NCBI RefSeq assembly: GCF_000025005.1
Contig: NC_013525.1
Coordinates: forward strand, 1,204,501-1,268,500
Direction of reading: 5' to 3'
From: Thermobaculum terrenum ATCC BAA-798
GTDB lineage: Bacteria > Chloroflexota > Chloroflexia > Thermobaculales > Thermobaculaceae
DNA length: 64,000 bases
Shown here one piece after another: positions 1 through 64,000 of this stretch (its first letter is position 1; every line of letters starts with the position of its first letter). The notes beneath the pieces are model-generated. The model saw nothing but the letters and a program-made list of their open reading frames with translations, searched no databases and was not told the DNA's origin. A program made the translations under genes and the position numbers.

Positions 1-1499
1 GAGTTACTTAGCTTGTTATTGTTCATGGATGCATACCTTACAGGACCTGAAATCTTTGGTTGAGGTCCTATAACTGCCATGGTACTCCCGTTAAATGGAA
101 TGTAGGACACCAATCCTGGCTTAGGAGCCAAAGTTACGGCACCGGTAGGGGGTTCTTCTTCCAGGTGTATATGTGCCTCTACGAGGCTACTCCAAGCCCC
201 GTCAGAGTTTTTGAATCGAGCGTATACCGTTTTTTCACCGTCTCCAGGAGGCAATGTCCATTCCTTAATTGATGAGTAAGGCTCCTCGAAGGCATCTGTA
301 AAGTTCTTGCTATTTGATATCATCATGCCTACTACACCTTCTTCAGGATCCTCAGCATGTAACTGTAGATTTATCCATCGTGTAGTAGTCGTTTCGGGCG
401 CATTGATGTAAGCATTTACAGGGGGAGTTGTAGTAGAGGTACTTACTGGGGCATCCATACCTATGAAGGTGATCTTACGCCACCCGCCCAGTTCATCATT
501 CTTTCTGAGAGCTTCTTCCCTACTACCAGGCCAGTAAACATCTATTTGCCATCCCTTTACCTGCGAGCCTGTATCAGATGCTACAAATATTTGATCTTCC
601 CAACCATCTATGAGCATCTTGGTCCCCAGGGGAATGTAGTTGGGGTCTACGGCTACAGCACCCCAATGAACCTTTTTGCCATTGCGCATTATCCCCCATC
701 CAGGATCCCCAGGATTCTTGCCAGTCTCCTCCGGACTCAGGGTGTAGTAAGTTACTTTGGCGATTACTGTGTTTCTGAGGGTTCGGTCTGGTAATCGAGA
801 AGATATTATTTCTATGCCCTTGATTGTATTAGCTCCAAAATGTCGCATGCCCTTTTCAACTTCGTTCACGGCGTAGTACCTGTCCATGCCCTTGGGTGTG
901 CCATCGCTGTACCAATAGACTGGATTACCAGGACCTCCCCATACGTTGCCATCGTAGACTATAAAGTAATTCTCATCTGGAGTTATGCCCTTTATCACTA
1001 TCCAATGTTCTCTGGCTATTGATTCGAATCTGCCTATCCTAATACTTGGATCAGCTGAAGCTCCATTTAGATCTGCTCCAGGGCTAATAGCGCGCATGTC
1101 CAACGCTACTATGATAATGTGTCCCTGCTGAAGGGCTGCTTTGATATCGCTTACGTTATATATGTCTGCCCTATAGGCAACATTCCAGTGACTGAGCGCC
1201 TTAGTAAGATCGGAGAGGTTAGTGGATTTTTTATTCTTGCCTATAAAGTCCCTTATGTCCCTGATAGGTACTGACAAGTTCTGGGTATATTGAATGGCCA
1301 TTGCTACTGAGGTGGGACCACAGTTGACGTTTTGATTGCTGTGACTGTCATAGCTAGATGGTTCCCCCTGGTATCTATACCAGCTACCATTTCCACCTAA
1401 TTCTTCGGCTAGCGCTGTAGGAGCCATCTTTGCAGATATAGGCATTACCAATGCCAATAAAAGAAGCAATACAATAACGGTTCTCATTACTGCGTGCAT
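1..1499 (-). CDS. Secreted C39-like peptidase / 3D-domain protein, 3' end cut by window edge
   Basis: The open frame runs off the left edge, so at least 499 residues are coded here. A signal peptide (about residues 1-31, ending near ALAEE) is followed by a papain-like C39_2-type domain with Cys60 in the motif CGPTS, His165 in EHWIVIKG and Asp183 in VYDG, a plausible Cys-His-Asp triad. A 3D domain follows (about 245-335) with its three aspartates at D285 (AVDPNYIPLGT), D309 (ASDTGS) and D320 (IDVYWPG). A beta-sandwich (Ig/Fn3-like) segment follows. 3D domains occur in cell-wall lytic enzymes, so a role in envelope or peptide degradation outside the cell is likely. The ATG at 1499 was chosen; the ATG at 1487 is an alternative with no better ribosome site. 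Domain calls rest on motifs I recognise; the substrate is unknown. Confidence 0.8.
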   Translation of the reverse strand, partial: MHAVMRTVIVLLLLLALVMPISAKMAPTALAEELGGNGSWYRYQGEPSSYDSHSNQNVNCGPTSVAMAIQYTQNLSVPIRDIRDFIGKNKKSTNLSDLTKALSHWNVAYRADIYNVSDIKAALQQGHIIIVALDMRAISPGADLNGASADPSIRIGRFESIAREHWIVIKGITPDENYFIVYDGNVWGGPGNPVYWYSDGTPKGMDRYYAVNEVEKGMRHFGANTIKGIEIISSRLPDRTLRNTVIAKVTYYTLSPEETGKNPGDPGWGIMRNGKKVHWGAVAVDPNYIPLGTKMLIDGWEDQIFVASDTGSQVKGWQIDVYWPGSREEALRKNDELGGWRKITFIGMDAPVSTSTTTPPVNAYINAPETTTTRWINLQLHAEDPEEGVVGMMISNSKNFTDAFEEPYSSIKEWTLPPGDGEKTVYARFKNSDGAWSSLVEAHIHLEEEPPTGAVTLAPKPGLVSYIPFNGSTMAVIGPQPKISGPVRYASMNNNKLSN

Positions 1500-1686
1500 G
1501 ACTCAACTTCCGTTTACACTGATACAATGTCCTTATAAATAGATCTTAACAGAGTGGGCTGGAATGGGGAATAGTACTAAGGTCAGATTAGAGTTGTGAT
1601 TAGGTTAACTTTATTGAACTCCTGGCTTGACAAATATACCGTGATCGTAGAAGATTACCAGCCAAGATTGGAGTTAAGGTGATTAC

Positions 1687-2196
1687 ATGAGCACCCGAGG
1701 TGACAGTGGCTCGGAGGTCCCCGCCCCTAGAGTTCACATACCGCTCATAGGCGCACTGGATAAGGCCGAAGGCTATGTATATGTAGTAACTGGTGTGATG
1801 TTCCTTTTATGTGCTGTTGGTGCCCTGGGTTACAGCCTAGTAATATTTATGTTGGGCTTGAGAGAGGATGGCTTTGCCCATGCTCTGATCACCCTCGTCA
1901 ATGACCTTTTACTGGTAGTGATAATCCTAGAAATACTTCGAACAGTCGTCGATGTGCTGCAAAAGCATGTACTATCTTTACATCCCTTTCTAGTTATTGC
2001 CTCAATATCTGCCACTAGGCGTATCCTCACGGTAGGGGCAGAGATAGCTCTTACCCAAGAGATAGATAGGGAGAGGTTCAACCGACTTATGATAGACCTC
2101 GGTGTAAATGCGGGGGTTATACTGGCCGTTGCTATAGCTTTGTATCTGACAAGGATAGGAGATGTAAAGGAAGACAAAAGTAACATCTCCGGTTAA
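1687..2196 (+). CDS. PsiE-like four-helix membrane protein
   Basis: This 169-residue protein has about four hydrophobic helices (near residues 31-55, 64-85, 98-112 and 138-155) and matches the layout of the phosphate-starvation-inducible PsiE family. The conserved-looking segment between helices 2 and 3 reads EILRTVVDVLQ. Family function is poorly known; it is an inner-membrane protein. A purine-rich stretch (GGAG and AAGG, 1670-1679) lies 7 bases before the ATG. A possible sigma-70 promoter is TTGACA at 1627-1632 with a weak -10 near 1648-1655. It is transcribed away from the C39/3D gene and converges on the TolB-like gene. The hydrophobic arrangement is seen; the family assignment is recognition, without alignment. 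Confidence 0.7.
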   Translation: MSTRGDSGSEVPAPRVHIPLIGALDKAEGYVYVVTGVMFLLCAVGALGYSLVIFMLGLREDGFAHALITLVNDLLLVVIILEILRTVVDVLQKHVLSLHPFLVIASISATRRILTVGAEIALTQEIDRERFNRLMIDLGVNAGVILAVAIALYLTRIGDVKEDKSNISG

Positions 2197-2215
2197 TCAG
2201 CTATGGGTTTTCAGA

Positions 2216-2232
2216 CCAAACTACTAGTTTGG
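2216..2232. terminator. Short hairpin between convergent genes
   Basis: The 8-base arms CCAAACTA and TAGTTTGG (2216-2223 and 2225-2232) are perfectly complementary around one base. The hairpin sits between the convergent PsiE-like and TolB-like genes and overlaps the stop codon of the latter. There is no strong T-run, so its role as a bidirectional terminator is tentative. Confidence 0.3.
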
Positions 2233-3237
2233 ATTGCTTATATAAGTTATTCCCCGGGGAGTAGCCCTAAGCCTTATTTTCCTTAGGTCCTGCCCCCTAG
2301 CATTTATCTGATAGGCTCCCAGATCAGTGATGAAGAATAGAGTCTGGTTGTCGGGAAGCCATATTTGGGATATCAGATCCTGACCTATAGTAGTAAGCCT
2401 TCTTGGTTCTCCTTCACCATCCCATATCCACAAATCCCATGGAATAACGTGAGCTTTAGCAACTGGCACGAGCTCTGAGCTTCTTTTGGTCATCCTAGCT
2501 TGAGATGGCCAACCCTGAGATGCTGCGAAAGCCAGCAGCTGTCCATCTGGTGAAAACCTGGGATTACCAATCAACGTCAATGAGTCTTCAGTTATACGCT
2601 TAGAACTATGACTTGCGATTTCTAGCAACCAAAGTGACTGCTTACCACTCTGATCAATTTTCACGTAGGCTATCTTATCACCTTTAGGTGACCACACAGC
2701 ATCCGTTGCGTCTATAAGAAGAGTAGTGGTTCGTCGTGTGCCTATATCGAGTAGTTCTACATAAGATTTGGTTCCTCTGTAGTTGCCGTCCTTGTCGTAG
2801 ATGGCTTTATCATAGGACACCAGTAATTGTCGACCATCTGGTTTCCAAGAAGCTGACTTTATCACATCTCCGCTTCTTTGATGTCTCAAAAGCACTGTTG
2901 GTTTACCTTGAGAGATTGGGCTCTGTCTTATTCGCAGTATATAAAGGTCAGCGCCCCAATCTCTTTGCCCGTATGTTCCATAAGAAAAGGAGAACACTAC
3001 ATGCTTCCCGTCAGGTGACGCAGCTGGGTTGTTTATAGACCCAGTCGGGGGCATCTCTGCTAGCTTTTGTGCACTTCCATCTTGGGTAATGATCATTAGC
3101 GAGTTGCCTGAAATAAATACAAGCCCCTCAGGTGGCCTACTGGTGGAAGGGGAGATGAACCTAAGGGCTAGTGGCAGAGCCAAAGTCAAGATTAATATGG
3201 TAGTTGCTAGGACAGATAATCTGAAATACTTTGCCAT
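2224..3237 (-). CDS. TolB-like WD40 beta-propeller, membrane-anchored
   Basis: The protein has 337 residues with an N-terminal hydrophobic segment (about 7-28) that serves as signal or anchor, followed by an extracytoplasmic beta-propeller. At least four PD40/TolB-type blades are visible: AASPDGKHVVFS, SWKPDGRQLLVS, VWSPKGDKIAYV and RFSPDGQLLAFA. Such propellers bind proteins or ligands and have no catalytic residues. The gene follows the YVTN-propeller gene by 17 bases on the same strand and is last in the copper-type gene set that begins near 7434. The ribosome site before the ATG is weak, which suggests coupling to the gene before it. Its specific partner is unknown. Confidence 0.75.
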   Translation of the reverse strand: MAKYFRLSVLATTILILTLALPLALRFISPSTSRPPEGLVFISGNSLMIITQDGSAQKLAEMPPTGSINNPAASPDGKHVVFSFSYGTYGQRDWGADLYILRIRQSPISQGKPTVLLRHQRSGDVIKSASWKPDGRQLLVSYDKAIYDKDGNYRGTKSYVELLDIGTRRTTTLLIDATDAVWSPKGDKIAYVKIDQSGKQSLWLLEIASHSSKRITEDSLTLIGNPRFSPDGQLLAFAASQGWPSQARMTKRSSELVPVAKAHVIPWDLWIWDGEGEPRRLTTIGQDLISQIWLPDNQTLFFITDLGAYQINARGQDLRKIRLRATPRGITYISNPN

Positions 3238-3254
3238 TTTGGGAAGCTGAGTTT

Positions 3255-4250
3255 TTATTGCTTAACAGCTATGCCGTTTGGTTGTTCACCAACTTGTACT
3301 CTACCGATCACCCTGGATGAAGGTAGGTCTATTATCGATACCGACCCATCACCCATATTAGTCACCAGGGCTTTGTTGTCTATAGTAGCTATACCATGAG
3401 ATCTAAGCCCTGTAGGTATCCTCTTTATCTCCTTCCAACTGCCGGTGTCTATGAACGACACATCTGAACTTCCGGCATTTGCTACCAGCAGTAACTTACC
3501 ATCTTGCGACAAGGCCATCATAGATGGTTGTTGCCCTACTCTGACCAATGCTTCCGTTTTACCCTGACGTATGATTGATAAGGTGTTATCTAAGAGATTC
3601 GTGACTACCGCAGTATCATCTGAAGTAAACAATACTTCATAAGGATTTGTCCCTACTCTTATGTGCTTAGCTACCTTCTTGCTAATTGAGCTTAGGACTA
3701 TTACCCTATTTTCCTCGGTGCTTGTTACATATACCTCTTTACCTTCTGGATTGACTTTAATGCCGTGAGGCGCTTTCCCTACTAAAATCGTCTTCAACAG
3801 CTTCCTAGAGCTGCAGTCTACTATAGCTACTCCGTTAGATGCGCCTAGTGATACATAGGCGATCTGTCCGTCCTCTGAAAAGCTAATGTCATCTGAAGAC
3901 GCTCCTACATCTACCTTTCCAATATAACTATGGTCTGTGATGTCAAAAATCTGCACGTAATCCGCACCATACAGAGTAACCCATAACTCATTGCTTTTGG
4001 GCCTTATCGCCAAATGGTGAGGCTGCGCTCCAGTCTTGATTACATCGATCCTCTTTTGGAGAGCTATATCTATCACGCTTATAGTGTTGGATGCGCTATC
4101 TGCGGTATAGGCTCTCCCCTCAGGACTGGATGTTTGGGCAGCTTGAGGATTACCACCAAATTGATTACCTTTTCCAACGCAAGCAATGAATATTAGGCTT
4201 AGTGCTATAAATATTAGGCACTTAGCTATCAGCTTTATTTTTGTGAACAT
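3255..4250 (-). CDS. YVTN-family beta-propeller lipoprotein
   Basis: This 331-residue protein starts with a lipoprotein-like signal (residues 1-24, ending LIFIAC with Cys24). About seven repeats of roughly 42 residues follow, of the kind YTADSASNTISVIDI, YVSLGASNGVAIVDC, YVTSTEENRVIVLSS and ALVTNMGDGSVSIIDL. This is the YVTN/NHL-type seven-blade propeller seen in surface proteins and next to metal-handling genes. It has no catalytic motif. The start codon lies 4 bases after the stop of the CopC-CopD gene, so the two are almost certainly co-transcribed and probably translationally coupled. That context suggests an envelope role linked to copper, which is inference. Confidence 0.8.
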   Translation of the reverse strand: MFTKIKLIAKCLIFIALSLIFIACVGKGNQFGGNPQAAQTSSPEGRAYTADSASNTISVIDIALQKRIDVIKTGAQPHHLAIRPKSNELWVTLYGADYVQIFDITDHSYIGKVDVGASSDDISFSEDGQIAYVSLGASNGVAIVDCSSRKLLKTILVGKAPHGIKVNPEGKEVYVTSTEENRVIVLSSISKKVAKHIRVGTNPYEVLFTSDDTAVVTNLLDNTLSIIRQGKTEALVRVGQQPSMMALSQDGKLLLVANAGSSDVSFIDTGSWKEIKRIPTGLRSHGIATIDNKALVTNMGDGSVSIIDLPSSRVIGRVQVGEQPNGIAVKQ

Positions 4251-4254
4251 ATCT

Positions 4255-6246
4255 CTATTGTTGCCTCGTGTGTACTAGCAGCTTTATTTGGTATGTATTT
4301 ACATGTCGCCCTGGAATAGAAACTTGAATCTCGGCTATCCATTCTCCAGCCATAGGCATTTCAACATCACCAGTTATAAACACTCCTGGACTTTGTCGAC
4401 TGGTAAATACATCCAGAAAATGTCCGTGTGCCGGCATCAGGAATGCCATCTTGATCTGGGCGTTGGCTACAGGAGCTCCGGACCTGCTATTGCGTACTGT
4501 TATCCTAAAGCGGTTTGTTTCCCCCAGATATACCCATCTAGGCTCGGTTTCAAGAGATACTGTTATACCATCTTGTGTGATAACCCGTATTGGATCAATT
4601 GGTACTAGGAAAGTGCTGTTTGCATCTGCCTTACCTGGTATATGCGCTACTATCTGAACTTGCCAGTCCCCAGCTATCCCGAAGTAGGGGCCGTAAAGAG
4701 TGTAATGACCATTCCCGATATTTCTAGCCTTGGCCTCACTTTGAGATATGCCCTCGGCAGGGTTGCTAAATCTAACTAGTACCTCACTAGCATTTGAAAC
4801 AGGTAAACCACCGTTACTGAGCTCTACATCTATACTGTTAGTAACACCTGCAAAAGCTGGATCTACGCTGAGTGCTATTGTTGCCGAATCGGCTTTGGCC
4901 TCTGCATAGAAGGCTGCATTCGGTCTTTGACCAGAAACAGGCGGTGAGAACGTTGTCAAGACTCCGGTAGTCATTAGTATAACTATGATAATTAGCGCTT
5001 CTACCCGGGTAGATAATAGTAGTTGTCGAGTGTTTATTGGAAACCACGGGAGTCTTTTTATCGCTTGTTGTAGTCTCTTGCTCCTCATATACAGGTTTCC
5101 TGCTGCTATCATCAAGGCTGGTACTAGGAGCACAGCCTTGCTTAGTACTAATAATCCGTAGATAGTTCCGGTCAACGCATTCAAATAACGTACATGTATG
5201 AAAGCTGAATAGATACCAGTCGCTGCCAAAACTGCCACACACGTTATGGCTATTTTCGAGAAGGCAGGTAGTATCTGGTATACAGCTTGTCCATCCTCAG
5301 TTAGCTTCACTGCCCTAGATAACAGCAAGATAAAGCTGAGTAACCCCCCTACCCATATAGCCATCGCAGTAAGGTGAAGATAGTCATTGATAAGGGATGA
5401 TATAGATGATGCACTATGGCTGATGAGTGATGTAGTAAGTAATACTCCTAAGTTGGTGAACACAGCTATCCATGAGGAGTATTCTTTGTTTGGCACAAGC
5501 GTTAATATAGATGCTCCTAGAACTACTAGTATCAGTCGTATCAGCCATATTAGTCCTAGCCTCGTATCTAGAATGTTGCCCATGCCGTACAGGTTGCCTT
5601 CTCCAGAAGCCCATACCTCTAATGGCCATATCATTAGGCTAACTAAGAGAAGCGCAAATATGGATAACCTGACTATTCGATCGACGGGCACTGATAGACG
5701 CTTCCTGCTATTTAGATTGCTGACATGATTTACGACTCCTAGCAGGAAGATCAAGCCTCCTAGCGTAAGCGCCATGAAAAGGAAGTTGAGAAACCTCACT
5801 ATGGTCGACGCAAATACAAACTTGAAACTAGTATTAGGTTGCTGTGATGTGTTTTCCTGCTTGGGGATACTGTTGGTGCCTATGCCGAAGACGAAAGAAC
5901 CTGATATTCCGTGTCCATCCACCTTGGATACATTTGACCACTCTACTGTGATTACTCCGTTGGCTTTTTCCTTTAATCCTACGCTCGCTGATAATCCATT
6001 CTCCTCTATTCTAAGGTCCCCCTTATCAACTCTTTGGCCAGATGAGTCGTAGAGTTTAATCGAGGTTAGTTTAGGTTCAACAGGCTCTGCAAACCATAAT
6101 CTTACTCTACTCGGCGCTGATCTAAGGGATGCATATGCAGGAGGATCCGATCTTTCCAGGGAAGCATGAGCCTCTACAGTTTTAGAGTGCAGAATTAGGG
6201 GCAAAGTTAGCGTTATTAGGAATATGAATACTATGAATTTTCGCAT
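4255..6246 (-). CDS. CopC-CopD-YtkA fusion, copper transport/resistance membrane protein
   Basis: The protein has 663 residues from the chosen start at 6246. That start has a strong AAGGAG (6253-6258); an upstream in-frame start at 6297 would place a 15-bp hairpin inside the coding region. A signal peptide of about 26 residues ends at EAHASLERSDPPAYA, so the mature protein would begin with a CopC-type His. A CopC beta-barrel (about 27-120) is followed by a CopD-like domain with about eight membrane helices (150-440). The C-terminal part holds YtkA/FixH-like beta-domains with a His-rich motif MPAHGHFLDV. CopC binds periplasmic copper and CopD is thought to move it across the membrane. It is co-transcribed with the two propeller genes downstream. 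Confidence 0.85.
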   Translation of the reverse strand: MRKFIVFIFLITLTLPLILHSKTVEAHASLERSDPPAYASLRSAPSRVRLWFAEPVEPKLTSIKLYDSSGQRVDKGDLRIEENGLSASVGLKEKANGVITVEWSNVSKVDGHGISGSFVFGIGTNSIPKQENTSQQPNTSFKFVFASTIVRFLNFLFMALTLGGLIFLLGVVNHVSNLNSRKRLSVPVDRIVRLSIFALLLVSLMIWPLEVWASGEGNLYGMGNILDTRLGLIWLIRLILVVLGASILTLVPNKEYSSWIAVFTNLGVLLTTSLISHSASSISSLINDYLHLTAMAIWVGGLLSFILLLSRAVKLTEDGQAVYQILPAFSKIAITCVAVLAATGIYSAFIHVRYLNALTGTIYGLLVLSKAVLLVPALMIAAGNLYMRSKRLQQAIKRLPWFPINTRQLLLSTRVEALIIIVILMTTGVLTTFSPPVSGQRPNAAFYAEAKADSATIALSVDPAFAGVTNSIDVELSNGGLPVSNASEVLVRFSNPAEGISQSEAKARNIGNGHYTLYGPYFGIAGDWQVQIVAHIPGKADANSTFLVPIDPIRVITQDGITVSLETEPRWVYLGETNRFRITVRNSRSGAPVANAQIKMAFLMPAHGHFLDVFTSRQSPGVFITGDVEMPMAGEWIAEIQVSIPGRHVNTYQIKLLVHTRQQ

Positions 6247-6257
6247 TGCAAGCTCCT

Positions 6258-6289
6258 TAGTAGGAGGTGGCAACTGCCACCTCCTACTA
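6258..6289 (-). promoter_or_regulatory. 15-bp perfect hairpin abutting the copC-copD ribosome site
   Basis: Arms 6258-6272 and 6275-6289 are perfectly complementary with two bases between them. In the minus-strand transcript the hairpin ends immediately before, and by one base overlaps, the AAGGAG ribosome site at 6253-6258. One arm contains CACCTCCTA, which resembles the 3' end of 16S rRNA. No T-run follows, so it is not a typical terminator. It may tune translation of the copper gene or stabilise the processed mRNA. Confidence 0.5.
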
Positions 6290-6310
6290 GCGACCATAAT
6301 CGTCCAGTTT

Positions 6311-6967
6311 TTAGATCTTGCTATATCTCCTTCTACCGGCCAGTGCGACTAACCCGACTGCTAGACCGATAGCACCAATTACTACTCCTGCCACACCTAG
6401 GATCCTGGATTGATTTGCTGTAGACCTAGCTTGCTCTAACTCTGAGCTGATTTGTTCTGGGCTACCGGTCTTGATCGGGAACTGTATGGCAGTAACATCT
6501 TCTACTGGACTAAATCTATTTGGACCACTTTCAAATGTTTCGTCTATATTTTGTCCGTTGATTGATCCTGTGAAGTGAAACTTATAATCCCCAGCTACAG
6601 TTGGTATGAAGTTCCCGACATAGACACCTGGCTGATTCCATGCAGGGCTCAGGGGCACTTGCATGCGGCTATTACCTTGAATAACCTCGGCCTTTAAAGT
6701 CTTTTCAAGACCCTTTACAGGCTTGCCGGTCTCTTCGTGCTCATCGGATTCTTGATTATTAGATTGATCTCCCTGATTTTTAGCTTCAGTTACCTGTATC
6801 CAGATACCATTTGGCTCTCCTACATAGGCGGGCTCGTTCTGAAAACCCACAACTAACTCATATTTCCCTACCTGCCGGTGTTCATGTGCTCCAGCAACTC
6901 CTGACATAAATAGAACTATTAGGAGAATAGATGCAAATACCCTGAGGGTTAGCATTACACGTGACAT
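6311..6967 (-). CDS. Secreted YtkA/FixH-like protein with C-terminal membrane anchor
   Basis: The 218-residue protein has a signal peptide (about 1-27, ending GVAGAHEH), so the mature N-terminus would be His-rich (HEHRQ). An extracytoplasmic beta-sandwich follows, with YELVVGFQNEPAYVGE and a FIPTVAGDYKFHFTG strand typical of YtkA/FixH-like domains. A C-terminal membrane helix (about 188-210) ends in RRRYSK. The ATG at 6967 has an excellent site, TAGGAGGATTTAATC. It lies between a small secreted protein gene and the CopC-CopD fusion, and its beta-domain resembles that in the fusion. A copper-chaperone role is inferred from context and the N-terminal histidines. Confidence 0.75.
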   Translation of the reverse strand: MSRVMLTLRVFASILLIVLFMSGVAGAHEHRQVGKYELVVGFQNEPAYVGEPNGIWIQVTEAKNQGDQSNNQESDEHEETGKPVKGLEKTLKAEVIQGNSRMQVPLSPAWNQPGVYVGNFIPTVAGDYKFHFTGSINGQNIDETFESGPNRFSPVEDVTAIQFPIKTGSPEQISSELEQARSTANQSRILGVAGVVIGAIGLAVGLVALAGRRRYSKI

Positions 6968-7005
6968 GATTAAATCCTCCTAAGTTTTATCTAGATTACG
7001 TACTT

Positions 7006-7434
7006 TCAAGCTCTAAGGGCGTTCCTAGGAGGATCATGATCAGGTATGACATGATTCTGAGTAGGTGCTATTTGTTTACCAGCCGACAGGGGATATTTGC
7101 CTTTATCTTTTGGTAAGTCTGAGTAAATTATATGAGCTGATAGATTATCCCCTGTGAAGACAACGCTACTAAGTATCGACTTTACCTGTTGTTCGGGAAT
7201 ATACAGATTGCTTATTGAATCATCAGAGAGGCTATGGTGATTTAGTTCTTGCACATGATGGTGCATGAATCGACCTTCAGCTATAGCCTGATCATGTAGC
7301 TTAGCTTGTTCCAGGGTTGCATGCCCTCCCAACTGCCAGACCATGTTAATAGCCGGCACCATAAAGCTAATCAATAGGATTAGCAGCGCGTGCGTAGCTA
7401 TTCTTACATATTGTGAGGATGCTAGCATGAGCAT
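7006..7434 (-). CDS. Small membrane-anchored His-rich protein of unknown function
   Basis: I place the start at the ATG at 7434 (142 residues), directly after the membrane helix would otherwise be delayed; the longer frame to 7491 would begin upstream of the predicted promoter -10. One N-terminal membrane helix (about 14-32) is followed by an outside domain with the His-rich stretch FMHHHVQELNHHSL and a Pro/Asp/His-rich tail. No family is recognised. It is first in the minus-strand set that continues with the YtkA-like and CopC-CopD genes, so a metal-related role is plausible. A promoter on this strand is seen at 7448-7476. Confidence 0.6.
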   Translation of the reverse strand: MLMLASSQYVRIATHALLILLISFMVPAINMVWQLGGHATLEQAKLHDQAIAEGRFMHHHVQELNHHSLSDDSISNLYIPEQQVKSILSSVVFTGDNLSAHIIYSDLPKDKGKYPLSAGKQIAPTQNHVIPDHDPPRNALRA

Positions 7435-7447
7435 ATATTCTCGTAAA

Positions 7448-7476
7448 AGTGTATCTGTCTCTTTCCGAAAACTCAA
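7448..7476 (-). promoter_or_regulatory. Predicted sigma-70 promoter of the copper gene set
   Basis: On the minus strand, TTGAGT (7471-7476) and TACACT (7448-7453) are separated by 17 bases, about 14 bases before the chosen start at 7434. It lies back to back with the plus-strand promoter of the PadR gene. This is a consensus reading by eye. Confidence 0.45.
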
Positions 7477-7484
7477 ACAAGCCC

Positions 7485-7526
7485 TTGACACGATATATAC
7501 GCTGTAGTATATTCGTATACGAATAT
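7485..7526 (+). promoter_or_regulatory. PadR promoter with overlapping 18-bp palindromic operator
   Basis: TTGACA (7485-7490), a 17-base spacer and TATATT (7508-7513) form a near-consensus promoter. The perfect palindrome ATATTCGTATACGAATAT (7509-7526) covers the -10 element and runs into the ATG at 7525. Transcription should start near 7520, leaving almost no leader. The layout strongly suggests autorepression by the PadR protein. Confidence 0.75.
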
Positions 7527-8148
7527 GGGAGCAGAAAAATTGATTTCCAATCCATTAGGTCTAGCTGTCTTAGGGGTGCTATTGGTCCGTCCTATGCATC
7601 CGTATGACATTGCTTCTACCCTGAGAGATTGGCATAAGCACGAAAGCATCAAGATACGTTATGGCTCACTCTACACAGTTGTAGATAAGTTGCACTCTCT
7701 TGGGTTCATAGAACCTGTCGAGAAAGAGAGAGAAGGTAACAGACCAGAGCGTACTATCTATGCAATCACTAATGCTGGGAAGAGCTACTTCTACTCTTGG
7801 CTGGAAGATCTCTTGGCCAACCCCGTCAAGGAATACACACAATTGGGTGCCGGACTGTCATTTATAGCTACATTGTCACCTGAGAAGGCATTAGGACTCA
7901 TTGCGAAGCGCATAGACCGACTCAGAGATATAGTCCGGGCAATGAAAACCCAAGAGAGGGTACTAAGAAAACAAGGATTGGAGAGGTTATTCATACTGGA
8001 GCTAGAGTACGAGATTGTTCTGAAGGAAGCTGAACTTAATTGGTTAGAAGGAATATATAAAGACATAAAGGAGGGCAAGCTTGAGGGAATAGGCGCATGG
8101 AGGTCTTGGCACAGACAATCGCTAGTACGTGATAGGGAGGGTAAGTAG
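7525..8148 (+). CDS. PadR-family transcriptional regulator
   Basis: This 207-residue protein has the PadR winged-helix in residues 10-90: PYDIASTLRDW, the recognition region IRYGSLYTVVDKLHSLGFIE, and the wing with RPERTIYAITNAGKSYF. A C-terminal helical domain (Vir_C/PadR_C type, about 95-200) should dimerise. PadR proteins are usually repressors of exporters or detoxification genes. The stop lies 2 bases before the ATG of the ABC ATPase gene, so regulator and exporter form one operon. The gene overlaps its own palindromic operator and lacks a ribosome site because the mRNA is nearly leaderless, consistent with the chosen ATG. The effector is unknown. Confidence 0.9.
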   Translation: MGAEKLISNPLGLAVLGVLLVRPMHPYDIASTLRDWHKHESIKIRYGSLYTVVDKLHSLGFIEPVEKEREGNRPERTIYAITNAGKSYFYSWLEDLLANPVKEYTQLGAGLSFIATLSPEKALGLIAKRIDRLRDIVRAMKTQERVLRKQGLERLFILELEYEIVLKEAELNWLEGIYKDIKEGKLEGIGAWRSWHRQSLVRDREGK

Positions 8149-8150
8149 CC

Positions 8151-9113
8151 ATGGAGGCTATTGTAGCTGAACATCTAAAGAAGACTTATAGGAACGGGGT
8201 GCAGGCAATCAAAGGAGTATCCTTCTATGTGAAACAGGGGGAAATATTTGGCCTGTTGGGACCTAATGGCGCTGGTAAGAGTACTACAGTCAGGATACTA
8301 GCTACTTTGACCAAGCCTGACTCTGGTAAAGCATTAGTGGCTGGCCATGATGTGGTGCTAGAGCCACAACGGGTTAGAAGCAAGATAGGGTATGTTGCTC
8401 AGTCATCCGGGGTAGACAAGTACGCGACTGGTAGAGAGAATCTGATGCTACAGGGTCATCTGCAGAGAGTCCCCAAATCTCAATTAAAGCATAGGGTCAA
8501 CGAACTACTTGAATGGGTTGGCCTGTCAGAGGCTGCTGATAGACTTGTACAAACTTACTCAGGGGGTATGAAGCGGCGACTTGATATAGCTATGGGATTA
8601 GTACATAACCCCAGCGTGCTTTTCCTGGATGAGCCTACTACTGGTCTTGATCCTGAAACTAGATCCGCATTGTGGCAGGACTTACTGAGGTTGAAGAGGG
8701 AGCAAAACATATCTGTGTTATTGACAACTCACTACCTGGATGAGGCGGATTATCTCTGTGATAGATTGGCCATAGTTGATCACGGAGTAGTTGTAGCAGA
8801 GGGATCTCCGTCTGATCTGAAAGCTGGTATTCGTGGAGATAGAGTAACTCTGGAAGTTGATGGACATGTGGATGAAGCTAACGAACGTCTCAAGCTGCTG
8901 CCACAGGTTATAGATGTCATTGTCACTGATGATGCCTTAGTTGCCAGGGTAGAGAATGGAGCTACTGCTATCCCTGCCATAATAACTGCTCTCGAAGGAT
9001 CAGGAATTTCGGTAAGATCTGTAGCTTTAAGCAGACCGTCTCTAGATGATGTTTATCTTTATCATACTGGCCACCGTTTCGTTGCAGAAGGGTCACTGGA
9101 AGACGTGGCATGA
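8151..9113 (+). CDS. DrrA-type ABC exporter ATP-binding protein
   Basis: The 320-residue protein has a full ABC nucleotide-binding domain: Walker A GPNGAGKST, signature YSGGMKRRLDIAMGL, Walker B VLFLDEPTTGLDP and an H-loop in LLTTHYLDEADYL. The extended C-terminal domain (about 230-310), with the sequence SLDDVYLYHTG, is typical of the daunorubicin-resistance DrrA/ABC-2 group. It would power export of a hydrophobic drug or lipid together with the permease coded 25 bases downstream. It is co-transcribed with the PadR gene, which likely senses the exported or a related compound. Confidence 0.93.
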   Translation: MEAIVAEHLKKTYRNGVQAIKGVSFYVKQGEIFGLLGPNGAGKSTTVRILATLTKPDSGKALVAGHDVVLEPQRVRSKIGYVAQSSGVDKYATGRENLMLQGHLQRVPKSQLKHRVNELLEWVGLSEAADRLVQTYSGGMKRRLDIAMGLVHNPSVLFLDEPTTGLDPETRSALWQDLLRLKREQNISVLLTTHYLDEADYLCDRLAIVDHGVVVAEGSPSDLKAGIRGDRVTLEVDGHVDEANERLKLLPQVIDVIVTDDALVARVENGATAIPAIITALEGSGISVRSVALSRPSLDDVYLYHTGHRFVAEGSLEDVA

Positions 9114-9138
9114 TCAAATCCCTTTAGGAGATTCGGCT

Positions 9139-9912
9139 ATGAAGAACTTTATAAATGATACCTTCCGTCTACTCATTAGACATGTGATGACCACTTTACG
9201 CATTCCAATATGGATTTTTGTAACCCTTGTCCAACCCATAGTATGGCTGACTCTATACGGTCAACTCTTTAGAAGAGTAGTAGAGCTCCCGGGGTTTGGT
9301 AGCTCTTCATATATCCAGTTTCTCACTCCAGGCGTGGTGATCATGACATCAATGTTCGGTTCTGCCTGGGCAGGCATGGGTATAATCCAGGATCTCAATG
9401 ATGGGGTCATGGACAGGCTTTTGGCTACTCCAGTAAGTAGGGGAGCATTAATCACAGCTCGTGTCCTACACTCTGCTATTACGGTGCTTTTCCAAGGCAT
9501 GATTATATTGCTTGTAGGATTTCTACTTGGAGCCAGATTCCCAGGAGGTTTCTTGGGAGTGTTGGCATTGATCGTGTTGGGTGGATTACTTGCTTCAGGA
9601 CTATCGGCTCTCTCGAATGGTATAGCGCTACTTACTAAGAGGGAAGAGACGCTTATAGCAGTGATAAACTTCTTTGGCTTACCCCTAACTTTCTTGTCAA
9701 CCGCCTTTATGTCTGCTGCTCTAATGCCAAGCTGGATAAGAAATATAGCTAAGTTGAACCCAGTTAACTGGGCAGTTGACGGGGCTAGAGATGCTCTTAT
9801 GGGCGCCAACTGGGATGGTGTTTGGGGTAGAGCTCTACTTTTGCTTGTCTTTTCGCTGATATGTGGAATATTTGCCACGAGATCATTCAGCTTATACCGC
9901 AGATCATCATGA
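9139..9912 (+). CDS. DrrB-type ABC-2 permease
   Basis: The ATG at 9139 has AGGAG at 9126-9130; the open frame upstream overlaps the ATPase gene and is unlikely to be used. The 257-residue protein has about six membrane helices and the ABC-2 permease hallmark regions, for example GIIQDLNDGVMDRLLATPVSR between helices 2 and 3 and the C-terminal segment with LNPVNWAVDGARDAL. It should form the channel of the exporter driven by the preceding ATPase. It converges with the XRE-NB-ARC regulator gene, and the two stop codons overlap by 6 bases. Confidence 0.9.
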   Translation: MKNFINDTFRLLIRHVMTTLRIPIWIFVTLVQPIVWLTLYGQLFRRVVELPGFGSSSYIQFLTPGVVIMTSMFGSAWAGMGIIQDLNDGVMDRLLATPVSRGALITARVLHSAITVLFQGMIILLVGFLLGARFPGGFLGVLALIVLGGLLASGLSALSNGIALLTKREETLIAVINFFGLPLTFLSTAFMSAALMPSWIRNIAKLNPVNWAVDGARDALMGANWDGVWGRALLLLVFSLICGIFATRSFSLYRRSS

Positions 9913-12357
9913 GTTCAGCCATTCTAGACACTTATCAATCTCTTTTTCCCAGTAAATAGCATGCTTGATATCTCTGGAGTTACCTAATTCGAATGACTCC
10001 AGAGATATCGACTCTAAAACATATCTTTTGTGTCTCTCTTTCTCTATAGGGGGTAGCTCATATCCTATAGATCTACGCAGGTATTCAGCCGTGCTTGCTA
10101 TATCGGCACCGATGGTAATCTCGCCCCTCGTGATGGTAAGTTGGGCGGCAGTCTCAATGCAATATGCAATATCCAGTTTGTTCCCAAGCTCAAGCAGCGT
10201 CTGAAGAGCTCTGGATAAATGGACCTTGGCTTCGATAGATTTATCTACTGCCATATAACAACAAGCCAAGTTTGTGAGTGCAATTGCCAAATCTCTTTTG
10301 TCTCCCAATTCTTCCAGTAACCTGATACTCTCGAGCAGACTGTCAATCGCGGGTTTTATCTCTCCCTTTTCTAGGTATATTCTGCCCAAGTTGCTGAGGG
10401 ATAGTGCCGTGCACCACGAGTCTCTGTTGGTCCTGCTCATGACTAGACTATCGGCACACATTGCTTCTGCAGTATCAAGTTTGCCCTTGAGTAGGGCTAT
10501 GTATCCATAGTTATTCAATGCTACAGCTATTTGTCTGGGATCACCCAACTGCTTACGAATCTCTAAGCTACGGCTGAATAAATCTTCTGCTTTATCAAGC
10601 TCACCTCTCATCCAGGCTAGCGTTCCGAGGGCATGAAGAAGATGAGATATACCTTCCTTATTTTGAGTTGACTCAAATATTTGTAAACTCTGCTGGTAAT
10701 ACTTGTCCGCAGAATTATAGTCACCTTGTCCATGTGCAAGTACTCCTAGGCCATGCAGAGCCTCAGCTTTAATCTCGTCTCGAGCATTATCTGCAGCCCT
10801 CAAAGCTGCATCCAACCAACGACTGCCCTCTAAGAGGTAACCTCTTATTTGCCAGAAACGCCAAAGGTTAGCAGCTAATGTCAGTGCTGTTTCTGGTGAT
10901 TTGTCCGTTGCCCAAGAGAGGGCGCTTCTCAAGTTGCCTATTTCCTCATCTAGGACCTTCACCCAATATTCCTGATTTATTCCCGCTTCAAGCTCGTACC
11001 TAGCCCTAACAGATAAATCGTAGAAATACGTTAAGTGCCTTTGACACAGCAGTTCACGTTCACCATATTCTTCAAGCTTCAGGCGGGCATACTCATGAAT
11101 AGTCTCCAACATGTAGAACCTTGGCTGACCTGAGAAGCTCTCATCTCTACGAAGTAGACTTTGCTGAACTAGCGATTCAATCATATCTACTATTGGTTCG
11201 TTGAACTCATCTTCGCTCAGTAAACAAATCCGCTCTATGGATTCCAGGGATCTACCGCCAGTGAACACGCTTAGACGCGCAAATAACTTGCGCTCACTTG
11301 GACTAAGTAGTTCGTAGCTCCAATCAATTGTGTTCTTTAGTGCCTGATGTCTAGGGGGAGAATCTTGAGCTCCCTTTGTAAGTACTTTCATGGGCTCGCG
11401 TAGTCTCTCAAGAAGAGCTGACGGGGTCAAGACATTTATTCTGGATGCTGCTAATTCTATAGCTAGGGGCAAACCATCTACCCTGCGACATATCTCAACT
11501 ATGGTAGATGCGTTGTTGTCGTTTAACTGGAAGTTAGGAATTATAGCATTAGCTCGCTGGACGAATAAGTTGACGCTCTCATATTTCATCGCCTCTGAAG
11601 ATGTGATGTTCGGAGACGAAGGTAGAGTCATTGGAGGTATGGAATAGATATTCTCACCATAAATTTGTAGAGGAGCTCTGCTAGTGACTATGACCTTCAA
11701 GTTCGGGGCATTGGCAATAAGATCAGCAACAAAGGACGCTTTAGATACAAGATGCTCAAAGTTATCCAAGACCATAAGTAGTCTTTTGTTCTGTATGAAC
11801 CCAACGATATTGCTAAGCACGTTAGTAGAGATGCTCTCGTCCACTTCTAGGGTTCTGGCTATCACGTGCGGTACCAATTCTGGGTCCATTACTGGAGCTA
11901 GAGGCACTAAATATATCCCCTCCAAAAGCGTATCATCTAAGCGCTTAACTAACTCCATTGCCATGCGGGTCTTGCCAGTACCGCCCGGACCTGTTAGTGT
12001 CAATAATCTTACATAGGGCTTTTGAAGGATATCTATGATATCCTTTATTTCTTTTTCTCGACCTACAAAGGGCGTCAGGGAGATGGGCATCAGCCGCCCT
12101 ATTAGTACTTTCTGCCCAGTATATCTATGAGCCCTTGCGGACTGCTCAAACCTAGCTTTTTCTTCCTCTGTAAGATTCAATGCCTGAGCTAGAAGTTCTA
12201 TAGTGTCGCGCCTGGGAGTTAGCTTAATACCTCGCTCCAGGTCACTTATGGCTCTCACACTAAGGTTTGACTTCTCTGCTAGCTCTTCCTGTGTAAGCTT
12301 ATTCCTTATTCGGAAGCTTCTAAGGAGGCTCCCGAAGGGTTCTGGCTCGGATTCCAT
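9907..12357 (-). CDS. XRE-HTH / NB-ARC ATPase / TPR regulator
   Basis: The 816-residue protein begins with an XRE-type helix-turn-helix (about residues 8-65, LTQEELAEKSNLSVRAISDLERG). An NB-ARC/STAND ATPase follows: P-loop LTGPGGTGKTRMA (about 118-130), Walker B LLMVLDNFEHL and the GLPLAIELAASRI motif. The C-terminal half is tetratricopeptide repeats, for example AEALHGLGVLAHGQGDYNSAD and IAVALNNYGYIALLKGKLDTAE. STAND regulators oligomerise on ligand and ATP binding; this family is common in Chloroflexota and Actinobacteria. It is divergent from the LuxR response regulator gene, with 262 bases between. Targets are unknown. No frame damage is seen. Confidence 0.9.
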   Translation of the reverse strand: MESEPEPFGSLLRSFRIRNKLTQEELAEKSNLSVRAISDLERGIKLTPRRDTIELLAQALNLTEEEKARFEQSARAHRYTGQKVLIGRLMPISLTPFVGREKEIKDIIDILQKPYVRLLTLTGPGGTGKTRMAMELVKRLDDTLLEGIYLVPLAPVMDPELVPHVIARTLEVDESISTNVLSNIVGFIQNKRLLMVLDNFEHLVSKASFVADLIANAPNLKVIVTSRAPLQIYGENIYSIPPMTLPSSPNITSSEAMKYESVNLFVQRANAIIPNFQLNDNNASTIVEICRRVDGLPLAIELAASRINVLTPSALLERLREPMKVLTKGAQDSPPRHQALKNTIDWSYELLSPSERKLFARLSVFTGGRSLESIERICLLSEDEFNEPIVDMIESLVQQSLLRRDESFSGQPRFYMLETIHEYARLKLEEYGERELLCQRHLTYFYDLSVRARYELEAGINQEYWVKVLDEEIGNLRSALSWATDKSPETALTLAANLWRFWQIRGYLLEGSRWLDAALRAADNARDEIKAEALHGLGVLAHGQGDYNSADKYYQQSLQIFESTQNKEGISHLLHALGTLAWMRGELDKAEDLFSRSLEIRKQLGDPRQIAVALNNYGYIALLKGKLDTAEAMCADSLVMSRTNRDSWCTALSLSNLGRIYLEKGEIKPAIDSLLESIRLLEELGDKRDLAIALTNLACCYMAVDKSIEAKVHLSRALQTLLELGNKLDIAYCIETAAQLTITRGEITIGADIASTAEYLRRSIGYELPPIEKERHKRYVLESISLESFELGNSRDIKHAIYWEKEIDKCLEWLNS

Positions 12358-12619
12358 AACTTGTTACTTCTCCCCGCCTTATGCATCCGTTACGAAGGAA
12401 AATGTTATCGGCCGATAAACATAGAATAACAGTTAATCTCCGCATCTGCTAGAGAATGTTCCAGTATTTGTGTGGGAAAAAGTGTTGGTAATTGTGTGTG
12501 TGATGTCAAGGCAAATTCATGGTAAAAGATTTCTTGTTGAATCAAACTATTTTTGGCCTTGGATATCTCATGTTCTAAGAGGTGTGCGATTACACATTGC
12601 TACCGCTTTGGGAGGAGAA

Positions 12620-13297
12620 ATGTCACGTACTAAGGTTATGCTCTTTGATACTCATACACTTTTTCGGCAATGCTTGAGAAATATGCTCATGATGGAAGAT
12701 TTTGATGTTGTTGAAGAGCTAGATGACATAAATATGCTGGTTGAGCGGGTAATTGCTGTTAGGCCTGATCTACTCTTGATGGATGTATCCGAAGCTAGGT
12801 TGAGATCTACATCTATTATAGAGAGCATTAGCTCAAAAGCTCCGGAAGTTAGGATAGTGGTATTGGCTGAGGATAAGGATATACTGCTTGTTTTCGATGC
12901 CCTGAGAGTAGGAGCTAGGGGGTATATTACTAAAGAGGTCGACTATGCTAGGTTCATATATGTTCTAAGAAGAGTAATACATGGAGAGATCACCTTTACA
13001 CCTGATCTAGCCCGTAAGCTGGTTAGTGAATTAACAACCAGGTATTCTTCTAAGAACGAACCTTTTGCCTTACTGACGTCTCGAGAAAGGGAGATATTGT
13101 CATTACTAGTGCACGGTGTCAGCTCAACGCGCGATCTGGCTGAAAAACTTGGAGTGACTGAGCATACCGTAAAATTTCACTTCAGGAATATACTGAGCAA
13201 ACTACACCTCAAAAATCGAGCTCAAGTAGCAGCCTACGCCGCAAGATACAACGCCGTAGCCGAAACTGACAACGAGTTCGTTGGATTAGTATCTTAG
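12620..13297 (+). CDS. NarL/FixJ-type response regulator
   Basis: The start is the ATG at 12620, preceded by GGAGGAG (12611-12617); a longer open frame from 12470 has no such site. The 225-residue protein has a receiver domain (1-120) with likely phosphorylated Asp55 in LLLMDVSEAR, although the usual acidic pair is reduced to a single Asp10 (LFDTH). The C-terminal LuxR-type helix-turn-helix (about 150-210) reads LTSREREILSLLVHG and VTEHTVKFHFRNILSKL. No kinase gene is adjacent, so it may be orphan, or signal with one of the kinases further on. It is divergent from the XRE-NB-ARC gene. Confidence 0.88.
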   Translation: MSRTKVMLFDTHTLFRQCLRNMLMMEDFDVVEELDDINMLVERVIAVRPDLLLMDVSEARLRSTSIIESISSKAPEVRIVVLAEDKDILLVFDALRVGARGYITKEVDYARFIYVLRRVIHGEITFTPDLARKLVSELTTRYSSKNEPFALLTSREREILSLLVHGVSSTRDLAEKLGVTEHTVKFHFRNILSKLHLKNRAQVAAYAARYNAVAETDNEFVGLVS

Positions 13298-13370
13298 CAG
13301 CTTTAGGAGTCTACTTCACTCCAAGAAGTCTTTAATATGGATTTCTATATGAAATAGTTATAACCGTATA

Positions 13371-15257
13371 CTAGATTCTATTTAGCCAGACAGACATTCG
13401 GCTCTTTCCTCTATTGTTCCACAGGAAGTAGGGAATTAATACGCACTCTTGTGGAACAACGTCATACTTATAAATCTCTCTAGAGTAGAGCGTCTGAGGC
13501 TGTATCAGGTGTCTCTGCATACTCTGAATATGTAGGGCTCTAACACCTTGAAAATAACTGTGAGGGAAATCTGCGACCTGAGCATTTTCTGGTATCAACA
13601 CATCTCGGGGGTCTAAGCCCTTGTTGTCGACGTCTTCAAAACAGAACACTATTGGACCTCTCGTAAAAACTACCTTCTGGACATCCTCATCCACATATGG
13701 ATGTGCATACATCCTTTGGGGGGAGAGGTCCAACCTGAGTGTGAGCAAATCTCCTGCATTCCAATGCCTTTCTATAGTAAAGTAATTTCCTCCAGCTGCT
13801 TGTAGGTGCTCATTATTGGGCAAAGTTATCTCTGAACTCTGGCTCCATGAGGGTATCCTCAGATTCAAAGTACAGTGCATATTAGTTAGTATCTTTATTC
13901 TGATTTCATCCTCCCAAGGGTAGTTTGTTTCCACGGCAAATTCTAGTTCGTCTTCACCTTCAATCTGCACACGGTTAATGCTTGGTACGTATTGGTGTAT
14001 CCAAACTGCCTTATTGGCTGTCGAGTACAAGTAACCTGGTAACGAAGCTATAAGTCTAGCTATATTGGGAGGACAACAAGCACATTCGAACCATTCAGAT
14101 CTAGTGTGTAGAGCATAGTAATCTGCCAATGGGTTCTCGTAGAAGTATTTATCTCCACTTTGAGCTATACTTGGCAACACTGCATTGTATAGGGTATGTT
14201 CTATTAGATCAGCATATTTGGGGTCCCCTTCAAGTAGCAGTAGTCTCCAGTTCCACATGATGCTTGCAATAGCTGCGCAGGTTTCACAGTACGCTCTAGC
14301 ATTAGGTAGCTCATATGGTGATCCGAAGGATTCACCTTCGTAACGGGAGCCTAATCCCCCTGTCACGTACATTTTGCGGGTGGTCATGTCTTTCCATAAA
14401 GCATGCAGCGATTGCCTAATCCCTTCATCATGCTGCTCCAATTCTATGTCGGTAGATCCGCAGTTAAGATAAAGAGCTCGAACTGCATGTCCAACTATCT
14501 CCCTCATCTCCCTGAAAGGTTTGTGGTCTTGATGATACTCTGATCCCATATGACCATAAGCGCTACCCAATATTCCGTGACCGCGTACATCCACGAAATA
14601 TTTGGCCTGCTCTAGGTAACGATTGTTTCCAGTGGTTCTATAAAGCTCAACGAGCGCCATCTCGATTTCAGGGTGCCCATCGGTACCATCTCTTCCATGC
14701 TTAGATGAAGGCCCGAAAGTATCACAAAGATGGTCAGCAAACCTGAGAGCAACGTCTAATAAGGTTGTCTTTCCTGTAGCGCGGTAGTGAGCCACTGCTG
14801 CTTGTATGAGGTGCCCTCCGCAATACATCTCATGCAAGTCGAAGTTTGTCCATCTCTGATCTGCGCGCTCTAGCGAAAAGTAGGTGTTTATATAACCATC
14901 TGCCCATTGGGCTCCTGCTACATCTTCTATTACTCGATCCAGCAATGAGTCCAGGTCGGGATCATAGTCGTATGCCAGGGACCAACTTACCGCTTCCATC
15001 CACTTGTATACGTCCGAATCATTGTAATATCTGCCCTGGAACGGCACATCCTTTTTGCCAGCTACCCTTCTAAAGTTATCCAATCTTCCGGTGGCTTCTA
15101 TCTGCTCATATTGCGTTGTGATAGTAACTGTCTTGGTGACCTTTAGTTTTTCTTGCCAAAAGCCCTGTTGAAGTTTCGTGCTATCTATTGGTACAGGTCG
15201 GAGCTTGGCGTGCTGGCTATTGGAGGTATCAACTACGACCTTACTTATCTTATCCAT
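13371..15257 (-). CDS. GH127 glycosidase (beta-L-arabinofuranosidase type)
   Basis: The 628-residue protein matches the GH127 family (formerly DUF1680): an (alpha/alpha)6 barrel followed by beta-sandwich domains. The zinc-thiolate catalytic signature is visible as CETCAAIASIMWNW and, about 75 residues later, ECACCPPNIARLI, where a Cys is the nucleophile in characterised members. There is no signal peptide, so it should act in the cytoplasm on imported arabinose-containing oligosaccharides. The ATG at 15257 has GGAAGGGGAA 5-8 bases upstream. The gene starts 24 bases after the DUF6259-like gene on the same strand, and both are divergent from a LacI regulator. Confidence 0.9.
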   Translation of the reverse strand: MDKISKVVVDTSNSQHAKLRPVPIDSTKLQQGFWQEKLKVTKTVTITTQYEQIEATGRLDNFRRVAGKKDVPFQGRYYNDSDVYKWMEAVSWSLAYDYDPDLDSLLDRVIEDVAGAQWADGYINTYFSLERADQRWTNFDLHEMYCGGHLIQAAVAHYRATGKTTLLDVALRFADHLCDTFGPSSKHGRDGTDGHPEIEMALVELYRTTGNNRYLEQAKYFVDVRGHGILGSAYGHMGSEYHQDHKPFREMREIVGHAVRALYLNCGSTDIELEQHDEGIRQSLHALWKDMTTRKMYVTGGLGSRYEGESFGSPYELPNARAYCETCAAIASIMWNWRLLLLEGDPKYADLIEHTLYNAVLPSIAQSGDKYFYENPLADYYALHTRSEWFECACCPPNIARLIASLPGYLYSTANKAVWIHQYVPSINRVQIEGEDELEFAVETNYPWEDEIRIKILTNMHCTLNLRIPSWSQSSEITLPNNEHLQAAGGNYFTIERHWNAGDLLTLRLDLSPQRMYAHPYVDEDVQKVVFTRGPIVFCFEDVDNKGLDPRDVLIPENAQVADFPHSYFQGVRALHIQSMQRHLIQPQTLYSREIYKYDVVPQECVLIPYFLWNNRGKSRMSVWLNRI

Positions 15258-15281
15258 GAGGTTCCCCTTCCATAATTATTT

Positions 15282-16928
15282 CTATTCGTCAGGCCATGGA
15301 GCCATCCCTAGGGCCGCCTTACATATCTGGGCTACCAGTCCGGAGTACTTCTCTAGAGTGTCATCGGCTATAGTTAGGCAAGGTATATGACCGAAAGCTG
15401 GTTGCTTATATACAGAAGGGTAGAAACCTCCCTCGTGTACGCCAGTACTGCCTGTGCCTGGCGCGCCCTGCGCTAAGTGCCCCAGAGCCCTCGAGTATCT
15501 TGTAAGTAGTTCATGAAATCTATAACCTCTGTGTATTCCCAGCCAACTTTGGTTCACTGGGAACAGAGCTAGTAACGCATCGTACCAACCCTCTCCAGCT
15601 ACCAATAAGTTGGGAAATCGTGCTCTCAGGGACTCAACTAATTGCTTATATCCTTCGTAAAGGTTGTACCTTGGATCGTTGAACCAGCATCCTGAGGTGT
15701 CCAGAAATACTCCGTCCACTTCAAATTTTTCTACTGTCTGGGATATTTGTTGCAAAAGGTGTTCTCGGAACATTGGCTCTCCAGGATTGAGGAATACTTG
15801 ATCGTCCTCACCGAATCGATCTGTATCCCAATCAGGAGCATTTATCAGTCTTACTACACGGCCGGTCCTGTTGAGGAAAGCGGCCTCTTGCCAACGCTCA
15901 TAAAGTTGTGCGTTGGCACCGTTGGCTCCAAACATGGGCATTATTTTCACTCCCAGCTGATGAGCCTTAGAGACGAGCCTTGCGAACTCCCTTTCACCGC
16001 CTAGGTCCTCCCCAGGAGAATAATAAGGATACTGGAAATAATACCGTCCTTCCCAGCCGGGAATGTAGCACAGAACGCTTTCCCCAGGGATGTGCTTAGT
16101 TATCTCCTCCAGCGCTTTTGCCATCTTTGGGAAAGTGTTGAATACGTATCCGGTCCAATGCTGACCATGAAGGTTGACCACTAGCTTAATATCGTGCATC
16201 CATTTAGGTACATCTTGTCTGATCTCCCACCTCTGTAGACCATACGCTTCTTCCAAGAAACTCAGATGCGACTCGAAATCTTCCGTGATTTCATCGAAAC
16301 CGTTAGCGATTCTCATCCTTATTTCTGGCGTAGAAAAGTAGCTATCCCATCTACGCGCGTCTTCCTCGCATATCACTTCAACCTCTGGATAGTCTAGGTA
16401 TGGAGGTCTGTGTACGTAGAAACGCTTGGCTCGGACTTCAGAATCCCTAACGCTGATACAAATTGCTTTGCTATATTCTCCGACACATGCCCAGGGTGTT
16501 AGCCACTCTGGCCACGGGTATCTCCATCGAATAGGCATATCTGTTGAAGACTTCTGCGCTTCGCCTGGTGGCGATGTTGGATGCCAAAAACCAGCCTTCA
16601 GAGCTTCTTCTGGAAGGTTATGCAGCAATAGTTTCACGGCTTTTACTGGTTCTTGGTGCCATACCTCTATTGACCATGAGTATGCGCCGTCCTGCAGACA
16701 AACACTAGCGTTTACACTGCCTTTGGATCTTTGTTGTTGACCAGCCCAACTAAGTTCATGACACTCAATCCTTGTTGAGTTTGGTGCTTTATGCAGCCTG
16801 ATCCTATCTGGTGCGAGGGCATAAAGGTTGCGAGTGGTAAATACTTGGATCCCCCACCTGATATCGGCGTTGTCTGGCAGAGGGAATAGGGGATCCCTTG
16901 GGTTGTAGCTAAGGTTGTTCACATACAT
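15282..16928 (-). CDS. DUF6259-like TIM-barrel protein, putative glycoside hydrolase
   Basis: The 548-residue protein has an N-terminal beta-rich part (1-230) and a TIM-barrel-like part (about 240-540). Candidate acidic residues lie at strand ends: GVFLDTSGCWFND and LLVAGEGWYDAL, as expected for a retaining glycosidase of clan-like GH families. A barrel entry strand reads VLCYIPGWEGRYYFQYPYY. No signal peptide is present. The ATG at 16928 has TTAGGAAATG upstream. It is first of a two-gene operon with the GH127 enzyme, so the two probably dismantle the same plant- or microbe-derived glycan inside the cell. Family name is from memory and the catalytic residues are inferred. Confidence 0.7.
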   Translation of the reverse strand: MYVNNLSYNPRDPLFPLPDNADIRWGIQVFTTRNLYALAPDRIRLHKAPNSTRIECHELSWAGQQQRSKGSVNASVCLQDGAYSWSIEVWHQEPVKAVKLLLHNLPEEALKAGFWHPTSPPGEAQKSSTDMPIRWRYPWPEWLTPWACVGEYSKAICISVRDSEVRAKRFYVHRPPYLDYPEVEVICEEDARRWDSYFSTPEIRMRIANGFDEITEDFESHLSFLEEAYGLQRWEIRQDVPKWMHDIKLVVNLHGQHWTGYVFNTFPKMAKALEEITKHIPGESVLCYIPGWEGRYYFQYPYYSPGEDLGGEREFARLVSKAHQLGVKIMPMFGANGANAQLYERWQEAAFLNRTGRVVRLINAPDWDTDRFGEDDQVFLNPGEPMFREHLLQQISQTVEKFEVDGVFLDTSGCWFNDPRYNLYEGYKQLVESLRARFPNLLVAGEGWYDALLALFPVNQSWLGIHRGYRFHELLTRYSRALGHLAQGAPGTGSTGVHEGGFYPSVYKQPAFGHIPCLTIADDTLEKYSGLVAQICKAALGMAPWPDE

Positions 16929-16940
16929 GAGTTCATTTCC

Positions 16941-17010
16941 TAAATCGTTCTATATAAGTGATTATCTTAGGATTTGTAATAATATCTGATTTTTTATAAA
17001 ACGATTCATA
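16941..17010. promoter_or_regulatory. Two inverted LacI-type operator-like sites
   Basis: TAAATCGTTCTATATA (16941-16956, plus strand) and TGAATCGTTTTATAAA (minus strand, about 16994-17009) share 13 of 16 positions in opposite orientation. They lie between the divergent glycosidase operon and LacI gene. Their AATCGTT core resembles half of LacI-family operators, so they may bind the neighbouring LacI protein. Confidence 0.5.
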
Positions 17011-17103
17011 ATATGATAAACTATGATAGCGAATAGCAACAAATAATGTAAAAGATACTATAATTCAATCTCAATATTTATTGAAATTTAGTAGGTCTTG
17101 CAT

Positions 17104-18189
17104 ATGAGCAATAAGAACAACACATTGCAGAAGAGACCCCAAAGGATCACGATACGCGATGTAGCTAAGCTGGCTGGAGTGTCACCAGCTACAGTTTCCA
17201 AGGTTCTAAATGATGCTCCCCATGTCAGTCAGGAGTCCAGGCAGAGGGTAATGAGTGCGGTTGCCAAGTTGGACTTCAGGCCTAACAGCATAGCGCGTAG
17301 CTTAAAGTCTAGACGTACTCTAACTATAGGGCTGATTACAGATGATCTAGAAGGCGTCTTCACTACCTCTATGATGAGAGGTGTTGAGGATGTTACCAGC
17401 TCCCGAGGATTTAGTGTTTTCCTTTGCAATAGCTATGGAAATGCTGATAAAGAAAGAGCCCATCTGCAGCTTCTGCTTGACAAGCAGGTAGATGGAGTCA
17501 TATTACTCAGTGGCTACAAGGTCAGGGAAAGAGGTGCTCCTGCACTCGATCTAGGATCAATCCCTGTTGTGTACCTCTACCAGTATACTCGGGATATCAA
17601 TGTCCCTTGCATTGTTCCTGATGACTTTGGTGGGGCCGAGATAGGCACGAATCATCTTATATCTCTGGGTCGAAAGCGTATAGGCCTAATAAATGGCCCT
17701 TATCATTACGAGGCTACCCATCATAGGCTAGAAGGTTATAAGTCTGCTATTGAAAATGCAGGCATTAGCTATGATCCTAGCTTAGTACGTTCAGGCAAAT
17801 GGTATGAAGATGCTGGCTACATGATGGCTAAAGACTTGATGAGCATGGATAATCCTCCTGATGCCTTGTTCTGCTGCAGTGATAGTTTGGCTGCGGGAGC
17901 TATAAGAGCTCTGTGTGAACTAGATATCAGAGTACCGGATGATATACCAGTGGTAGGGTTTGATAACAGACCTTTCGCCGCGCATCACGTGCCACCCCTA
18001 ACTACTGTAGCTCTACCGCTGTACGAGATGGGCCGCATGGCTGGAGAGATGATCGTCTCTGCGATATTAGGTCCTACCCCTGAGCCAGGTATACATAAAG
18101 TGCCTTGTTATCTAGTTAGGCGGGAATCATGTGGGGTGCTCAAGGCCAGCTATAACTCGGTTCGAGACGAGACAGGAAGCTATTCTTAG
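17104..18189 (+). CDS. LacI-family transcriptional regulator
   Basis: The start is the ATG at 17104; the frame can be read from a TTG at 17098, but the ATG has a TAGG 8 bases upstream. The protein has 361 residues. The LacI helix-turn-helix and hinge are clear near residues 15-70: TIRDVAKLAGVSPATVSKVL, PHVSQESRQRV and RPNSIARSLKSRRT. The periplasmic-binding-protein-like sensor domain follows, with VVGFDNRPFAAHHVPPLTTV near the C-terminus. It is divergent from the GH127/DUF6259 operon and two operator-like sites lie between. It probably represses those glycosidases until an arabino-oligosaccharide is present. Confidence 0.92.
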   Translation: MSNKNNTLQKRPQRITIRDVAKLAGVSPATVSKVLNDAPHVSQESRQRVMSAVAKLDFRPNSIARSLKSRRTLTIGLITDDLEGVFTTSMMRGVEDVTSSRGFSVFLCNSYGNADKERAHLQLLLDKQVDGVILLSGYKVRERGAPALDLGSIPVVYLYQYTRDINVPCIVPDDFGGAEIGTNHLISLGRKRIGLINGPYHYEATHHRLEGYKSAIENAGISYDPSLVRSGKWYEDAGYMMAKDLMSMDNPPDALFCCSDSLAAGAIRALCELDIRVPDDIPVVGFDNRPFAAHHVPPLTTVALPLYEMGRMAGEMIVSAILGPTPEPGIHKVPCYLVRRESCGVLKASYNSVRDETGSYS

Positions 18190-18280
18190 CCTTCTTTTTC
18201 TAGTTGTATGCATTTGTGTTCGTATTTCATAAGCAGTTTATGCCCTAAGTTACTTTTCTCTGTTTCTTCATGGCTTATAG

Positions 18281-18308
18281 CATGTATACATACTCATGTA
18301 TACATACT
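18281..18308. repeat. Tandem 14-bp repeat with palindromic core
   Basis: CATGTATACATACT occurs twice head to tail. Each copy contains the palindrome ATGTATACAT. It lies in the 173-base gap between the LacI gene and the convergent DUF3105 gene. It could be a protein-binding site; no promoter is obvious. Confidence 0.6.
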
Positions 18309-18362
18309 GAATACGGCTGCTGTAGTTAGAGATGATACGACATAGTGTTTTCGCTATAACAG

Positions 18363-18932
18363 CTACGGTACAAGTTCGGGTCCTTTGTTAATATGCTCCC
18401 TATAGAATCGGAGTACTAGCTGATTGTCAAGCGATTCCATTGGTAGATAGTAGTCCCAAGCTAGAGCGGCAAAGCTGGTTTGTAGTGAAGGATACGGGGT
18501 TATTAGTATCTTTTTTTCGCTAAATACTGGATCCGGGGGTATGGAGTTGTATAGATCTTCTAGTTGGTTTTGAACTTCTCTACAGTTCTGTCGACAGTTA
18601 TAGAGTACTACAATACCACCGTGCTCTAAGTTATGTACCCAGGCCTCGGTTGGCACTTGCTCTTTATATATTCCCCAGTTAGCAGGTGAAGGCCAATGAG
18701 GTCCAGAGGCCGGTGGGTTGTGTTTATAATTCACCTTGGTCCCCGTGGCTACATGACTTCTACCTTCATTAGGTATCCTTTGTTCTTGGGGGACATAGCT
18801 TCCTAAGTCTTTGTTGGTGGAGGAGCTTGTTAGCACAAGGAAAGCAACGATCGCTATACCGAGTACTATCGCACCTATTACTATGCCTAAAATCAATGCG
18901 TTATTATTTCTGACGTTGAGTTTCTGCCCCAA
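18363..18932 (-). CDS. DUF3105 membrane-anchored protein
   Basis: The 189-residue protein has one N-terminal membrane helix (about 13-33) and an outside DUF3105 domain. The family motif region is clear: HVATGTKVNYKHNPPASGPH, then TEAWVHNLEHGGIVVLYNC. Conserved His residues suggest metal binding, but the function is unknown. The TTG start at 18932 is supported by AGGAGG six bases upstream, and no ATG fits better. It follows the UDP-glucose dehydrogenase gene on the same strand with a 77-base gap. Confidence 0.82.
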   Translation of the reverse strand: MGQKLNVRNNNALILGIVIGAIVLGIAIVAFLVLTSSSTNKDLGSYVPQEQRIPNEGRSHVATGTKVNYKHNPPASGPHWPSPANWGIYKEQVPTEAWVHNLEHGGIVVLYNCRQNCREVQNQLEDLYNSIPPDPVFSEKKILITPYPSLQTSFAALAWDYYLPMESLDNQLVLRFYREHINKGPELVP

Positions 18933-19009
18933 TAAGCGCCTCCTAATTCTGCTTCACTCTATGCTAATGTATGCTAGCAGTTTGGGAGGCAAATTCATAA
19001 TTACTACTT

Positions 19010-20371
19010 CTAATGCCAAATAGGTACGCTTGCCTGCGGCAGGTAACGTTCAGACTCGCTTGGGCAGCAAGGTATACCTATACCTACGTATTCAAATCCT
19101 AATCCTCGTACTAGTTCTGGATCAAAGATGTTGCGCCCATCTACTATCTTGGAAGTAGTCATTAATTTCTTCACCTTTATCAGATCTATGCTCCTAAACT
19201 GTTCCCAGTCGGTGACGATTGCTAATACATGGGCGTTTTCTGCAGCTGCATATGCATTCTCGCAAAATGAGACGCGTTCAGGGAGAATACGCCTGGCGTT
19301 CTCCATCGCAGCCGGGTCGTAGACTTTGACGTTCGCTCCCCTAGATAGTAGTTCAGGGATTATATCTAGCGCTGGTGCCTCTCTAATATCGTCTGTGTTA
19401 GCCTTGAAGGCTAAGCCCCATACGCCTACTGTTTTGCCGTAGAGTCCTCCTACAACTTTGTCTATCTTAGTAACGAATTTGCGCCTTGACTCTCTATTAA
19501 CTTCTAGAACCGCTTTGAGGATTCTGGGGTAGCAGTCTGATATTGACGCTACGTATTCCAAAGCCTGCGCATCTTTGGGGAAGCACGATCCTCCGAATCC
19601 TATACCAGCTTGCAGGAAGTATGTACCTATGCGTTTATCCAAGCCGATGCCAGTTGATACTTGCCTTACGTCGGCTCCTATTGCTTCGCATATCTGTGCC
19701 ATCTCATTGATGAAAGAGATCTTCATGGCTAAGAAAGCGTTTGCTGCGTATTTGATCATCTCCGCAGTGCGTATGTTGGTGAGTAATATGGGGCATGTAA
19801 AAGATGAATATAAGGATGCTACCGCCTCTGCTGCTTCCTGATCTTTTGATCCCAGGACTATTCTGTCAGGATTCAGCATATCATGTAATGCGCTGCCTTC
19901 ACGCAGGAATTCTGGATTAGCTACCACAGCGAATTCTGCTTCTGGCTGTGCCTCTTCAGAGAGTATGGCTTCTACCATATCGCCTGAGCCTGGAGGCATA
20001 GTACTTTTGTTAATTACTATTGTCTTATGTTGTACTGATAGGTTTCTCCCTATCTCCCTGGCCGCATTGCGCACGAACCGCATATCGGCACCGCCATGAG
20101 GTGATGGAGGAGTGTTGACACAAATAAAAACAAATCTTGAGTCAGGAATAGCTTCTTCGTACTTGGTTGTAAACCTCAGTTTGCCATTCCTGCTTTGCTC
20201 GTTTATAAGCTCAACGAGTCCCGGTTCATATATGGGGCATATGCCAGCGTTCAGCTTGGCTATTCTTTCTGAATCTATATCTACTCCAATAACATTGTTG
20301 CCTAGCTTAGAAAGGACCGCACCAGTCACTAGTCCAACATAACCACACCCAACTATCGTGATATTCGACAT
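19010..20371 (-). CDS. ugd: UDP-glucose 6-dehydrogenase
   Basis: The 453-residue enzyme oxidises UDP-glucose to UDP-glucuronate with two NAD+, supplying envelope polysaccharides. The N-terminal Rossmann fold starts GCGYVGLVTGAVLSKLGNNV. The catalytic region reads GIGFGGSCFPKDAQAL, with the nucleophilic Cys. Other family landmarks are NPEFLREGSALHDMLNPDRI and the C-terminal VWGLAFKANTDDIREAPAL. Length is normal for the family. The ATG at 20371 has AGGAG about 9 bases upstream. A related nucleotide-sugar dehydrogenase is possible, but the motifs fit UDP-glucose dehydrogenase best. Confidence 0.92.
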   Translation of the reverse strand: MSNITIVGCGYVGLVTGAVLSKLGNNVIGVDIDSERIAKLNAGICPIYEPGLVELINEQSRNGKLRFTTKYEEAIPDSRFVFICVNTPPSPHGGADMRFVRNAAREIGRNLSVQHKTIVINKSTMPPGSGDMVEAILSEEAQPEAEFAVVANPEFLREGSALHDMLNPDRIVLGSKDQEAAEAVASLYSSFTCPILLTNIRTAEMIKYAANAFLAMKISFINEMAQICEAIGADVRQVSTGIGLDKRIGTYFLQAGIGFGGSCFPKDAQALEYVASISDCYPRILKAVLEVNRESRRKFVTKIDKVVGGLYGKTVGVWGLAFKANTDDIREAPALDIIPELLSRGANVKVYDPAAMENARRILPERVSFCENAYAAAENAHVLAIVTDWEQFRSIDLIKVKKLMTTSKIVDGRNIFDPELVRGLGFEYVGIGIPCCPSESERYLPQASVPIWH

Positions 20372-20572
20372 GGTAGTAAATCTCCTGCATCGGCTTATGG
20401 ATCTTATTGTAGGCTGTTGTGGTGTAGAAACTGTTTGTAACCGCGGTAAATGGTTGAGATAGGGTCAAATTGCCTCTATGTTTCTCAGCCCTTCTAACGA
20501 AAATCTAACAACCTTTAGTTATTGTCTATTACAAATTGTCTTTGCTTAGCTTATCTTGTGGGTGAATATGCT

Positions 20573-22855
20573 ATGGAAGAAGGGTATCTACTGTTCGATG
20601 CTGACTGCAAGGTCGTTTGTGCTAATGATGCTGCTCTGAAGATGCTTGCTATGGATAACTCGGAGGTCGTGGGGAGGACTGTGCACGAGGTAGTCCATTC
20701 TTGGCACAGATACTCCTTTGCCTCTGAGTGCGATTTTGAGCGTAACTTGAGGCTTTTGACCATAGTTGATCCAAGGTTTGAGATCTTCTCCACCAAGGAT
20801 GGTTTGATGTATCCAGTGATATATGGGATTGAAAAGTCACATGGTGATAACCTCCCCGCTGGGTACATCCTTCGATTTAGCAAGACTAAGGACAGGCGCA
20901 GGGTCGGACAGGATCTACGTTTGTTGAGTGCTATTACTCTCACTGTAGCCGAAGTAGATAGTTGGGATATGGCTTTGATGCAGGTGCTGAGGCTGATGTG
21001 CACCGCTCTTGAATGGGATCTCGGGCTTGCATGGGGGCCTCAAGGAAATAGCTTATATTTGATTTCTTCATGGCATCGAGGATCATCAGCGGAGCTTACA
21101 CTAAGCAAGGAAGGAGGCTTTTGGGAATCTTTAGCCTCCCAAGCTATTAGGGAAAGAAGGGTATTAGTTGAACATAATGTTCAGCATGGATCTAGCTCTG
21201 GAGTAGGGTTGGGAGCCGAAATAGCTATACCTATCTACTATAAGAATGAGCCTATAGTTGTTCTCCACTTTTTCAGTCTTAAACCTGAAATGACTGCACA
21301 GAGCATTGATTTGGCGTGCTTGACTGCCTCGTATTTAGGTGCTCTTCTTAGCCGTAAGAGATTTGAGGAGGCGCTCAGACAGAGCGAAGAAAAATATCGA
21401 ATGATTTTTGAGTCGGCGCTCGACGGTATCATCACCCTGTCGGCTGATACACGCATACTATCTTGTAATCCAGCCGTTGAGGCTATATTTGGATACAAGG
21501 CTGAGGAGATAACAGGTAAGCGGTTAGAGGTGCTTGTTCCGGGGTTTACCGAAGAATGGCTTCCCCTATCCAATGATGAGGAGCCCGTAGCATATGATAT
21601 GACGCTTATGGGGAGCAGCAGGGATGGTGCGGACCTGCATCTTGAACTCAGTTTATCCAGAGTCAGCGGTCTTGATGAATCTCCCGTATTTGTATGCATT
21701 CTAAGAGATGTAACTCGCAGGACAAAGATAGAGAAGCTTGTAAAGGTTCAGTCCTCATTGCTGAGAAGACAGGCCCAAATGCTGGATATGGCTCCCGTGG
21801 CTGTAGTAGCTACTGAGTTTGACACTGGCATTGTTATCTATTGGAACCATGGTGCGGAGAAAATGTACGGCTGGACCAAGGGGGAAGCAAAGGGCAAGCT
21901 TCTTAGTTCTTTGATAAATACGGATAAGTCCGTAGATGCCAGTATATATAGTAGCCTGAAGAATGTAGGTTTTTGGGATGGGGAGTTGCGCGTCAATACT
22001 CGTGATGGTAAGCACCTGACTATCTTGAGCCACAAGGCTTTACAGCGAGATGAGGATGGCCTACCTGCAAGCGTGCTGCATGTGGATACGGATATTACTG
22101 ATCGAAAGCGTATGGAGGAGCAGCAAGAGAGGTTGTTGCTTATTGAGCAGGAGCAAACTAGAAGGCTACGAGAGCTAGCTCAAATGAGGGCTGATTTCAG
22201 CGCTATGATCGCCCATGAGCTTAACTCTCCAATTGCAGCGATCAGGGCTGTACTAGATGTCATAGAACAAGCTAACTCTAACATGCGCCATAAGAATCTG
22301 TTGAATGTCATAAAGCGGGAGGTAGATGTGCTTGCTAGCCTAGCCGGCGATGTATACAATGCTTCAGAATATGAGAAGAGCGATTTTGAGGTTTCGTTAT
22401 CGCCGGTTAGCCTGAAGGAAATAGTCATGGATGCTTATATTTATGCTCAATCTTTGTTATCGGAATATCATCCTATAGAAGTAGTTGGCGATACAGATGT
22501 GTTAGTTCTTGCTGATCGAGAAAGAATAGGTCAGGTAATGAGGAATTTGCTTAGCAATGCCGCTAAGTATTCTCACAGAAACAGCCCTATATTGATTAGA
22601 ACTAACATATTAGAGGATAAGGCTAAATTGGAAGTTGTAGACCAAGGCCCTGGTATACATCCTGACGATATGGACAAGATTTTTCGCAAATTCGGACGTG
22701 GTAGGGATCTTCTAGGCAAGAAATTGCCGGGCCTCGGTCTAGGACTATATGTTTCTAGGCGCATAATCCAGCTGCATGGTTCAGATCTGGAAGTGTCTTC
22801 TCAACTTGGCAAAGGTTCTATTTTTTCTTTCTACCTGGAACGGGTGGTAACATGA
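20573..22855 (+). CDS. PAS/GAF hybrid sensor histidine kinase
   Basis: From the ATG at 20573 the protein has 760 residues; the open frame can start at a TTG at 20522. Domain order is a PAS domain (about 1-105), a GAF domain (125-270), a PAS domain with EEKYRMIFESALDGIITLSAD (285-400), another PAS domain (415-540), a HisKA domain with the phospho-acceptor motif MIAHELNSPIAAIRAV, and an ATPase domain with N-box MRNLLSNAAKYS, G1 DQGPGI and G2 GLGLGLYVSRR. No membrane helix is seen, so sensing is cytoplasmic. Its stop overlaps the start of the response regulator gene by 4 bases, so they form a cognate pair. Confidence 0.92.
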   Translation: MEEGYLLFDADCKVVCANDAALKMLAMDNSEVVGRTVHEVVHSWHRYSFASECDFERNLRLLTIVDPRFEIFSTKDGLMYPVIYGIEKSHGDNLPAGYILRFSKTKDRRRVGQDLRLLSAITLTVAEVDSWDMALMQVLRLMCTALEWDLGLAWGPQGNSLYLISSWHRGSSAELTLSKEGGFWESLASQAIRERRVLVEHNVQHGSSSGVGLGAEIAIPIYYKNEPIVVLHFFSLKPEMTAQSIDLACLTASYLGALLSRKRFEEALRQSEEKYRMIFESALDGIITLSADTRILSCNPAVEAIFGYKAEEITGKRLEVLVPGFTEEWLPLSNDEEPVAYDMTLMGSSRDGADLHLELSLSRVSGLDESPVFVCILRDVTRRTKIEKLVKVQSSLLRRQAQMLDMAPVAVVATEFDTGIVIYWNHGAEKMYGWTKGEAKGKLLSSLINTDKSVDASIYSSLKNVGFWDGELRVNTRDGKHLTILSHKALQRDEDGLPASVLHVDTDITDRKRMEEQQERLLLIEQEQTRRLRELAQMRADFSAMIAHELNSPIAAIRAVLDVIEQANSNMRHKNLLNVIKREVDVLASLAGDVYNASEYEKSDFEVSLSPVSLKEIVMDAYIYAQSLLSEYHPIEVVGDTDVLVLADRERIGQVMRNLLSNAAKYSHRNSPILIRTNILEDKAKLEVVDQGPGIHPDDMDKIFRKFGRGRDLLGKKLPGLGLGLYVSRRIIQLHGSDLEVSSQLGKGSIFSFYLERVVT

Positions 22856-23496
22856 TCAGGCTTTTGCTTGTAGACGATCACACAGCATTTAGAGAGGCTT
22901 TGGCTCTAATTTGCAGCATAGAGGAGGATATTAGCGTTATTTCCCAGGCCGGTAGCATAGAAGAGGCTAGGAAGTATATACAAAGTGTCAACTTTGTACT
23001 GCTGGATTTAGGATTACCGGATGGTAACGGCGTAGATTTTGTAAGGGAGATAAAGTCATCGAATCCTGCTTGCCATGTATTAGTGTTGACCGGCAGTATG
23101 AACAAGCTAGATTTAGCTCGGGCTATAGATGCCGGTGCTGATGGGGTAATGTTAAAGCTGTCCAGAGTACAAGACATAATTCAAGCTATTAGATGCATAT
23201 CAGCTGGTGGTTCAATTCATAGCCCTCAGGAAATAGCTGAGCTTTTACTTCTAGCTGGCAGAGCCAGGATAGAGGATGCAAACGCCAGAGATAAGATAGG
23301 ACAACTCACTGATAGGGAGAGGGAGATATTACAAGCAATAGCAGAGGGTCTAAGCGATAAGGAGATAGCCGCAAGATTCAACATAACTGTAGATACAGCT
23401 CACAAGCACGCTAATAACATCCTACGTAAGCTAGACACTAATTCTAGACTACAGGCTGTACTCTTTGCACTCAGGCATGGAGCTATAAGCTTATAA
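22852..23496 (+). CDS. NarL/FixJ-family response regulator, partner of the PAS/GAF kinase
   Basis: The 214-residue protein has a complete receiver domain, with acidic pair Asp8-Asp9 (LLVDDH), phospho-acceptor Asp52 (VLLDLGLPDGNG) and the conserved Thr in VLTGSMNK. The C-terminal LuxR-type helix-turn-helix reads LTDREREILQAIAEGLSDKE and FNITVDTAHKHANNILRKL. The ATGA overlap with the kinase gene indicates translational coupling. It should bind DNA as a phosphorylated dimer; the target genes are unknown. Confidence 0.93.
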   Translation: MIRLLLVDDHTAFREALALICSIEEDISVISQAGSIEEARKYIQSVNFVLLDLGLPDGNGVDFVREIKSSNPACHVLVLTGSMNKLDLARAIDAGADGVMLKLSRVQDIIQAIRCISAGGSIHSPQEIAELLLLAGRARIEDANARDKIGQLTDREREILQAIAEGLSDKEIAARFNITVDTAHKHANNILRKLDTNSRLQAVLFALRHGAISL

Positions 23497-23655
23497 ATCT
23501 TGCTTTACTCCTTCCGTATAAAAATATCGTAAAAAAATCGAACCTACACGGAGGTTAAACCAAAGCATCTACTTCAATAATACTCAATCATACTAATCTT
23601 TATTTATTCTGACTTACAACGGGTAAGATATGAGCTATTTTTCACAGGTGATATC

Positions 23656-24018
23656 ATGGAAACCATTGAGAAGCCCGTCGTAGTGGTTGCTAACAGTCCT
23701 AGAGTCTATAGAGAAGCCATATCAGGTGCGATATACAGGCTTCGGCCCAAGCTTGAAGTTGTGTGTATCGAACCTGAAAATTTACCAAATCGATGTTGTG
23801 ATTTTGGCAAGAAGATCCTAGTGATATCTAACCTCCCGCTAGAGAGCTTATCCCTCAAGTGCACAGACATACCTACCTTTTGGATAACCCTTTACTATAA
23901 CGGGAAGAGCTCTATTCTTTACCTCAATGGGAAGGTTCAATCCTATTATGAGGATATAACCTTAGATGACTTTCTGGATATCCTCGACAATATTGTCTAT
24001 CAATTAGAGTCTCCTTAA
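23656..24018 (+). CDS. Degenerate receiver-like small protein
   Basis: The 120-residue protein begins KPVVVVANSPRVYREAISGA, which resembles the first strand and helix of a response-regulator receiver. A later strand, KKILVISNLP, sits where the phospho-acceptor Asp would be, but no Asp is present. There is no DNA-binding domain. The gene lies between two two-component systems on the same strand. It could be a non-phosphorylated receiver that binds a kinase, or an unrelated protein. The ATG follows TTTTCACAGGTGATATC; AGGTGA is a moderate ribosome site. No named family is recognised. Confidence 0.6.
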   Translation: METIEKPVVVVANSPRVYREAISGAIYRLRPKLEVVCIEPENLPNRCCDFGKKILVISNLPLESLSLKCTDIPTFWITLYYNGKSSILYLNGKVQSYYEDITLDDFLDILDNIVYQLESP

Positions 24019-24136
24019 ACCAAAAATTCACAATTTTAGTTACTTGAAAATTACCTTTTTAGGTGATGAAGTTCTTGGCCCCTTGCAGTATGCTCATTGT
24101 TGCAACAAGCACGATGCTAATAGAAAGGGGCTTCAG

Positions 24137-24916
24137 ATGAGTAATGTCCTAATTGGGTCAACCTGCAGTACTTCTAACTCCTTCAACCCTCTAAAGAATA
24201 AGGATTTACAGGCCATGGCTAGATTTTCTCATGAGTTGAAGGTGCCTCTTTCTACTATCAGCTTGATTGCAGAACTGCTTGATGAGTCGCAAGAAAGCAA
24301 CGAATGTAAGGGGCTAATAACCCATCTAAAAAGCAGCGTCAACTGGCTTAAGACTATGGTCGAGGATATTGAAACTTGGACCTCCATTGTGGATAGAAGA
24401 TTGGTATTGAAGCTAGAGCCCGTATCTATAGTTGAATGTGTTCATGAAGCAATTCAGATTTTGGAGCCGATATCTAACCAGAAACATAAAAGGATCCTAC
24501 TGCTTGCCCCCGATGAATTGTCTCCGGCTTGGGCGGATAAAGTCAGGATTAAACATGTGCTGATCAACCTGCTTAGTAACGCAATTAACTATTCTCTTGA
24601 TGGCGATCAGATAGAAGTCGAAGTTTTGGAGAGAGATGGCTTTGTCGAAACAAGGGTCCGAGATCACGGACCAGGTATGGATTCTTCAGAGTTAGATAAG
24701 GTGTTCGAATCATTTTTCAGAGGTAGCGTTGGCAGAGAGTCTTATTCTAAGGGGCAAGGGTTAGGGCTTTCCATCGTGAAAGCGATAGTAGAGATGCATG
24801 GAGGGGTTGTGGGGGTACAGAGCTCCAGAGGGGTAGGAACAACGTTCTGGTTTCGTATCCCGCTAGCCCTGGATAAGAATCCTAAGTCCTGTAGCAGACT
24901 TTTTGCAAGTATCTAG
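24137..24916 (+). CDS. Cytoplasmic sensor histidine kinase without input domain
   Basis: The chosen ATG at 24137 has GAAAGGGG 6 bases upstream; the frame also opens from a TTG at 24044. The 259-residue protein has a HisKA domain with His32 in ARFSHELKVPLSTISLI, then an ATPase domain with N-box VLINLLSNAINYS, G1 DHGPGMD and G2 KGQGLGLSIVKAIVEMHGG. No sensory or membrane domain is present, so it must be controlled by a partner, possibly the receiver-like protein coded just upstream. The OmpR-type regulator gene starts 19 bases downstream. Confidence 0.9.
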   Translation: MSNVLIGSTCSTSNSFNPLKNKDLQAMARFSHELKVPLSTISLIAELLDESQESNECKGLITHLKSSVNWLKTMVEDIETWTSIVDRRLVLKLEPVSIVECVHEAIQILEPISNQKHKRILLLAPDELSPAWADKVRIKHVLINLLSNAINYSLDGDQIEVEVLERDGFVETRVRDHGPGMDSSELDKVFESFFRGSVGRESYSKGQGLGLSIVKAIVEMHGGVVGVQSSRGVGTTFWFRIPLALDKNPKSCSRLFASI

Positions 24917-24935
24917 GAATCATGGAGGGGACAAA

Positions 24936-25619
24936 GTGAAGGTCTTAGTAGCTGACGATGATTTGGATATGCTTGATGTCACAGCCTATGCGTTAAGAAG
25001 GGAGGGTTTCAATGTAATAGCAGCAAGTGATGGATTGCAAGCTCTACGTAGATGGCAAATGGATCATCCCGATGTCGTGGTTCTCGATGCGAACATGCCC
25101 AAGATGAACGGTTTTGAAGTCTGCAAGCGTATCAGGGAGCAATCCAATACACCTGTGATATTACTAACTGCGCTAAACGATGAGGACCATATAGTTCAAG
25201 GGTTCCATATAGGCGCAGACGATTACGTGACTAAGCCTTTCAGTCATAGACAATTGGCTATGCGGATACGAGCTGTTGCCAAGCGCAATTCAAGTGCTTC
25301 TAGCGTTGACTTTTCAGGTAAGTTGGTATCCGGACCACTATCCCTTGATAGAGATACACATGAGGTTCTTCTGGATGATAGGGAAATACACTTGACTCCT
25401 ACAGAATTCAAGCTGCTCTATATACTTGTTGCAAATGCTGGTAGAGTGGTGCCTTCTTCTAGACTGGTTGAGTATGCTTGGGGATACGATGAGGGAGATG
25501 AATCCCTGCTTAAAACTCATATAAGCCATATTCGCAGAAAGCTAGGCATGCCTAGTGAATCGCTGGGCAACATAGTCGTTCTACCTAGAGTGGGATATAA
25601 GTTTATGGTTTCTTCTTGA
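24936..25619 (+). CDS. OmpR/PhoB-family response regulator
   Basis: The start is GTG at 24936, preceded by GGAGGGG (24924-24930); the frame is open from 24903 but inside the kinase gene. The 227-residue protein has a receiver domain with VADDD, phospho-acceptor Asp51 in VVVLDANMPKMNGFE, the conserved Thr in ILLTA and Lys in DDYVTKPF. The C-terminal winged helix reads LTPTEFKLLYILVANAGRVV and LLKTHISHIRRKLG. It pairs with the kinase directly upstream. Confidence 0.93.
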   Translation: MKVLVADDDLDMLDVTAYALRREGFNVIAASDGLQALRRWQMDHPDVVVLDANMPKMNGFEVCKRIREQSNTPVILLTALNDEDHIVQGFHIGADDYVTKPFSHRQLAMRIRAVAKRNSSASSVDFSGKLVSGPLSLDRDTHEVLLDDREIHLTPTEFKLLYILVANAGRVVPSSRLVEYAWGYDEGDESLLKTHISHIRRKLGMPSESLGNIVVLPRVGYKFMVSS

Positions 25620-25662
25620 GTGCAACTCAGGCCAGCTATAGGACTGAGCTCTATAAGATTGG

Positions 25663-25939
25663 ATGCAAAATGCCACAACCCGTGAAGATCTCTATGCACT
25701 TCTCAGGATATCAGTTCAAATCTTGAGCGAGTAGAGGGACTCCAAGCTCAAGTCAAAGATAACCTAGCAAAGCTAACTAACAGGTACTCGCAAGAGTGCT
25801 TGGACAAACTTAGCATCAAGTGTGCGCCCTTTCCAAGATACATGAGCGTATAAAGTCTAGCTTACTAGATAATCAGGATATTCCTTCTGTGGCCTCTGGT
25901 GATGACACACCGAGTGAAGCAATTCTAACTCAAGAATAG
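25663..25939 (+). pseudogene. Probable frameshifted small coiled-coil gene
   Basis: Three frames carry protein-like sequence in series: MQNATTREDLYALLRISVQI, then ERVEGLQAQVKDNLAKLTNR, then HERIKSSLLDNQDIPSVASG and a stop at 25939. Joined by two frame changes (near 25718 and 25836) they would give about 91 residues, helical and charged. No family is recognised. The segment has host-like base use and lies exactly at the left edge of the imported cadmium block. It may be a host gene damaged around the insertion, or the similarity to coding sequence may be chance. Confidence 0.4.
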
Positions 25940-25952
25940 GAGACGTTTTATC

Positions 25953-26981
25953 ATGCATCATCACCACCATCATTCTCACGACCACCATGGTCATCACCAT
26001 CACCACGGACACCATCATGATCACAGTAGAGAAGGGAATAAAAAAGGGCTTACGATTGCACTTCTCATTACCATTGGAATTATGTTATTGGAGTTTTTTG
26101 GAGGTTTAATCACAAACAGTCTAGCTCTTCTTTCTGACTCTGGTCATATGCTTAGTGATGCCAGTTCACTTGTTCTTAGTCTAGTTGCTATTTGGTTTGC
26201 CACCAAACCAGCTTCCCCCAATAAAACGTATGGCTTTTATCGTTTTGAAATTTTAGCCGCTTTATTTAATGGAGTTACCTTGTTTGTAATCGCTGGATTT
26301 ATTATTTGGGAAGCAATTGAACGTTTTTACAACCCACCAACGGTAGCTAGCGGCTCTATGATGATCATTGCGTCCATTGGTCTGTTTGCCAATCTTTTAA
26401 GTGCTTGGGCGTTAATGAGAAAAGGGGATGTGAAAAATAATGTCAATCTTCGTAGCGCTTATCTTCATGTGATCGGTGACGCCTTGGGTTCCGTAGGTGC
26501 TATCATCGCTGGGATTGTCATGTGGATCTTTGATTGGTATGTCGCAGACCCCATTATTTCCATTTTGGTTGCCTTATTAATCTTGAAAGGTGCTTGGAGA
26601 GTTATTAAACATACGGTTCACATTTTGATGGAAGGAACGCCCATTACCATTGACCAAAATGAAGTGAAAAAAGCCTTAGAAAGTATTGAAGGAGTGGTTG
26701 ACGTTCACGACCTTCATATTTGGACCATTACTTCAGGATTGGACTCATTAAGTTGCCATATTTTGATTGAAGATCATCAAGACAGCCAAAAGGTTTTACA
26801 AGATGCCATTCACATGATTGAAGAAAAATTTAAGATTCTGCATACAACCATTCAAATTGAAACCTCTCAAATCCATCATGGGGAAATGAAAGCTAGCGAA
26901 AAACAATATAGAGTGATGTCAGCTATTGTGATTAGCGGCTTAAACGCATATTTATTGTTTTTAGCTAATAGAATTTTTTGA
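25953..26981 (+). CDS. czcD: CDF-family zinc/cadmium efflux transporter
   Basis: The 342-residue protein starts with a long His-rich metal-binding region (residues 2-25, about 17 His). Six membrane helices follow, with the CDF site motifs HMLSDASSL in helix 2 (Asp ligands) and HVIGDALGS in helix 5. The C-terminal cytoplasmic domain (about 225-310) reads VVDVHDLHIWTITSG, the usual CDF dimer and metal-binding fold. It exchanges Zn2+/Cd2+/Co2+ for protons. The last 25 residues form an additional hydrophobic tail (VMSAIVISGLNAYLLFLANR), which is unusual. The ATG has TAGGAG 11 bases upstream, at the block edge. Confidence 0.92.
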   Translation: MHHHHHHSHDHHGHHHHHGHHHDHSREGNKKGLTIALLITIGIMLLEFFGGLITNSLALLSDSGHMLSDASSLVLSLVAIWFATKPASPNKTYGFYRFEILAALFNGVTLFVIAGFIIWEAIERFYNPPTVASGSMMIIASIGLFANLLSAWALMRKGDVKNNVNLRSAYLHVIGDALGSVGAIIAGIVMWIFDWYVADPIISILVALLILKGAWRVIKHTVHILMEGTPITIDQNEVKKALESIEGVVDVHDLHIWTITSGLDSLSCHILIEDHQDSQKVLQDAIHMIEEKFKILHTTIQIETSQIHHGEMKASEKQYRVMSAIVISGLNAYLLFLANRIF

Positions 26982-27052
26982 TGTAGCTAATTAAATGAAA
27001 TGCCTGGTAAATATTAGGTTGATTTTTTACATCCAATTCTTTTTTGTTTTTC

Positions 27053-27118
27053 ATTCAAATAAATGTTTGAATAATAAAAGAAATGAGGTATAATATATTC
27101 AAACGGAAATTTGAATAT
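27053..27118 (+). promoter_or_regulatory. cadC promoter with two inverted-repeat operators
   Basis: TTGAAT (27067-27072), a 16-base spacer and TATAAT (27089-27094) form the promoter. ATTCAAA-N6-TTTGAAT (27053-27072) and ATATTCAAA-N6-TTTGAATAT (27095-27118) are inverted repeats of the CadC/SmtB operator type. One covers the -35 and the other follows the -10, which fits metal-released repression by the CadC-type protein coded at 27135. Confidence 0.85.
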
Positions 27119-27134
27119 GAAAGGGGGATAATGA

Positions 27135-27503
27135 ATGAGTAAGAAAGATACATGTGAAATTTATTGTTATGACGAAGAAAAAGTCAATCGAATACAAGGG
27201 GAATTGCAAAAAGAAGATATATCCAGTGTTGTCCTGTTGTTTAAAGCACTGGCAGATGAAAATAGGGCAAAAATTGCCTATTCACTTTGCCAAGATGAAG
27301 AGTTATGTGTATGTGATATTGCCAATATCATTGGGGCTTCTGTTGCAACCACTTCCCATCATTTACGGACTCTTTATAAACAAGGGATTGTAAAGTATCG
27401 AAAAGAAGGAAAGCTAGCATTTTATTCGCTGGATGATGACCATATTAAGCAGTTAATCATGATTGCGTTAGTACATGATAAAGAGGTGAAAGTCCGTGTC
27501 TGA
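27135..27503 (+). CDS. cadC: CadC-type ArsR/SmtB metal-sensing repressor
   Basis: The 122-residue protein has an N-terminal arm with Cys residues ([13 protein letters not shown]) and a winged helix with the metal-box [20 protein letters not shown]. This Cys set (N-terminal Cys pair plus CVC) is the Cd2+/Pb2+ site of CadC. Metal binding releases it from the two inverted repeats upstream. The ribosome site GGGGG lies before the ATG. Its 3' end overlaps the CadA gene by 8 bases, so the two are co-translated. Confidence 0.93.
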
Positions 27504-29634
27504 ACAACAAGCAAAATTATCTAAATCAGAAGCGAAAACCTACCGTGTTCAAGGATTTACTTGTGCAAACTGTGCGGCAAAGTTTGAAAATAATGTAAAA
27601 TCATTGCCCGGTGTTCAAGATGCTAAAGTAAACTTTGGAGCATCTAAAATTACCGTTTGGGGTACAACAACCATCGAAGAATTAGAAAAAGCAGGAGCTT
27701 TTGAAAACTTAAAGGTTCGGGAAGATAAAGAAAAATCAGTCAAGCGTGAACCTTTTTGGAAGCAAAAAGAGAACATTAAAGTGTATATTTCCGCCGTTTT
27801 GCTTGTGATCAGTTGGTTTTTAGGGAAGCAATACGGAGAAGAGCATATCTTTGCGACAATTGGATATGCTGCAGCAATTTTAATCGGTGGATATTCGTTA
27901 TTTATAAAAGGTTTCAAAAACCTAGTTCGATTGAATTTTGATATGAATACGCTGATGACAGTGGCGATTTTAGGAGCTGCAGCGATTGGTGAATGGGGAG
28001 AAGGTGCAACGGTTGTTATTCTATTCGCCATTAGCGAAGCCTTAGAGCGTTATTCCATGGATAAAGCTCGTCAATCCCTTGAATCGTTGATGGATATTGC
28101 TCCAAAAGAAGCATTAATTCGTCGAGGAAATGAAGAAATGATGGTCCCTGTTGACGATATTCAAGTCGGAGATATTATGATCGTAAAGCCTGGTCAGAAA
28201 TTAGCGATGGATGGAATCGTCATCAAGGGTACATCTACGCTAAATCAGGCTGCCATTACGGGAGAAAGTGTTCCAGTAACCAAAACAGTCGGTGATGAAG
28301 TCTTTGCAGGAACATTGAATGAAGAAGGGTTATTGGAAGTAAAAGTTACAAAACGAGTGGAAGATACAACTCTTTCGAAAATCATCCATTTAGTGGAAGA
28401 AGCTCAAGCAGAACGAGCACCTTCTCAAGCGTTTGTAGATCGTTTTGCCAAATACTATACACCAGCCATTATCATTTTTGCTCTTTTACTAGCCGTTATT
28501 CCTCCATTATTTATGGGTGCTGATTGGAGCGAATGGATTTATCGAGGTCTAGCTGTATTAGTGGTTGGTTGTCCGTGTGCGTTGGTTATTTCCACGCCTG
28601 TTTCGATTGTAACTGCCATTGGAAATGCAGCGAAAAACGGTGTGTTAATTAAAGGTGGTATTTATTTAGAGGAAGCAGGAAACTTAAAAGTGATTGCTTT
28701 TGATAAAACAGGAACATTAACAAAAGGTATTCCTTCCGTCACCGATGTAGTCACTTATAATGGCAATGAAAATGAACTAATGACCATTACAGCAGCCATT
28801 GAAAAAGGCTCACAACATCCACTTGCTTCCGCCATTATAAGAAAAGCAGAAGAAGATGGATTGAATTTTAATGATGTATCGGTTGAAGAATTCCAATCCA
28901 TTACAGGTAAAGGGGTCAAAGCCAAAGTAAATAACGCAATGTATTATGTCGGAAGTCCAGGTCTTTTTGAAGAACTTCTTCCAAATGGCATCCAATCAGA
29001 AATAAAAGAACAAATTACAACCCTTCAAATACAAGGGAAAACGGTCATGGTATTAGGGACGGAAAAAGAAATTCTGGCGTTAATTGCCGTGGCAGACGAA
29101 ATAAGAGAATCATCCAAAGAGGTTATTCGAAAACTTCATCAAGTCGGTATTGAAAAAACGGTGATGCTGACGGGAGATAACCAAAGAACAGCCGAAGCCA
29201 TCGGAAAACAAGTCGGTGTTTCCGATATTAAAGCCGATTTACTTCCAGAAGATAAACTGAATTTCATCAAAGAGCTTCGCGACAAGTATCGAAGTGTTGC
29301 GATGGTTGGAGATGGTGTGAACGATGCACCAGCTCTTGCAGCTTCAACCGTTGGTGTGGCAATGGGTGGTGCTGGAACCGATACAGCCCTAGAAACAGCC
29401 GATATTGTCTTAATGTCTGATGATTTAAGCAAATTGCCATATACGATTAAATTGAGCCGCAAAGCTTTAGCGATTATTAAGCAAAACATTACTTTCTCTT
29501 TAGGGATTAAGGCATTGTCATTACTGTTAATTGTGCCTGGTTGGTTAACGTTATGGTTAGCGGTATTTGCGGATATGGGAGCAACATTAATCGTAACATT
29601 AAACAGCATGCGATTGCTAAAAGTTAAAGAATAG
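27496..29634 (+). CDS. cadA: CadA-type P1B ATPase, Cd2+/Zn2+/Pb2+ efflux
   Basis: The protein has 712 residues. An N-terminal heavy-metal domain has [12 protein letters not shown]; the membrane domain has the transport motif [11 protein letters not shown]; the phosphorylation site is [10 protein letters not shown]. The SEHP-like loop reads [10 protein letters not shown], the hinge is [13 protein letters not shown], and the TGES motif appears as ITGES. It pumps soft divalent metals out of the cell. The GTG start overlaps the cadC end. The stop codon TAG at 29632-29634 shares its last base with the left end of the IS element, so the C-terminus may have been altered slightly by the insertion. 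Confidence 0.94.
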
Positions 29635-30958
29635 GCTCTTCACCACAAGTTGTACTTGATCATTTAAGGTAGGTGTGCATAGAGGGTACAAAAAATGCGA
29701 ATTTTCCTGTATGGTAAAGGTGACCAAACCGAACCATGGAGGGAAATTCGCATGTACTCTCAGTTTATCAAAGAACTCATCGATTGACCAGATGTTTTGA
29801 TTCAAAAGATGCGAAAAGAAGGGGAACGTTGGATTTTCGAACTGTCTCTACCCGAACAATGCCCGTTATGTCCTGTCTGCTTGAAGCGCACGATCAAAAT
29901 GACAGACAAAAAGAAGCAATGGATGCATGGCTATGCTCAGCGAATCGGAATTTTTTGGATCGAACTTCCTGTCGAGCGCAGACGTTGTAGCACGTGTGGC
30001 GTGACGTTCAGCACGTCGTATCCAGCCATCTCTCCTCGAAGTGTGGCGACGGATGCTTTTCAGCGATGGGTCGCGCAATCTTGCATCGGAACATCCATTC
30101 AGGCGGTGGCTCGTATGCTCAAGCTTCCTTACACGACCGTTGAACGATGGTTTTATACCCATGCCCCTTCCTTCCTATCGAATGACGTCCAACCAAAGGC
30201 GGTTTGTGTCGATGAGTTTGCTTTTCGAAAAGGGCACGACTATGGAGTGGCGATCATGGATGCCGAAACGGGAGAAGTGTATGCCATGGAAGCAGGAAAG
30301 AACGAGGAAGCCATTGGGCGTGCATTGGCTCATGTGTCTCGTTCCGTTCAGTATGTCGTGAGTGACTTGGCTCCAGCGATGAAAAAAGCGATTCAACGGG
30401 TTTGCCCAGAGGCGACACATGTCGTCGACTATTTCCATGTCATTCAGCTGTTTACCGATGCGTTAGAACGTTGTCGCAAATATTTGGGCAAAGGAGGCAA
30501 GAAACACGGAAATGTTCGTTACGTTTGCCGTTTATTGAGCCAATGCCCAGAGAAATTGACGGAGGAGGAACGTCAAATCATACGAGAATGGTATAATGAA
30601 AGCGATTACTTAAAGTCTGTTTACCAATCGCTCCAACATGTTCGCTATGTGTTCAAAAGCAAAGATGAGCAACAGGCGAAACGACGCTTGAAGGCTTGGA
30701 TTCATCGGTATTTGTTTTGTCCTTGTTCCGTTGTTCGTGCCATCGCAAAATCACTCGTCAAACGAACAGACGAAATGATATCGTGCATTTTATCCCATTA
30801 TTCGAATGGGAAGATGGAGGGAACGAATAACAAGATCAAGCTGATGAAACGTCGGGGATACGGATACCGAAATATCCAGCGTTTTGCACTGCGGGTTCGG
30901 CTGGAAACAGCTAACATACTTTCATGACAGGTGCAAGTACATCTTTTGGTGATGAACC
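29634..30958 (+). mobile_element. ISL3-family insertion sequence
   Basis: The terminal inverted repeats are 29634-29658 (GGCTCTTCACCACAAGTTGT and five more bases) and 30934-30958; they match at 21 of 25 positions. The single transposase frame between them is of the ISL3 type. I found no clear 8-bp target duplication next to the ends (AAAGAATA on the left; CATAATAA or TAATAATA on the right), which suggests rearrangement after insertion. Confidence 0.82.
29752..30927 (+). pseudogene. ISL3 transposase with in-frame TGA at codon 12
   Basis: The natural start is the ATG at 29752 with GGAGGG upstream, reading MYSQFIKELID, then TGA (29785-29787), then PDVLIQKMRKEGERW and so on for a total near 391 codons. 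The rest is intact: an N-terminal zinc-finger with CPLCPVC and CSTCGVTF, a helix-turn-helix (AVARMLKLPYTTVERWF) and the DDE domain with VCVDEFAFRKGHDYG, VSDLAPAMKKA, HVVDYFHVIQ and NGKMEGTNNKIKLMKRRGYG. A TTG at 29797 or ATG at 29809 could restart translation, losing only a short N-terminus. So it may still work, or be a recent one-base loss. Confidence 0.8.
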
Positions 30959-30964
30959 CATAAT

Positions 30965-30994
30965 AATACCTCCGTCGTATACGACGGAGGTATT
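30965..30994 (-). terminator. Perfect 30-bp palindrome downstream of the CoxL gene
   Basis: Two 15-base arms meet without a gap (AATACCTCCGTCGTA and its complement). It lies 39 bases past the coxL stop on the minus strand and 6 bases from the IS right end. A short T-rich tail (ATTATTAT on the minus strand) follows, so it probably ends coxL transcription. Confidence 0.65.
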
Positions 30995-31033
30995 GAGCAA
31001 TAAACTTATCCAGAGATCATCCGATTCCTCAGG

Positions 31034-33355
31034 CTAATGAGATGAGGAGTTTATAATCCTCCAGATCTTCTCTGGCCAGAAGGGCATGTCTATATGTCTT
31101 ATGCTGAAAGGCTCTAATGCATCCACTACTGCGTTTGCTACTGCTGGAGTAGAGCCTATAGTGGCTGCTTCTCCTATGCCCTTTGCTTGAAGAGGGTTAT
31201 GAGGTGTAGGGGTTTCAGTCTTATCGGTTATAAAGCTGGGGAGTTGCGTGGCTCGCGGTACATTGTAGTCCATCAATGTTCCAGTTAGTAACTGGCCTTG
31301 AGAATCGTATACAACTGCTTCATATAACGCTTGTGATATGCCTTGAGCCAGACCGCCATGTACCTGACCTTCTACAAGCATAGGACTTATTCTTCTTCCA
31401 CAATCATCTACCGAAACGTAATCTCGAAGGCGTATGACCCCCGTATCTTTCTCTATTTCTACTACTGCTACGTGCGCTCCGAAGGGATACACAAGCTCTA
31501 GGGGGGTGAAGAAGTCCACGGACTCCAAACCAGGTTCCATTCCTTCGGGTAGGTCACCACTGTAAGCTTTGGATGCTATTTCTGCAAATGTCACTCTACG
31601 ACTCGGTACTCCCCTTACCTGATATTTGCCTTTCAATACTTCTATGTCTTCTGGTGCTGCTTCCAAGATGTGAGCAGCTATCTTTGTTGCCTTTTCACGT
31701 ATTTTATCGACAGCCCTTACCAGAGCTGAACCTCCTACCACTAAACCGCGGCTTCCCATGGTACCCATACCTTGGGGAGTCTCTCTTGTATCGCCGTGCC
31801 TTACTATTATCTTTTCATAGTCTACACCTAGTGTATCAGCAACGATTTGAGCAAATGTTGTTTCCTGTCCCTGACCATGAGGAGATATGCCTGTGAAAAC
31901 CGTTACGTTTCCGCTGGGATCTACCCTTACTATGGCACTATCATATGGACCAAAACCGCACATCTCGACATAACACGAGATACCGATTCCTATTAGAATG
32001 TTGCTGTTTTGATCTCTTAGCTTTCGCTGTTCTTTCCTTAGGCTATTGTAGTCCGCCAACTCAAGAGCTTTCGTAAGAGCTTTATTATATTCTCCACTGT
32101 CATAGAGTTCTCCAGTTGCGGTTCTGTAGGGGAAAGCATGAGGTGGAATGAAATTGCGACGCCTGATCTCTACAGGATCTAGGCCTAGCTCATCAGCAAT
32201 GATATCCATCATACGTTCTATATAATAAGCAGCTTCTGGTCTACCAGCGCCCCTGTATGCCGCCACAGGGGTGGTATTCGTGTAAACGCAGGTGGCTTCA
32301 ATCTCAACCGCCGGGATATCATAGACTCCAGTACTCATTCTACCTGTTAGCTCTGCTATTCCTGGAGCTACCGGGTATGCTCCCACATCTGCAAGAATAT
32401 GCATTTTGAGAGCCTGTACTTTACCATCTTTGTCTACTGCAGCTTCAAGTGTAGTTATCTGTGCCCTACCGTGTGTGGTGGCCATAAGGTTCTCGCTTCT
32501 TGTTTCCACCCATTTAACTGGTATGTTAAGACGACGCGCAATAGCCGCGAGAGCTACGTCTTCCGGATATATACCTATTTTGACCCCAAATCCTCCTCCT
32601 ACTTCAGGGGCTATTACCCTTACTGCGTTTTCGGGTAATCGGAGTACTTTGGCTATATCACCCCTCGATAGGTGAGGGGCCTGAGTACTGGACCATACAG
32701 TTACACCGCCTACCATTGGATCAGGAGAAGCAACTACGGCTCTACCTTCCATTGGTATGCCAGCTAGGCGCTGATTAATCATTCGCTGTTTTATTATCTT
32801 GTGCGCGCTCTTGAAGGCTCCATTTACATCTCCGTTCGAGTATCGCCATACGTGTTCAACGTTACTATTGGTGTTATCGTACAGTCTTGGAGCCTCTGGA
32901 CTTAGAGCAGCTTCGATATCAGCTACGGTTGGGAGCTCTTCCCAATCCACCTGCACCTTAGAAGCTGCATCTGTGGCTGCTTCCGGAGTTTCTGCAACTA
33001 CCGCAGCAATTATCTCACCTACATAGCGTACCTTTCCTATGGAAATTGCGTAGTGGGTATGGCTGGTCTCCTGGGAGCTATCTGGAGCCTCTCCTTCGCC
33101 CGAGCTCGACATAGGCATAGGTTCGTAGTCATTTATCAGATCCTCTCCGGTGAATACCGCCACCACCCCTGGTACGTTAATGGCCTCTGTTGTGTCTATG
33201 TGCCTGATTTTGGCATGTGCGTAGGGGCTTCTCACAAAAGAGATATAGCACATGCCTGGTAATCTGAGGTCCCCTACATATGTTGATCTTCCTGTTATTA
33301 GCCTGGGATCTTCCTTTCTTCTTACTCTGGCACCTATGAGGGATGAATAAGCCAT
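31034..33355 (-). CDS. CoxL/xanthine dehydrogenase family molybdenum subunit, form II
   Basis: The chosen ATG at 33355 has GGAGG 7 bases upstream; the frame opens 14 codons earlier. The 773-residue protein has the molybdenum-hydroxylase layout: an N-terminal a/b hammerhead (GARVRRKEDPRLITGRSTYV) and a molybdopterin-binding part with GGGFGVKIGIYPEDVALAAI, AAYRGAGRPEAAY and GQGQETTFAQIVAD-like segments ending VKAIGE-type AKGIGEAATIGS. The active-site loop AYRGAGR marks form II (putative) CO dehydrogenase rather than AYRCSFR of true form I. It is last of the coxD-coxE-coxL set. No medium (FAD) or small (2Fe-2S) subunit gene is in view, so the enzyme is incomplete here. Confidence 0.85.
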   Translation of the reverse strand: MAYSSLIGARVRRKEDPRLITGRSTYVGDLRLPGMCYISFVRSPYAHAKIRHIDTTEAINVPGVVAVFTGEDLINDYEPMPMSSSGEGEAPDSSQETSHTHYAISIGKVRYVGEIIAAVVAETPEAATDAASKVQVDWEELPTVADIEAALSPEAPRLYDNTNSNVEHVWRYSNGDVNGAFKSAHKIIKQRMINQRLAGIPMEGRAVVASPDPMVGGVTVWSSTQAPHLSRGDIAKVLRLPENAVRVIAPEVGGGFGVKIGIYPEDVALAAIARRLNIPVKWVETRSENLMATTHGRAQITTLEAAVDKDGKVQALKMHILADVGAYPVAPGIAELTGRMSTGVYDIPAVEIEATCVYTNTTPVAAYRGAGRPEAAYYIERMMDIIADELGLDPVEIRRRNFIPPHAFPYRTATGELYDSGEYNKALTKALELADYNSLRKEQRKLRDQNSNILIGIGISCYVEMCGFGPYDSAIVRVDPSGNVTVFTGISPHGQGQETTFAQIVADTLGVDYEKIIVRHGDTRETPQGMGTMGSRGLVVGGSALVRAVDKIREKATKIAAHILEAAPEDIEVLKGKYQVRGVPSRRVTFAEIASKAYSGDLPEGMEPGLESVDFFTPLELVYPFGAHVAVVEIEKDTGVIRLRDYVSVDDCGRRISPMLVEGQVHGGLAQGISQALYEAVVYDSQGQLLTGTLMDYNVPRATQLPSFITDKTETPTPHNPLQAKGIGEAATIGSTPAVANAVVDALEPFSIRHIDMPFWPEKIWRIINSSSH

Positions 33356-33438
33356 ACTCAGCCTCCGGAGATTGATGTGTGCTAGACCAAACTGCAAGGA
33401 TGCTTGAATATCCTAATAGGAGTTTAGTTCTAAGTCAA

Positions 33439-34686
33439 CTAGATTAGAAGTCCAGGAGCCTGCTTTCTGGGGCTTCTAACTGATGGTATCTCTCTGAGGA
33501 GCTTAACCAGGTGTTCTAGACTAGCTAGGCTGTGCACCGACATAAAATCATCAATGAAAGGCATAGCAGCTCTTATTCCCCTTGTAAGAGGCTCATATCC
33601 AGGGGTCCCAAGTAGTGGATTCAACCATATTAGTCGATAGCTTGATCTTTGTAAACGGGCCATTTCCCTTGATAGAAGATCGACGTCTCCACAATCCCAT
33701 CCATCGCTGATTATTATTACAATAGCACCCTGCTGGAGCATTCTTCTTGCCCAGCGGGTGTTGAAAGTGTGCAGAGATTCACCAATCCTAGTACCACCTG
33801 CCCAATCCTGAACCTCCTCTGATACCCTCTTCAATACCTTGTCGATATCTTTGCTCTGCATGAGCTTTGTTATGCGGGTGAGCTTCGTTCCAAACACGAA
33901 GGTTTCAATCGCTGCATTGTCCTGACGAAGCGTATACATAAAGTGTATTAACATACTGGCGTATGGAGCCATGGACCCACTAATGTCGCATAGTAAAACT
34001 ATCTTTCTGGGCTTGAATTTTCTATCTTTCCAGCTGGTACTTATCAGTTCCCTATACTTTATCTGGTTTCGTATGGACTTTCTGATATCTAGCTTCCTAC
34101 CTTTTATAGATGGAACCAATCTACGCGATCTTCGTAGCGGCATCTGTAACCTCATTTGCTGGATGAGCTTTCGAGCTCTTAGCAGCTCGTCTGGAGACAG
34201 CTTCGAAAAATCTTTGTGCCGCAGTATCTCGTCTGGGCTGTACAATGTTGCCAGATTGTTGGGTGTTTCATTGTTGTTATCAGTGTCATGGCTTATATCT
34301 ATAGTTTGAGGCTGTATCGGTAGATTGTTACGCACGGCGGTGGATTCGTTATTTATCCGAGGTAGCAATCCATCGCTCTTGTGAGCTTGAGATGGGAGAG
34401 AACTCCCTGCCTGGTCTATCTTTTCTCCCTGCCAGTAGTTTTCCCAGGCCGCATTGAACTTATCTATATCTTCTTTCCTGTTTATTAGTGTCGATAGACC
34501 CACTGTTCTTATATCTTCTTCTTGCAGCGAAGTGAGGGCTACTCCACGCACAAAATCTACTACTTGGGATAGTCCTACTTGAACGCCGCTATTCATTAAA
34601 TACCTAGTGAAACCAAGTAGCTTTATCAGTATGTGGTTTCCTATCGTGATAGATGATAAATCTAGATTTTCTCTCAACTCATTCAT
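33439..34686 (-). CDS. CoxE-like VWA-domain protein
   Basis: The 415-residue protein has an N-terminal helical part with IRKSIRNQIKYRELISTSWK and a C-terminal von Willebrand A domain. The MIDAS motif reads LLCDISGSMAPYASMLIHFM, with the later Thr and Asp in GGTRIGESLHTF and IIISDGWDCGD. CoxE proteins act with the MoxR ATPase CoxD to mature the molybdenum-sulfur-copper or related cofactor of CoxL. It overlaps the coxD gene by 8 bases and precedes coxL by 83 bases. Confidence 0.87.
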   Translation of the reverse strand: MNELRENLDLSSITIGNHILIKLLGFTRYLMNSGVQVGLSQVVDFVRGVALTSLQEEDIRTVGLSTLINRKEDIDKFNAAWENYWQGEKIDQAGSSLPSQAHKSDGLLPRINNESTAVRNNLPIQPQTIDISHDTDNNNETPNNLATLYSPDEILRHKDFSKLSPDELLRARKLIQQMRLQMPLRRSRRLVPSIKGRKLDIRKSIRNQIKYRELISTSWKDRKFKPRKIVLLCDISGSMAPYASMLIHFMYTLRQDNAAIETFVFGTKLTRITKLMQSKDIDKVLKRVSEEVQDWAGGTRIGESLHTFNTRWARRMLQQGAIVIIISDGWDCGDVDLLSREMARLQRSSYRLIWLNPLLGTPGYEPLTRGIRAAMPFIDDFMSVHSLASLEHLVKLLREIPSVRSPRKQAPGLLI

Positions 34687-35581
34687 TTCTGACCAATGTT
34701 ACTTGGTTCAAGTTCTCTAGCTCGCGACGGACGTTGAGGATATCTTCTTGGTGTTTGAGCAAAGTGCCAATAGTTTCATTAATCGTTTCAGGATCTAACT
34801 TAGAGTGGTTGAGAGTTACTAATGCTGATGCCCAATCTATACTCTCGGCAACGCCTGGTACTTTGTACAGATCCATGGTCCTAAGTCTATGCATGAAGCT
34901 ACTTATTTGACGAGCAAATTCCCGTTCTATACCAGGGACTCGGACTCGAATTATCTCCTCTTCTTTTTCTATAGAAGGATAGTCTATCCAGTAGTATAGG
35001 CATCTCCTCTTGAGGGCATCGTGTAGCTCTCTGGTACGATTAGACGTAAGTATTACTAGTGGTCTGGCTTGTGCTTTGATCGTTCCGATCTCTGGTATCG
35101 TGACCTGAAAGTCTGACAATATCTCTAGCAGGAAAGCTTCGAACTCTTCATCCGATCTGTCTACCTCATCTATTAGCAAGACGGGGAACTTACCTGCATG
35201 TGTTGAAGAGTACTCTATAGCTTGTAATAGAGGCCTTTTTATCAGGAATTCCTCGCTAAATATCTCTCTTAGCGTACTATGCCTGTCTAAACCTTCGGAT
35301 TCGAGTATCCTGATCTCCAATATCTGCCTGGCATAGTCCCATTCATAAACTGCTTGGGATACATCAAGCCCTTCGTAGCACTGTAGTCTAATCAGATCTG
35401 TCTCGAGGATCTGAGACATTACTTTTGCTACCTCGGTCTTACCTACTCCAGCCTCACCCTCCAGCAACAAAGGCTTCCCAAGGCGTAGTGCCAGGAAAAG
35501 AGATGTTGCTAAACCCCTATCAGCTATGTAGTTATTCTTTCTGAGTGCTTCTTGCAGGCTATCGATAGATACGATTTCCAT
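34679..35581 (-). CDS. CoxD-like MoxR AAA+ ATPase
   Basis: The 300-residue protein has Walker A GEAGVGKTEVAKVMS (about 40-54), Walker B PVLLIDEVDRSDEEFEAFLL and sensor 1 VILTSNRTRELHDALKRRC, all typical of MoxR ATPases. With CoxE it forms a chaperone pair for the molybdenum hydroxylase. It is the first gene of this set; the 160-base gap to the divergent beta-helix protein gene should hold promoters for both. Confidence 0.88.
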   Translation of the reverse strand: MEIVSIDSLQEALRKNNYIADRGLATSLFLALRLGKPLLLEGEAGVGKTEVAKVMSQILETDLIRLQCYEGLDVSQAVYEWDYARQILEIRILESEGLDRHSTLREIFSEEFLIKRPLLQAIEYSSTHAGKFPVLLIDEVDRSDEEFEAFLLEILSDFQVTIPEIGTIKAQARPLVILTSNRTRELHDALKRRCLYYWIDYPSIEKEEEIIRVRVPGIEREFARQISSFMHRLRTMDLYKVPGVAESIDWASALVTLNHSKLDPETINETIGTLLKHQEDILNVRRELENLNQVTLVRNE

Positions 35582-35741
35582 AAGTCTAGTTTTCCATCAG
35601 GTATTTTGATCTTTGCGCTTGCAGCAATATAGTATACACCCCATATACTCAGAAGTTCTCTAAAAGATTCGTCCTAATAACTTATTGCAATATTTATAGT
35701 GTTAATGTATCTTTTATGCATATATAGCCGAGGCGATTGAT

Positions 35742-38700
35742 ATGAAGCACCTAACCAATATAAGGCGTTCATTGACAGCAGGGATTATTCTGGTAGCCTT
35801 ATTGTTGTTTAACAACCTTAGTGTAGGACTCGATGTGGTGCATGCTCAGGAAGAACTTGTTGTGCCTACTCCTGGGATGGTAATTACACAAGACGTGACT
35901 TTCCGTCCTGGTGAGTATTATTTCCCTAACGGTGAGGGGATAGTTATAGCGGCTGATAACATTACAGTTGATGGTAATGGGGCAGTCCTCGTTGGTCCTG
36001 GTAGAGCTGGAGATCCAGAGAGTTTTCTTGGAACTGCTGTGACATCTACGGGTCATTCAAACGTAGTTCTCAAGAATCTCACCGCTAAGGGATTTCAGCT
36101 TGGATTGAAAGTGACTAACGGTCAAAATTGGACGATTACTGGCAACAACTTTTCTGACAACTACACAGACCCAGACTTTGGCTGGGGAGATGGACCTAAC
36201 TTTGGTGCGGTGATGTTGGTTAGTGTGCATAGAAGCGCTATAACGAATAACAGGGGGGAGCGCGTCTGGAACGGTCTTCACCTTCGATATAGTAACGAAA
36301 ATACGATAAGAGATAACTACTTCTCGCATTGCTCGAACGTGTGTCTCAAGATGTGGGCTTCATCCCGCAACCTAATCGAGAACAACGTGATGAATTATGG
36401 TATACGAGTAGCTCCTGGGGAAGTTCATGCACGAGATTCTACTAGTGTTTTGATTGAAACCGGGTCGAACGATAATCGCTTCCTGTACAACGATTTCACC
36501 CATGGTGGTGATGGGGTATTTATCCGCCCTCTCAACGGCTACCTTAGTACGGGCAACTACTTTGAGGGTAATGATGCATCCTATGCTCATAACAATGCCT
36601 GGGAGTGCTGGTCACCCGGCAACATCTTTATCCGCAATAAAGGCAACTACTCCAGCTATGGCTTTTGGCTAGGAGGCTCTGATCATACAGTACTTATAGG
36701 TAATGAGGCAGCCTACAACGGTACGATCAAAGCTAACGCCCCCGAGCCGTTTGGTAACGCTGGTATCGCGGTGGTGCACGGCAGCAGCAGTCACTTCATC
36801 ATGAGCGGCAACTACGTCCATGACAACAAGAACGTAGGTGTGGCCATTGGCTACAAGCCTGGATATGAGGCCTATCACTGGATCATCCAGCAGAACCGCA
36901 TTGAAAACAACGCGACATATGGCATCTACATGTATGATACGCGTTGGGTGGATCTTGCTGGGAATGTATTAACAGGCAATGGCCAGGGAGCTATTTATAG
37001 GGGGTCCAACGTATCGGACATCTTTGAGCGAGAAGCCACCATGGACGATAAGGCTCCAGAGGCTCATGCTACAATATCCGCTCGTACAGTCTATGTTGGC
37101 GAGCCTGTTACCTTTGATGCTTCTGCCAGTAGCGATCCTCAGGGCAGAGAACTTATGTTCCGTTGGGATCTGGGAGATGGTGATATATCTGAGTCCCCAT
37201 TAGTGACGCATACCTACGTTGACCCAGGTTTTTACAGAGTCGGTCTGACAGTAAACAATGGACATCTAGCGGATCTGACTTGGTTTGATGTATATGTCAC
37301 TCTCAAAGGTACTGAGGTGGGTACTGAAGGGGTGGATCCCTCATCATGGCAAGCCAAGATACCAGCACGAACAGTAGAGTGGGTGGTTGATCCTAGCCCG
37401 CCTGATAGGATTGGTAATCCAGCTCTCAGATCTGGTGCAGCACCGAATCTGGACCGTGGTATTGCGCGGGAAGTAGTAGTTCCTGAAGGCTCTCCTACGC
37501 TCTCGTTTGATACGTATTATCAAATAGAGCAAGGCTATGACTTTGGCTTTGTGCAGGTCTCTACGGATGGAGGCCACACTTTCCGCAGCCTGGCTAATGA
37601 ACATACTACTACCCAGACAGCGAATGATGCTATTCAGCTTGTCAAAGACAACGTTCCTGGATTTACAGGTGAATCTGGGGGATGGCGCATAGAGACGTTT
37701 GACCTTTCACAGTATGCGGGGCAGACGTTGTTGCTTGCTTTCCGCTATGTGACTGATCCGGGCGTTGATGAGCCAGGCTGGTGGGTAGATAACATACGAG
37801 TTGGTACTCAGCTTATTTCTGATGGCTCTACCCTTGACGGCTGGTCACCACTCGTCATTGAGGAAGAGGCCCCCTATGCTTATATCAAGATTGATTCAGA
37901 TCACAGAGTAGTGGGGGATGATTCAGTTCGCATTGAGAGCAATGCTGCAACAGGTATCTGGAGTTACTTTGCTCCAGATGGTACATGGGATCTTTCTGAT
38001 AAAGACTATGTTGCCTTATGGATCAGCTTTGCACATGAGGTTGTGGGAGGCTTCAATGATCCACAGCCTGTGATCAGGCTTATGACTGATGACTCTAATT
38101 ACCTTGAGTATACACCCAGGATAAACTACCTGAACCCTTCAACGGTACCTTATTCAGAAGCTCGTGATGGATGGCAGTGGCTGCAGATACCATTAAGTGG
38201 GAATGCCGACTGGGTAAGAACTTCCTATGGACAGCCTGATATATCGCATGTGCGCTCAATCGAGATTGCTACACATGGCAGCTCTGGTCGGTACAAATTG
38301 TGGCTTGATGGGCTCATCTTTGGAGCCAATCCTCCGGAGCCGCAGATAACTCCTAACATCGCCCTCAATTCTGAAGCACAAGGCTATCCTAGTCCGGAGG
38401 CATCCTATACATTCAATGGTGACTGGAATCTCCCGGAGTATGATAACTTGTGGGCACCTCTGGATGGATATACTAACAACGGCAAAATATGGAGTAACTG
38501 GAATTCAGGGCACAGATACGATTGGTATGAGGTAAGGTTTGAGTATACAAGAGAGATCAACAAGTTAGTCCTAGATTTCGTTTCCTTTGGATCTAGACTT
38601 CAACCACCACGCTCTTTCCAAGTATTCTACTGGCAACATGGTGCATGGTATGAGGTTGAAAATCAGGATAGATCCAGCAGTGCTCCTGTGGAGGGTACTA

Positions 38701-39671
38701 ACACCGTGACTTTTGACCCCGTATTTACCGATAAGGTTCGGGTGAGAGTTGAGAATGTGTCGTCTCGCAAGGGTAGGGGTACGTATGTTGGAATTAGCGA
38801 GCTAGAACTCTTTAATACCCGTAATATCGCTGGGAACTCAAAGGGTTCTTCAGCTGGTCTGGGTACTCCTGAGCCAGTTGTATCATCTAATTTGGATCTG
38901 TCTTGGTTGCCGCTTGATGGCTCAATAAAGCCCTCGAGTATGTGGAAACCAGATGTGGGTGATAATAATCCTAGTTATGGAGTAGACTTCCATAGACTTA
39001 AACTCTTCAACAGAGTGACTTTTTACCTCAGTGAAAGAGGATTACCTAGTGAGGTCAGAGTCCAATATTGGACGGGAAGTTCTTGGGCAGATGTTGCTCA
39101 TCCATGGTGGATGAGTAATCGAATAGTTGCTGGCAGGAACATAGTGTCTTTTGATACAGTGAGATCCCGCAAGATCAGAATTATCTTCCCGAGCAATTCG
39201 AGATCACAACTGCTTGAGCTTGAGGTTGTCAATGCTAATCTCCTTTCTGGTCATGAAATTACGCCATCAGCTTCATATACCTCACCTTATGATACTCTCT
39301 GGGGGCCTTTGGACGGTTCTTACGCTTCTTCACCACGATGGACGTCTTGGAACTCACACAATGCGCAGGACTGGTATGCTGTTGATCTTGGTGTTGAGAT
39401 GGTATTTTCGCGGGTTAATTTGTTCTTCTATAACGATAATGGGGGAGTCCAACCGCCAAGTGGTTATAGGGTGCAGTACTGGGATGGTAATAGTTGGGTA
39501 GATGTGCAAGAGATATTGCGCTATCCAGCACAACCATCTGAAGGTTTCAACACGGTTATATTTGAGCCGGTGCGTAGTCGAAAAGTGCGTGTACTCGGCA
39601 CTAATCAGAACCCTGTCAACTTTGGCGTGTACATAGGACTTACGGAGATAGAACTATTCAGGTGGGAGTAA
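35742..39671 (+). CDS. Large secreted beta-helix / PKD / discoidin-like protein
   Basis: The 1309-residue protein has a signal peptide (about 1-36, ending VVHAQEE). A right-handed parallel beta-helix (about 45-435) shows NosD/PbH1 repeats such as NWTITGNNFSDNY, ENTIRDNYFSHCSN and NRIENNATYGIYM. A PKD domain follows (about 445-520, FRWDLGDGDISES and HTYVDPGFYRVGLTV), then a jelly-roll segment (VQVSTDGGHTFRSLANEH to GWWVDNIRVG), a carbohydrate-binding-like region (700-870) and three discoidin-like repeats (875-1010, 1040-1150, 1165-1309) with VRVRVENVSSRKGRGTYVGI and IGLTEIELF-type ends. It probably binds and cleaves an extracellular polysaccharide; the exact enzyme class is not clear. No sortase or membrane anchor is seen. 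Confidence 0.8.
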   Translation: MKHLTNIRRSLTAGIILVALLLFNNLSVGLDVVHAQEELVVPTPGMVITQDVTFRPGEYYFPNGEGIVIAADNITVDGNGAVLVGPGRAGDPESFLGTAVTSTGHSNVVLKNLTAKGFQLGLKVTNGQNWTITGNNFSDNYTDPDFGWGDGPNFGAVMLVSVHRSAITNNRGERVWNGLHLRYSNENTIRDNYFSHCSNVCLKMWASSRNLIENNVMNYGIRVAPGEVHARDSTSVLIETGSNDNRFLYNDFTHGGDGVFIRPLNGYLSTGNYFEGNDASYAHNNAWECWSPGNIFIRNKGNYSSYGFWLGGSDHTVLIGNEAAYNGTIKANAPEPFGNAGIAVVHGSSSHFIMSGNYVHDNKNVGVAIGYKPGYEAYHWIIQQNRIENNATYGIYMYDTRWVDLAGNVLTGNGQGAIYRGSNVSDIFEREATMDDKAPEAHATISARTVYVGEPVTFDASASSDPQGRELMFRWDLGDGDISESPLVTHTYVDPGFYRVGLTVNNGHLADLTWFDVYVTLKGTEVGTEGVDPSSWQAKIPARTVEWVVDPSPPDRIGNPALRSGAAPNLDRGIAREVVVPEGSPTLSFDTYYQIEQGYDFGFVQVSTDGGHTFRSLANEHTTTQTANDAIQLVKDNVPGFTGESGGWRIETFDLSQYAGQTLLLAFRYVTDPGVDEPGWWVDNIRVGTQLISDGSTLDGWSPLVIEEEAPYAYIKIDSDHRVVGDDSVRIESNAATGIWSYFAPDGTWDLSDKDYVALWISFAHEVVGGFNDPQPVIRLMTDDSNYLEYTPRINYLNPSTVPYSEARDGWQWLQIPLSGNADWVRTSYGQPDISHVRSIEIATHGSSGRYKLWLDGLIFGANPPEPQITPNIALNSEAQGYPSPEASYTFNGDWNLPEYDNLWAPLDGYTNNGKIWSNWNSGHRYDWYEVRFEYTREINKLVLDFVSFGSRLQPPRSFQVFYWQHGAWYEVENQDRSSSAPVEGTNTVTFDPVFTDKVRVRVENVSSRKGRGTYVGISELELFNTRNIAGNSKGSSAGLGTPEPVVSSNLDLSWLPLDGSIKPSSMWKPDVGDNNPSYGVDFHRLKLFNRVTFYLSERGLPSEVRVQYWTGSSWADVAHPWWMSNRIVAGRNIVSFDTVRSRKIRIIFPSNSRSQLLELEVVNANLLSGHEITPSASYTSPYDTLWGPLDGSYASSPRWTSWNSHNAQDWYAVDLGVEMVFSRVNLFFYNDNGGVQPPSGYRVQYWDGNSWVDVQEILRYPAQPSEGFNTVIFEPVRSRKVRVLGTNQNPVNFGVYIGLTEIELFRWE

Positions 39672-39789
39672 TACGTTGCAAGGATAATATTGAAGGATAC
39701 AGGAGCCTGCCGCAGACAGTTGACATAAAACAATGGCCTCAAACTTGCACCTCTAAACCTATTTGCATCAGATCATAGGGTTAGTCTTA

Positions 39790-39939
39790 ATGAAGCAGCA
39801 TTTACTTGTCATTCTTCTAGCTTTGCTTTTGATGTTAGTAAGCGTGTTTCTACCTCCTAATATGAGGATACCCTCCATGGCTGCGTCTTTATTGCTGATA
39901 ATCTTTTCCGCTATTGGTCAGATCACAAGGAGTAAGTGA
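39790..39939 (+). CDS. Possible 49-residue membrane peptide
   Basis: The ATG at 39790 opens 49 codons with two hydrophobic segments: HLLVILLALLLMLVSVFL and SMAASLLLIIFSAIGQI, ending RSK. The ribosome site is weak (AGGGTTAG, 39776-39783). It sits in the 416-base gap between the beta-helix gene and the next membrane protein gene. Its amino-acid pattern fits a two-helix membrane peptide, but short hydrophobic frames can be chance. Confidence 0.4.
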   Translation: MKQHLLVILLALLLMLVSVFLPPNMRIPSMAASLLLIIFSAIGQITRSK

Positions 39940-40087
39940 ACATTTGGTGAATGTGAGTTATTATCAAACAAATTTCATATTTACTATGAATATTCATAGG
40001 CAAAGTTTTGTAGTTTTATAATATAAATTGTAAAATAATAATAAGAGTAGCATTTATCCATAGATCATTCAGTAGGGAGGTAGAAAG

Positions 40088-40387
40088 ATGCAAATAGGTA
40101 CATTCCTCTTGATGCTGGCTCTTAGCTATGCTCTGGGTGTGCTGTGGTATGATCTTTTACCCGGTAAGCTTGCTATGAAGCCCTGGAGAGTTGCTGCTTA
40201 TCCATTCTTGGGGATGTGGGTGGCTGAGGTATTCTATCCTCATGGTCCGGCGTTTGGTGATCTGCACATAATTCCTATAGCCGTGGGTTCTCTGGTAGCT
40301 GTAATAGTTGATTGGATCATAACTACCGCGAGACACCCTGCTACTGTACCTGAGTATGAGGGTGGTTTGGGGACAAGACCTGCGTAA
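40088..40387 (+). CDS. Small three-helix membrane protein of unknown function
   Basis: The 99-residue protein has about three hydrophobic segments (2-22, 33-50, 63-82) and a polar tail ending GGLGTRPA. A strong AGGGAGG lies 7 bases before the ATG. A rho-independent terminator follows 13 bases after the stop, so it is a complete single-gene unit. No family is recognised. It is the last intact host gene before the GC-rich decayed region. Confidence 0.75.
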   Translation: MQIGTFLLMLALSYALGVLWYDLLPGKLAMKPWRVAAYPFLGMWVAEVFYPHGPAFGDLHIIPIAVGSLVAVIVDWIITTARHPATVPEYEGGLGTRPA

Positions 40388-40400
40388 TTGTGTTTGTCTA

Positions 40401-40435
40401 GCCCTCGACCTACCATGGTAGGCCGAGGGCTTTTT
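40401..40435 (+). terminator. Rho-independent terminator
   Basis: A near-perfect 30-base palindrome (40401-40430, one A/C mismatch, GCCCTCG to CGAGGGC) is followed by TTTTT (40431-40435). It ends transcription of the small membrane protein gene and marks the border to the decayed GC-rich region. Confidence 0.9.
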
Positions 40436-40631
40436 ACAGTACCAGAATCAAGTCAATAGGTACTGGTCCTATCATCGGTTGAAAGTTAGTAAGTTTGTAT
40501 TGCTATTTGACATATCCCATTAGATGGTTGTGAAGTTGCTTGACACAACTCTTCTCTAGGACCTATTAGGGGGCAGTGCTGGGCGAAGATTGGAGTAATA
40601 GGGTAGCACCAGACGATTCATATAATATGTA

Positions 40632-42794
40632 AGGTTCATCACTCGTGACGAGTTCGGGAGCTTCGACGTGGACGGGTACTGGCTTGACCTACTTAGGCTA
40701 GAGGGCGAGATGCTCAGCAGGCAGGTGAGGCAAGTGCGAGATCTGGACGAACTCCTGCGCCTGTTTCGCTGGCACGTGCGCGGGGTTGTAGTGTAGGACC
40801 CGCGGTGCCAGCTACGTCCAACGTAGCAACCACTATGTGGCCGTGCCGGAGGGAGATCCCGCATTCCCTCACCTGCCGATGAAGGTTTCGCTAGTTAGAC
40901 CCGATGGCTCCTCGCTGTTCACAGGTAGCGGGAAGATCCCAGGTACATCCGTACCCTCGAGGGGCAGCGCCAAATGCGATGCCTACCTGTGGGCCAAGAT
41001 TCGATACCTGGACACCGGCAGATGCGACCCAATCGAGCTAGCTTTTTACCTTGACGCCTACTGGCTCACCCAGCCACAGATAGAATTGCAACAGTCTCTT
41101 CTTTGATCTATCGCCCTGGGATGATGAGACCCTGATCGACGATCCGAACCAGCCCCTGGGGACCGACTTCCGCACGCTGCAGGCCATCCTACTCTCCGCC
41201 TACAAGGGTACCAGTAGACGGATGGTGGCGATCCATGGCTTCGTACCCTGGGCCTTCAAGTACACCTCCTATGGGCAAGCGGGCGGGACGCATGAGCCAA
41301 TCGCCTCAGAGTGGAGATTCGTGCAGGAGGCTTCGGCCTATAACGCCCATCTAGACGCGGATGCTGAGGGGCTGGACGGCATGGCCAACCCCTCGGTGTT
41401 CGCCCACAACCCCACGACAGATTTTTACCCCCAGAACCCCAAACCCACCGTTGAGAGTTTAATCCCAACCTGTCACAGCGCATGTCGCCCGCCCTCGTGT
41501 ACACGCGTGTCACTCGCACGCCAAACGGCTTCTTCATCGCTGGTGATTCTGGAGCGGGCTACCTGAATCCCAGGATGCTCCAGGAGCCACTAGAGTTCTC
41601 TGGGCTGCCCTCGGGCATGCTGGCATGGACGGAGCATTGCGAGGCCTATTTCCGTCGGTGGAACCTCTTAATCATAGGGTTTATCATAGATGGCTTCGCC
41701 CCAGTCCTGAACGCCGAAGGCAAGCGCGTCTACTCCCAGTTTTCGCCCAACGGCTTCGCCGCTCAGAAGATCGAGCCCATGGTATGGTGGGCAACACTCC
41801 TTACATCAGAATGGGTATGGATCTCCCGCGTGCGTTCTCTCGTGAGGCCGCCGCCGAGCTCGAGTCATCGCTAGAGGGGGACACCTCACGATTCTAGAGA
41901 GCCCCACGTGGCACAAGTAGGTAGTCGATAGAACACACTCCGACCTACCCAACGCCGTTGTGGAGTTCGTAGACGCCTACACCCTCTATGGACTGCTCGA
42001 GCTGTACCTGCAATAGGTGATCATCCAGCCAGTAAGGACCATTCTCTCCCTTGGCAGGACGATGCCCGCGGTGCTGGATGTTACTACTTACTCCCAGCAG
42101 AGGCTGGAAGTTACCTTGTCGCTGGAGGTGCCAGAAGGCTGGTTGGCTTCCCCAATCCAGACCTCTTTCACCCTAGACACAGGAGAGACCAGGAGGATAT
42201 CTATAGACGTATCCGTGCCTGAGTGGGCAGATCTTGACACCTACATGCTAGCCGTCAAGCTCCAGTACAGCGGAACATCGCGCGAGCGTAGCTTCGAGGT
42301 GACCGTTGTGGAGCGCTCCTACGCCTATGTCGATGAAGTGTACGTGATCCTCGGAGAGACCAACCAGCCGAACGGGCTGGTCCAGATAGAGCAGGAGGAT
42401 GGGCAAACAGCGGCAGACACAGTCTACGGGCGGTAATGCCGCAAGCCGCTGTTCACAAGGTGGGAATACTCCTACATCTACTTACAAGTGGACGACACGT
42501 TCATGTACGACGAAAGGGGCACTACCGTCTACGCCACGGTGGAGTACTTCGACGCCCCCTGCCAGTCGTTCGGCATCCACTACGACTCCAACAACCCGAC
42601 CGGAGCCTTAGGTGGGGCGTACACCGACGCGGGGACGATCACCACCATGGGCAAGCAACGAGTGGAGGGTGCACACCTTCGAGCTTGCAGACGCACGCTT
42701 TGCCAAACGCCAGAACGGAGGATCGGACCTGCGGATCTACACGTGGGACGAGGTGTGCTTCTCCAGAGTAACGGTATCTCGCTCGCGTGCATGA
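40632..42794 (+). pseudogene. GxGYxYP-family glycan hydrolase remnant
   Basis: Fragments of one long protein follow each other in different frames: DVDGYWLDLLRLEGEMLSRQ, FRWHVRGVVV then TAG where the family has Tyr, then DPRVPATSNVATT in another frame, SPWDDETLIDDPNQPLGTDF, VAIHGFVPWAFKYTSYGQ, and GDSGAGYLNPRML, the GxGYxYP-type signature. A NEW3-like beta-domain (42017-42436) and a carbohydrate-binding-like end (YIYLQVDDTFMYDE, EWRVHTFELADARFAKR) complete it. At least one nonsense codon (about 40794) and six or more frame changes make it non-functional. The original was probably a secreted polysaccharide-degrading enzyme. Its N-terminus and signal peptide are missing. Confidence 0.75.
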
Positions 42795-43031
42795 GTGGCC
42801 GTGGTGGTATCCCACGTGACAGACGGCAGCACTGATGCTATACTGCCACCGATCCGAAGGAATGTGCAGGATGATGTAGCGCATAGGATGGGTGATTATA
42901 TTTGTGTGCTTGTAGCTGGCCGCCTGTGGGCGAGGCAATATATCTCCCATGCCCACCGCCGCGCCGGTCGCCACAGCACCGAGCGCGGGCCTGCCCACCC
43001 CCACCATCACGCCCAGGAGACGCCCACGCCC

Positions 43032-43736
43032 ATGAGCACCCCGACAGGGACGATCACCAACCCGGTGTACGATAGCAACTTCCCGGATCCGTTCGTCCTC
43101 AAAGAGGAAGATCTTACTATGCCTTCTCAACCACCTTGGGAGGCAAGCACTACCCCACTCTTATATCAAAGGATCTCGTGCACTGGAAAGAGGGCCCGGA
43201 TGCGATGCCCGAGATGGCCGAGTGGACGGCTGGTAACACCCTGTACCTCATGTACTACACGGCGGAGTGGATCGAGGTCGGCCTCCAGTGTATCGGCATA
43301 GCGGAGAGCAGCAAGTCGCTGGGACCTTATAGAGATCGTTCTAAGAGGCTGTTCATCTGCCAGTAGGAGGAGGGCGGCTCGATAGACGCCGATCCCTTCC
43401 GCGACGATGACGGCACGATCTACCTGTACTGGAAGAACGACGGCAACAGGCTAGGCCTGAACACCTACGGGTACGCCACCTGCCAGAGCCCGCTCGGGCC
43501 CTGCAAGAAGGCGCCGGAGAACCCATACTGCGGTCGAAGTGCGAGGCACAAGGTCCCGGCCACAACTCCATCACGGTCGATAGGCACGGCAACCTCTGGT
43601 TTGTCTACCACGCCTGGCACCCCGACACGATAGGCTCAGTAGAACCCGGACGCGTGCTCTGGATCGACGGGCTCGTTGTAGAGCGTGGCAAGCCGAAGGT
43701 CATGGGCCCTACCTGTGGCCCCAGCCGATGCACTAG
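43032..43736 (+). pseudogene. GH43-type glycosidase remnant
   Basis: After a Thr/Pro linker, TNPVYDSNFPDPFVLKEE starts a five-blade GH43-like domain with the DPF motif (catalytic Asp). The frame then shifts: YYAFSTTLGGKHYPTLISKD, LVHWKEGPDAMPE, AEWTAGNTLYLMYYTAEW, CIGIAESSKSLGPY, a TAG at 43363-43365, [20 protein letters not shown], then another frame with [20 protein letters not shown] and RVLWIDGLVVERGKPKV. It ends PQPMH at 43736. About 40 residues around the expected VWAPDV region are missing. It follows the GxGYxYP remnant, so the two were probably one glycan-degradation locus. Confidence 0.75.
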
Positions 43737-44141
43737 GCGTTCTCCATCGGATCTTCCTGCACGATCCTGCCCGATTCCAGCTCGTACCTATAGCCGAGGG
43801 GCATCCTCGCGACGTATACCTGTATGTGTCGCTTGCGGAGCCGCTCGAGGATGATATCGAGCAGCTTGCCGGTCCACAATAACTGCTGACGCCCTGCCCT
43901 CCGCAAGCGCCCTTATGAGGGCCATCAGCCCCGGGCGTGTGTCGCTCGTCGGGGGTCCGGAATCCGTAAACACGAGCTCTTCGCTGGTGTCGTATCCCAG
44001 GTCCACCGCCAGCTCCTCGCACATCTCCCACTGCCTCTCCGGAGTGGTCCTGTCGCGATCGGACCCTACAGGCGTGCGCGTATAGATGGCCGCCATCTGG
44101 CCGGTGCCCACCCTGTTCGTGCTGTCGCTTCCTGTGCTCAT
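43733..44141 (-). pseudogene. Serine recombinase (resolvase) remnant
   Basis: The frame reads AAIYTRTPVGSDRDRTTPER, CEELAVDLGYDTSEELVFTD and RPGLMALIRALAEGRASAVI, the resolvase N-terminal layout (YxRxS, ERQ, LGY, DRPGL). The catalytic Ser position carries Pro in this copy (YTRTP). A frame change near 43865 leads to LLDIILERLRKRHIQVYVAR and a stop at 43733. The large C-terminal part is absent. It is the only mobility gene in the GC-rich region, and its stop overlaps the end of the GH43 remnant. Confidence 0.65.
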
Positions 44142-44293
44142 ACTATCGATTGTAGTCCCTGCACCCGTGTATGTCTAATTGACCGCCGCCAGATATCTCT
44201 CAGATCATCGAATCCCTGCACAACAGCTGTCCGCCTTATCACATTAGAGTTGCTGACTTATTTCTTAATCTAGACATACCGAAGAAGGTAGAA

Positions 44294-44644
44294 TTACTGC
44301 GGTCCTTGCTGGGGCTTAGCCACGGGGTTTCGCCCTAGTGCTGTGTCAGGCCGCTTGGTACTTAGCTGAGACATACGTAGAGATGCCAGCTGCAGGATTA
44401 GATCCTCCGTTGACGGCGCATATCCTTCGTATTGGCCCGTAGCTAGTTCTACAGTTGGTATGACCTGGACCACACGGTGACCATCCTCTTCAAGCCGCTT
44501 CTTGTTCCTTTGGAAAGCCGGGTTATTCCACATAATCTGGTTCATAGCCGGAGCAAAGACTATAGGTCTGGGATAACTTAGGATAGCCGTAGACAACAGG
44601 TCATCTGCGATGCCATTGGCCGCCTTAGCGATAATACCTGGATG
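44294..44644 (-). pseudogene. C-terminal half of a LanD/PPC-DC-type flavoprotein
   Basis: The reading frame gives IIAKAANGIADDLLSTAILS, PRPIVFAPAMNQIMW and NKKRLEEDGHRVV, which match the second half of the homo-oligomeric flavin Cys decarboxylase family: phosphopantothenoylcysteine decarboxylase and the RiPP enzymes LanD/EpiD. The PAMN motif is the substrate-recognition clamp of that family. The N-terminal half, with the active-site His and FMN loop, is missing; in its place, in another frame, is the glycosyltransferase fragment. The tail after GYAPSTEDL differs from standard CoaC, so which enzyme it was cannot be settled. It is not functional as it stands. Confidence 0.7.
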
Positions 44645-45521
44645 GCAACTGTAGGGGTTCCAGAGGCGACTGCTAGCTGCATGGGGTCTGAATCGTTGCC
44701 TATGAACAAGTCCACAGAAGCCAACAAGGCCGCAGTTACCCTTATGCTACACGCTCCCGCCAGACTGGTCTTAGGCATATTAGTACGCATCATCTTAATA
44801 ACGCGCGTGTGCAGGTCGGCTTCCTCCGCATCTCCTAACAGCAACAGATGCCCACCTACCCTGTGATATAACAGGTCCGCCAAAGCCGCAAATCTCTCCT
44901 CTGGCCACCTTCTGGCATGGCTGATAGGACCAGATCCAGGGTGCATAGCTATGAGAGGTCTTGTAGGTCCAATTATGCCCAGCAGCGCTCTGGCCTGCTG
45001 GACCTCGACATCGGTGACGGGCACTACTAGCCGCCTGCTTTCCACCTTCGCGCCCAACGCCTCCACTAAGGCGATGAAGTAATCTGCCTCGTGCTTGGCG
45101 CCGTACCCATGATCCTCTACCCTCACATTGAGAAAGTCTTGGCGTCCGTGGACCGTACGATGTGGCGAAGCTTGAATGTCGTGATAGGTTCGAAGAGGTG
45201 AGCAAACACAATCACGGCATCGTATCCGCGGCCTCTCAGGACGGTTCTCAGAGGAGGGGTGGAGTCTTTCCCACTTTCCACCTTGCCATCCTCGGCATTG
45301 ACGAGATACCTCTCTAGCTCTATGATGTCGTCCAGCACTTCCCAGCTGGCAAGCAAAGGAGCAGCACGCGAAGATGCCAGCAGATCTATACGGGCTCTTG
45401 GGTACGACTGGCGTAAAGCCACTAGAGCTGGGGTAGTAAGCAGGAGGGTGCCCCTGGCGTAGATCTGGACGGCTAAGACACGAGCCTCTGGCGGTAGGAT
45501 GATCTGCTTGTGACCATTCAT
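44644..45521 (-). pseudogene. GT9 (heptosyltransferase-like) glycosyltransferase remnant
   Basis: The ATG at 45521 has GGGGG upstream. The first part reads LAVQIYARGTLLLTTPALVA and LLASSRAAPLLASWEVLDDI, an ADP-heptose-LPS-type GT9 N-domain. Near 45140 one base is lost or gained: the frame shifts to FLNVRVEDHGYGAKHEADYF. The C-domain has IAMHPGSGPISHARRWPEER and FIGNDSDPMQLAVASGTPTV, but stops there and runs into the flavoprotein fragment by deletion. About 60-80 C-terminal residues are missing. It lies directly downstream of the lasso exporter genes. Confidence 0.75.
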
Positions 45522-45595
45522 CTTATCCCCCAAGTGTAATACCATATCATGAACCACCTAAGTATATAAACAGGCTTCCTAACCCTCACTTCTCC

Positions 45596-47280
45596 CTACC
45601 TGTACCTGTCAGCCTGGAGCTGGAAGAGGTAGGCATAGAGGCCTCCCCTTGCAAGCAGCTCCTGGTGTGTCCCCACCTCCACCACCCTGCCTCCATCCAG
45701 CACCACTATCTGGTGGGCTCATCCAGGATCACCACCGCCCCATCCCGCACGTAACCTCTGGCCAGTGCCACCCTCTGCCACTGCCCCCATGACAGCTCCA
45801 CCCCTCCCTCAAACCTCCTGGTGAGCTCCGTCTCGTACCCTTGTGGCAGCCTTTCTGCTATCTCCTCTGCCCCTGCCCACACCGCTGCCCTCGCTATCTG
45901 CTCTGGTGGCACCCTCTCTGGATCTCCCCCTCCCACAGCTATGTTCTCTCCTAGGGTGAGGGCCAAGCGGGCAAAGTCCTGGTAGACTACTGCTATCCTC
46001 CCCCGCAGGTCCTCCAGGTCGTACTCCTGTATGGGCACCCCATCCAGCAGGATCTCTCCCTCTATGGGGTCATACATGCGGGTGAGGAGTTTGACCAGAG
46101 TACTCTTGCCCGCCCCGTTGTGCCCCACCAGCGCTGTCACCTTGCCTGCTGGAAGCTCAAAGCTTACTCCCCAGAGCACACAGGTCGTGCTCTCTGGGTA
46201 GCGGAAGCTTACCCCTCTGAGCTCTATCCCTTCCCTGAGGCGCCCTGGGACCGGCAGCCCCTTGCCTGGCTCGGGCAGCTTGATCCTCGGCTCGGCATCG
46301 TTCAGCAGCGCAAAGAAGTCCCACGTGTAGAGGAGTGTCTGGTAAGCCCTCCTGAAGGAGTCGGGCAGCAGATGCAGCAGCCTCTGGGCCTGCACTATGC
46401 TGTTGACATACAGCCCCACGTCGCCGATCGTCAGCCTGCCACTGCCCGCCTGCGCGGCCACGTACCACAACCCTCCACCCAATGCCAGCGCGTAGAGGAC
46501 GTTGAGCGCGACCGAGAGCCCCATGTGCCTCAGGCGGATGCGCGTCATCTCCCTCAAAGCTGCCCTGGAGCGGTCCCGAAAGCGCCCCAGGAAGAAGCCT
46601 CCCAGGCCGAACACCCTCACCTCCTTGGCACTCCCTGGCTCGGTGACCACCCGCAGGCAGTAGTCCATCTCCCGTGCCGCCCGCGAGTGCATGGCCATGG
46701 CCCAGTACAGCAGCTTCGTCGAGCGCTCCTCCAGCACCATGTGGGGCACGGCGAGCGCTGCCAGGACGACGGGCAACAGCGGGTGCAGGGAGGCCAGGAG
46801 CAGCAGCAGTCCCACGAGGGTGATCAGCGAGCCCAGGACAGCCCGAAAATCATAGATCATCCTGGGCAGCAGCCCGGGCATCTCCTGCGTCATCCGCAGC
46901 CTGTCGTGGAATGCGGGCCGCTCCGCCTCCACGAGGTCCACCAGACGCATCCCCGCCCCCATCAGCCGCAGATCGATCTCCGCTATGGCCCTGGCCTCCA
47001 GCCAGGCCGAGACGGCACGCTGTACGGGGTCCAGCACCGCGGGCAGGGCGAGCGTGACCGCGTACAGCAGGGCTGCCAGCAGCGCAGCCCCGTACTGTGC
47101 CGCTCCCAAGCGGTCGAGCACCAGCTTGAGGAGCCAGGTCCCCATCACAGGCAGGACGCCGGAGGCCAGCACGAGCAGGAGATAGACCGCTGCCGTGGCA
47201 GGCGCCGGTACCACCAGCAGGGCGATGGCACGCCAGAGATCGCGCAGCACAGTGGCCGTGCCTCTCAGATGCTGGTGCAT
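45596..47280 (-). pseudogene. ABC exporter half-transporter with internal deletion (lasso exporter, second gene)
   Basis: From the ATG at 47280 (GAGGGG upstream) this codes a type-I exporter half: membrane domain with about six helices (15-300), Walker A GHNGAGKSTLVKLLTR, signature VELSWGQWQRVALARGYV (SWGQ in place of SGGQ) and Walker [10 protein letters not shown]. Directly after DEPT, about 50 codons (D-loop and H-loop His) are deleted and the frame shifts; the remaining end [20 protein letters not shown] runs to a stop at 45596. The ATPase cannot be complete. Its partner gene is just upstream and the pair probably served as the lasso-peptide exporter. Confidence 0.82.
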
Positions 47281-47298
47281 CGATCCCCTCAGACTCAA

Positions 47299-49127
47299 CT
47301 ACTCCTCCTCGGGCTCGTCCTCGTACCGCGAGGCCTGCAAGGTGTACAGCCTGGCATACTCCCCTCCCAGCTCCATCAGCTCCTCGTGAGTCCCCTCCTC
47401 CACCACCCTGCCCCACCCAGGTACACTATCCTGTCGGCCATCCTGACAGTGCTCAGCCTGTGGCTGATCAGTATCGTCATCCTCCCCCTGGTCAATTCTG
47501 CAAACCTCTGGTACACCTCGTGCTCCGTCTGCACGTCCAGCGAGGCCGTAGGCTCATCCAGCACCAGCACCTGCGCCTCCCGCATGCATACCCTGGATAG
47601 CGCCACCCTCTGCCACTCCCCTCCAGACAGCTCCCTACCCCCAAACTCTCTGCCCAGCACCGTCTCCAGCCCCTGGGGCAGCTTCCCTATCACCTCCAAG
47701 CCTCCCCCCTGTCTGGCTGCCCCAAGCACCCTCTCTTCATCCCACAGCCTGTCCACATCCCCCAATCCTATGTTCTCCCGAGCCGTCAGCTCGTAGCGCA
47801 TGTAGTCCTGGAAGATCACGCTGAACTCCTCTCGCAGCTGCCCTGGATCGTACTGCCGCAGGTCCACCCCATCGAGTAGGATCTGTCCCTTGGTGGGATC
47901 GTAGAATCTCAGCAGCAGCTTGATGATGGTGGTCTTGCCAGCACCGTTATGGCCCACCAGTGCCAGGCACTTCCCAGGGCGTATCTGGAGGGACACACCC
48001 CGCAGGACGGGCTCTCCCCCTGGGTAGGCAAACCACACCTCCCGAAACTCTATCCCCTGCCTGATGGGGCGGGGGACCGAATGGGGTCTTGGGGGTAGGG
48101 GCAGGTCAGGGAGAGCCTCCAGCACCCTCTCCAGGCTAGGCAGGTATACAAGCTGCATCGGCAGGAAGCCCAGGCTCAGGGCGATGGACTGTAGCTCCGC
48201 ATACAAGGCCGTGGCAGCACCTCCGTAGAGAACGACATCGCCGAGCGACAGGCGCCCACCTGCTACCTGCCACACCAGGTAGACATAGAACAGGCCGATG
48301 ACGCCCATCGAGATCATCCCCGCCAGCGACACCCTCAGGGCAAGCCTCCGACGCTCCCTGTCGATCTGCCCAACGGAGCGCTGGAAGATATCCTGATACA
48401 GCCGCAGCAGAAAGCCTCCTAGCCCGTACAGACGCACGTCCTTGGCGGGCTCGGGAGACAGCGTCAGCTCGCGATAGTACCACAACCTGCGGGACTCTGG
48501 CAGCACGAAGTACAGGTGGGAGACCACTCGGAAGAGGTAGTCCCAGTACCTCCTCATGAAAGGTACCTCCGCCAGCATCAGCAGCAGCGGCACCAGGGGA
48601 TGGAGTCCCATGAGCACCAGGCAGAGACCCAGGGCGGTCAGCACCGATAGGCAAGCCTGTGCGCCCTCCACCATCAGGTCCACACCAGCCGATTGCGCCC
48701 GCTCTCGGATCGCGCGCAGGTCGTCCGCCAGCCTGGGGTCCTCAAAGCGCTCCAACCCCTGCCAGCGGTTGACGGCCTCGATTACTCTCCCCGTGAGGTA
48801 TATGGTCACCCTGTCGCTGGCGAGGCCCCGCAGGACCTCCAGCATGAACTGCAGCAGCGGTACGAGGGAGAAGGCTGCCGCCGCAAGCCCGATCAAGGCC
48901 CACAGCGGCAGGTCTGTGAGCATACTGCTCGACGCTCTGCCCAGATGCGCATCCAGGACTATCCTGTCCACCACCGCCTTGGACAGCACCAACTGGACGG
49001 GGGACATGGCCGCCTGCACCAGCAGCAGCAACAGGATGCTGCCCACCAGCGAGGGGCTGGCCTGCCAGGTGAGCCCCGCGGCCAAAGATAACAGCCTCAA
49101 CGTCGAGCGGATCCTCTCCCTAGTCAT
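47299..49127 (-). pseudogene. ABC exporter half-transporter, C-terminal frameshift (lasso exporter, first gene)
   Basis: From the ATG at 49127 the main frame gives about 583 residues and stops at 47376. It has about six membrane helices (15-310), Walker A GHNGAGKTTIIKLL, signature RELSGGEWQRVALSRV, Walker B VLVLDEPTASLD and the H-loop ILISHRLSTVRMADR, so its ATP site is complete. After RIVYLGG the frame differs by one base: the family-typical end GRVVEEGTHEELMELGGEYA is found in the next frame and stops at 47299. The change is at a G-rich run (47411-47424) and may be a real mutation or a sequencing error. The protein could still be active without the last 25 residues. Members of this pair export lasso or related peptides. 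Confidence 0.75.
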
Positions 49128-49195
49128 AATCAGCAAGTAGAGTTAACAAGAACTACACGCCCGCATACCTGCTGTACTATAAACCTCCGGGCGTT

Positions 49196-49223
49196 CCCAG
49201 CGGCTCTAGTGACAGCCGCCGGG
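49196..49223 (-). promoter_or_regulatory. GC-rich hairpin between lasso precursor and exporter genes
   Basis: Arms 49196-49205 and 49214-49223 pair at 9 of 10 positions around an 8-base loop. It sits 47 bases past the precursor stop and before the exporter start, with no T-run. It may protect the precursor mRNA end, as seen for other RiPP operons, or attenuate read-through. Confidence 0.4.
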
Positions 49224-49269
49224 CTGAGTGGGATCGTGCTGTCTAGCGGCATCCTACTCTGTTAGCAGA

Positions 49270-49443
49270 CTAGCAGCTCGGCGTACTTCCTTGCAGGCTA
49301 CCAGAATCTGCTATCCAATTGCCTCCGCTTTTGACAAGCTCTAGGGCTCGGCCAAGGTAAACGAGTTGTGGCCGTACGTAAGAACCTCGATCTTGTATTT
49401 GCTCGGTCCTTGCGTACTCCTTACAAACTTCGTTGTCCTTCAT
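49270..49443 (-). CDS. Lasso peptide precursor (A), putative
   Basis: The 57-residue peptide starts at the ATG at 49443, with AGGAGG 6 bases upstream. The leader has the lasso recognition motif YxxPxLxxxG: Y22, P25, L27, G31 (YVRPQLVYLG). The canonical spacing puts the leader end after Lys38, with Val37 where Thr is usual. The core would be Ser39 to Cys57: SGGNWIADSGSLQGSTPSC, with Asp8 forming an 8-residue macrolactam ring with Ser1. If cleavage is one residue later, Gly1 and Asp7 would form a 7-residue ring. The core ends in a lone Cys. It lies 28 bases after the cyclase gene on the same strand. The call rests on the leader motif and the B1-B2-C genes beside it; no homologue is recalled. 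Confidence 0.82.
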   Translation of the reverse strand: MKDNEVCKEYARTEQIQDRGSYVRPQLVYLGRALELVKSGGNWIADSGSLQGSTPSC

Positions 49444-49471
49444 AGTTGCCTCCTTTCTACCTGATTCAATT

Positions 49472-51451
49472 TCAGATGACGCGCACCAAGTCCATTTGAC
49501 GCACGTCCCACCCAGGCTCATGTGAACGCGTACGCATCTGACGTAACCATAACTCTGTTGCCAGCAGAGAGCATATTTGCGGCAAGAAATCCCGCATCCC
49601 AATTCGCCACGATTTAAGGGCCCGTTCCAATCCATCCTGCTCCACGTAACCACGCTCGACGACCTCCCAAGACCTATTATTCAATAGCTTGGGTAACTCG
49701 TGCCGCAGGCCCAACGCTAGAGTGCGACCAAAGTTCACCTTGTCCCTTCGTTCCCGAATAGCCTCAGGTAGGATACTACGCATCGCCTCCCTCAAGATAA
49801 GCTTTGTCACAATAGTGCCATCAGCATCGAACCCTCTCTTCCATTCAGTCGGAATCATAAGGGCCAGTTCAACGAAGCGTCTGTCCATGAAGGGCATGCG
49901 AGCTTCGCAGCCCTTTGGCATAAATACATAATTATCTAACCAGAGGCTAAAGTTATTCTGGCGCAACCATACGAGGTGTTGGGCCCGAGACGGTAGAGGG
50001 GTATAATGCTCAGGGAACTCCTTCCATACTCTAGCGAATATTCCCGACTTGATACACTGCTGGACAGATAGCCAAGGGGGAATGCCTGGAATATACCACT
50101 CGGTTTCAGGATTCCATCGCCTGTTGTGTCCCCTGATATTGATACTAAACCGCCAAAACAGAGGCGGCACCATTGGTAATATTGCATACCGCAGGAGTAA
50201 GGTGGTTACATTCAAGTTGGGCCAACGGGATTCAGACCAGATTCCATGTATGAGCTCCTTGATCTTTAGCTGCCTCAGGTAATCACCTAGAAAGTAAGAG
50301 GTACCTTGCATTAGCTCGTCACCCCCATACCCAAAGACCAACACGTTACAACCTGAGCGCCAAGCTACATCAGCATACACCTGCATCTCAGCACGTACTA
50401 AATACGCCCCGAAGGGTTCGTCGGGTTCTGGAAAGGTTCCCTCCACCAAGTCGCGCATATACCACAGGTCATCCCCGGGAAACTCTATCACGTCGAGGCC
50501 ATACATTTTGATAGCAGCCCTTCGGAAGGAGGACTCGTCCGCAACTGTGCCCGTCTTGTAGGTCTCAGATACCGGCCTGAAACCTTTACAGGGAAGGCCA
50601 GACTCACGTTGCAACAGCACGGCCATGCACACTATGCTTGATGAATCTAGCCCACCGCTAAACGTGGGCATTACCGCAGCACAAGAACGGAATTGGCTCC
50701 TTACAGCCTCCTTGAAAGTAGCACGCACCCGCTCAATTACCTCTGAGCGAGGGCTTGAGTACAGCACTGGGAGCTCTTCGGGCCTCCAGTAACGAGTTAT
50801 GCGCTGCCGACCATTAATATCAGTCACGATCGCATGACCCGGTAAGAGTCTTCTTATGCTGGTATAGGGAGTCAATGAGGTATGGTGTGGCAGAGTAGAC
50901 TGGAGACATAAATTGGCAAGGATATAAGTATCGTCGATCTCATCAGAGATGCCTGGGACCTGCAGGATCTGCTTGATGGTTGATGCCACGACAAAACGCT
51001 TGGTGTTTAGCGTGTAGAACAGGGGACGAGTGGCGAGATGGTCTACAGCACAGAACATGCTCTTGGCTCGATCGTCCCAAATGATGAGTGCAAAGTTACC
51101 CACTAATTTGCTAACGCAATGCTCTCCCCAACGCTGATAGACCATTGCCGCCAGCCGGCAGTCGGAGATGCTGCTTTGCTGAGACCTAACTGCCAACAGG
51201 TCGAACAACTCATCTCGGTTATCTAGTCGACCGTCCATGACCACCCAGGAGCGTCCCCCATTGAAGCTCAGTGGTTGGTCATCCTCGAAGTCCTCGCATG
51301 TTATCTTCAACTCCGCGCAGCCAACCGCCACCTGCCCCAAATGCTTTGCTGCAGCGCTTCCGCACCGGTGCATCCCACTGGCAACGATGCGCTTTACCAG
51401 GTCACTTGGCACGGGATCGGTGAAGCTAATAACTCCTACAATACCGCTCAT
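49472..51451 (-). CDS. Lasso peptide cyclase (C), asparagine-synthase-like
   Basis: The ATG at 51451 is chosen because asparagine-synthase-like proteins start MxGIxG and GAGG lies 8 bases upstream; the frame opens 8 codons earlier. The 659-residue protein has a degenerate glutaminase domain (1-200) with Ser2 in MSGIVGV instead of the catalytic Cys, so it cannot use glutamine. The synthetase domain has the PP-loop TFSGGLDSSSIVCMAVL and FGYGGDELM, used to adenylate the side-chain carboxylate of the ring Asp. It then closes the macrolactam with the core N-terminus. It has no frame damage, unlike many neighbours. It sits between the B2 and precursor genes. Confidence 0.87.
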   Translation of the reverse strand: MSGIVGVISFTDPVPSDLVKRIVASGMHRCGSAAAKHLGQVAVGCAELKITCEDFEDDQPLSFNGGRSWVVMDGRLDNRDELFDLLAVRSQQSSISDCRLAAMVYQRWGEHCVSKLVGNFALIIWDDRAKSMFCAVDHLATRPLFYTLNTKRFVVASTIKQILQVPGISDEIDDTYILANLCLQSTLPHHTSLTPYTSIRRLLPGHAIVTDINGRQRITRYWRPEELPVLYSSPRSEVIERVRATFKEAVRSQFRSCAAVMPTFSGGLDSSSIVCMAVLLQRESGLPCKGFRPVSETYKTGTVADESSFRRAAIKMYGLDVIEFPGDDLWYMRDLVEGTFPEPDEPFGAYLVRAEMQVYADVAWRSGCNVLVFGYGGDELMQGTSYFLGDYLRQLKIKELIHGIWSESRWPNLNVTTLLLRYAILPMVPPLFWRFSINIRGHNRRWNPETEWYIPGIPPWLSVQQCIKSGIFARVWKEFPEHYTPLPSRAQHLVWLRQNNFSLWLDNYVFMPKGCEARMPFMDRRFVELALMIPTEWKRGFDADGTIVTKLILREAMRSILPEAIRERRDKVNFGRTLALGLRHELPKLLNNRSWEVVERGYVEQDGLERALKSWRIGMRDFLPQICSLLATELWLRQMRTRSHEPGWDVRQMDLVRVI

Positions 51452-51521
51452 TGTTCCAACCTCAACACCTGCCACAACCTAAGATTTGCCCATTATGACT
51501 CATGCATCCCATGTCTATAAA

Positions 51522-51905
51522 TCACAAGCGATAGATCACTAAGAAACCTTGCTTCAATAAAGGTGTGTCGTTAACTACACGATCGTCAACCTCTACCCAA
51601 GCATGGAACAGGAGCGGTGGTACCCGTGTTGCACCTATACAGAGATCGGAACTTATCCCCCTCCGACGCAGCATAGAACACACCACAAAAGAGCGTTCCA
51701 GGCATTCGGTCCTCGCCGGCAGTAGACGAGCAGCGATGTTACAGATCCGAGTGATGTGCTCCACATATGCTGACCCATGCTGCTGGCTGGGAGAAGCTGG
51801 CTTGGGGAGATAATCCCGGAATGTCATCCAGCTACCACTTTTGACTAAGAGTTTGGCTCGGATCAACAGTAAGAATGCTCTAAGGAGATCTACAGCAGAT
51901 TTCAT
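51522..51905 (-). CDS. Lasso leader peptidase (B2), transglutaminase-like
   Basis: The 127-residue protein matches the lasso B2 (transglutaminase-like/BtrG-like cysteine protease) family by size and motifs: Cys in RTECLERSFVVCSMLRRRGI, His in LFHAWVEVDDRVVND, and the Asp following it, giving a Cys-His-Asp triad. It cuts the leader from the precursor once B1 delivers it. The ATG at 51905 follows the B1 stop by 15 bases, with AGGAG overlapping the end of B1. The separate B1 and B2 genes are the arrangement usual in Gram-positives and their relatives. Confidence 0.87.
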   Translation of the reverse strand: MKSAVDLLRAFLLLIRAKLLVKSGSWMTFRDYLPKPASPSQQHGSAYVEHITRICNIAARLLPARTECLERSFVVCSMLRRRGISSDLCIGATRVPPLLFHAWVEVDDRVVNDTPLLKQGFLVIYRL

Positions 51906-51920
51906 CGCTACAGATCACTC

Positions 51921-52256
51921 CTACTTTATAAAGGGAGCCACAAGGTTGTTATCTAGTAGTTCGGAAACGAACATGGCTATATCGTTGGTTGCGACTTCGG
52001 GCTCGATATGATAGGCCTCGACGAGGGCATCTACAGCGGCATTGACCGAACCGGACTGCATAAGTGCCTTCCAGGCGATAGCTGCGCTTTCGTCTAGGCC
52101 GTAGATATCGCCCGTCTCTGCGTTCATTACTATGACCTGCTGTAACTCATTTTCAAGCCATCGAATGCCGCTAGCGAGCGTCACGCGTAGCCCAACAAGA
52201 TCTGAGTAGGTCCCTACCTGCAGGTGGAGGAGTTTCTGCTTTCCCTTGGCTTCCAT
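51921..52256 (-). CDS. Lasso RiPP recognition element protein (B1), PqqD-like
   Basis: I choose the ATG at 52256 (GGAG upstream; 111 residues) because the PqqD-like fold starts only there; the frame is open up to 52451 with an unlikely N-terminus. The PqqD/RRE pattern is clear: VIVMNAETGDIYGLDESAAI, AWKALMQSGSVNAAVDALVE, and FVSELLDNNLVAP at the end. RRE proteins bind the YxxP part of the leader and hand it to the peptidase. It is the first gene of the lasso operon. A promoter is predicted about 40 bases upstream. Confidence 0.87.
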   Translation of the reverse strand: MEAKGKQKLLHLQVGTYSDLVGLRVTLASGIRWLENELQQVIVMNAETGDIYGLDESAAIAWKALMQSGSVNAAVDALVEAYHIEPEVATNDIAMFVSELLDNNLVAPFIK

Positions 52257-52301
52257 GACACCGCAACTCCACAGAAATGAGTAATCGTCTTCGTTTTTGT
52301 C

Positions 52302-52329
52302 ATCATAAAAAACCCCGAAGAGAATGCAA
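52302..52329 (-). promoter_or_regulatory. Predicted promoter of the lasso operon
   Basis: On the minus strand TTGCAT (52324-52329), a 16-base spacer and TATGAT (52302-52307) resemble a sigma-70 promoter. It supports the start of the B1 gene at 52256 rather than at 52451, because the longer frame would begin upstream of it. Consensus reading by eye. Confidence 0.45.
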
Positions 52330-52659
52330 GTTGATGCACTTAGAAGTCTGCAAACTCGAAAGAGCGGGGCTGGCTTACAGGCGGCAGATACTTGAGGACG
52401 TAAGTGCCTTGGGGGAGAGTGATACGCGTGGTCAGAGAGAAGGAGCACCACCGTTAGGGGGCTCTACCTGCGTGGGATCTTCTGCTTAAGGATCGAAGGG
52501 CCTGGATGAGTTCTGTTATTGACATAACCACAGTATATGTATTGTCGACATATGATGAGCAGTATCATGGGCAAGGGCGAAATGATAACAGGAGTATAGC
52601 AGAAAGGCTGGATGGTGTTATACTTCTGCCTGCACAGGTTCTTTTGAGAGGAGAATCAT
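52330..52659. other. Gap without a supported gene between lasso operon and VOC remnant
   Basis: Open frames here on both strands lack ribosome sites and recognisable motifs. The plus strand has TTGACA at 52516-52521 without a good -10. The stretch probably holds the regulatory region of the two divergent units. No operator palindrome is evident. Confidence 0.4.
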
Positions 52660-53318
52660 ATGGTCGGCAGGCTGATCACGAGGCTGGATCACGTCGTAGT
52701 TGCCGTGCGGGACCTGCAGAGGGCAATGGAGAAGTATCGCGAGAGGGGCTTTGATGTGCAACCTGGCGGCAGGCACACGGGCAGGGGGACGGAGAACGCG
52801 ATCATCCGACTGGGTCTGGAGCACATAGAGCTGATATCTCTGTATGACCGACGCGAAGCGGAGGAGGTGGGCATCGGGCGACGATCGCTGGTGGAGTACC
52901 TTGACAGGTGGGATGGTGGCATAGTTGACTGGGCCGTAGCAACCGACTGAATAGATGACGTCGCCGGCAGGTTCAGAGCAGCTAGTCAGTACTGCGATGG
53001 GCCTTTCGTGATGAGCAGGGAGCGTCCGGATGGTAGAGTGCTCTCCCGGCAATTACTCGTGCCTGCAGTACTCCCTGGAGAAAGCCCTGGCCTTTCGTAA
53101 TACAGTGGGACGTGCCGGACGAGGAGCGACTGAGCTGGGAGTCATCGAAGGATCATCCCAGCGGCGTGAGGAAGATAACTCGCCTGAGCATACTGGTACG
53201 TAATGGGGCCCTACGTCAGATGCTGGAGGAGTACGGCGAGGGTCCCGTGGGGCTAACTCTGGCAACTCCGAGCAGGCTAGTTCAGCTAAAGGAGTTTCCG
53301 GAGCGGGTGGAGCGTTGA
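52660..53318 (+). pseudogene. VOC/glyoxalase-like protein remnant
   Basis: The ATG at 52660 has AGGAG upstream. The first part reads RLDHVVVAVRDLQRAMEKYR and NAIIRLGLEHIELISLYDRR, the start of a VOC (glyoxalase_3-like) fold. A TGA at 52948-52950 interrupts it; the same frame goes on IDDVAGRFRAASQYCDGPFV and RERPDGRVLS, then shifts to WPFVIQWDVPDEERLSWESS and ends at 53318. Complete members have about 200-220 residues, which the joined parts would give. It is not functional unless these changes are sequencing errors. Confidence 0.7.
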
Positions 53319-53402
53319 AGAGTATTATGCTGGTACATTGGTGATCAGGCTGAGAAGTTGTCCGGAGGGTGAGAGTTCTTGGGGATTGCCGTTCTACGTA
53401 CC

Positions 53403-54602
53403 ATGCGGCTGAGCTACTGGTGGTGGTTTGCGGCGATTGGGTCATTCACGCCGTTCGTATCGTTGTACTGTCGTGACCTGGGGCTGAGCGGGATAGAGAT
53501 AGGCCTGCTGACGGCGATGACCGCCATGGGGACTGCGTTCCTGGCACCTATGTGGGCGCACTCGGCGACAAGTACGCGGTGCACAAACAGTTGCTGAGGA
53601 TGCTCTTGCTTGGGGGCAGCGCGGGAGCACTGCTGCTCTCGCGTGGGCATGAATTCCCCCCATACTGCTTGCCGTGGCGCTGCTCTCCGCGCGCGTGGCG
53701 CCGATAGCATCGTTTCTCGACTCGTACGCTGTGAGTATCAGCGAGAGGTATGGAGTGTCGTATGGGGCGATGAGGTTCTGGGGCTCGATAAACTATATCA
53801 TCACCCCATGGATCATTGGGCACTGGATGCGCGTGGAGGTGTCGCGGCTGTTCATCTACTGCTATGCTGCGTTCCTCCTGTTGACGATAGTATCTACCTG
53901 GGGGTTGCCGAGGCTCCGAGATCAGGCGGTGCACGCGATGTGGTCGAGCTTCCGACAGGTAGTGGGGCGGAAGCCGCTTGTGTGTTTCTTTTGTTAGCTT
54001 ACATGATCACGGTAGCGACGAGCACGATGTACTCCTTCTTCGGGATCTACATCCGGGATATCGAGGGAACAACTTCTCTGCTGGGCACTGCCTTCTCGCT
54101 CTCTGCTATAAGTGATATGCCAATCATCGCTTTCAGCGGCTTGCTGCTTCGCTGGCTGGGACCTAGGAAGCTCCTGCTAATAGCGGTTATCTCCTACGCA
54201 GTACGGCTAGGGGTTTACGGTTTCCTGCCTGATCCGAGGCGGGTAATTCTGGTTCAACTGATGCATGGGTTGTGCTCTGGGGGATATCTGTGTCCACGGG
54301 ACGCTAGCCCATCGCTGGTGGGGAGGGAGCTTGCGGCAACAGCCCAGGCAATGCTTGCGTCGGTGTCAATGGGCTTTGGGAGCATCATGGGCTCGATCGT
54401 TGGGGGTGCGCTGCTCGATATAGTAGGCACAGTGGGTATCTATAGGTTAGCATCTGGTGTCATGCTGCTGGCTCTAGTAGTGCTTTTGCTGAGCATGAGA
54501 CTGCTGTCCGAAGGTGATGTGGAGAAACCATCGCTCGTTACCGCTCAACTGCAGGAGAGCACGGTCCGGCCGGACAAGTTAGTTAGGCAACTGCCAACAT
54601 AA
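53403..54602 (+). pseudogene. MFS transporter remnant
   Basis: Pieces of one 12-helix transporter (about 400 residues) are spread over three frames: MRLSYWWWFAAIGSFTPFVS, LYCRDLGLSGIEIGLLTAMT, then LGDKYAVHKQLLRMLLLGG, then RVAPIASFLDSYAVSISERY, AMRFWGSINYIITPWIIGHW, and after another shift near 53990 TMYSFFGIYIRDIEGTTSLL to a stop at 54602. The DLGLSGIEIGLL and GDKY parts fit the MFS_1-like/nucleoside-permease group. At least three frame changes make it inactive. It follows the VOC remnant on the same strand. Confidence 0.75.
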
Positions 54603-54678
54603 CCCGAGGTGCTATTCTTACCATCAGGTAGGCAAAGAAACTCCTCATGCTCCACCCAATTCTAGGTGGCGATCCACA

Positions 54679-54966
54679 TCATGCCGCAACTATGGAGTGG
54701 CTAACCACTTGCAGGTGTGATCTCACTACCACAGGCGACGCATCCAGCGTGCGACCATGGCGAGCGCCACTACGTAGCCCATTGTCGTGAATATAGGCAC
54801 TAACGGATTGCTTGATTCTTCCGTGGTCGTTCCCGGAATTTAGCTGTTCGATCTGCACCACATAGGTCCACCAATCAGGATAACGGTCCACTCTGCTGAG
54901 TTCATCCCATACGCGCTCGATGGGTGCCTCAACTTGCCAGACGGATAAGAACAAGTAGTTGGCCAC
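54679..54966 (-). pseudogene. SRPBCC (polyketide cyclase-like) fragment
   Basis: A GTG at 54966 with AAGGAGG upstream starts YLFLSVWQVEAPIERVWDEL and DRYPDWWTYVVQIEQLNSGN, the first third of an SRPBCC lipid-binding fold. After that the similarity stops, and the frame ends after 95 residues; complete members have about 145-160. It seems truncated by deletion. It is divergent from the PhyH-type gene. Confidence 0.55.
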
Positions 54967-55000
54967 CAGCAGACCTCCTTGTTCAGGGTATCATGCTGAC

Positions 55001-55812
55001 ATGTATAGCGGACTCAAGAGTGAAGAGGGATATCTCTATTTGCCTGAATTCCTCGAGCGCGATCTGGTACTCGAGGCCAGGCACAACATCACCGAGAGGC
55101 TAGCTCAGGAGGGGTTGATCGATCCCAACTATCCTGCGGAGGAGGCTGTGGCCGCACCAGGACTTGATCTTGCGTTCAAGCCCGACCTCGCCCACGACAA
55201 CGAGCCACTGCACCGCCTGCTCTACAGTGGCAAGATGATGGAGTTCTATGAGAGCCTGCTTGGCGGTGAGGTGCGCCACTTCGACTTTACATGGATGAGG
55301 GCGATAGCCCCGGGCAGGTACACCAAACCTCACGGTGACATCGTATTTATGGGCCGCGGTACGCATGACCTGTATACGGCGTGGGTTCCTCTAGGAGATA
55401 TCCCCATACAGATGGAAGGATTGATGGTGCTCGAGGGCTCGCATCGGGTTGGTTACGTCAGGGAGGAGTACACTCAGAGGGATGTGGACTCATACTGCGA
55501 GAACATCCCCGAGCAAAGAGAGCGCGCTCTGCAAGGTGGCTGGGTGTGGGATGGCACCATATCAGACAACCCAGGGAACTGCGCGACCAGTTCGGAAGCA
55601 GGTGGCTGACTGCATGCGAATACCGGGCAGGTGACCTGCTGACCTTCACCTCGTATACTCTGCATGCCAGTCTGGACAACCATACCAACTGCATACGGCT
55701 CTCCTCGGACTCGCGTTACCAGCTTGCAAGCCTGCCAATCGACAAGCGCTGGATAGGAGAAGCCCCGGTAGGGCACGGGCCTGCGGCCAAGCGCGGACTG
55801 ATCTGCCGATAG
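55001..55812 (+). pseudogene. PhyH-family dioxygenase with single frameshift
   Basis: The ATG at 55001 starts MYSGLKSEEGYLYLPEFLER. The iron-ligand motif HxD is present in KPHGDIVFMG, and the distal His and Arg lie in SYTLHASLDNHTNCIRLSSD. The first frame ends at 55609, but near 55572, at CCC, one base seems missing: DNP should continue RELRDQFGSRWLTACEYRAG in the next frame, to a stop at 55812 (about 270 residues in all). A complete enzyme would hydroxylate a small molecule using Fe(II) and 2-oxoglutarate. This could be one real mutation or a read error. Confidence 0.75.
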
Positions 55813-56528
55813 GGTATCAGCCAGTGCTAAATACAACACTGTTCTTGGCGATCATCGTCTCTGTTGGTGTTTTGCTATGGACCATGCGCGATTATCGCTT
55901 CGCAGCACACAACTCCTAGACACCACGGACTGCACTGTAATGGAAGGTATTCCTGCGTTTCTCGACCAAGCACTATGCTCACATGAACAATATAAATTTA
56001 CATAACAATAAAATTGCTGTAGAGTAGTTGTGATTGGGGATAAGCTCGGAGCGACATGTTCACTCCCCAGGTCCAGTACCAATTTCGATCCGCGTACTCC
56101 GTCGTGGGAGATGGCATCTACAGATCACAGATAATTCACACGCGGGCCATAATTCGTATGAAAAGCTGTTGTATAGATGCCATAGGTCTGGATCGGCAGT
56201 GTTCATTGCCAAAGATTTGGATGGCTCCGATGGTCACGTTGTAGGTTTCGAGAGCACCGCATGCCAGATCCACTTCATGATAGACCCATAGACTTATATG
56301 GGTGAGCTTACGGTCGCCAGGGAAGCGGAGGACCATGGGGTCGTCGAAGACTGGCCAGGAAGGAGGCTTCTATACTCCTCTGGGACCCATCTGGGCTATA
56401 TAGAGGAAAGAGTGAAGCTCACAAAGGCGTTGACCGGCTTATAACCTCTGATAGGACACACAACAGCAAGCATCAGGAAGTGACTTCGCAGAAGGCACGT
56501 TCTGCGAAGTAATGTTCGTGTTGACAAG
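55813..56528. other. Decayed stretch without a recognisable gene
   Basis: Protein-like pieces appear on the plus strand (for example HNSYEKLLYRCHRSGSAVFI, stop at 56289-56291, then MGELTVAREAEDHGVVEDWP from 56298 to a stop at 56444), which together suggest a broken gene, but I do not recognise a family. A short inverted repeat, TCGCAGAA-GGCACG-TTCTGCGA (56488-56509), could be the end of the formyltransferase transcript on the minus strand. GC content drops to the host level near 56500. Confidence 0.35.
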
Positions 56529-57407
56529 TTATTGATTAGCTGGGATGATTCTGACCGCGCCATCTCGAAATCTTACCAAGACAGTACTATCTTCTGATCT
56601 TATTTCTTCTCCCATAGGCTCTTGTGTGTATTCCAGTGCCTTCAAAACAGGAATACTGCCGAAAACGCCTGATATGCTAGGAAGCCAAACACCCTCTATA
56701 CCCCTAAGGAATCTAAATGCTCTCTCTGCTGTCCAGTCAGGACTCACAACCAAATTCTCTGACTTTGGGAAGGGATTATAAGTAGCTAGCTCTTCGTTTT
56801 GCTCCATTGGTATTAGGGTATCAATATTTGCTATAGCTGCCTCTAGCAGATCAGCTCCGATTCTGGCACATAAGTCTTCAAGCTCCAAATAACTTGTACC
56901 TACTGGTATATTTACCTTTTGCTGTAAGATTATAGGCCCTTCGTCTAGTTCCTCTGTTACCTTGTGCACGGTGACACCAGTTTCTCTATCACCATAGTAT
57001 AGGGTCCAAAAGATGGGGTCTGGTCCCCTATTGGCAGGTAGCAGAGATGGATGTAGATTAATAAAACCCTTGTTCGGTATCGAGATAATATTCTTTTTTA
57101 CCCTGTACGGGAAGCAGAGTAATACACCTATATCTGGTTTGGAGGCTGCAAGCTCCTGCTCTATTTGGTAAAGCTGCTTTTTTTCATTAATGATTCTTAC
57201 TCTGTCCTTGTCTATAAGCCTCAGTAAGTCTGCATAATTTATGTCAATAGGAGATAATTTCTTATCTCTTCTAGGAAGTTGCTTAGTGTGTATAGCTATC
57301 ACTACGGGATTGAATAGTCTATTTGATAATAACCTGTACAGAGGGTAAGTGGCGAACTTACATATGGAACATAGTATTGCAATGTTTATTTTGCTCTTTG
57401 ATTCCAC
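56529..57407 (-). CDS. Formyltransferase-family protein (methionyl-tRNA formyltransferase-like)
   Basis: The 292-residue protein has the formyltransferase core with the catalytic Asn-His-Asp set: FINLHPSLLPANRGPDPIFW and, later, ELDEGPIILQQKVNI. The C-terminal part (about 215-290) resembles the OB-fold Fmt_C domain. It differs from normal Fmt in its N-terminus, so it may formylate another amine, such as a sugar nucleotide or a peptide. It starts with GTG at 57407 (AGGA upstream) and is divergent from the yggX gene. No partner gene is on its strand. The 716 bases downstream are decayed. Confidence 0.8.
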   Translation of the reverse strand: MESKSKINIAILCSICKFATYPLYRLLSNRLFNPVVIAIHTKQLPRRDKKLSPIDINYADLLRLIDKDRVRIINEKKQLYQIEQELAASKPDIGVLLCFPYRVKKNIISIPNKGFINLHPSLLPANRGPDPIFWTLYYGDRETGVTVHKVTEELDEGPIILQQKVNIPVGTSYLELEDLCARIGADLLEAAIANIDTLIPMEQNEELATYNPFPKSENLVVSPDWTAERAFRFLRGIEGVWLPSISGVFGSIPVLKALEYTQEPMGEEIRSEDSTVLVRFRDGAVRIIPANQ

Positions 57408-57475
57408 CTAAGTATTCCTATAACTTACCTATAGCAGATATACTTGTATGACGGTGTTTGGAGGTTTTCTATAAC

Positions 57476-57793
57476 ATGCCTAGAACAGTCTTCTGTGTAA
57501 AACTTGGCAAAGAGCTTCCAGGTCTAGATGAACCCCCATTTCCTGGTGAGCTTGGTCAGCGCATCTATGAAAACGTATCTGCTCAAGCCTACCAACTTTG
57601 GGAGGAGCAGGCAAAACTTATAATCAATCACTATGGTTTGAATATGGCTGACCCCGAGGCTAGGGCGTTCCTTAGGGAACAGATGGAAGAGTTCTTCTTC
57701 GGCGAGAACGCTCAGATGCCTGAAGGATGGATACCAGTGGGGGCATCCTCCCCCAAGGGCGGAGCTAAGGGAGGAGCAGCTCCAAGGAAGTGA
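57476..57793 (+). CDS. YggX-like Fe(II)-trafficking/oxidative damage protection protein
   Basis: From the ATG at 57476 (GGAGG upstream) it codes 105 residues. The YggX signature is clear: RTVFCVKLGKELPGLDEPPF with the conserved Cys, then PGELGQRIYENVSAQAYQLW and NMADPEARAFLREQMEEFFF. Members protect iron-sulfur clusters and help move iron. A Gly/Ala/Lys-rich tail of about 15 residues is extra to the usual length (about 90). Its stop overlaps the GTG of the radical SAM gene by 4 bases, so the two are coupled. Confidence 0.87.
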   Translation: MPRTVFCVKLGKELPGLDEPPFPGELGQRIYENVSAQAYQLWEEQAKLIINHYGLNMADPEARAFLREQMEEFFFGENAQMPEGWIPVGASSPKGGAKGGAAPRK

Positions 57794-59208
57794 GGGCCGC
57801 TGGAGATATAGTCCTCTTAGCTGTATACGAGCTTGGGCACCAGCCTCTATCCCTAGCATCTCCTGTTGCCTTCCTAAAGCGAGCTGGGTTTTCCCCCGTA
57901 GCTATTGACCTTAGTATTGAGAACTTGGATCTTTCTAGAGTATCTAATGCCAAGCTCGTCGCGATATCTACTCCTATGCATACTGCCATGAGGCTTGCCG
58001 TCCCAGTAGCCAGGGAGATACGGAGCATCAATCCCAATGCTCATATATGTTTCTATGGTCTTTATGCTTACCTTAACGCCAACTATCTCTTATCTAGCGT
58101 TGCGGATTCCGTCTTAGCTGGTGAATACGAGCAAGCTCTTGTGGATCTGGCCTTGAGGCTTGAGGCACAAGATTCCGCTCAGCATGATAGATCGGGAATT
58201 TTCACCTCTGGTCCACCAAGTCCTATATTAACCAAGCTGAATTTTATGCTGCCTCACAGAGAAAGTTTGCCTCCTATAGAAATGTATGCTGCTCTTAGGC
58301 ATGAAGGTCGACTTAGAAAGGCTGGGTATGTTGAAGCTACTCGTGGCTGCCTCCATACATGTACTCACTGTCCTATTCCTCCGGTGTATGGGGGAAGATT
58401 CTTCGTTGTTCCTAAAGACGTAGTAGTAGAGGATATAAGACAGCAGGTTAATGCAGGGGCTACACATATTACCTTTGGAGATCCTGATTTTCTTAATGGT
58501 CCTGGGCATGTTCTAAAGATTTTGAGAGCTGTACATGAGGAGTTTCCATTTCTCACCTTTGATGCGACTATCAAGATCGAGCACATAATCGAGAAGAGAG
58601 ATTTATTTACGGAATTGCGTGAGCTGGGATGTATTTTTGTGGTCTCAGCTGTGGAATCCGTCAACGAGGATGTACTTAGAAATCTAGAGAAAGGTCATAC
58701 TCGACAGGATGTTGAAGAGGCATTGTCCATTCTCAGGCAGAATGATATAGAGATGAACCCTTCCTTATTACCATTCACTCCTTGGGAGACATTGGACAGC
58801 TTTATTGAACTGCTCCACTTTGTGGAAGATCACGATCTTATTCCTAATGTTTCTCCTGTGCACTACTCCATAAGGCTATTGGTTCCTCCTGGGTCTCTTG
58901 TGCTTCCCAAGCTGGAACAGATGGGAGTATTGGGTGCCCTGGATGAGGAATCGTTTACTTACGTATGGTCCCACCCTGATACAAGAATGGACGAACTCTA
59001 CCATGAGATATCGGTGCTGGTTCAGGAGATGGTATCCCAGAATAAGACTAATTATGAGATATTTGATCGATTGAAAGCTGTAGCCTACGCAAAGGCAGGA
59101 TTACCGATACCTGATGCTCCCGTTAGGAATTCTTATAGAGAAGCACCAGGTCTTACAGAGCCTTGGTATTGCTGTGCCGAACCCTTGAACAATAACTTGC
59201 GTTGTTAG
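57790..59208 (+). CDS. B12-binding / radical SAM protein with CCAEP tail
   Basis: The GTG at 57790 overlaps the yggX stop (GTGA). The 472-residue protein has an N-terminal B12-binding-like part (1-140) and a radical SAM domain with the cluster motif CLHTCTHC (Cys-x3-Cys-x2-Cys) in TRGCLHTCTHCPIPPVYGGR. Strands and GGE-like parts follow, for example ITFGDPDFLNGPGHVLKILR. The end reads EPWYCCAEPLNN, the hallmark of the CUAEP/CCAEP-tail radical SAM group, in which the first residue can be selenocysteine; here TGC TGT codes two Cys. Substrate unknown. YggX coupling could help keep its iron-sulfur cluster intact. It converges on the ATP-grasp gene with 4 bases shared. Confidence 0.88.
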   Translation: MRAAGDIVLLAVYELGHQPLSLASPVAFLKRAGFSPVAIDLSIENLDLSRVSNAKLVAISTPMHTAMRLAVPVAREIRSINPNAHICFYGLYAYLNANYLLSSVADSVLAGEYEQALVDLALRLEAQDSAQHDRSGIFTSGPPSPILTKLNFMLPHRESLPPIEMYAALRHEGRLRKAGYVEATRGCLHTCTHCPIPPVYGGRFFVVPKDVVVEDIRQQVNAGATHITFGDPDFLNGPGHVLKILRAVHEEFPFLTFDATIKIEHIIEKRDLFTELRELGCIFVVSAVESVNEDVLRNLEKGHTRQDVEEALSILRQNDIEMNPSLLPFTPWETLDSFIELLHFVEDHDLIPNVSPVHYSIRLLVPPGSLVLPKLEQMGVLGALDEESFTYVWSHPDTRMDELYHEISVLVQEMVSQNKTNYEIFDRLKAVAYAKAGLPIPDAPVRNSYREAPGLTEPWYCCAEPLNNNLRC

Positions 59209-60518
59209 TGCACGTTTGAAGTCAGCCCTTCTTCGCTCTTGAGATGGAAGTGCCGGTTGATAATGGGAATTTCAGGAGTTATCTCTATCTTCAAGAGCGA
59301 ATGCGCTTTCCTCAAGGAGTACTCTACCTTTTCTGGCGTTGGACCTTTAGCGAATATAAAACCTAGATAGGTTGCCCCTTCGGGAAGTGGTGTCACATGG
59401 GATTTGAGTGGTATATTTATGTCTATGTTCTCAATACCCTCGATCGAGAGGGCTTCTTCCATCCCGCTTACTTTGTTTAGTATGCCGCTACGCGGAATGG
59501 GGATCATCATCACGCCTGTAGCTATATTGTTATCTTTGATTGTGAGCCAATTTATACTAGCCGTGTTACCTAGGCTGTGCCGTATTATAAGTTCCTCAAG
59601 TGACATTCCTAGCTTGTACTCCAATATGGTAGAGCACTTACCCCCAATAGCCCTAGCCGCTATCTCTATTAGATGGATGCTGTCATCGTTCACACGTAAT
59701 TCCGCGTGTATGGGGCCATGCTTCAAACCTATTGCCTTGCTAGCTAGCTGGATAAGATTTACTACTCTCCCTTGTATATTTGGTGACAGCCTAGATGGAG
59801 TCACATATATAGTCTCTTCAAAGAAGGGCCCTTCCATTGGATCTGGTTTATCAAATATAGCTATAAGTGTTAGTTCTCCATTTGTTAGTAATCCATCAAC
59901 TGCTATTTCAAATCCAGGTACATATTCTTCCACCAGTATCTGTGTGGATGGATCCGATCCGTCTTCTAGAAGCATGTTCCTTATCCTGGAGAAAGCCTCT
60001 ATGAACTCTGTAGGGTTATTAGCTTTAATGACCCCACGGCTAGCTGCGAGACTTACAGGTTTTATTACGCACGGATAAAATGATCTTGTGGCTAAAGTGT
60101 GTTCATCCGCATCTAGCCTTGATGAATAGAAGCGTATATTTGATAGTCCTGCCTTAGTTAGTGTCTCTCTTAACTTGGACTTGTCTCTTGAAATACCAAC
60201 GCTCTGGGGGGTATTCCCAGGGAGCCCCATTTTTTGGGCTATAACCGATGCCAATACAACGGAGCTGTCATCTATACCTATTACTGCGGATGGTCTTTTT
60301 CCTGCGAACGCTTTTACTACCGAGTCTGCAGCGTCTTCAACTTTCCCGAAGTCTACTGCTACTACGTCATACGGCATTTGTCTATTAATATTAGGGGGCA
60401 TATGATCAATAACGTGTAGTACCTTCACATCAAGTGATTTGGCAGCTTTCAAATAAGGTAGAACTCGGTATGATCCTGATGGGTATACAAGTATTATGGA
60501 AATCTTTTTCTCGTCCAT
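59205..60518 (-). CDS. ATP-grasp ligase
   Basis: The 437-residue protein has the ATP-grasp arrangement: an N-terminal Rossmann-like part (1-110), the ATP-binding subdomain with PCVIKPVSLAASRGVIKANN, and the metal-binding end with HAELRVNDDSIHLIEIAARA and IGGKCSTIL. It resembles the group of carbamoyl-phosphate-synthase-like/biotin-carboxylase-like stand-alone ligases that join a carboxylate to an amine. A C-terminal domain (about 350-437) is of unknown role. It is last of the operon pepF-ABC-small membrane peptide-ATP-grasp. Substrate unknown. Confidence 0.83.
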   Translation of the reverse strand: MDEKKISIILVYPSGSYRVLPYLKAAKSLDVKVLHVIDHMPPNINRQMPYDVVAVDFGKVEDAADSVVKAFAGKRPSAVIGIDDSSVVLASVIAQKMGLPGNTPQSVGISRDKSKLRETLTKAGLSNIRFYSSRLDADEHTLATRSFYPCVIKPVSLAASRGVIKANNPTEFIEAFSRIRNMLLEDGSDPSTQILVEEYVPGFEIAVDGLLTNGELTLIAIFDKPDPMEGPFFEETIYVTPSRLSPNIQGRVVNLIQLASKAIGLKHGPIHAELRVNDDSIHLIEIAARAIGGKCSTILEYKLGMSLEELIIRHSLGNTASINWLTIKDNNIATGVMMIPIPRSGILNKVSGMEEALSIEGIENIDINIPLKSHVTPLPEGATYLGFIFAKGPTPEKVEYSLRKAHSLLKIEITPEIPIINRHFHLKSEEGLTSNVH

Positions 60519-60532
60519 TGCTTTTTTCTTGT

Positions 60533-60658
60533 TTACATCAACTTCACTATGCCGGTTATCTGGAGGATTACAGTAATAAGCGCCACTATTAGTATAATTA
60601 GCAGAGATACTGTTAGCCCTACATCCCCTCTCTGATCATAGTATTGTTCTGCTGGCAA
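60533..60658 (-). CDS. 41-residue single-helix membrane peptide
   Basis: A TTG at 60658 with AAGGA just upstream opens 41 codons: polar LPAEQYYDQRGDVG followed by one membrane helix, LTVSLLIILIVALITVILQI, and a short end TGIVKLM. It starts 7 bases after the ABC gene stop and ends 14 bases before the ATP-grasp start, so it fits snugly in the operon. No family is recognised. The tight spacing and coherent helix support a real gene. Confidence 0.6.
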   Translation of the reverse strand: MPAEQYYDQRGDVGLTVSLLIILIVALITVILQITGIVKLM

Positions 60659-60665
60659 TTTGTCC

Positions 60666-62432
60666 TTATGTGTTTTCGACTGATGAGTCTGCTTCATCTA
60701 CTCCTAGCTCTTCCGCTATTAGCTGTCTCCTGTATATTGATGCATATAGCCCATCTAACTCCAGTAGCTCTGAATGTTTTCCTTGCTCGACTATCTCCCC
60801 ATCTGATAGCACGATTATCTGATCAGCATTCTGTATTGCTGATATTCTGTGGGCAACGATTATACTCGTCCTTTGTTGCATGACTGTCTTTAGCCTCTTT
60901 AGTATTTCACTCTCTGTGTTCGTATCTACGCTGGACAGCGCATCATCCAGTATCAATATCTTAGGATCTCTTGCTATAGCACGTGCTATAGTTGTCCTTT
61001 GTTTCTGACCGCCGGAAAGAGTCACTCCTCTTTCCCCTACTATTGTCTCGTATCCCTTGGGGAACTGTTCTACATCCTTACTTAGCTGGCTGACCTCAGC
61101 TGCCCAACGGACTAGGGACTCATCCTTGTTGTTTGTTCCGAATGTTATGTTCTCTTTCAACGTATCTGAGAACAGAAAAGTATCCTGAGTAACGAACCCT
61201 ATGTTCTTTCTAAGAACCTTGAGAGGTATTTGTCTTATGTTAATTCCATCTATCAGGATTTGCCCCTCTGTTGGATCCCACAACCTTGGTACCAGGCTTA
61301 CTAGCATACTTTTTCCTGATCCCGTAGGTCCGATGATACCTAATGTACTACCTGCGGGAACTTTGAGATTTATGTTTTTCAAGATCTTGTGAGACCCAAT
61401 AGTTAACGAGACGTTTCGAAATTCGATCTCTCCTTCTATACTAGATATCTCTCTTAGGCCAGGTTCTTCATCTCTTATGGATGGCAGCTTGGAGATTATC
61501 TGCTCTATTCTGTTCATTGATGCCGCACCCTGCTGTATCAGGTTAACCACCCATCCTATAGAGATCATGGGCCAGCGCAGTGAGCCGATATAAAGCAAGA
61601 ATTGAGTGAGTTCACCTATTGACATACGTCCTTGAATTACTTGTCTGCCGCCTATAAAGAGGAGTATTACCGTGGCTATGCCTGCGACTACGTACATGGA
61701 TGGCCACAAAAGAGACTGGATCTTGATGAATGAGACACTGGCATCTAGATATTGTTTGTTTATTCGTTCAAAGTCCTTGATTTCATTATCCTCCTGGGCA
61801 TAAGCTTTAATCACTCTTACGCCGGAGGCGTTCTCCTGCACCTTAGTAGACATATCCCCAAAGCTAGACTGAACGTATTCAAACCTTCTCTCTATAACTC
61901 TGCTGGAAACTATGAAGATAATACTCATCAAAGGTAGTATGAAGACAGAGTAAAGGGTCAACACTACGCTTATACTAAGCATGACTGATACTACGCTCAC
62001 GAATGCCGCCAAAGTATTAAATAAGTTCGTTATACCTGGTGATACCGATCTCTGGATAGCATTCAAATCATTAGTGGCCCTTGCCATAAGGTCACCAGTG
62101 TGCCAGGACTGGAAAAATTGTCTATCTTGGAACTGCAGGTGTCTAAATAGCTTGTTTCTGAGCTCGTACTCTATCTCTCTGGCAACCCTGCCACCGAAGT
62201 ATCTCGTGCTGAATCTAAAGTAGCCTTCAACTGCCGCTGCCAACAGTAGTAGCAAGGCATACACCCCAATCATCCTAAGTGATCTACTACTCTGCACGTA
62301 GTCTATAGACAGCCTTATGATATATGGCCCGAACAATGATGCTACGTTGGCAGCAATAGTGGATATGATGCTTATAATGAAGAATCGTTTGTATGGATAT
62401 ATTAACCTTGCTAGCTTAGATATATAGTTCAC
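60666..62432 (-). CDS. MsbA-like ABC exporter (half-transporter with fused ATPase)
   Basis: The 588-residue protein has six membrane helices (about 15-310) and an ATPase domain with Walker A GPTGSGKSMLVSLVPRLWD, signature VTLSGGQKQRTTIARAIA, Walker B ILILDDALSSVDTNTE and H-loop SIIVAHRISAIQNADQ. It would export a lipid or drug as homodimer. The GTG start at 62432 has AAGG upstream. It follows the pepF gene by 19 bases and precedes the small membrane peptide gene. Confidence 0.92.
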   Translation of the reverse strand: MNYISKLARLIYPYKRFFIISIISTIAANVASLFGPYIIRLSIDYVQSSRSLRMIGVYALLLLLAAAVEGYFRFSTRYFGGRVAREIEYELRNKLFRHLQFQDRQFFQSWHTGDLMARATNDLNAIQRSVSPGITNLFNTLAAFVSVVSVMLSISVVLTLYSVFILPLMSIIFIVSSRVIERRFEYVQSSFGDMSTKVQENASGVRVIKAYAQEDNEIKDFERINKQYLDASVSFIKIQSLLWPSMYVVAGIATVILLFIGGRQVIQGRMSIGELTQFLLYIGSLRWPMISIGWVVNLIQQGAASMNRIEQIISKLPSIRDEEPGLREISSIEGEIEFRNVSLTIGSHKILKNINLKVPAGSTLGIIGPTGSGKSMLVSLVPRLWDPTEGQILIDGINIRQIPLKVLRKNIGFVTQDTFLFSDTLKENITFGTNNKDESLVRWAAEVSQLSKDVEQFPKGYETIVGERGVTLSGGQKQRTTIARAIARDPKILILDDALSSVDTNTESEILKRLKTVMQQRTSIIVAHRISAIQNADQIIVLSDGEIVEQGKHSELLELDGLYASIYRRQLIAEELGVDEADSSVENT

Positions 62433-62451
62433 TTCATTGCCTTGAATATAA

Positions 62452-64000
62452 CTAGGTTACTAGATCCTTGAATCTGGCTATGTCTTGCTTGATAACTTCC
62501 AAGCTTGATCTCCAGAAGCTTTTATATCTTATATTTATGCCGAACTTTAATGCTAGGTCTGCGGCACTGAACATACCAGTTGATGATAAAAGCTCGTCGT
62601 ACTTAGCTTTGAACTCTTCTGGAGATTCCTCATAAGCTGCATACAGGCCTAGCCCGAACAGTAAGCCAAACATATACGGGAAGTTATAGAAATCGGATCC
62701 GTAGTAATGGGGTTTAGCTGCCCACATGTAGGGATGAAGCTTATCGCTATCTAGTGCGTCCCCATACGTAGCTTTTTGAGCCTCAGTCATGATGGACTTT
62801 AAGTCTTCTATTGATAGCTCCGTATCTTTCCTCCTATCTATGACCTCTTTCTCGAAGAGGAATCTAGATGTTATATCTACGACTATCTGACAGCTATTTT
62901 GTAGTGATCCCTCAAGAATGAGTATCTGTTCTTCCTTATCAGCATTCTCCAGGGCAGCTTTTTGTATTATTGTCTCACAAAATGTACTAGCGGTTTCAGC
63001 TAATGTCATTGGTGTTGACTTTTGTAAGTAAGTTCTATGGCTTTTATTGAGGTTATGATATGCGTGTCCAAGCTCATGGGCTAGAGTACTTACGCTATCA
63101 AAAGATGATTCATAGTTTGCAAGAATTCTCGATTCTTCCCCCTGTATGGAGATACAATATGCCCCTCCTACCTTGCCTACTCTTGGTTCTAGATCTATCC
63201 ACCTGCTATCAAAAGCTCTCTGTGCGAATTCTCCTAGCTTCTGTGAGAACTTGCGAAATTGCTCAACTATGAATTCTTTTGCGTCTTGTGGTGTCCAGCT
63301 GCGGCTTGATCTTCCTACTGGAGCAAATATGTCATACCAAGCTAATTTGTCGACTCCAATGATACTGGCTTTTGTCTGCAAGTATTCTCTGAAGCTTGGG
63401 AATGATTCTTGAGCAGCTTCCATCATAGCATTGAGTGTTTCAAAGTCTATTCTATTCCTGAACAATGCCTGATCTAGTGGAGAGCTCCACCCTCTTCTCT
63501 GTGATATTGTTAGGCTCTCTCCTTTGATGCTGTTTAGAGCAGATGCTATAGGTAGTGCCCACCGCTCCCAAGCTGAGATTTCCGCTTTATAAGCGTTTTC
63601 CCTTACTTTTCTATCACTGTGTAGTGCTAGATTTCTAACTGCGCTTATAGGTAACTCTTTTTCACCTTCTGGGAGAGATACAGTGGCAGTGATCTGAGAT
63701 GTGAGGTTGCTGTATAGCTTTTCCCATGCAGTGGATCCAGTTAGAGCAAGATCCGAGTATAAATCTTCTTGTTCTGGATGCATTAGGTGCTTGGCACGAA
63801 TCTGGGTTTCCCTAAGATAGAATTCGTGGTTTTTTGCTATCTCTGAGCGCTGGATGACTTCTTCTAGATTAAGTTTACCTATCCATGCGGTAATCCTTGA
63901 GTTGATTTGTTGTATTTGGGCGCCATACCTATCCAGCTCGCTTAGCTTCCTTTGTGCTTCTATATTGCGTGAGTCTGCTGTTACCATGCAATAGACATAG
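62452..64000 (-). CDS. pepF: M3-family oligoendopeptidase F, N-terminus beyond window
   Basis: The frame runs through the right edge: the Met at 63987 is preceded in frame by Tyr-Val-Tyr-Cys, and complete PepF proteins have about 600 residues, so about 85 N-terminal residues are missing. The zinc site HExxH reads TLAHELGHAYHNLNKSHR and the third ligand lies in TLAETASTFCETII. C-terminal PepF parts such as FPYMFGLLFGLGLYAAYEES are present. It degrades oligopeptides in the cytoplasm. It is the first visible gene of the minus-strand operon with the ABC exporter. Confidence 0.92.
   Translation of the reverse strand, partial: YVYCMVTADSRNIEAQRKLSELDRYGAQIQQINSRITAWIGKLNLEEVIQRSEIAKNHEFYLRETQIRAKHLMHPEQEDLYSDLALTGSTAWEKLYSNLTSQITATVSLPEGEKELPISAVRNLALHSDRKVRENAYKAEISAWERWALPIASALNSIKGESLTISQRRGWSSPLDQALFRNRIDFETLNAMMEAAQESFPSFREYLQTKASIIGVDKLAWYDIFAPVGRSSRSWTPQDAKEFIVEQFRKFSQKLGEFAQRAFDSRWIDLEPRVGKVGGAYCISIQGEESRILANYESSFDSVSTLAHELGHAYHNLNKSHRTYLQKSTPMTLAETASTFCETIIQKAALENADKEEQILILEGSLQNSCQIVVDITSRFLFEKEVIDRRKDTELSIEDLKSIMTEAQKATYGDALDSDKLHPYMWAAKPHYYGSDFYNFPYMFGLLFGLGLYAAYEESPEEFKAKYDELLSSTGMFSAADLALKFGINIRYKSFWRSSLEVIKQDIARFKDLVT

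Follow-up and report, generated by a model that had tools for sequence, protein, structure and literature searches.

A probable minimal lasso peptide operon on chromosome 1 of Thermobaculum terrenum with an apparently matched Ile/Val pair in recognition element and leader

Thermobaculum terrenum is a thermophilic bacterium of hot soil. The 64 kb window of its chromosome 1, by which we mean the whole stretch of DNA analysed here, contains four open genes on the minus strand amid genes that are mostly broken. This raises the question whether these four genes constitute a lasso peptide system and, if so, what distinguishes it from others of its kind. The first-pass annotation had described an intact lasso operon of B1, B2, C and a precursor in a decaying region, and the Pfam and NCBIfam matches as well as the coordinates agree with this description (Table 1). 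The genes are ordered B1-B2-C-A at 49270-52256, and all four frames are free of internal stops. Ribosome sites, likewise claimed for all four, are present, that of A being strong (aaaggagg) and those of B2, C and B1 weaker. Judged by these features, we regard the four genes as a real lasso operon that is probably functional.

Table 1. Features of the chromosome 1 locus (window coordinates)
Feature	Coordinates	Strand	Basis or remark
B1, RiPP recognition element (RRE; PqqD family), 111 aa	51921..52256	-	PF05402, 1.3e-15; predicted leader-binding
Ile51 of B1	52104..52106	-	stands where RREs almost always have the tyrosine with a reported contact to leader Thr(-2); alignments, contact from PMC10368454
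B2, transglutaminase-like leader peptidase, 127 aa	51522..51905	-	Transglut_core3 (PF13471), 2.2e-30; NF033537
C, Asn-synthetase-like lasso macrolactam synthetase, 659 aa	49472..51451	-	Asn_synthase (PF00733), 2.3e-33
A, lasso precursor, 57 aa	49270..49443	-	3' of C; aaaggagg ribosome site; leader motif
Leader recognition motif YVRPQLVYLG, Y22 to G31	49351..49380	-	Y-x2-P-x-L-x3-G, common to the phylum's other precursors
Val37, leader position -2 (normally Thr)	49333..49335	-	register Y+15, compare the 50 Thr(-2) locus-level pairs
Predicted core SGGNWIADSGSLQGSTPSC, ring Ser1-Asp8	49273..49329	-	core starts at Y+17, acid at core position 8
Asp8 codon, predicted ring acid	49306-49308	-	the acid has the same core position in tbi and further Chloroflexota precursors
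ABC exporter half 1 (D1)	47376..49136	-	frame lost after the H-loop, at the last residues; neighbour, probably no dedicated lasso exporter
ABC exporter half 2 (D2), pseudogene	45706..47298	-	reading frame breaks off at Walker B; no stretch with D-loop and H-loop

Protein families and the second lasso locus of the strain

The three Pfam models that the first-pass annotation had put forward for checking B2, B1 and C (PF13471, PF05402 and PF00733) all matched with the values given in Table 1. B2 also reached 82.7 bits against the NCBIfam model lasso_biosyn_B2 (NF033537), for which the cut-off is 33, and retains Cys68 and His101 in columns that are invariant in the alignment of its Chloroflexota relatives. 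The top NCBIfam model for C was lass_lactam_cya (NF033535; 7.5e-87), with a score under the curated cut-off of this model, which is specific to one lineage. When 13 Chloroflexota cyclases were aligned, Ser2 and the SGGLDSS motif (S265-S270) of C fell in invariant or nearly invariant columns. Ser2, noted earlier as the expected replacement of the glutaminase Cys, was confirmed and is present in all 13; judged from this alignment, it is expected and hence not distinctive. The AlphaFold model of B1 has a disordered N-terminus and pLDDT values of 86-97 per ten-residue block over residues 41-110. Its six top matches in the PDB were the lasso RREs TbiB1 (5V1U/5V1V) and TfuB1 (6JX3), with TM scores of 0.72-0.76 by target length and E values that were all above 0.001. 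Of the locally conserved residues B1 keeps 58% and B2 68%, in both cases fewer than most relatives and equal lowest, whereas the 73% of C is within the range of its relatives. Promoter and terminator scans at the locus gave no excess of sites over shuffled sequences.

Strain YNP1 has two chromosomes of 2,026,947 and 1,074,634 bp (PMC3035366). Chromosome 2 encodes a protein whose 88 residues are all identical to TbiB1, so that the strain already figures in the literature as a lasso organism (TbiA/TbiB1, therbactin). The corresponding tbi locus (L003:1316-10604) has the order B1-B2-kinase-C-A-kinase-C-(TPR/methyltransferase-like)-A-ABC, and with the chromosome 1 operon Thermobaculum terrenum has a second lasso locus. 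Both have discrete B1 and B2 genes, precursors 3' of C, a YxxPxL leader and Asp8 for an 8-residue ring. The tbi locus differs in its two HPr-kinase-like genes, two cyclases, two precursors and ABC gene, where chromosome 1 has one C, one A and no kinase, and B1, B2 and C are 20-27% identical between the two loci.

Two suggestions of the first-pass annotation did not stand. That the system may be undescribed in Chloroflexota is not supported, as B2 exceeds the cut-off in 25 of 400 Chloroflexota genomes and the other RRE of the strain is a solved structure. Nor is the terminal position of the precursor unusual: among the 59 lasso loci whose precursor was identified, A comes after C in 51 (tbi included), before it in four and on the other strand in four. 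The kind of operon, its gene order and its cyclase chemistry are thus all ordinary. A direct scan of genome contigs with the cyclase found no relatives. Our search of the open literature found no paper in which Thermobaculum and lasso peptides are named together, and none on the chromosome 1 operon, a weak result since the main papers appeared in subscription journals.

Precursor register and the RRE residue facing leader position -2

The leader motif YxxPxLxxxG attributed to the precursor was found as Y22, P25, L27 and G31. The precursors of relatives share the leader Tyr, Thr at +15, a core start at +17 and an acid as residue 8 or 9 of the core; the predicted core of A in this register, SGGNWIADSGSLQGSTPSC, has a monoisotopic mass of 1822.78 Da in the linear and 1804.77 Da in the cyclised form ([M+H]+ 1805.78). 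When all six frames of the window (64 kb) were searched for Y..P.L...G together with an acid at the ring position, precursor A was the sole match; a phmmer comparison of the precursor with PDB sequences yielded chance matches only. Precursor A lacks the canonical Thr at leader -2 and has Val37 instead; this residue and Ser1 of the predicted core are both uncommon. Precursor-like ORFs with lasso-type leaders were also seen beside B1/C homologues elsewhere (L036:2953-3120 and L054:3383-3535). Their cores begin FRTPW and FQTPG, have no acid at ring positions 7-9 and are perhaps not lasso cores.

Thr(-2) was long held to be universal, until Ile(-2) was demonstrated for BsfA; by sequence, Ile or Val at this position has been seen in Acidobacteriaceae and Sphingomonadales, in every case with a kinase (PMC10368454). 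Because such exceptions are known, Val(-2) is no bar to lasso membership; it marks a variant compatible with it. The RRE is reported to form part of the S2 pocket of the peptidase, and Tyr33 of FusE is the suspected contact of Thr(-2) (PMC10368454). By residue-count numbering, we take Tyr33 to be the Tyr of GEYWQLN in the 6JX3 chain, which would place it in the YFGLD column. In our first alignment this column held Tyr in 13/13 other RREs and Ile51 in B1. The first-pass annotation had overlooked this Ile, the Val at leader -2 and the tbi locus in the same genome.

We then gathered lasso loci in Chloroflexota, in a second phylum and by a wider scan (a closer B2 query set gave 74 loci), and matched the RRE column with leader position -2 in 60 locus-level pairs. 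An aromatic residue accompanied Thr(-2) in 50 pairs and a non-aromatic residue accompanied Ile or Val in nine; non-aromatic/Thr did not occur, and the one aromatic/Ile pair, at L133, is ambiguous. At this locus (L133:1986-5734) two RREs, one with Tyr and one with Met in this column, flank one Ile(-2) precursor. Fisher's test gave P = 7e-10 with kinship ignored, for a count made once the Ile/Val pair of the window had already been seen. Loci with several precursors in one -2 state were counted once, and spurious precursor candidates were removed by hand at five loci (L036 Lys, L144 Ala, L133 Phe, L099 and L202 Cys). This joint change of RRE column and leader -2 argues that B1 and A were altered as a matched pair that decay alone would not readily produce.

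On the B2 tree the Ile/Val(-2) class needs two changes, one for the window, on a long branch, and one for a group of eight; a single Ile/Val(-2) clade is not rejected (AU p 0.318). The covariation may thus rest on one or two evolutionary events. In BLAST comparisons Tyr-type loci come closer to C and B1 of the window than the Ile/Val group does, and B2 gives a mixed picture. Because of the placement of C and B1 we lean, short of proof, towards a switch in the window that would be independent of the other group. Tentatively, and with the balance somewhat against it, one may go further and propose a two-state lock (aromatic/Thr or aliphatic/Ile-Val), to which the chromosome 1 operon would have switched independently of the Acidobacteriota-type group and by which the two lasso systems in one cell would be partly separated.

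Three known systems come nearest to this operon. The tbi locus has the RRE Tyr and Thr(-2), in contrast to Ile51 and Val(-2). Fusilassin (TfuB1/FusE, PDB 6JX3) shares the discrete RRE and the fold of B1, yet its Tyr33 is reported to engage Thr(-2) and the pair is again Tyr/Thr. The reported Ile/Val(-2) loci (Bradymonas sediminis bsf, Acidobacteriaceae, Sphingomonadales; PMC10368454) resemble the chromosome 1 operon in the aliphatic leader -2 and the discrete B1 and B2; however, they belong to other phyla and all carry a kinase or phosphotransferase, and BsfB1, unlike B1 of chromosome 1, retains the tyrosine. No kinase was present among the ORFs read at 44.5-56 kb of the window, that is, none of the HPr-kinase type found with phosphorylated lasso peptides. 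A kinase profile built from one tbi gene, which is narrow and may miss divergent kinases, matched 38 of the 49 loci with Thr(-2) but not one of the 10 with Ile or Val at this position. This is opposite to the published set, where Ile/Val(-2) loci carry kinases (PMC10368454). The Ile/Val(-2) group without a match to the profile comprises L242, L243, L246, L249, L250, L261, L265 and L202:15776-18418.

The island and its broken neighbours

The operon (51% G+C) lies in an island at window positions 40900-56300 with 51-65% G+C, compared to 44% in the surrounding stretch of chromosome 1. The claim that nearly all surrounding genes are broken was borne out and extends to both downstream ABC genes. 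Fragmented neighbours include Glyoxalase_3 (glyoxalase-like), MFS, a PhyH-like frame and GT9. On the minus strand at 43600-44200 there is a serine recombinase-like remnant with a possible link to the arrival of the island; this label and the PhyH-like one are our own reading, made without a Pfam match. No tRNA was found at the island.

Lesions of the reading frame number 0 in the 2.86 kb of lasso genes versus about 9 in 7.1 kb of neighbours (about 1.3 per kb). The Poisson P is about 0.03 against all neighbours and 0.09-0.2 against the ABC pair alone, a statistic that is suggestive only because the lesions were counted by eye from translations.

The ABC half-exporters directly downstream of the operon have 63-65% G+C and are both frameshifted, and an intact dedicated ABC exporter is absent beside the operon. 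We considered this pair as the lasso exporter and rejected it, as 10/10 loci with its relatives are without B1, B2 and C. Relatives of the pair, 52-56% identical in the case of D1, are present elsewhere in Chloroflexota and mostly occur as adjacent intact pairs. Since these relatives sit outside lasso loci, the ABC pair is probably a mere neighbour. A gene related to the pair is present on chromosome 2 (L087:9180-11045).

Reading of the locus

Taken together, the protein families, the fold of B1, the catalytic residues of B2 and C, the precursor register with its single six-frame match, the paired RRE/leader change and the intact frames favour a minimal intact B1-B2-C-A lasso operon making a 19-residue lasso. 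We regard this reading as likely, and infer from it the product, its threading, expression and function. B1 would bind the YxxPxL leader motif and complete the S2 pocket of the B2 peptidase, which would cleave the precursor after Lys38. C would then adenylate Asp8 and link it with the Ser1 amino group, closing the ring about the threaded tail; the resulting lasso of 19 residues would have a mass of 1804.77 Da. In the pocket, the Ile-Val pair would replace the usual contact of the RRE Tyr with Thr(-2), as a hydrophobic form of the same site. Export, if any, would need another transporter. Caution is called for by the broken neighbours, the low residue retention of B1 and B2, the uncommon Ser1 and Val(-2) and the promoter-like sites at chance level. 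Given that damage has reached almost every surrounding gene, the adjoining ABC pair included, the locus may itself be silent or in the course of being lost.

The latter point can be pressed further. The locus could be a dying one that makes no product, with enzymes not yet frameshifted, export lost and a precursor that has drifted from Thr(-2) to Val and from Gly1 to Ser. Damage to all neighbours and to both ABC genes would fit, as would the drift at locally conserved positions, where B1 and B2 are the most changed or tied for most, and intactness is only weakly significant against the lesion rate of the ABC pair. However, the RRE residue facing position -2 has been altered in step with the leader and the catalytic motifs are retained; moreover, the loss of the ABC genes need not matter, as their closest relatives are non-lasso exporters. 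We therefore hold a dying locus to be rather unlikely, though deserving of some weight.

Other departures concern the product. If cleavage occurred one residue later, the core would be GGNWIADSGSLQGSTPSC, with a 7-residue Gly1-Asp7 ring and a mass of 1717.74 Da. Gly is the commonest first core residue and 7-residue rings fall in the 7-9 range (PMC10368454), but the other precursors have a fixed core start at Y+17, which puts Ser39 first, Asp at 8 and Val at -2, and we consider the later start improbable. Slightly more improbable still is that homologues of B1, B2 and C make a non-lasso RiPP, such as an unthreaded macrolactam or a product of another modification. Threading cannot be read from a sequence and C stays under the cut-off of the lineage-specific cyclase model; against this, B2 exceeds the curated lasso B2 cut-off, and the precursor register and ring acid fit the lasso pattern.

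On the preferred reading of an intact minimal operon, the gene cluster adds an ordinary member to a family that is well studied, and its strain has already served in structural work on lasso peptides. What distinguishes the cluster is the Ile51/Val(-2) pair, in which the leader cleavage site and its recognition protein appear to have changed in a matching way. One thermophile would thus hold a Tyr/Thr system with solved RRE-leader structures together with an Ile/Val system, offering a test case for the role of the RRE in the S2 pocket: its proposed part in shaping the pocket could be tested by a two-residue swap. The pairing would also help to predict precursors at loci that may escape rules in which Thr(-2) is required.
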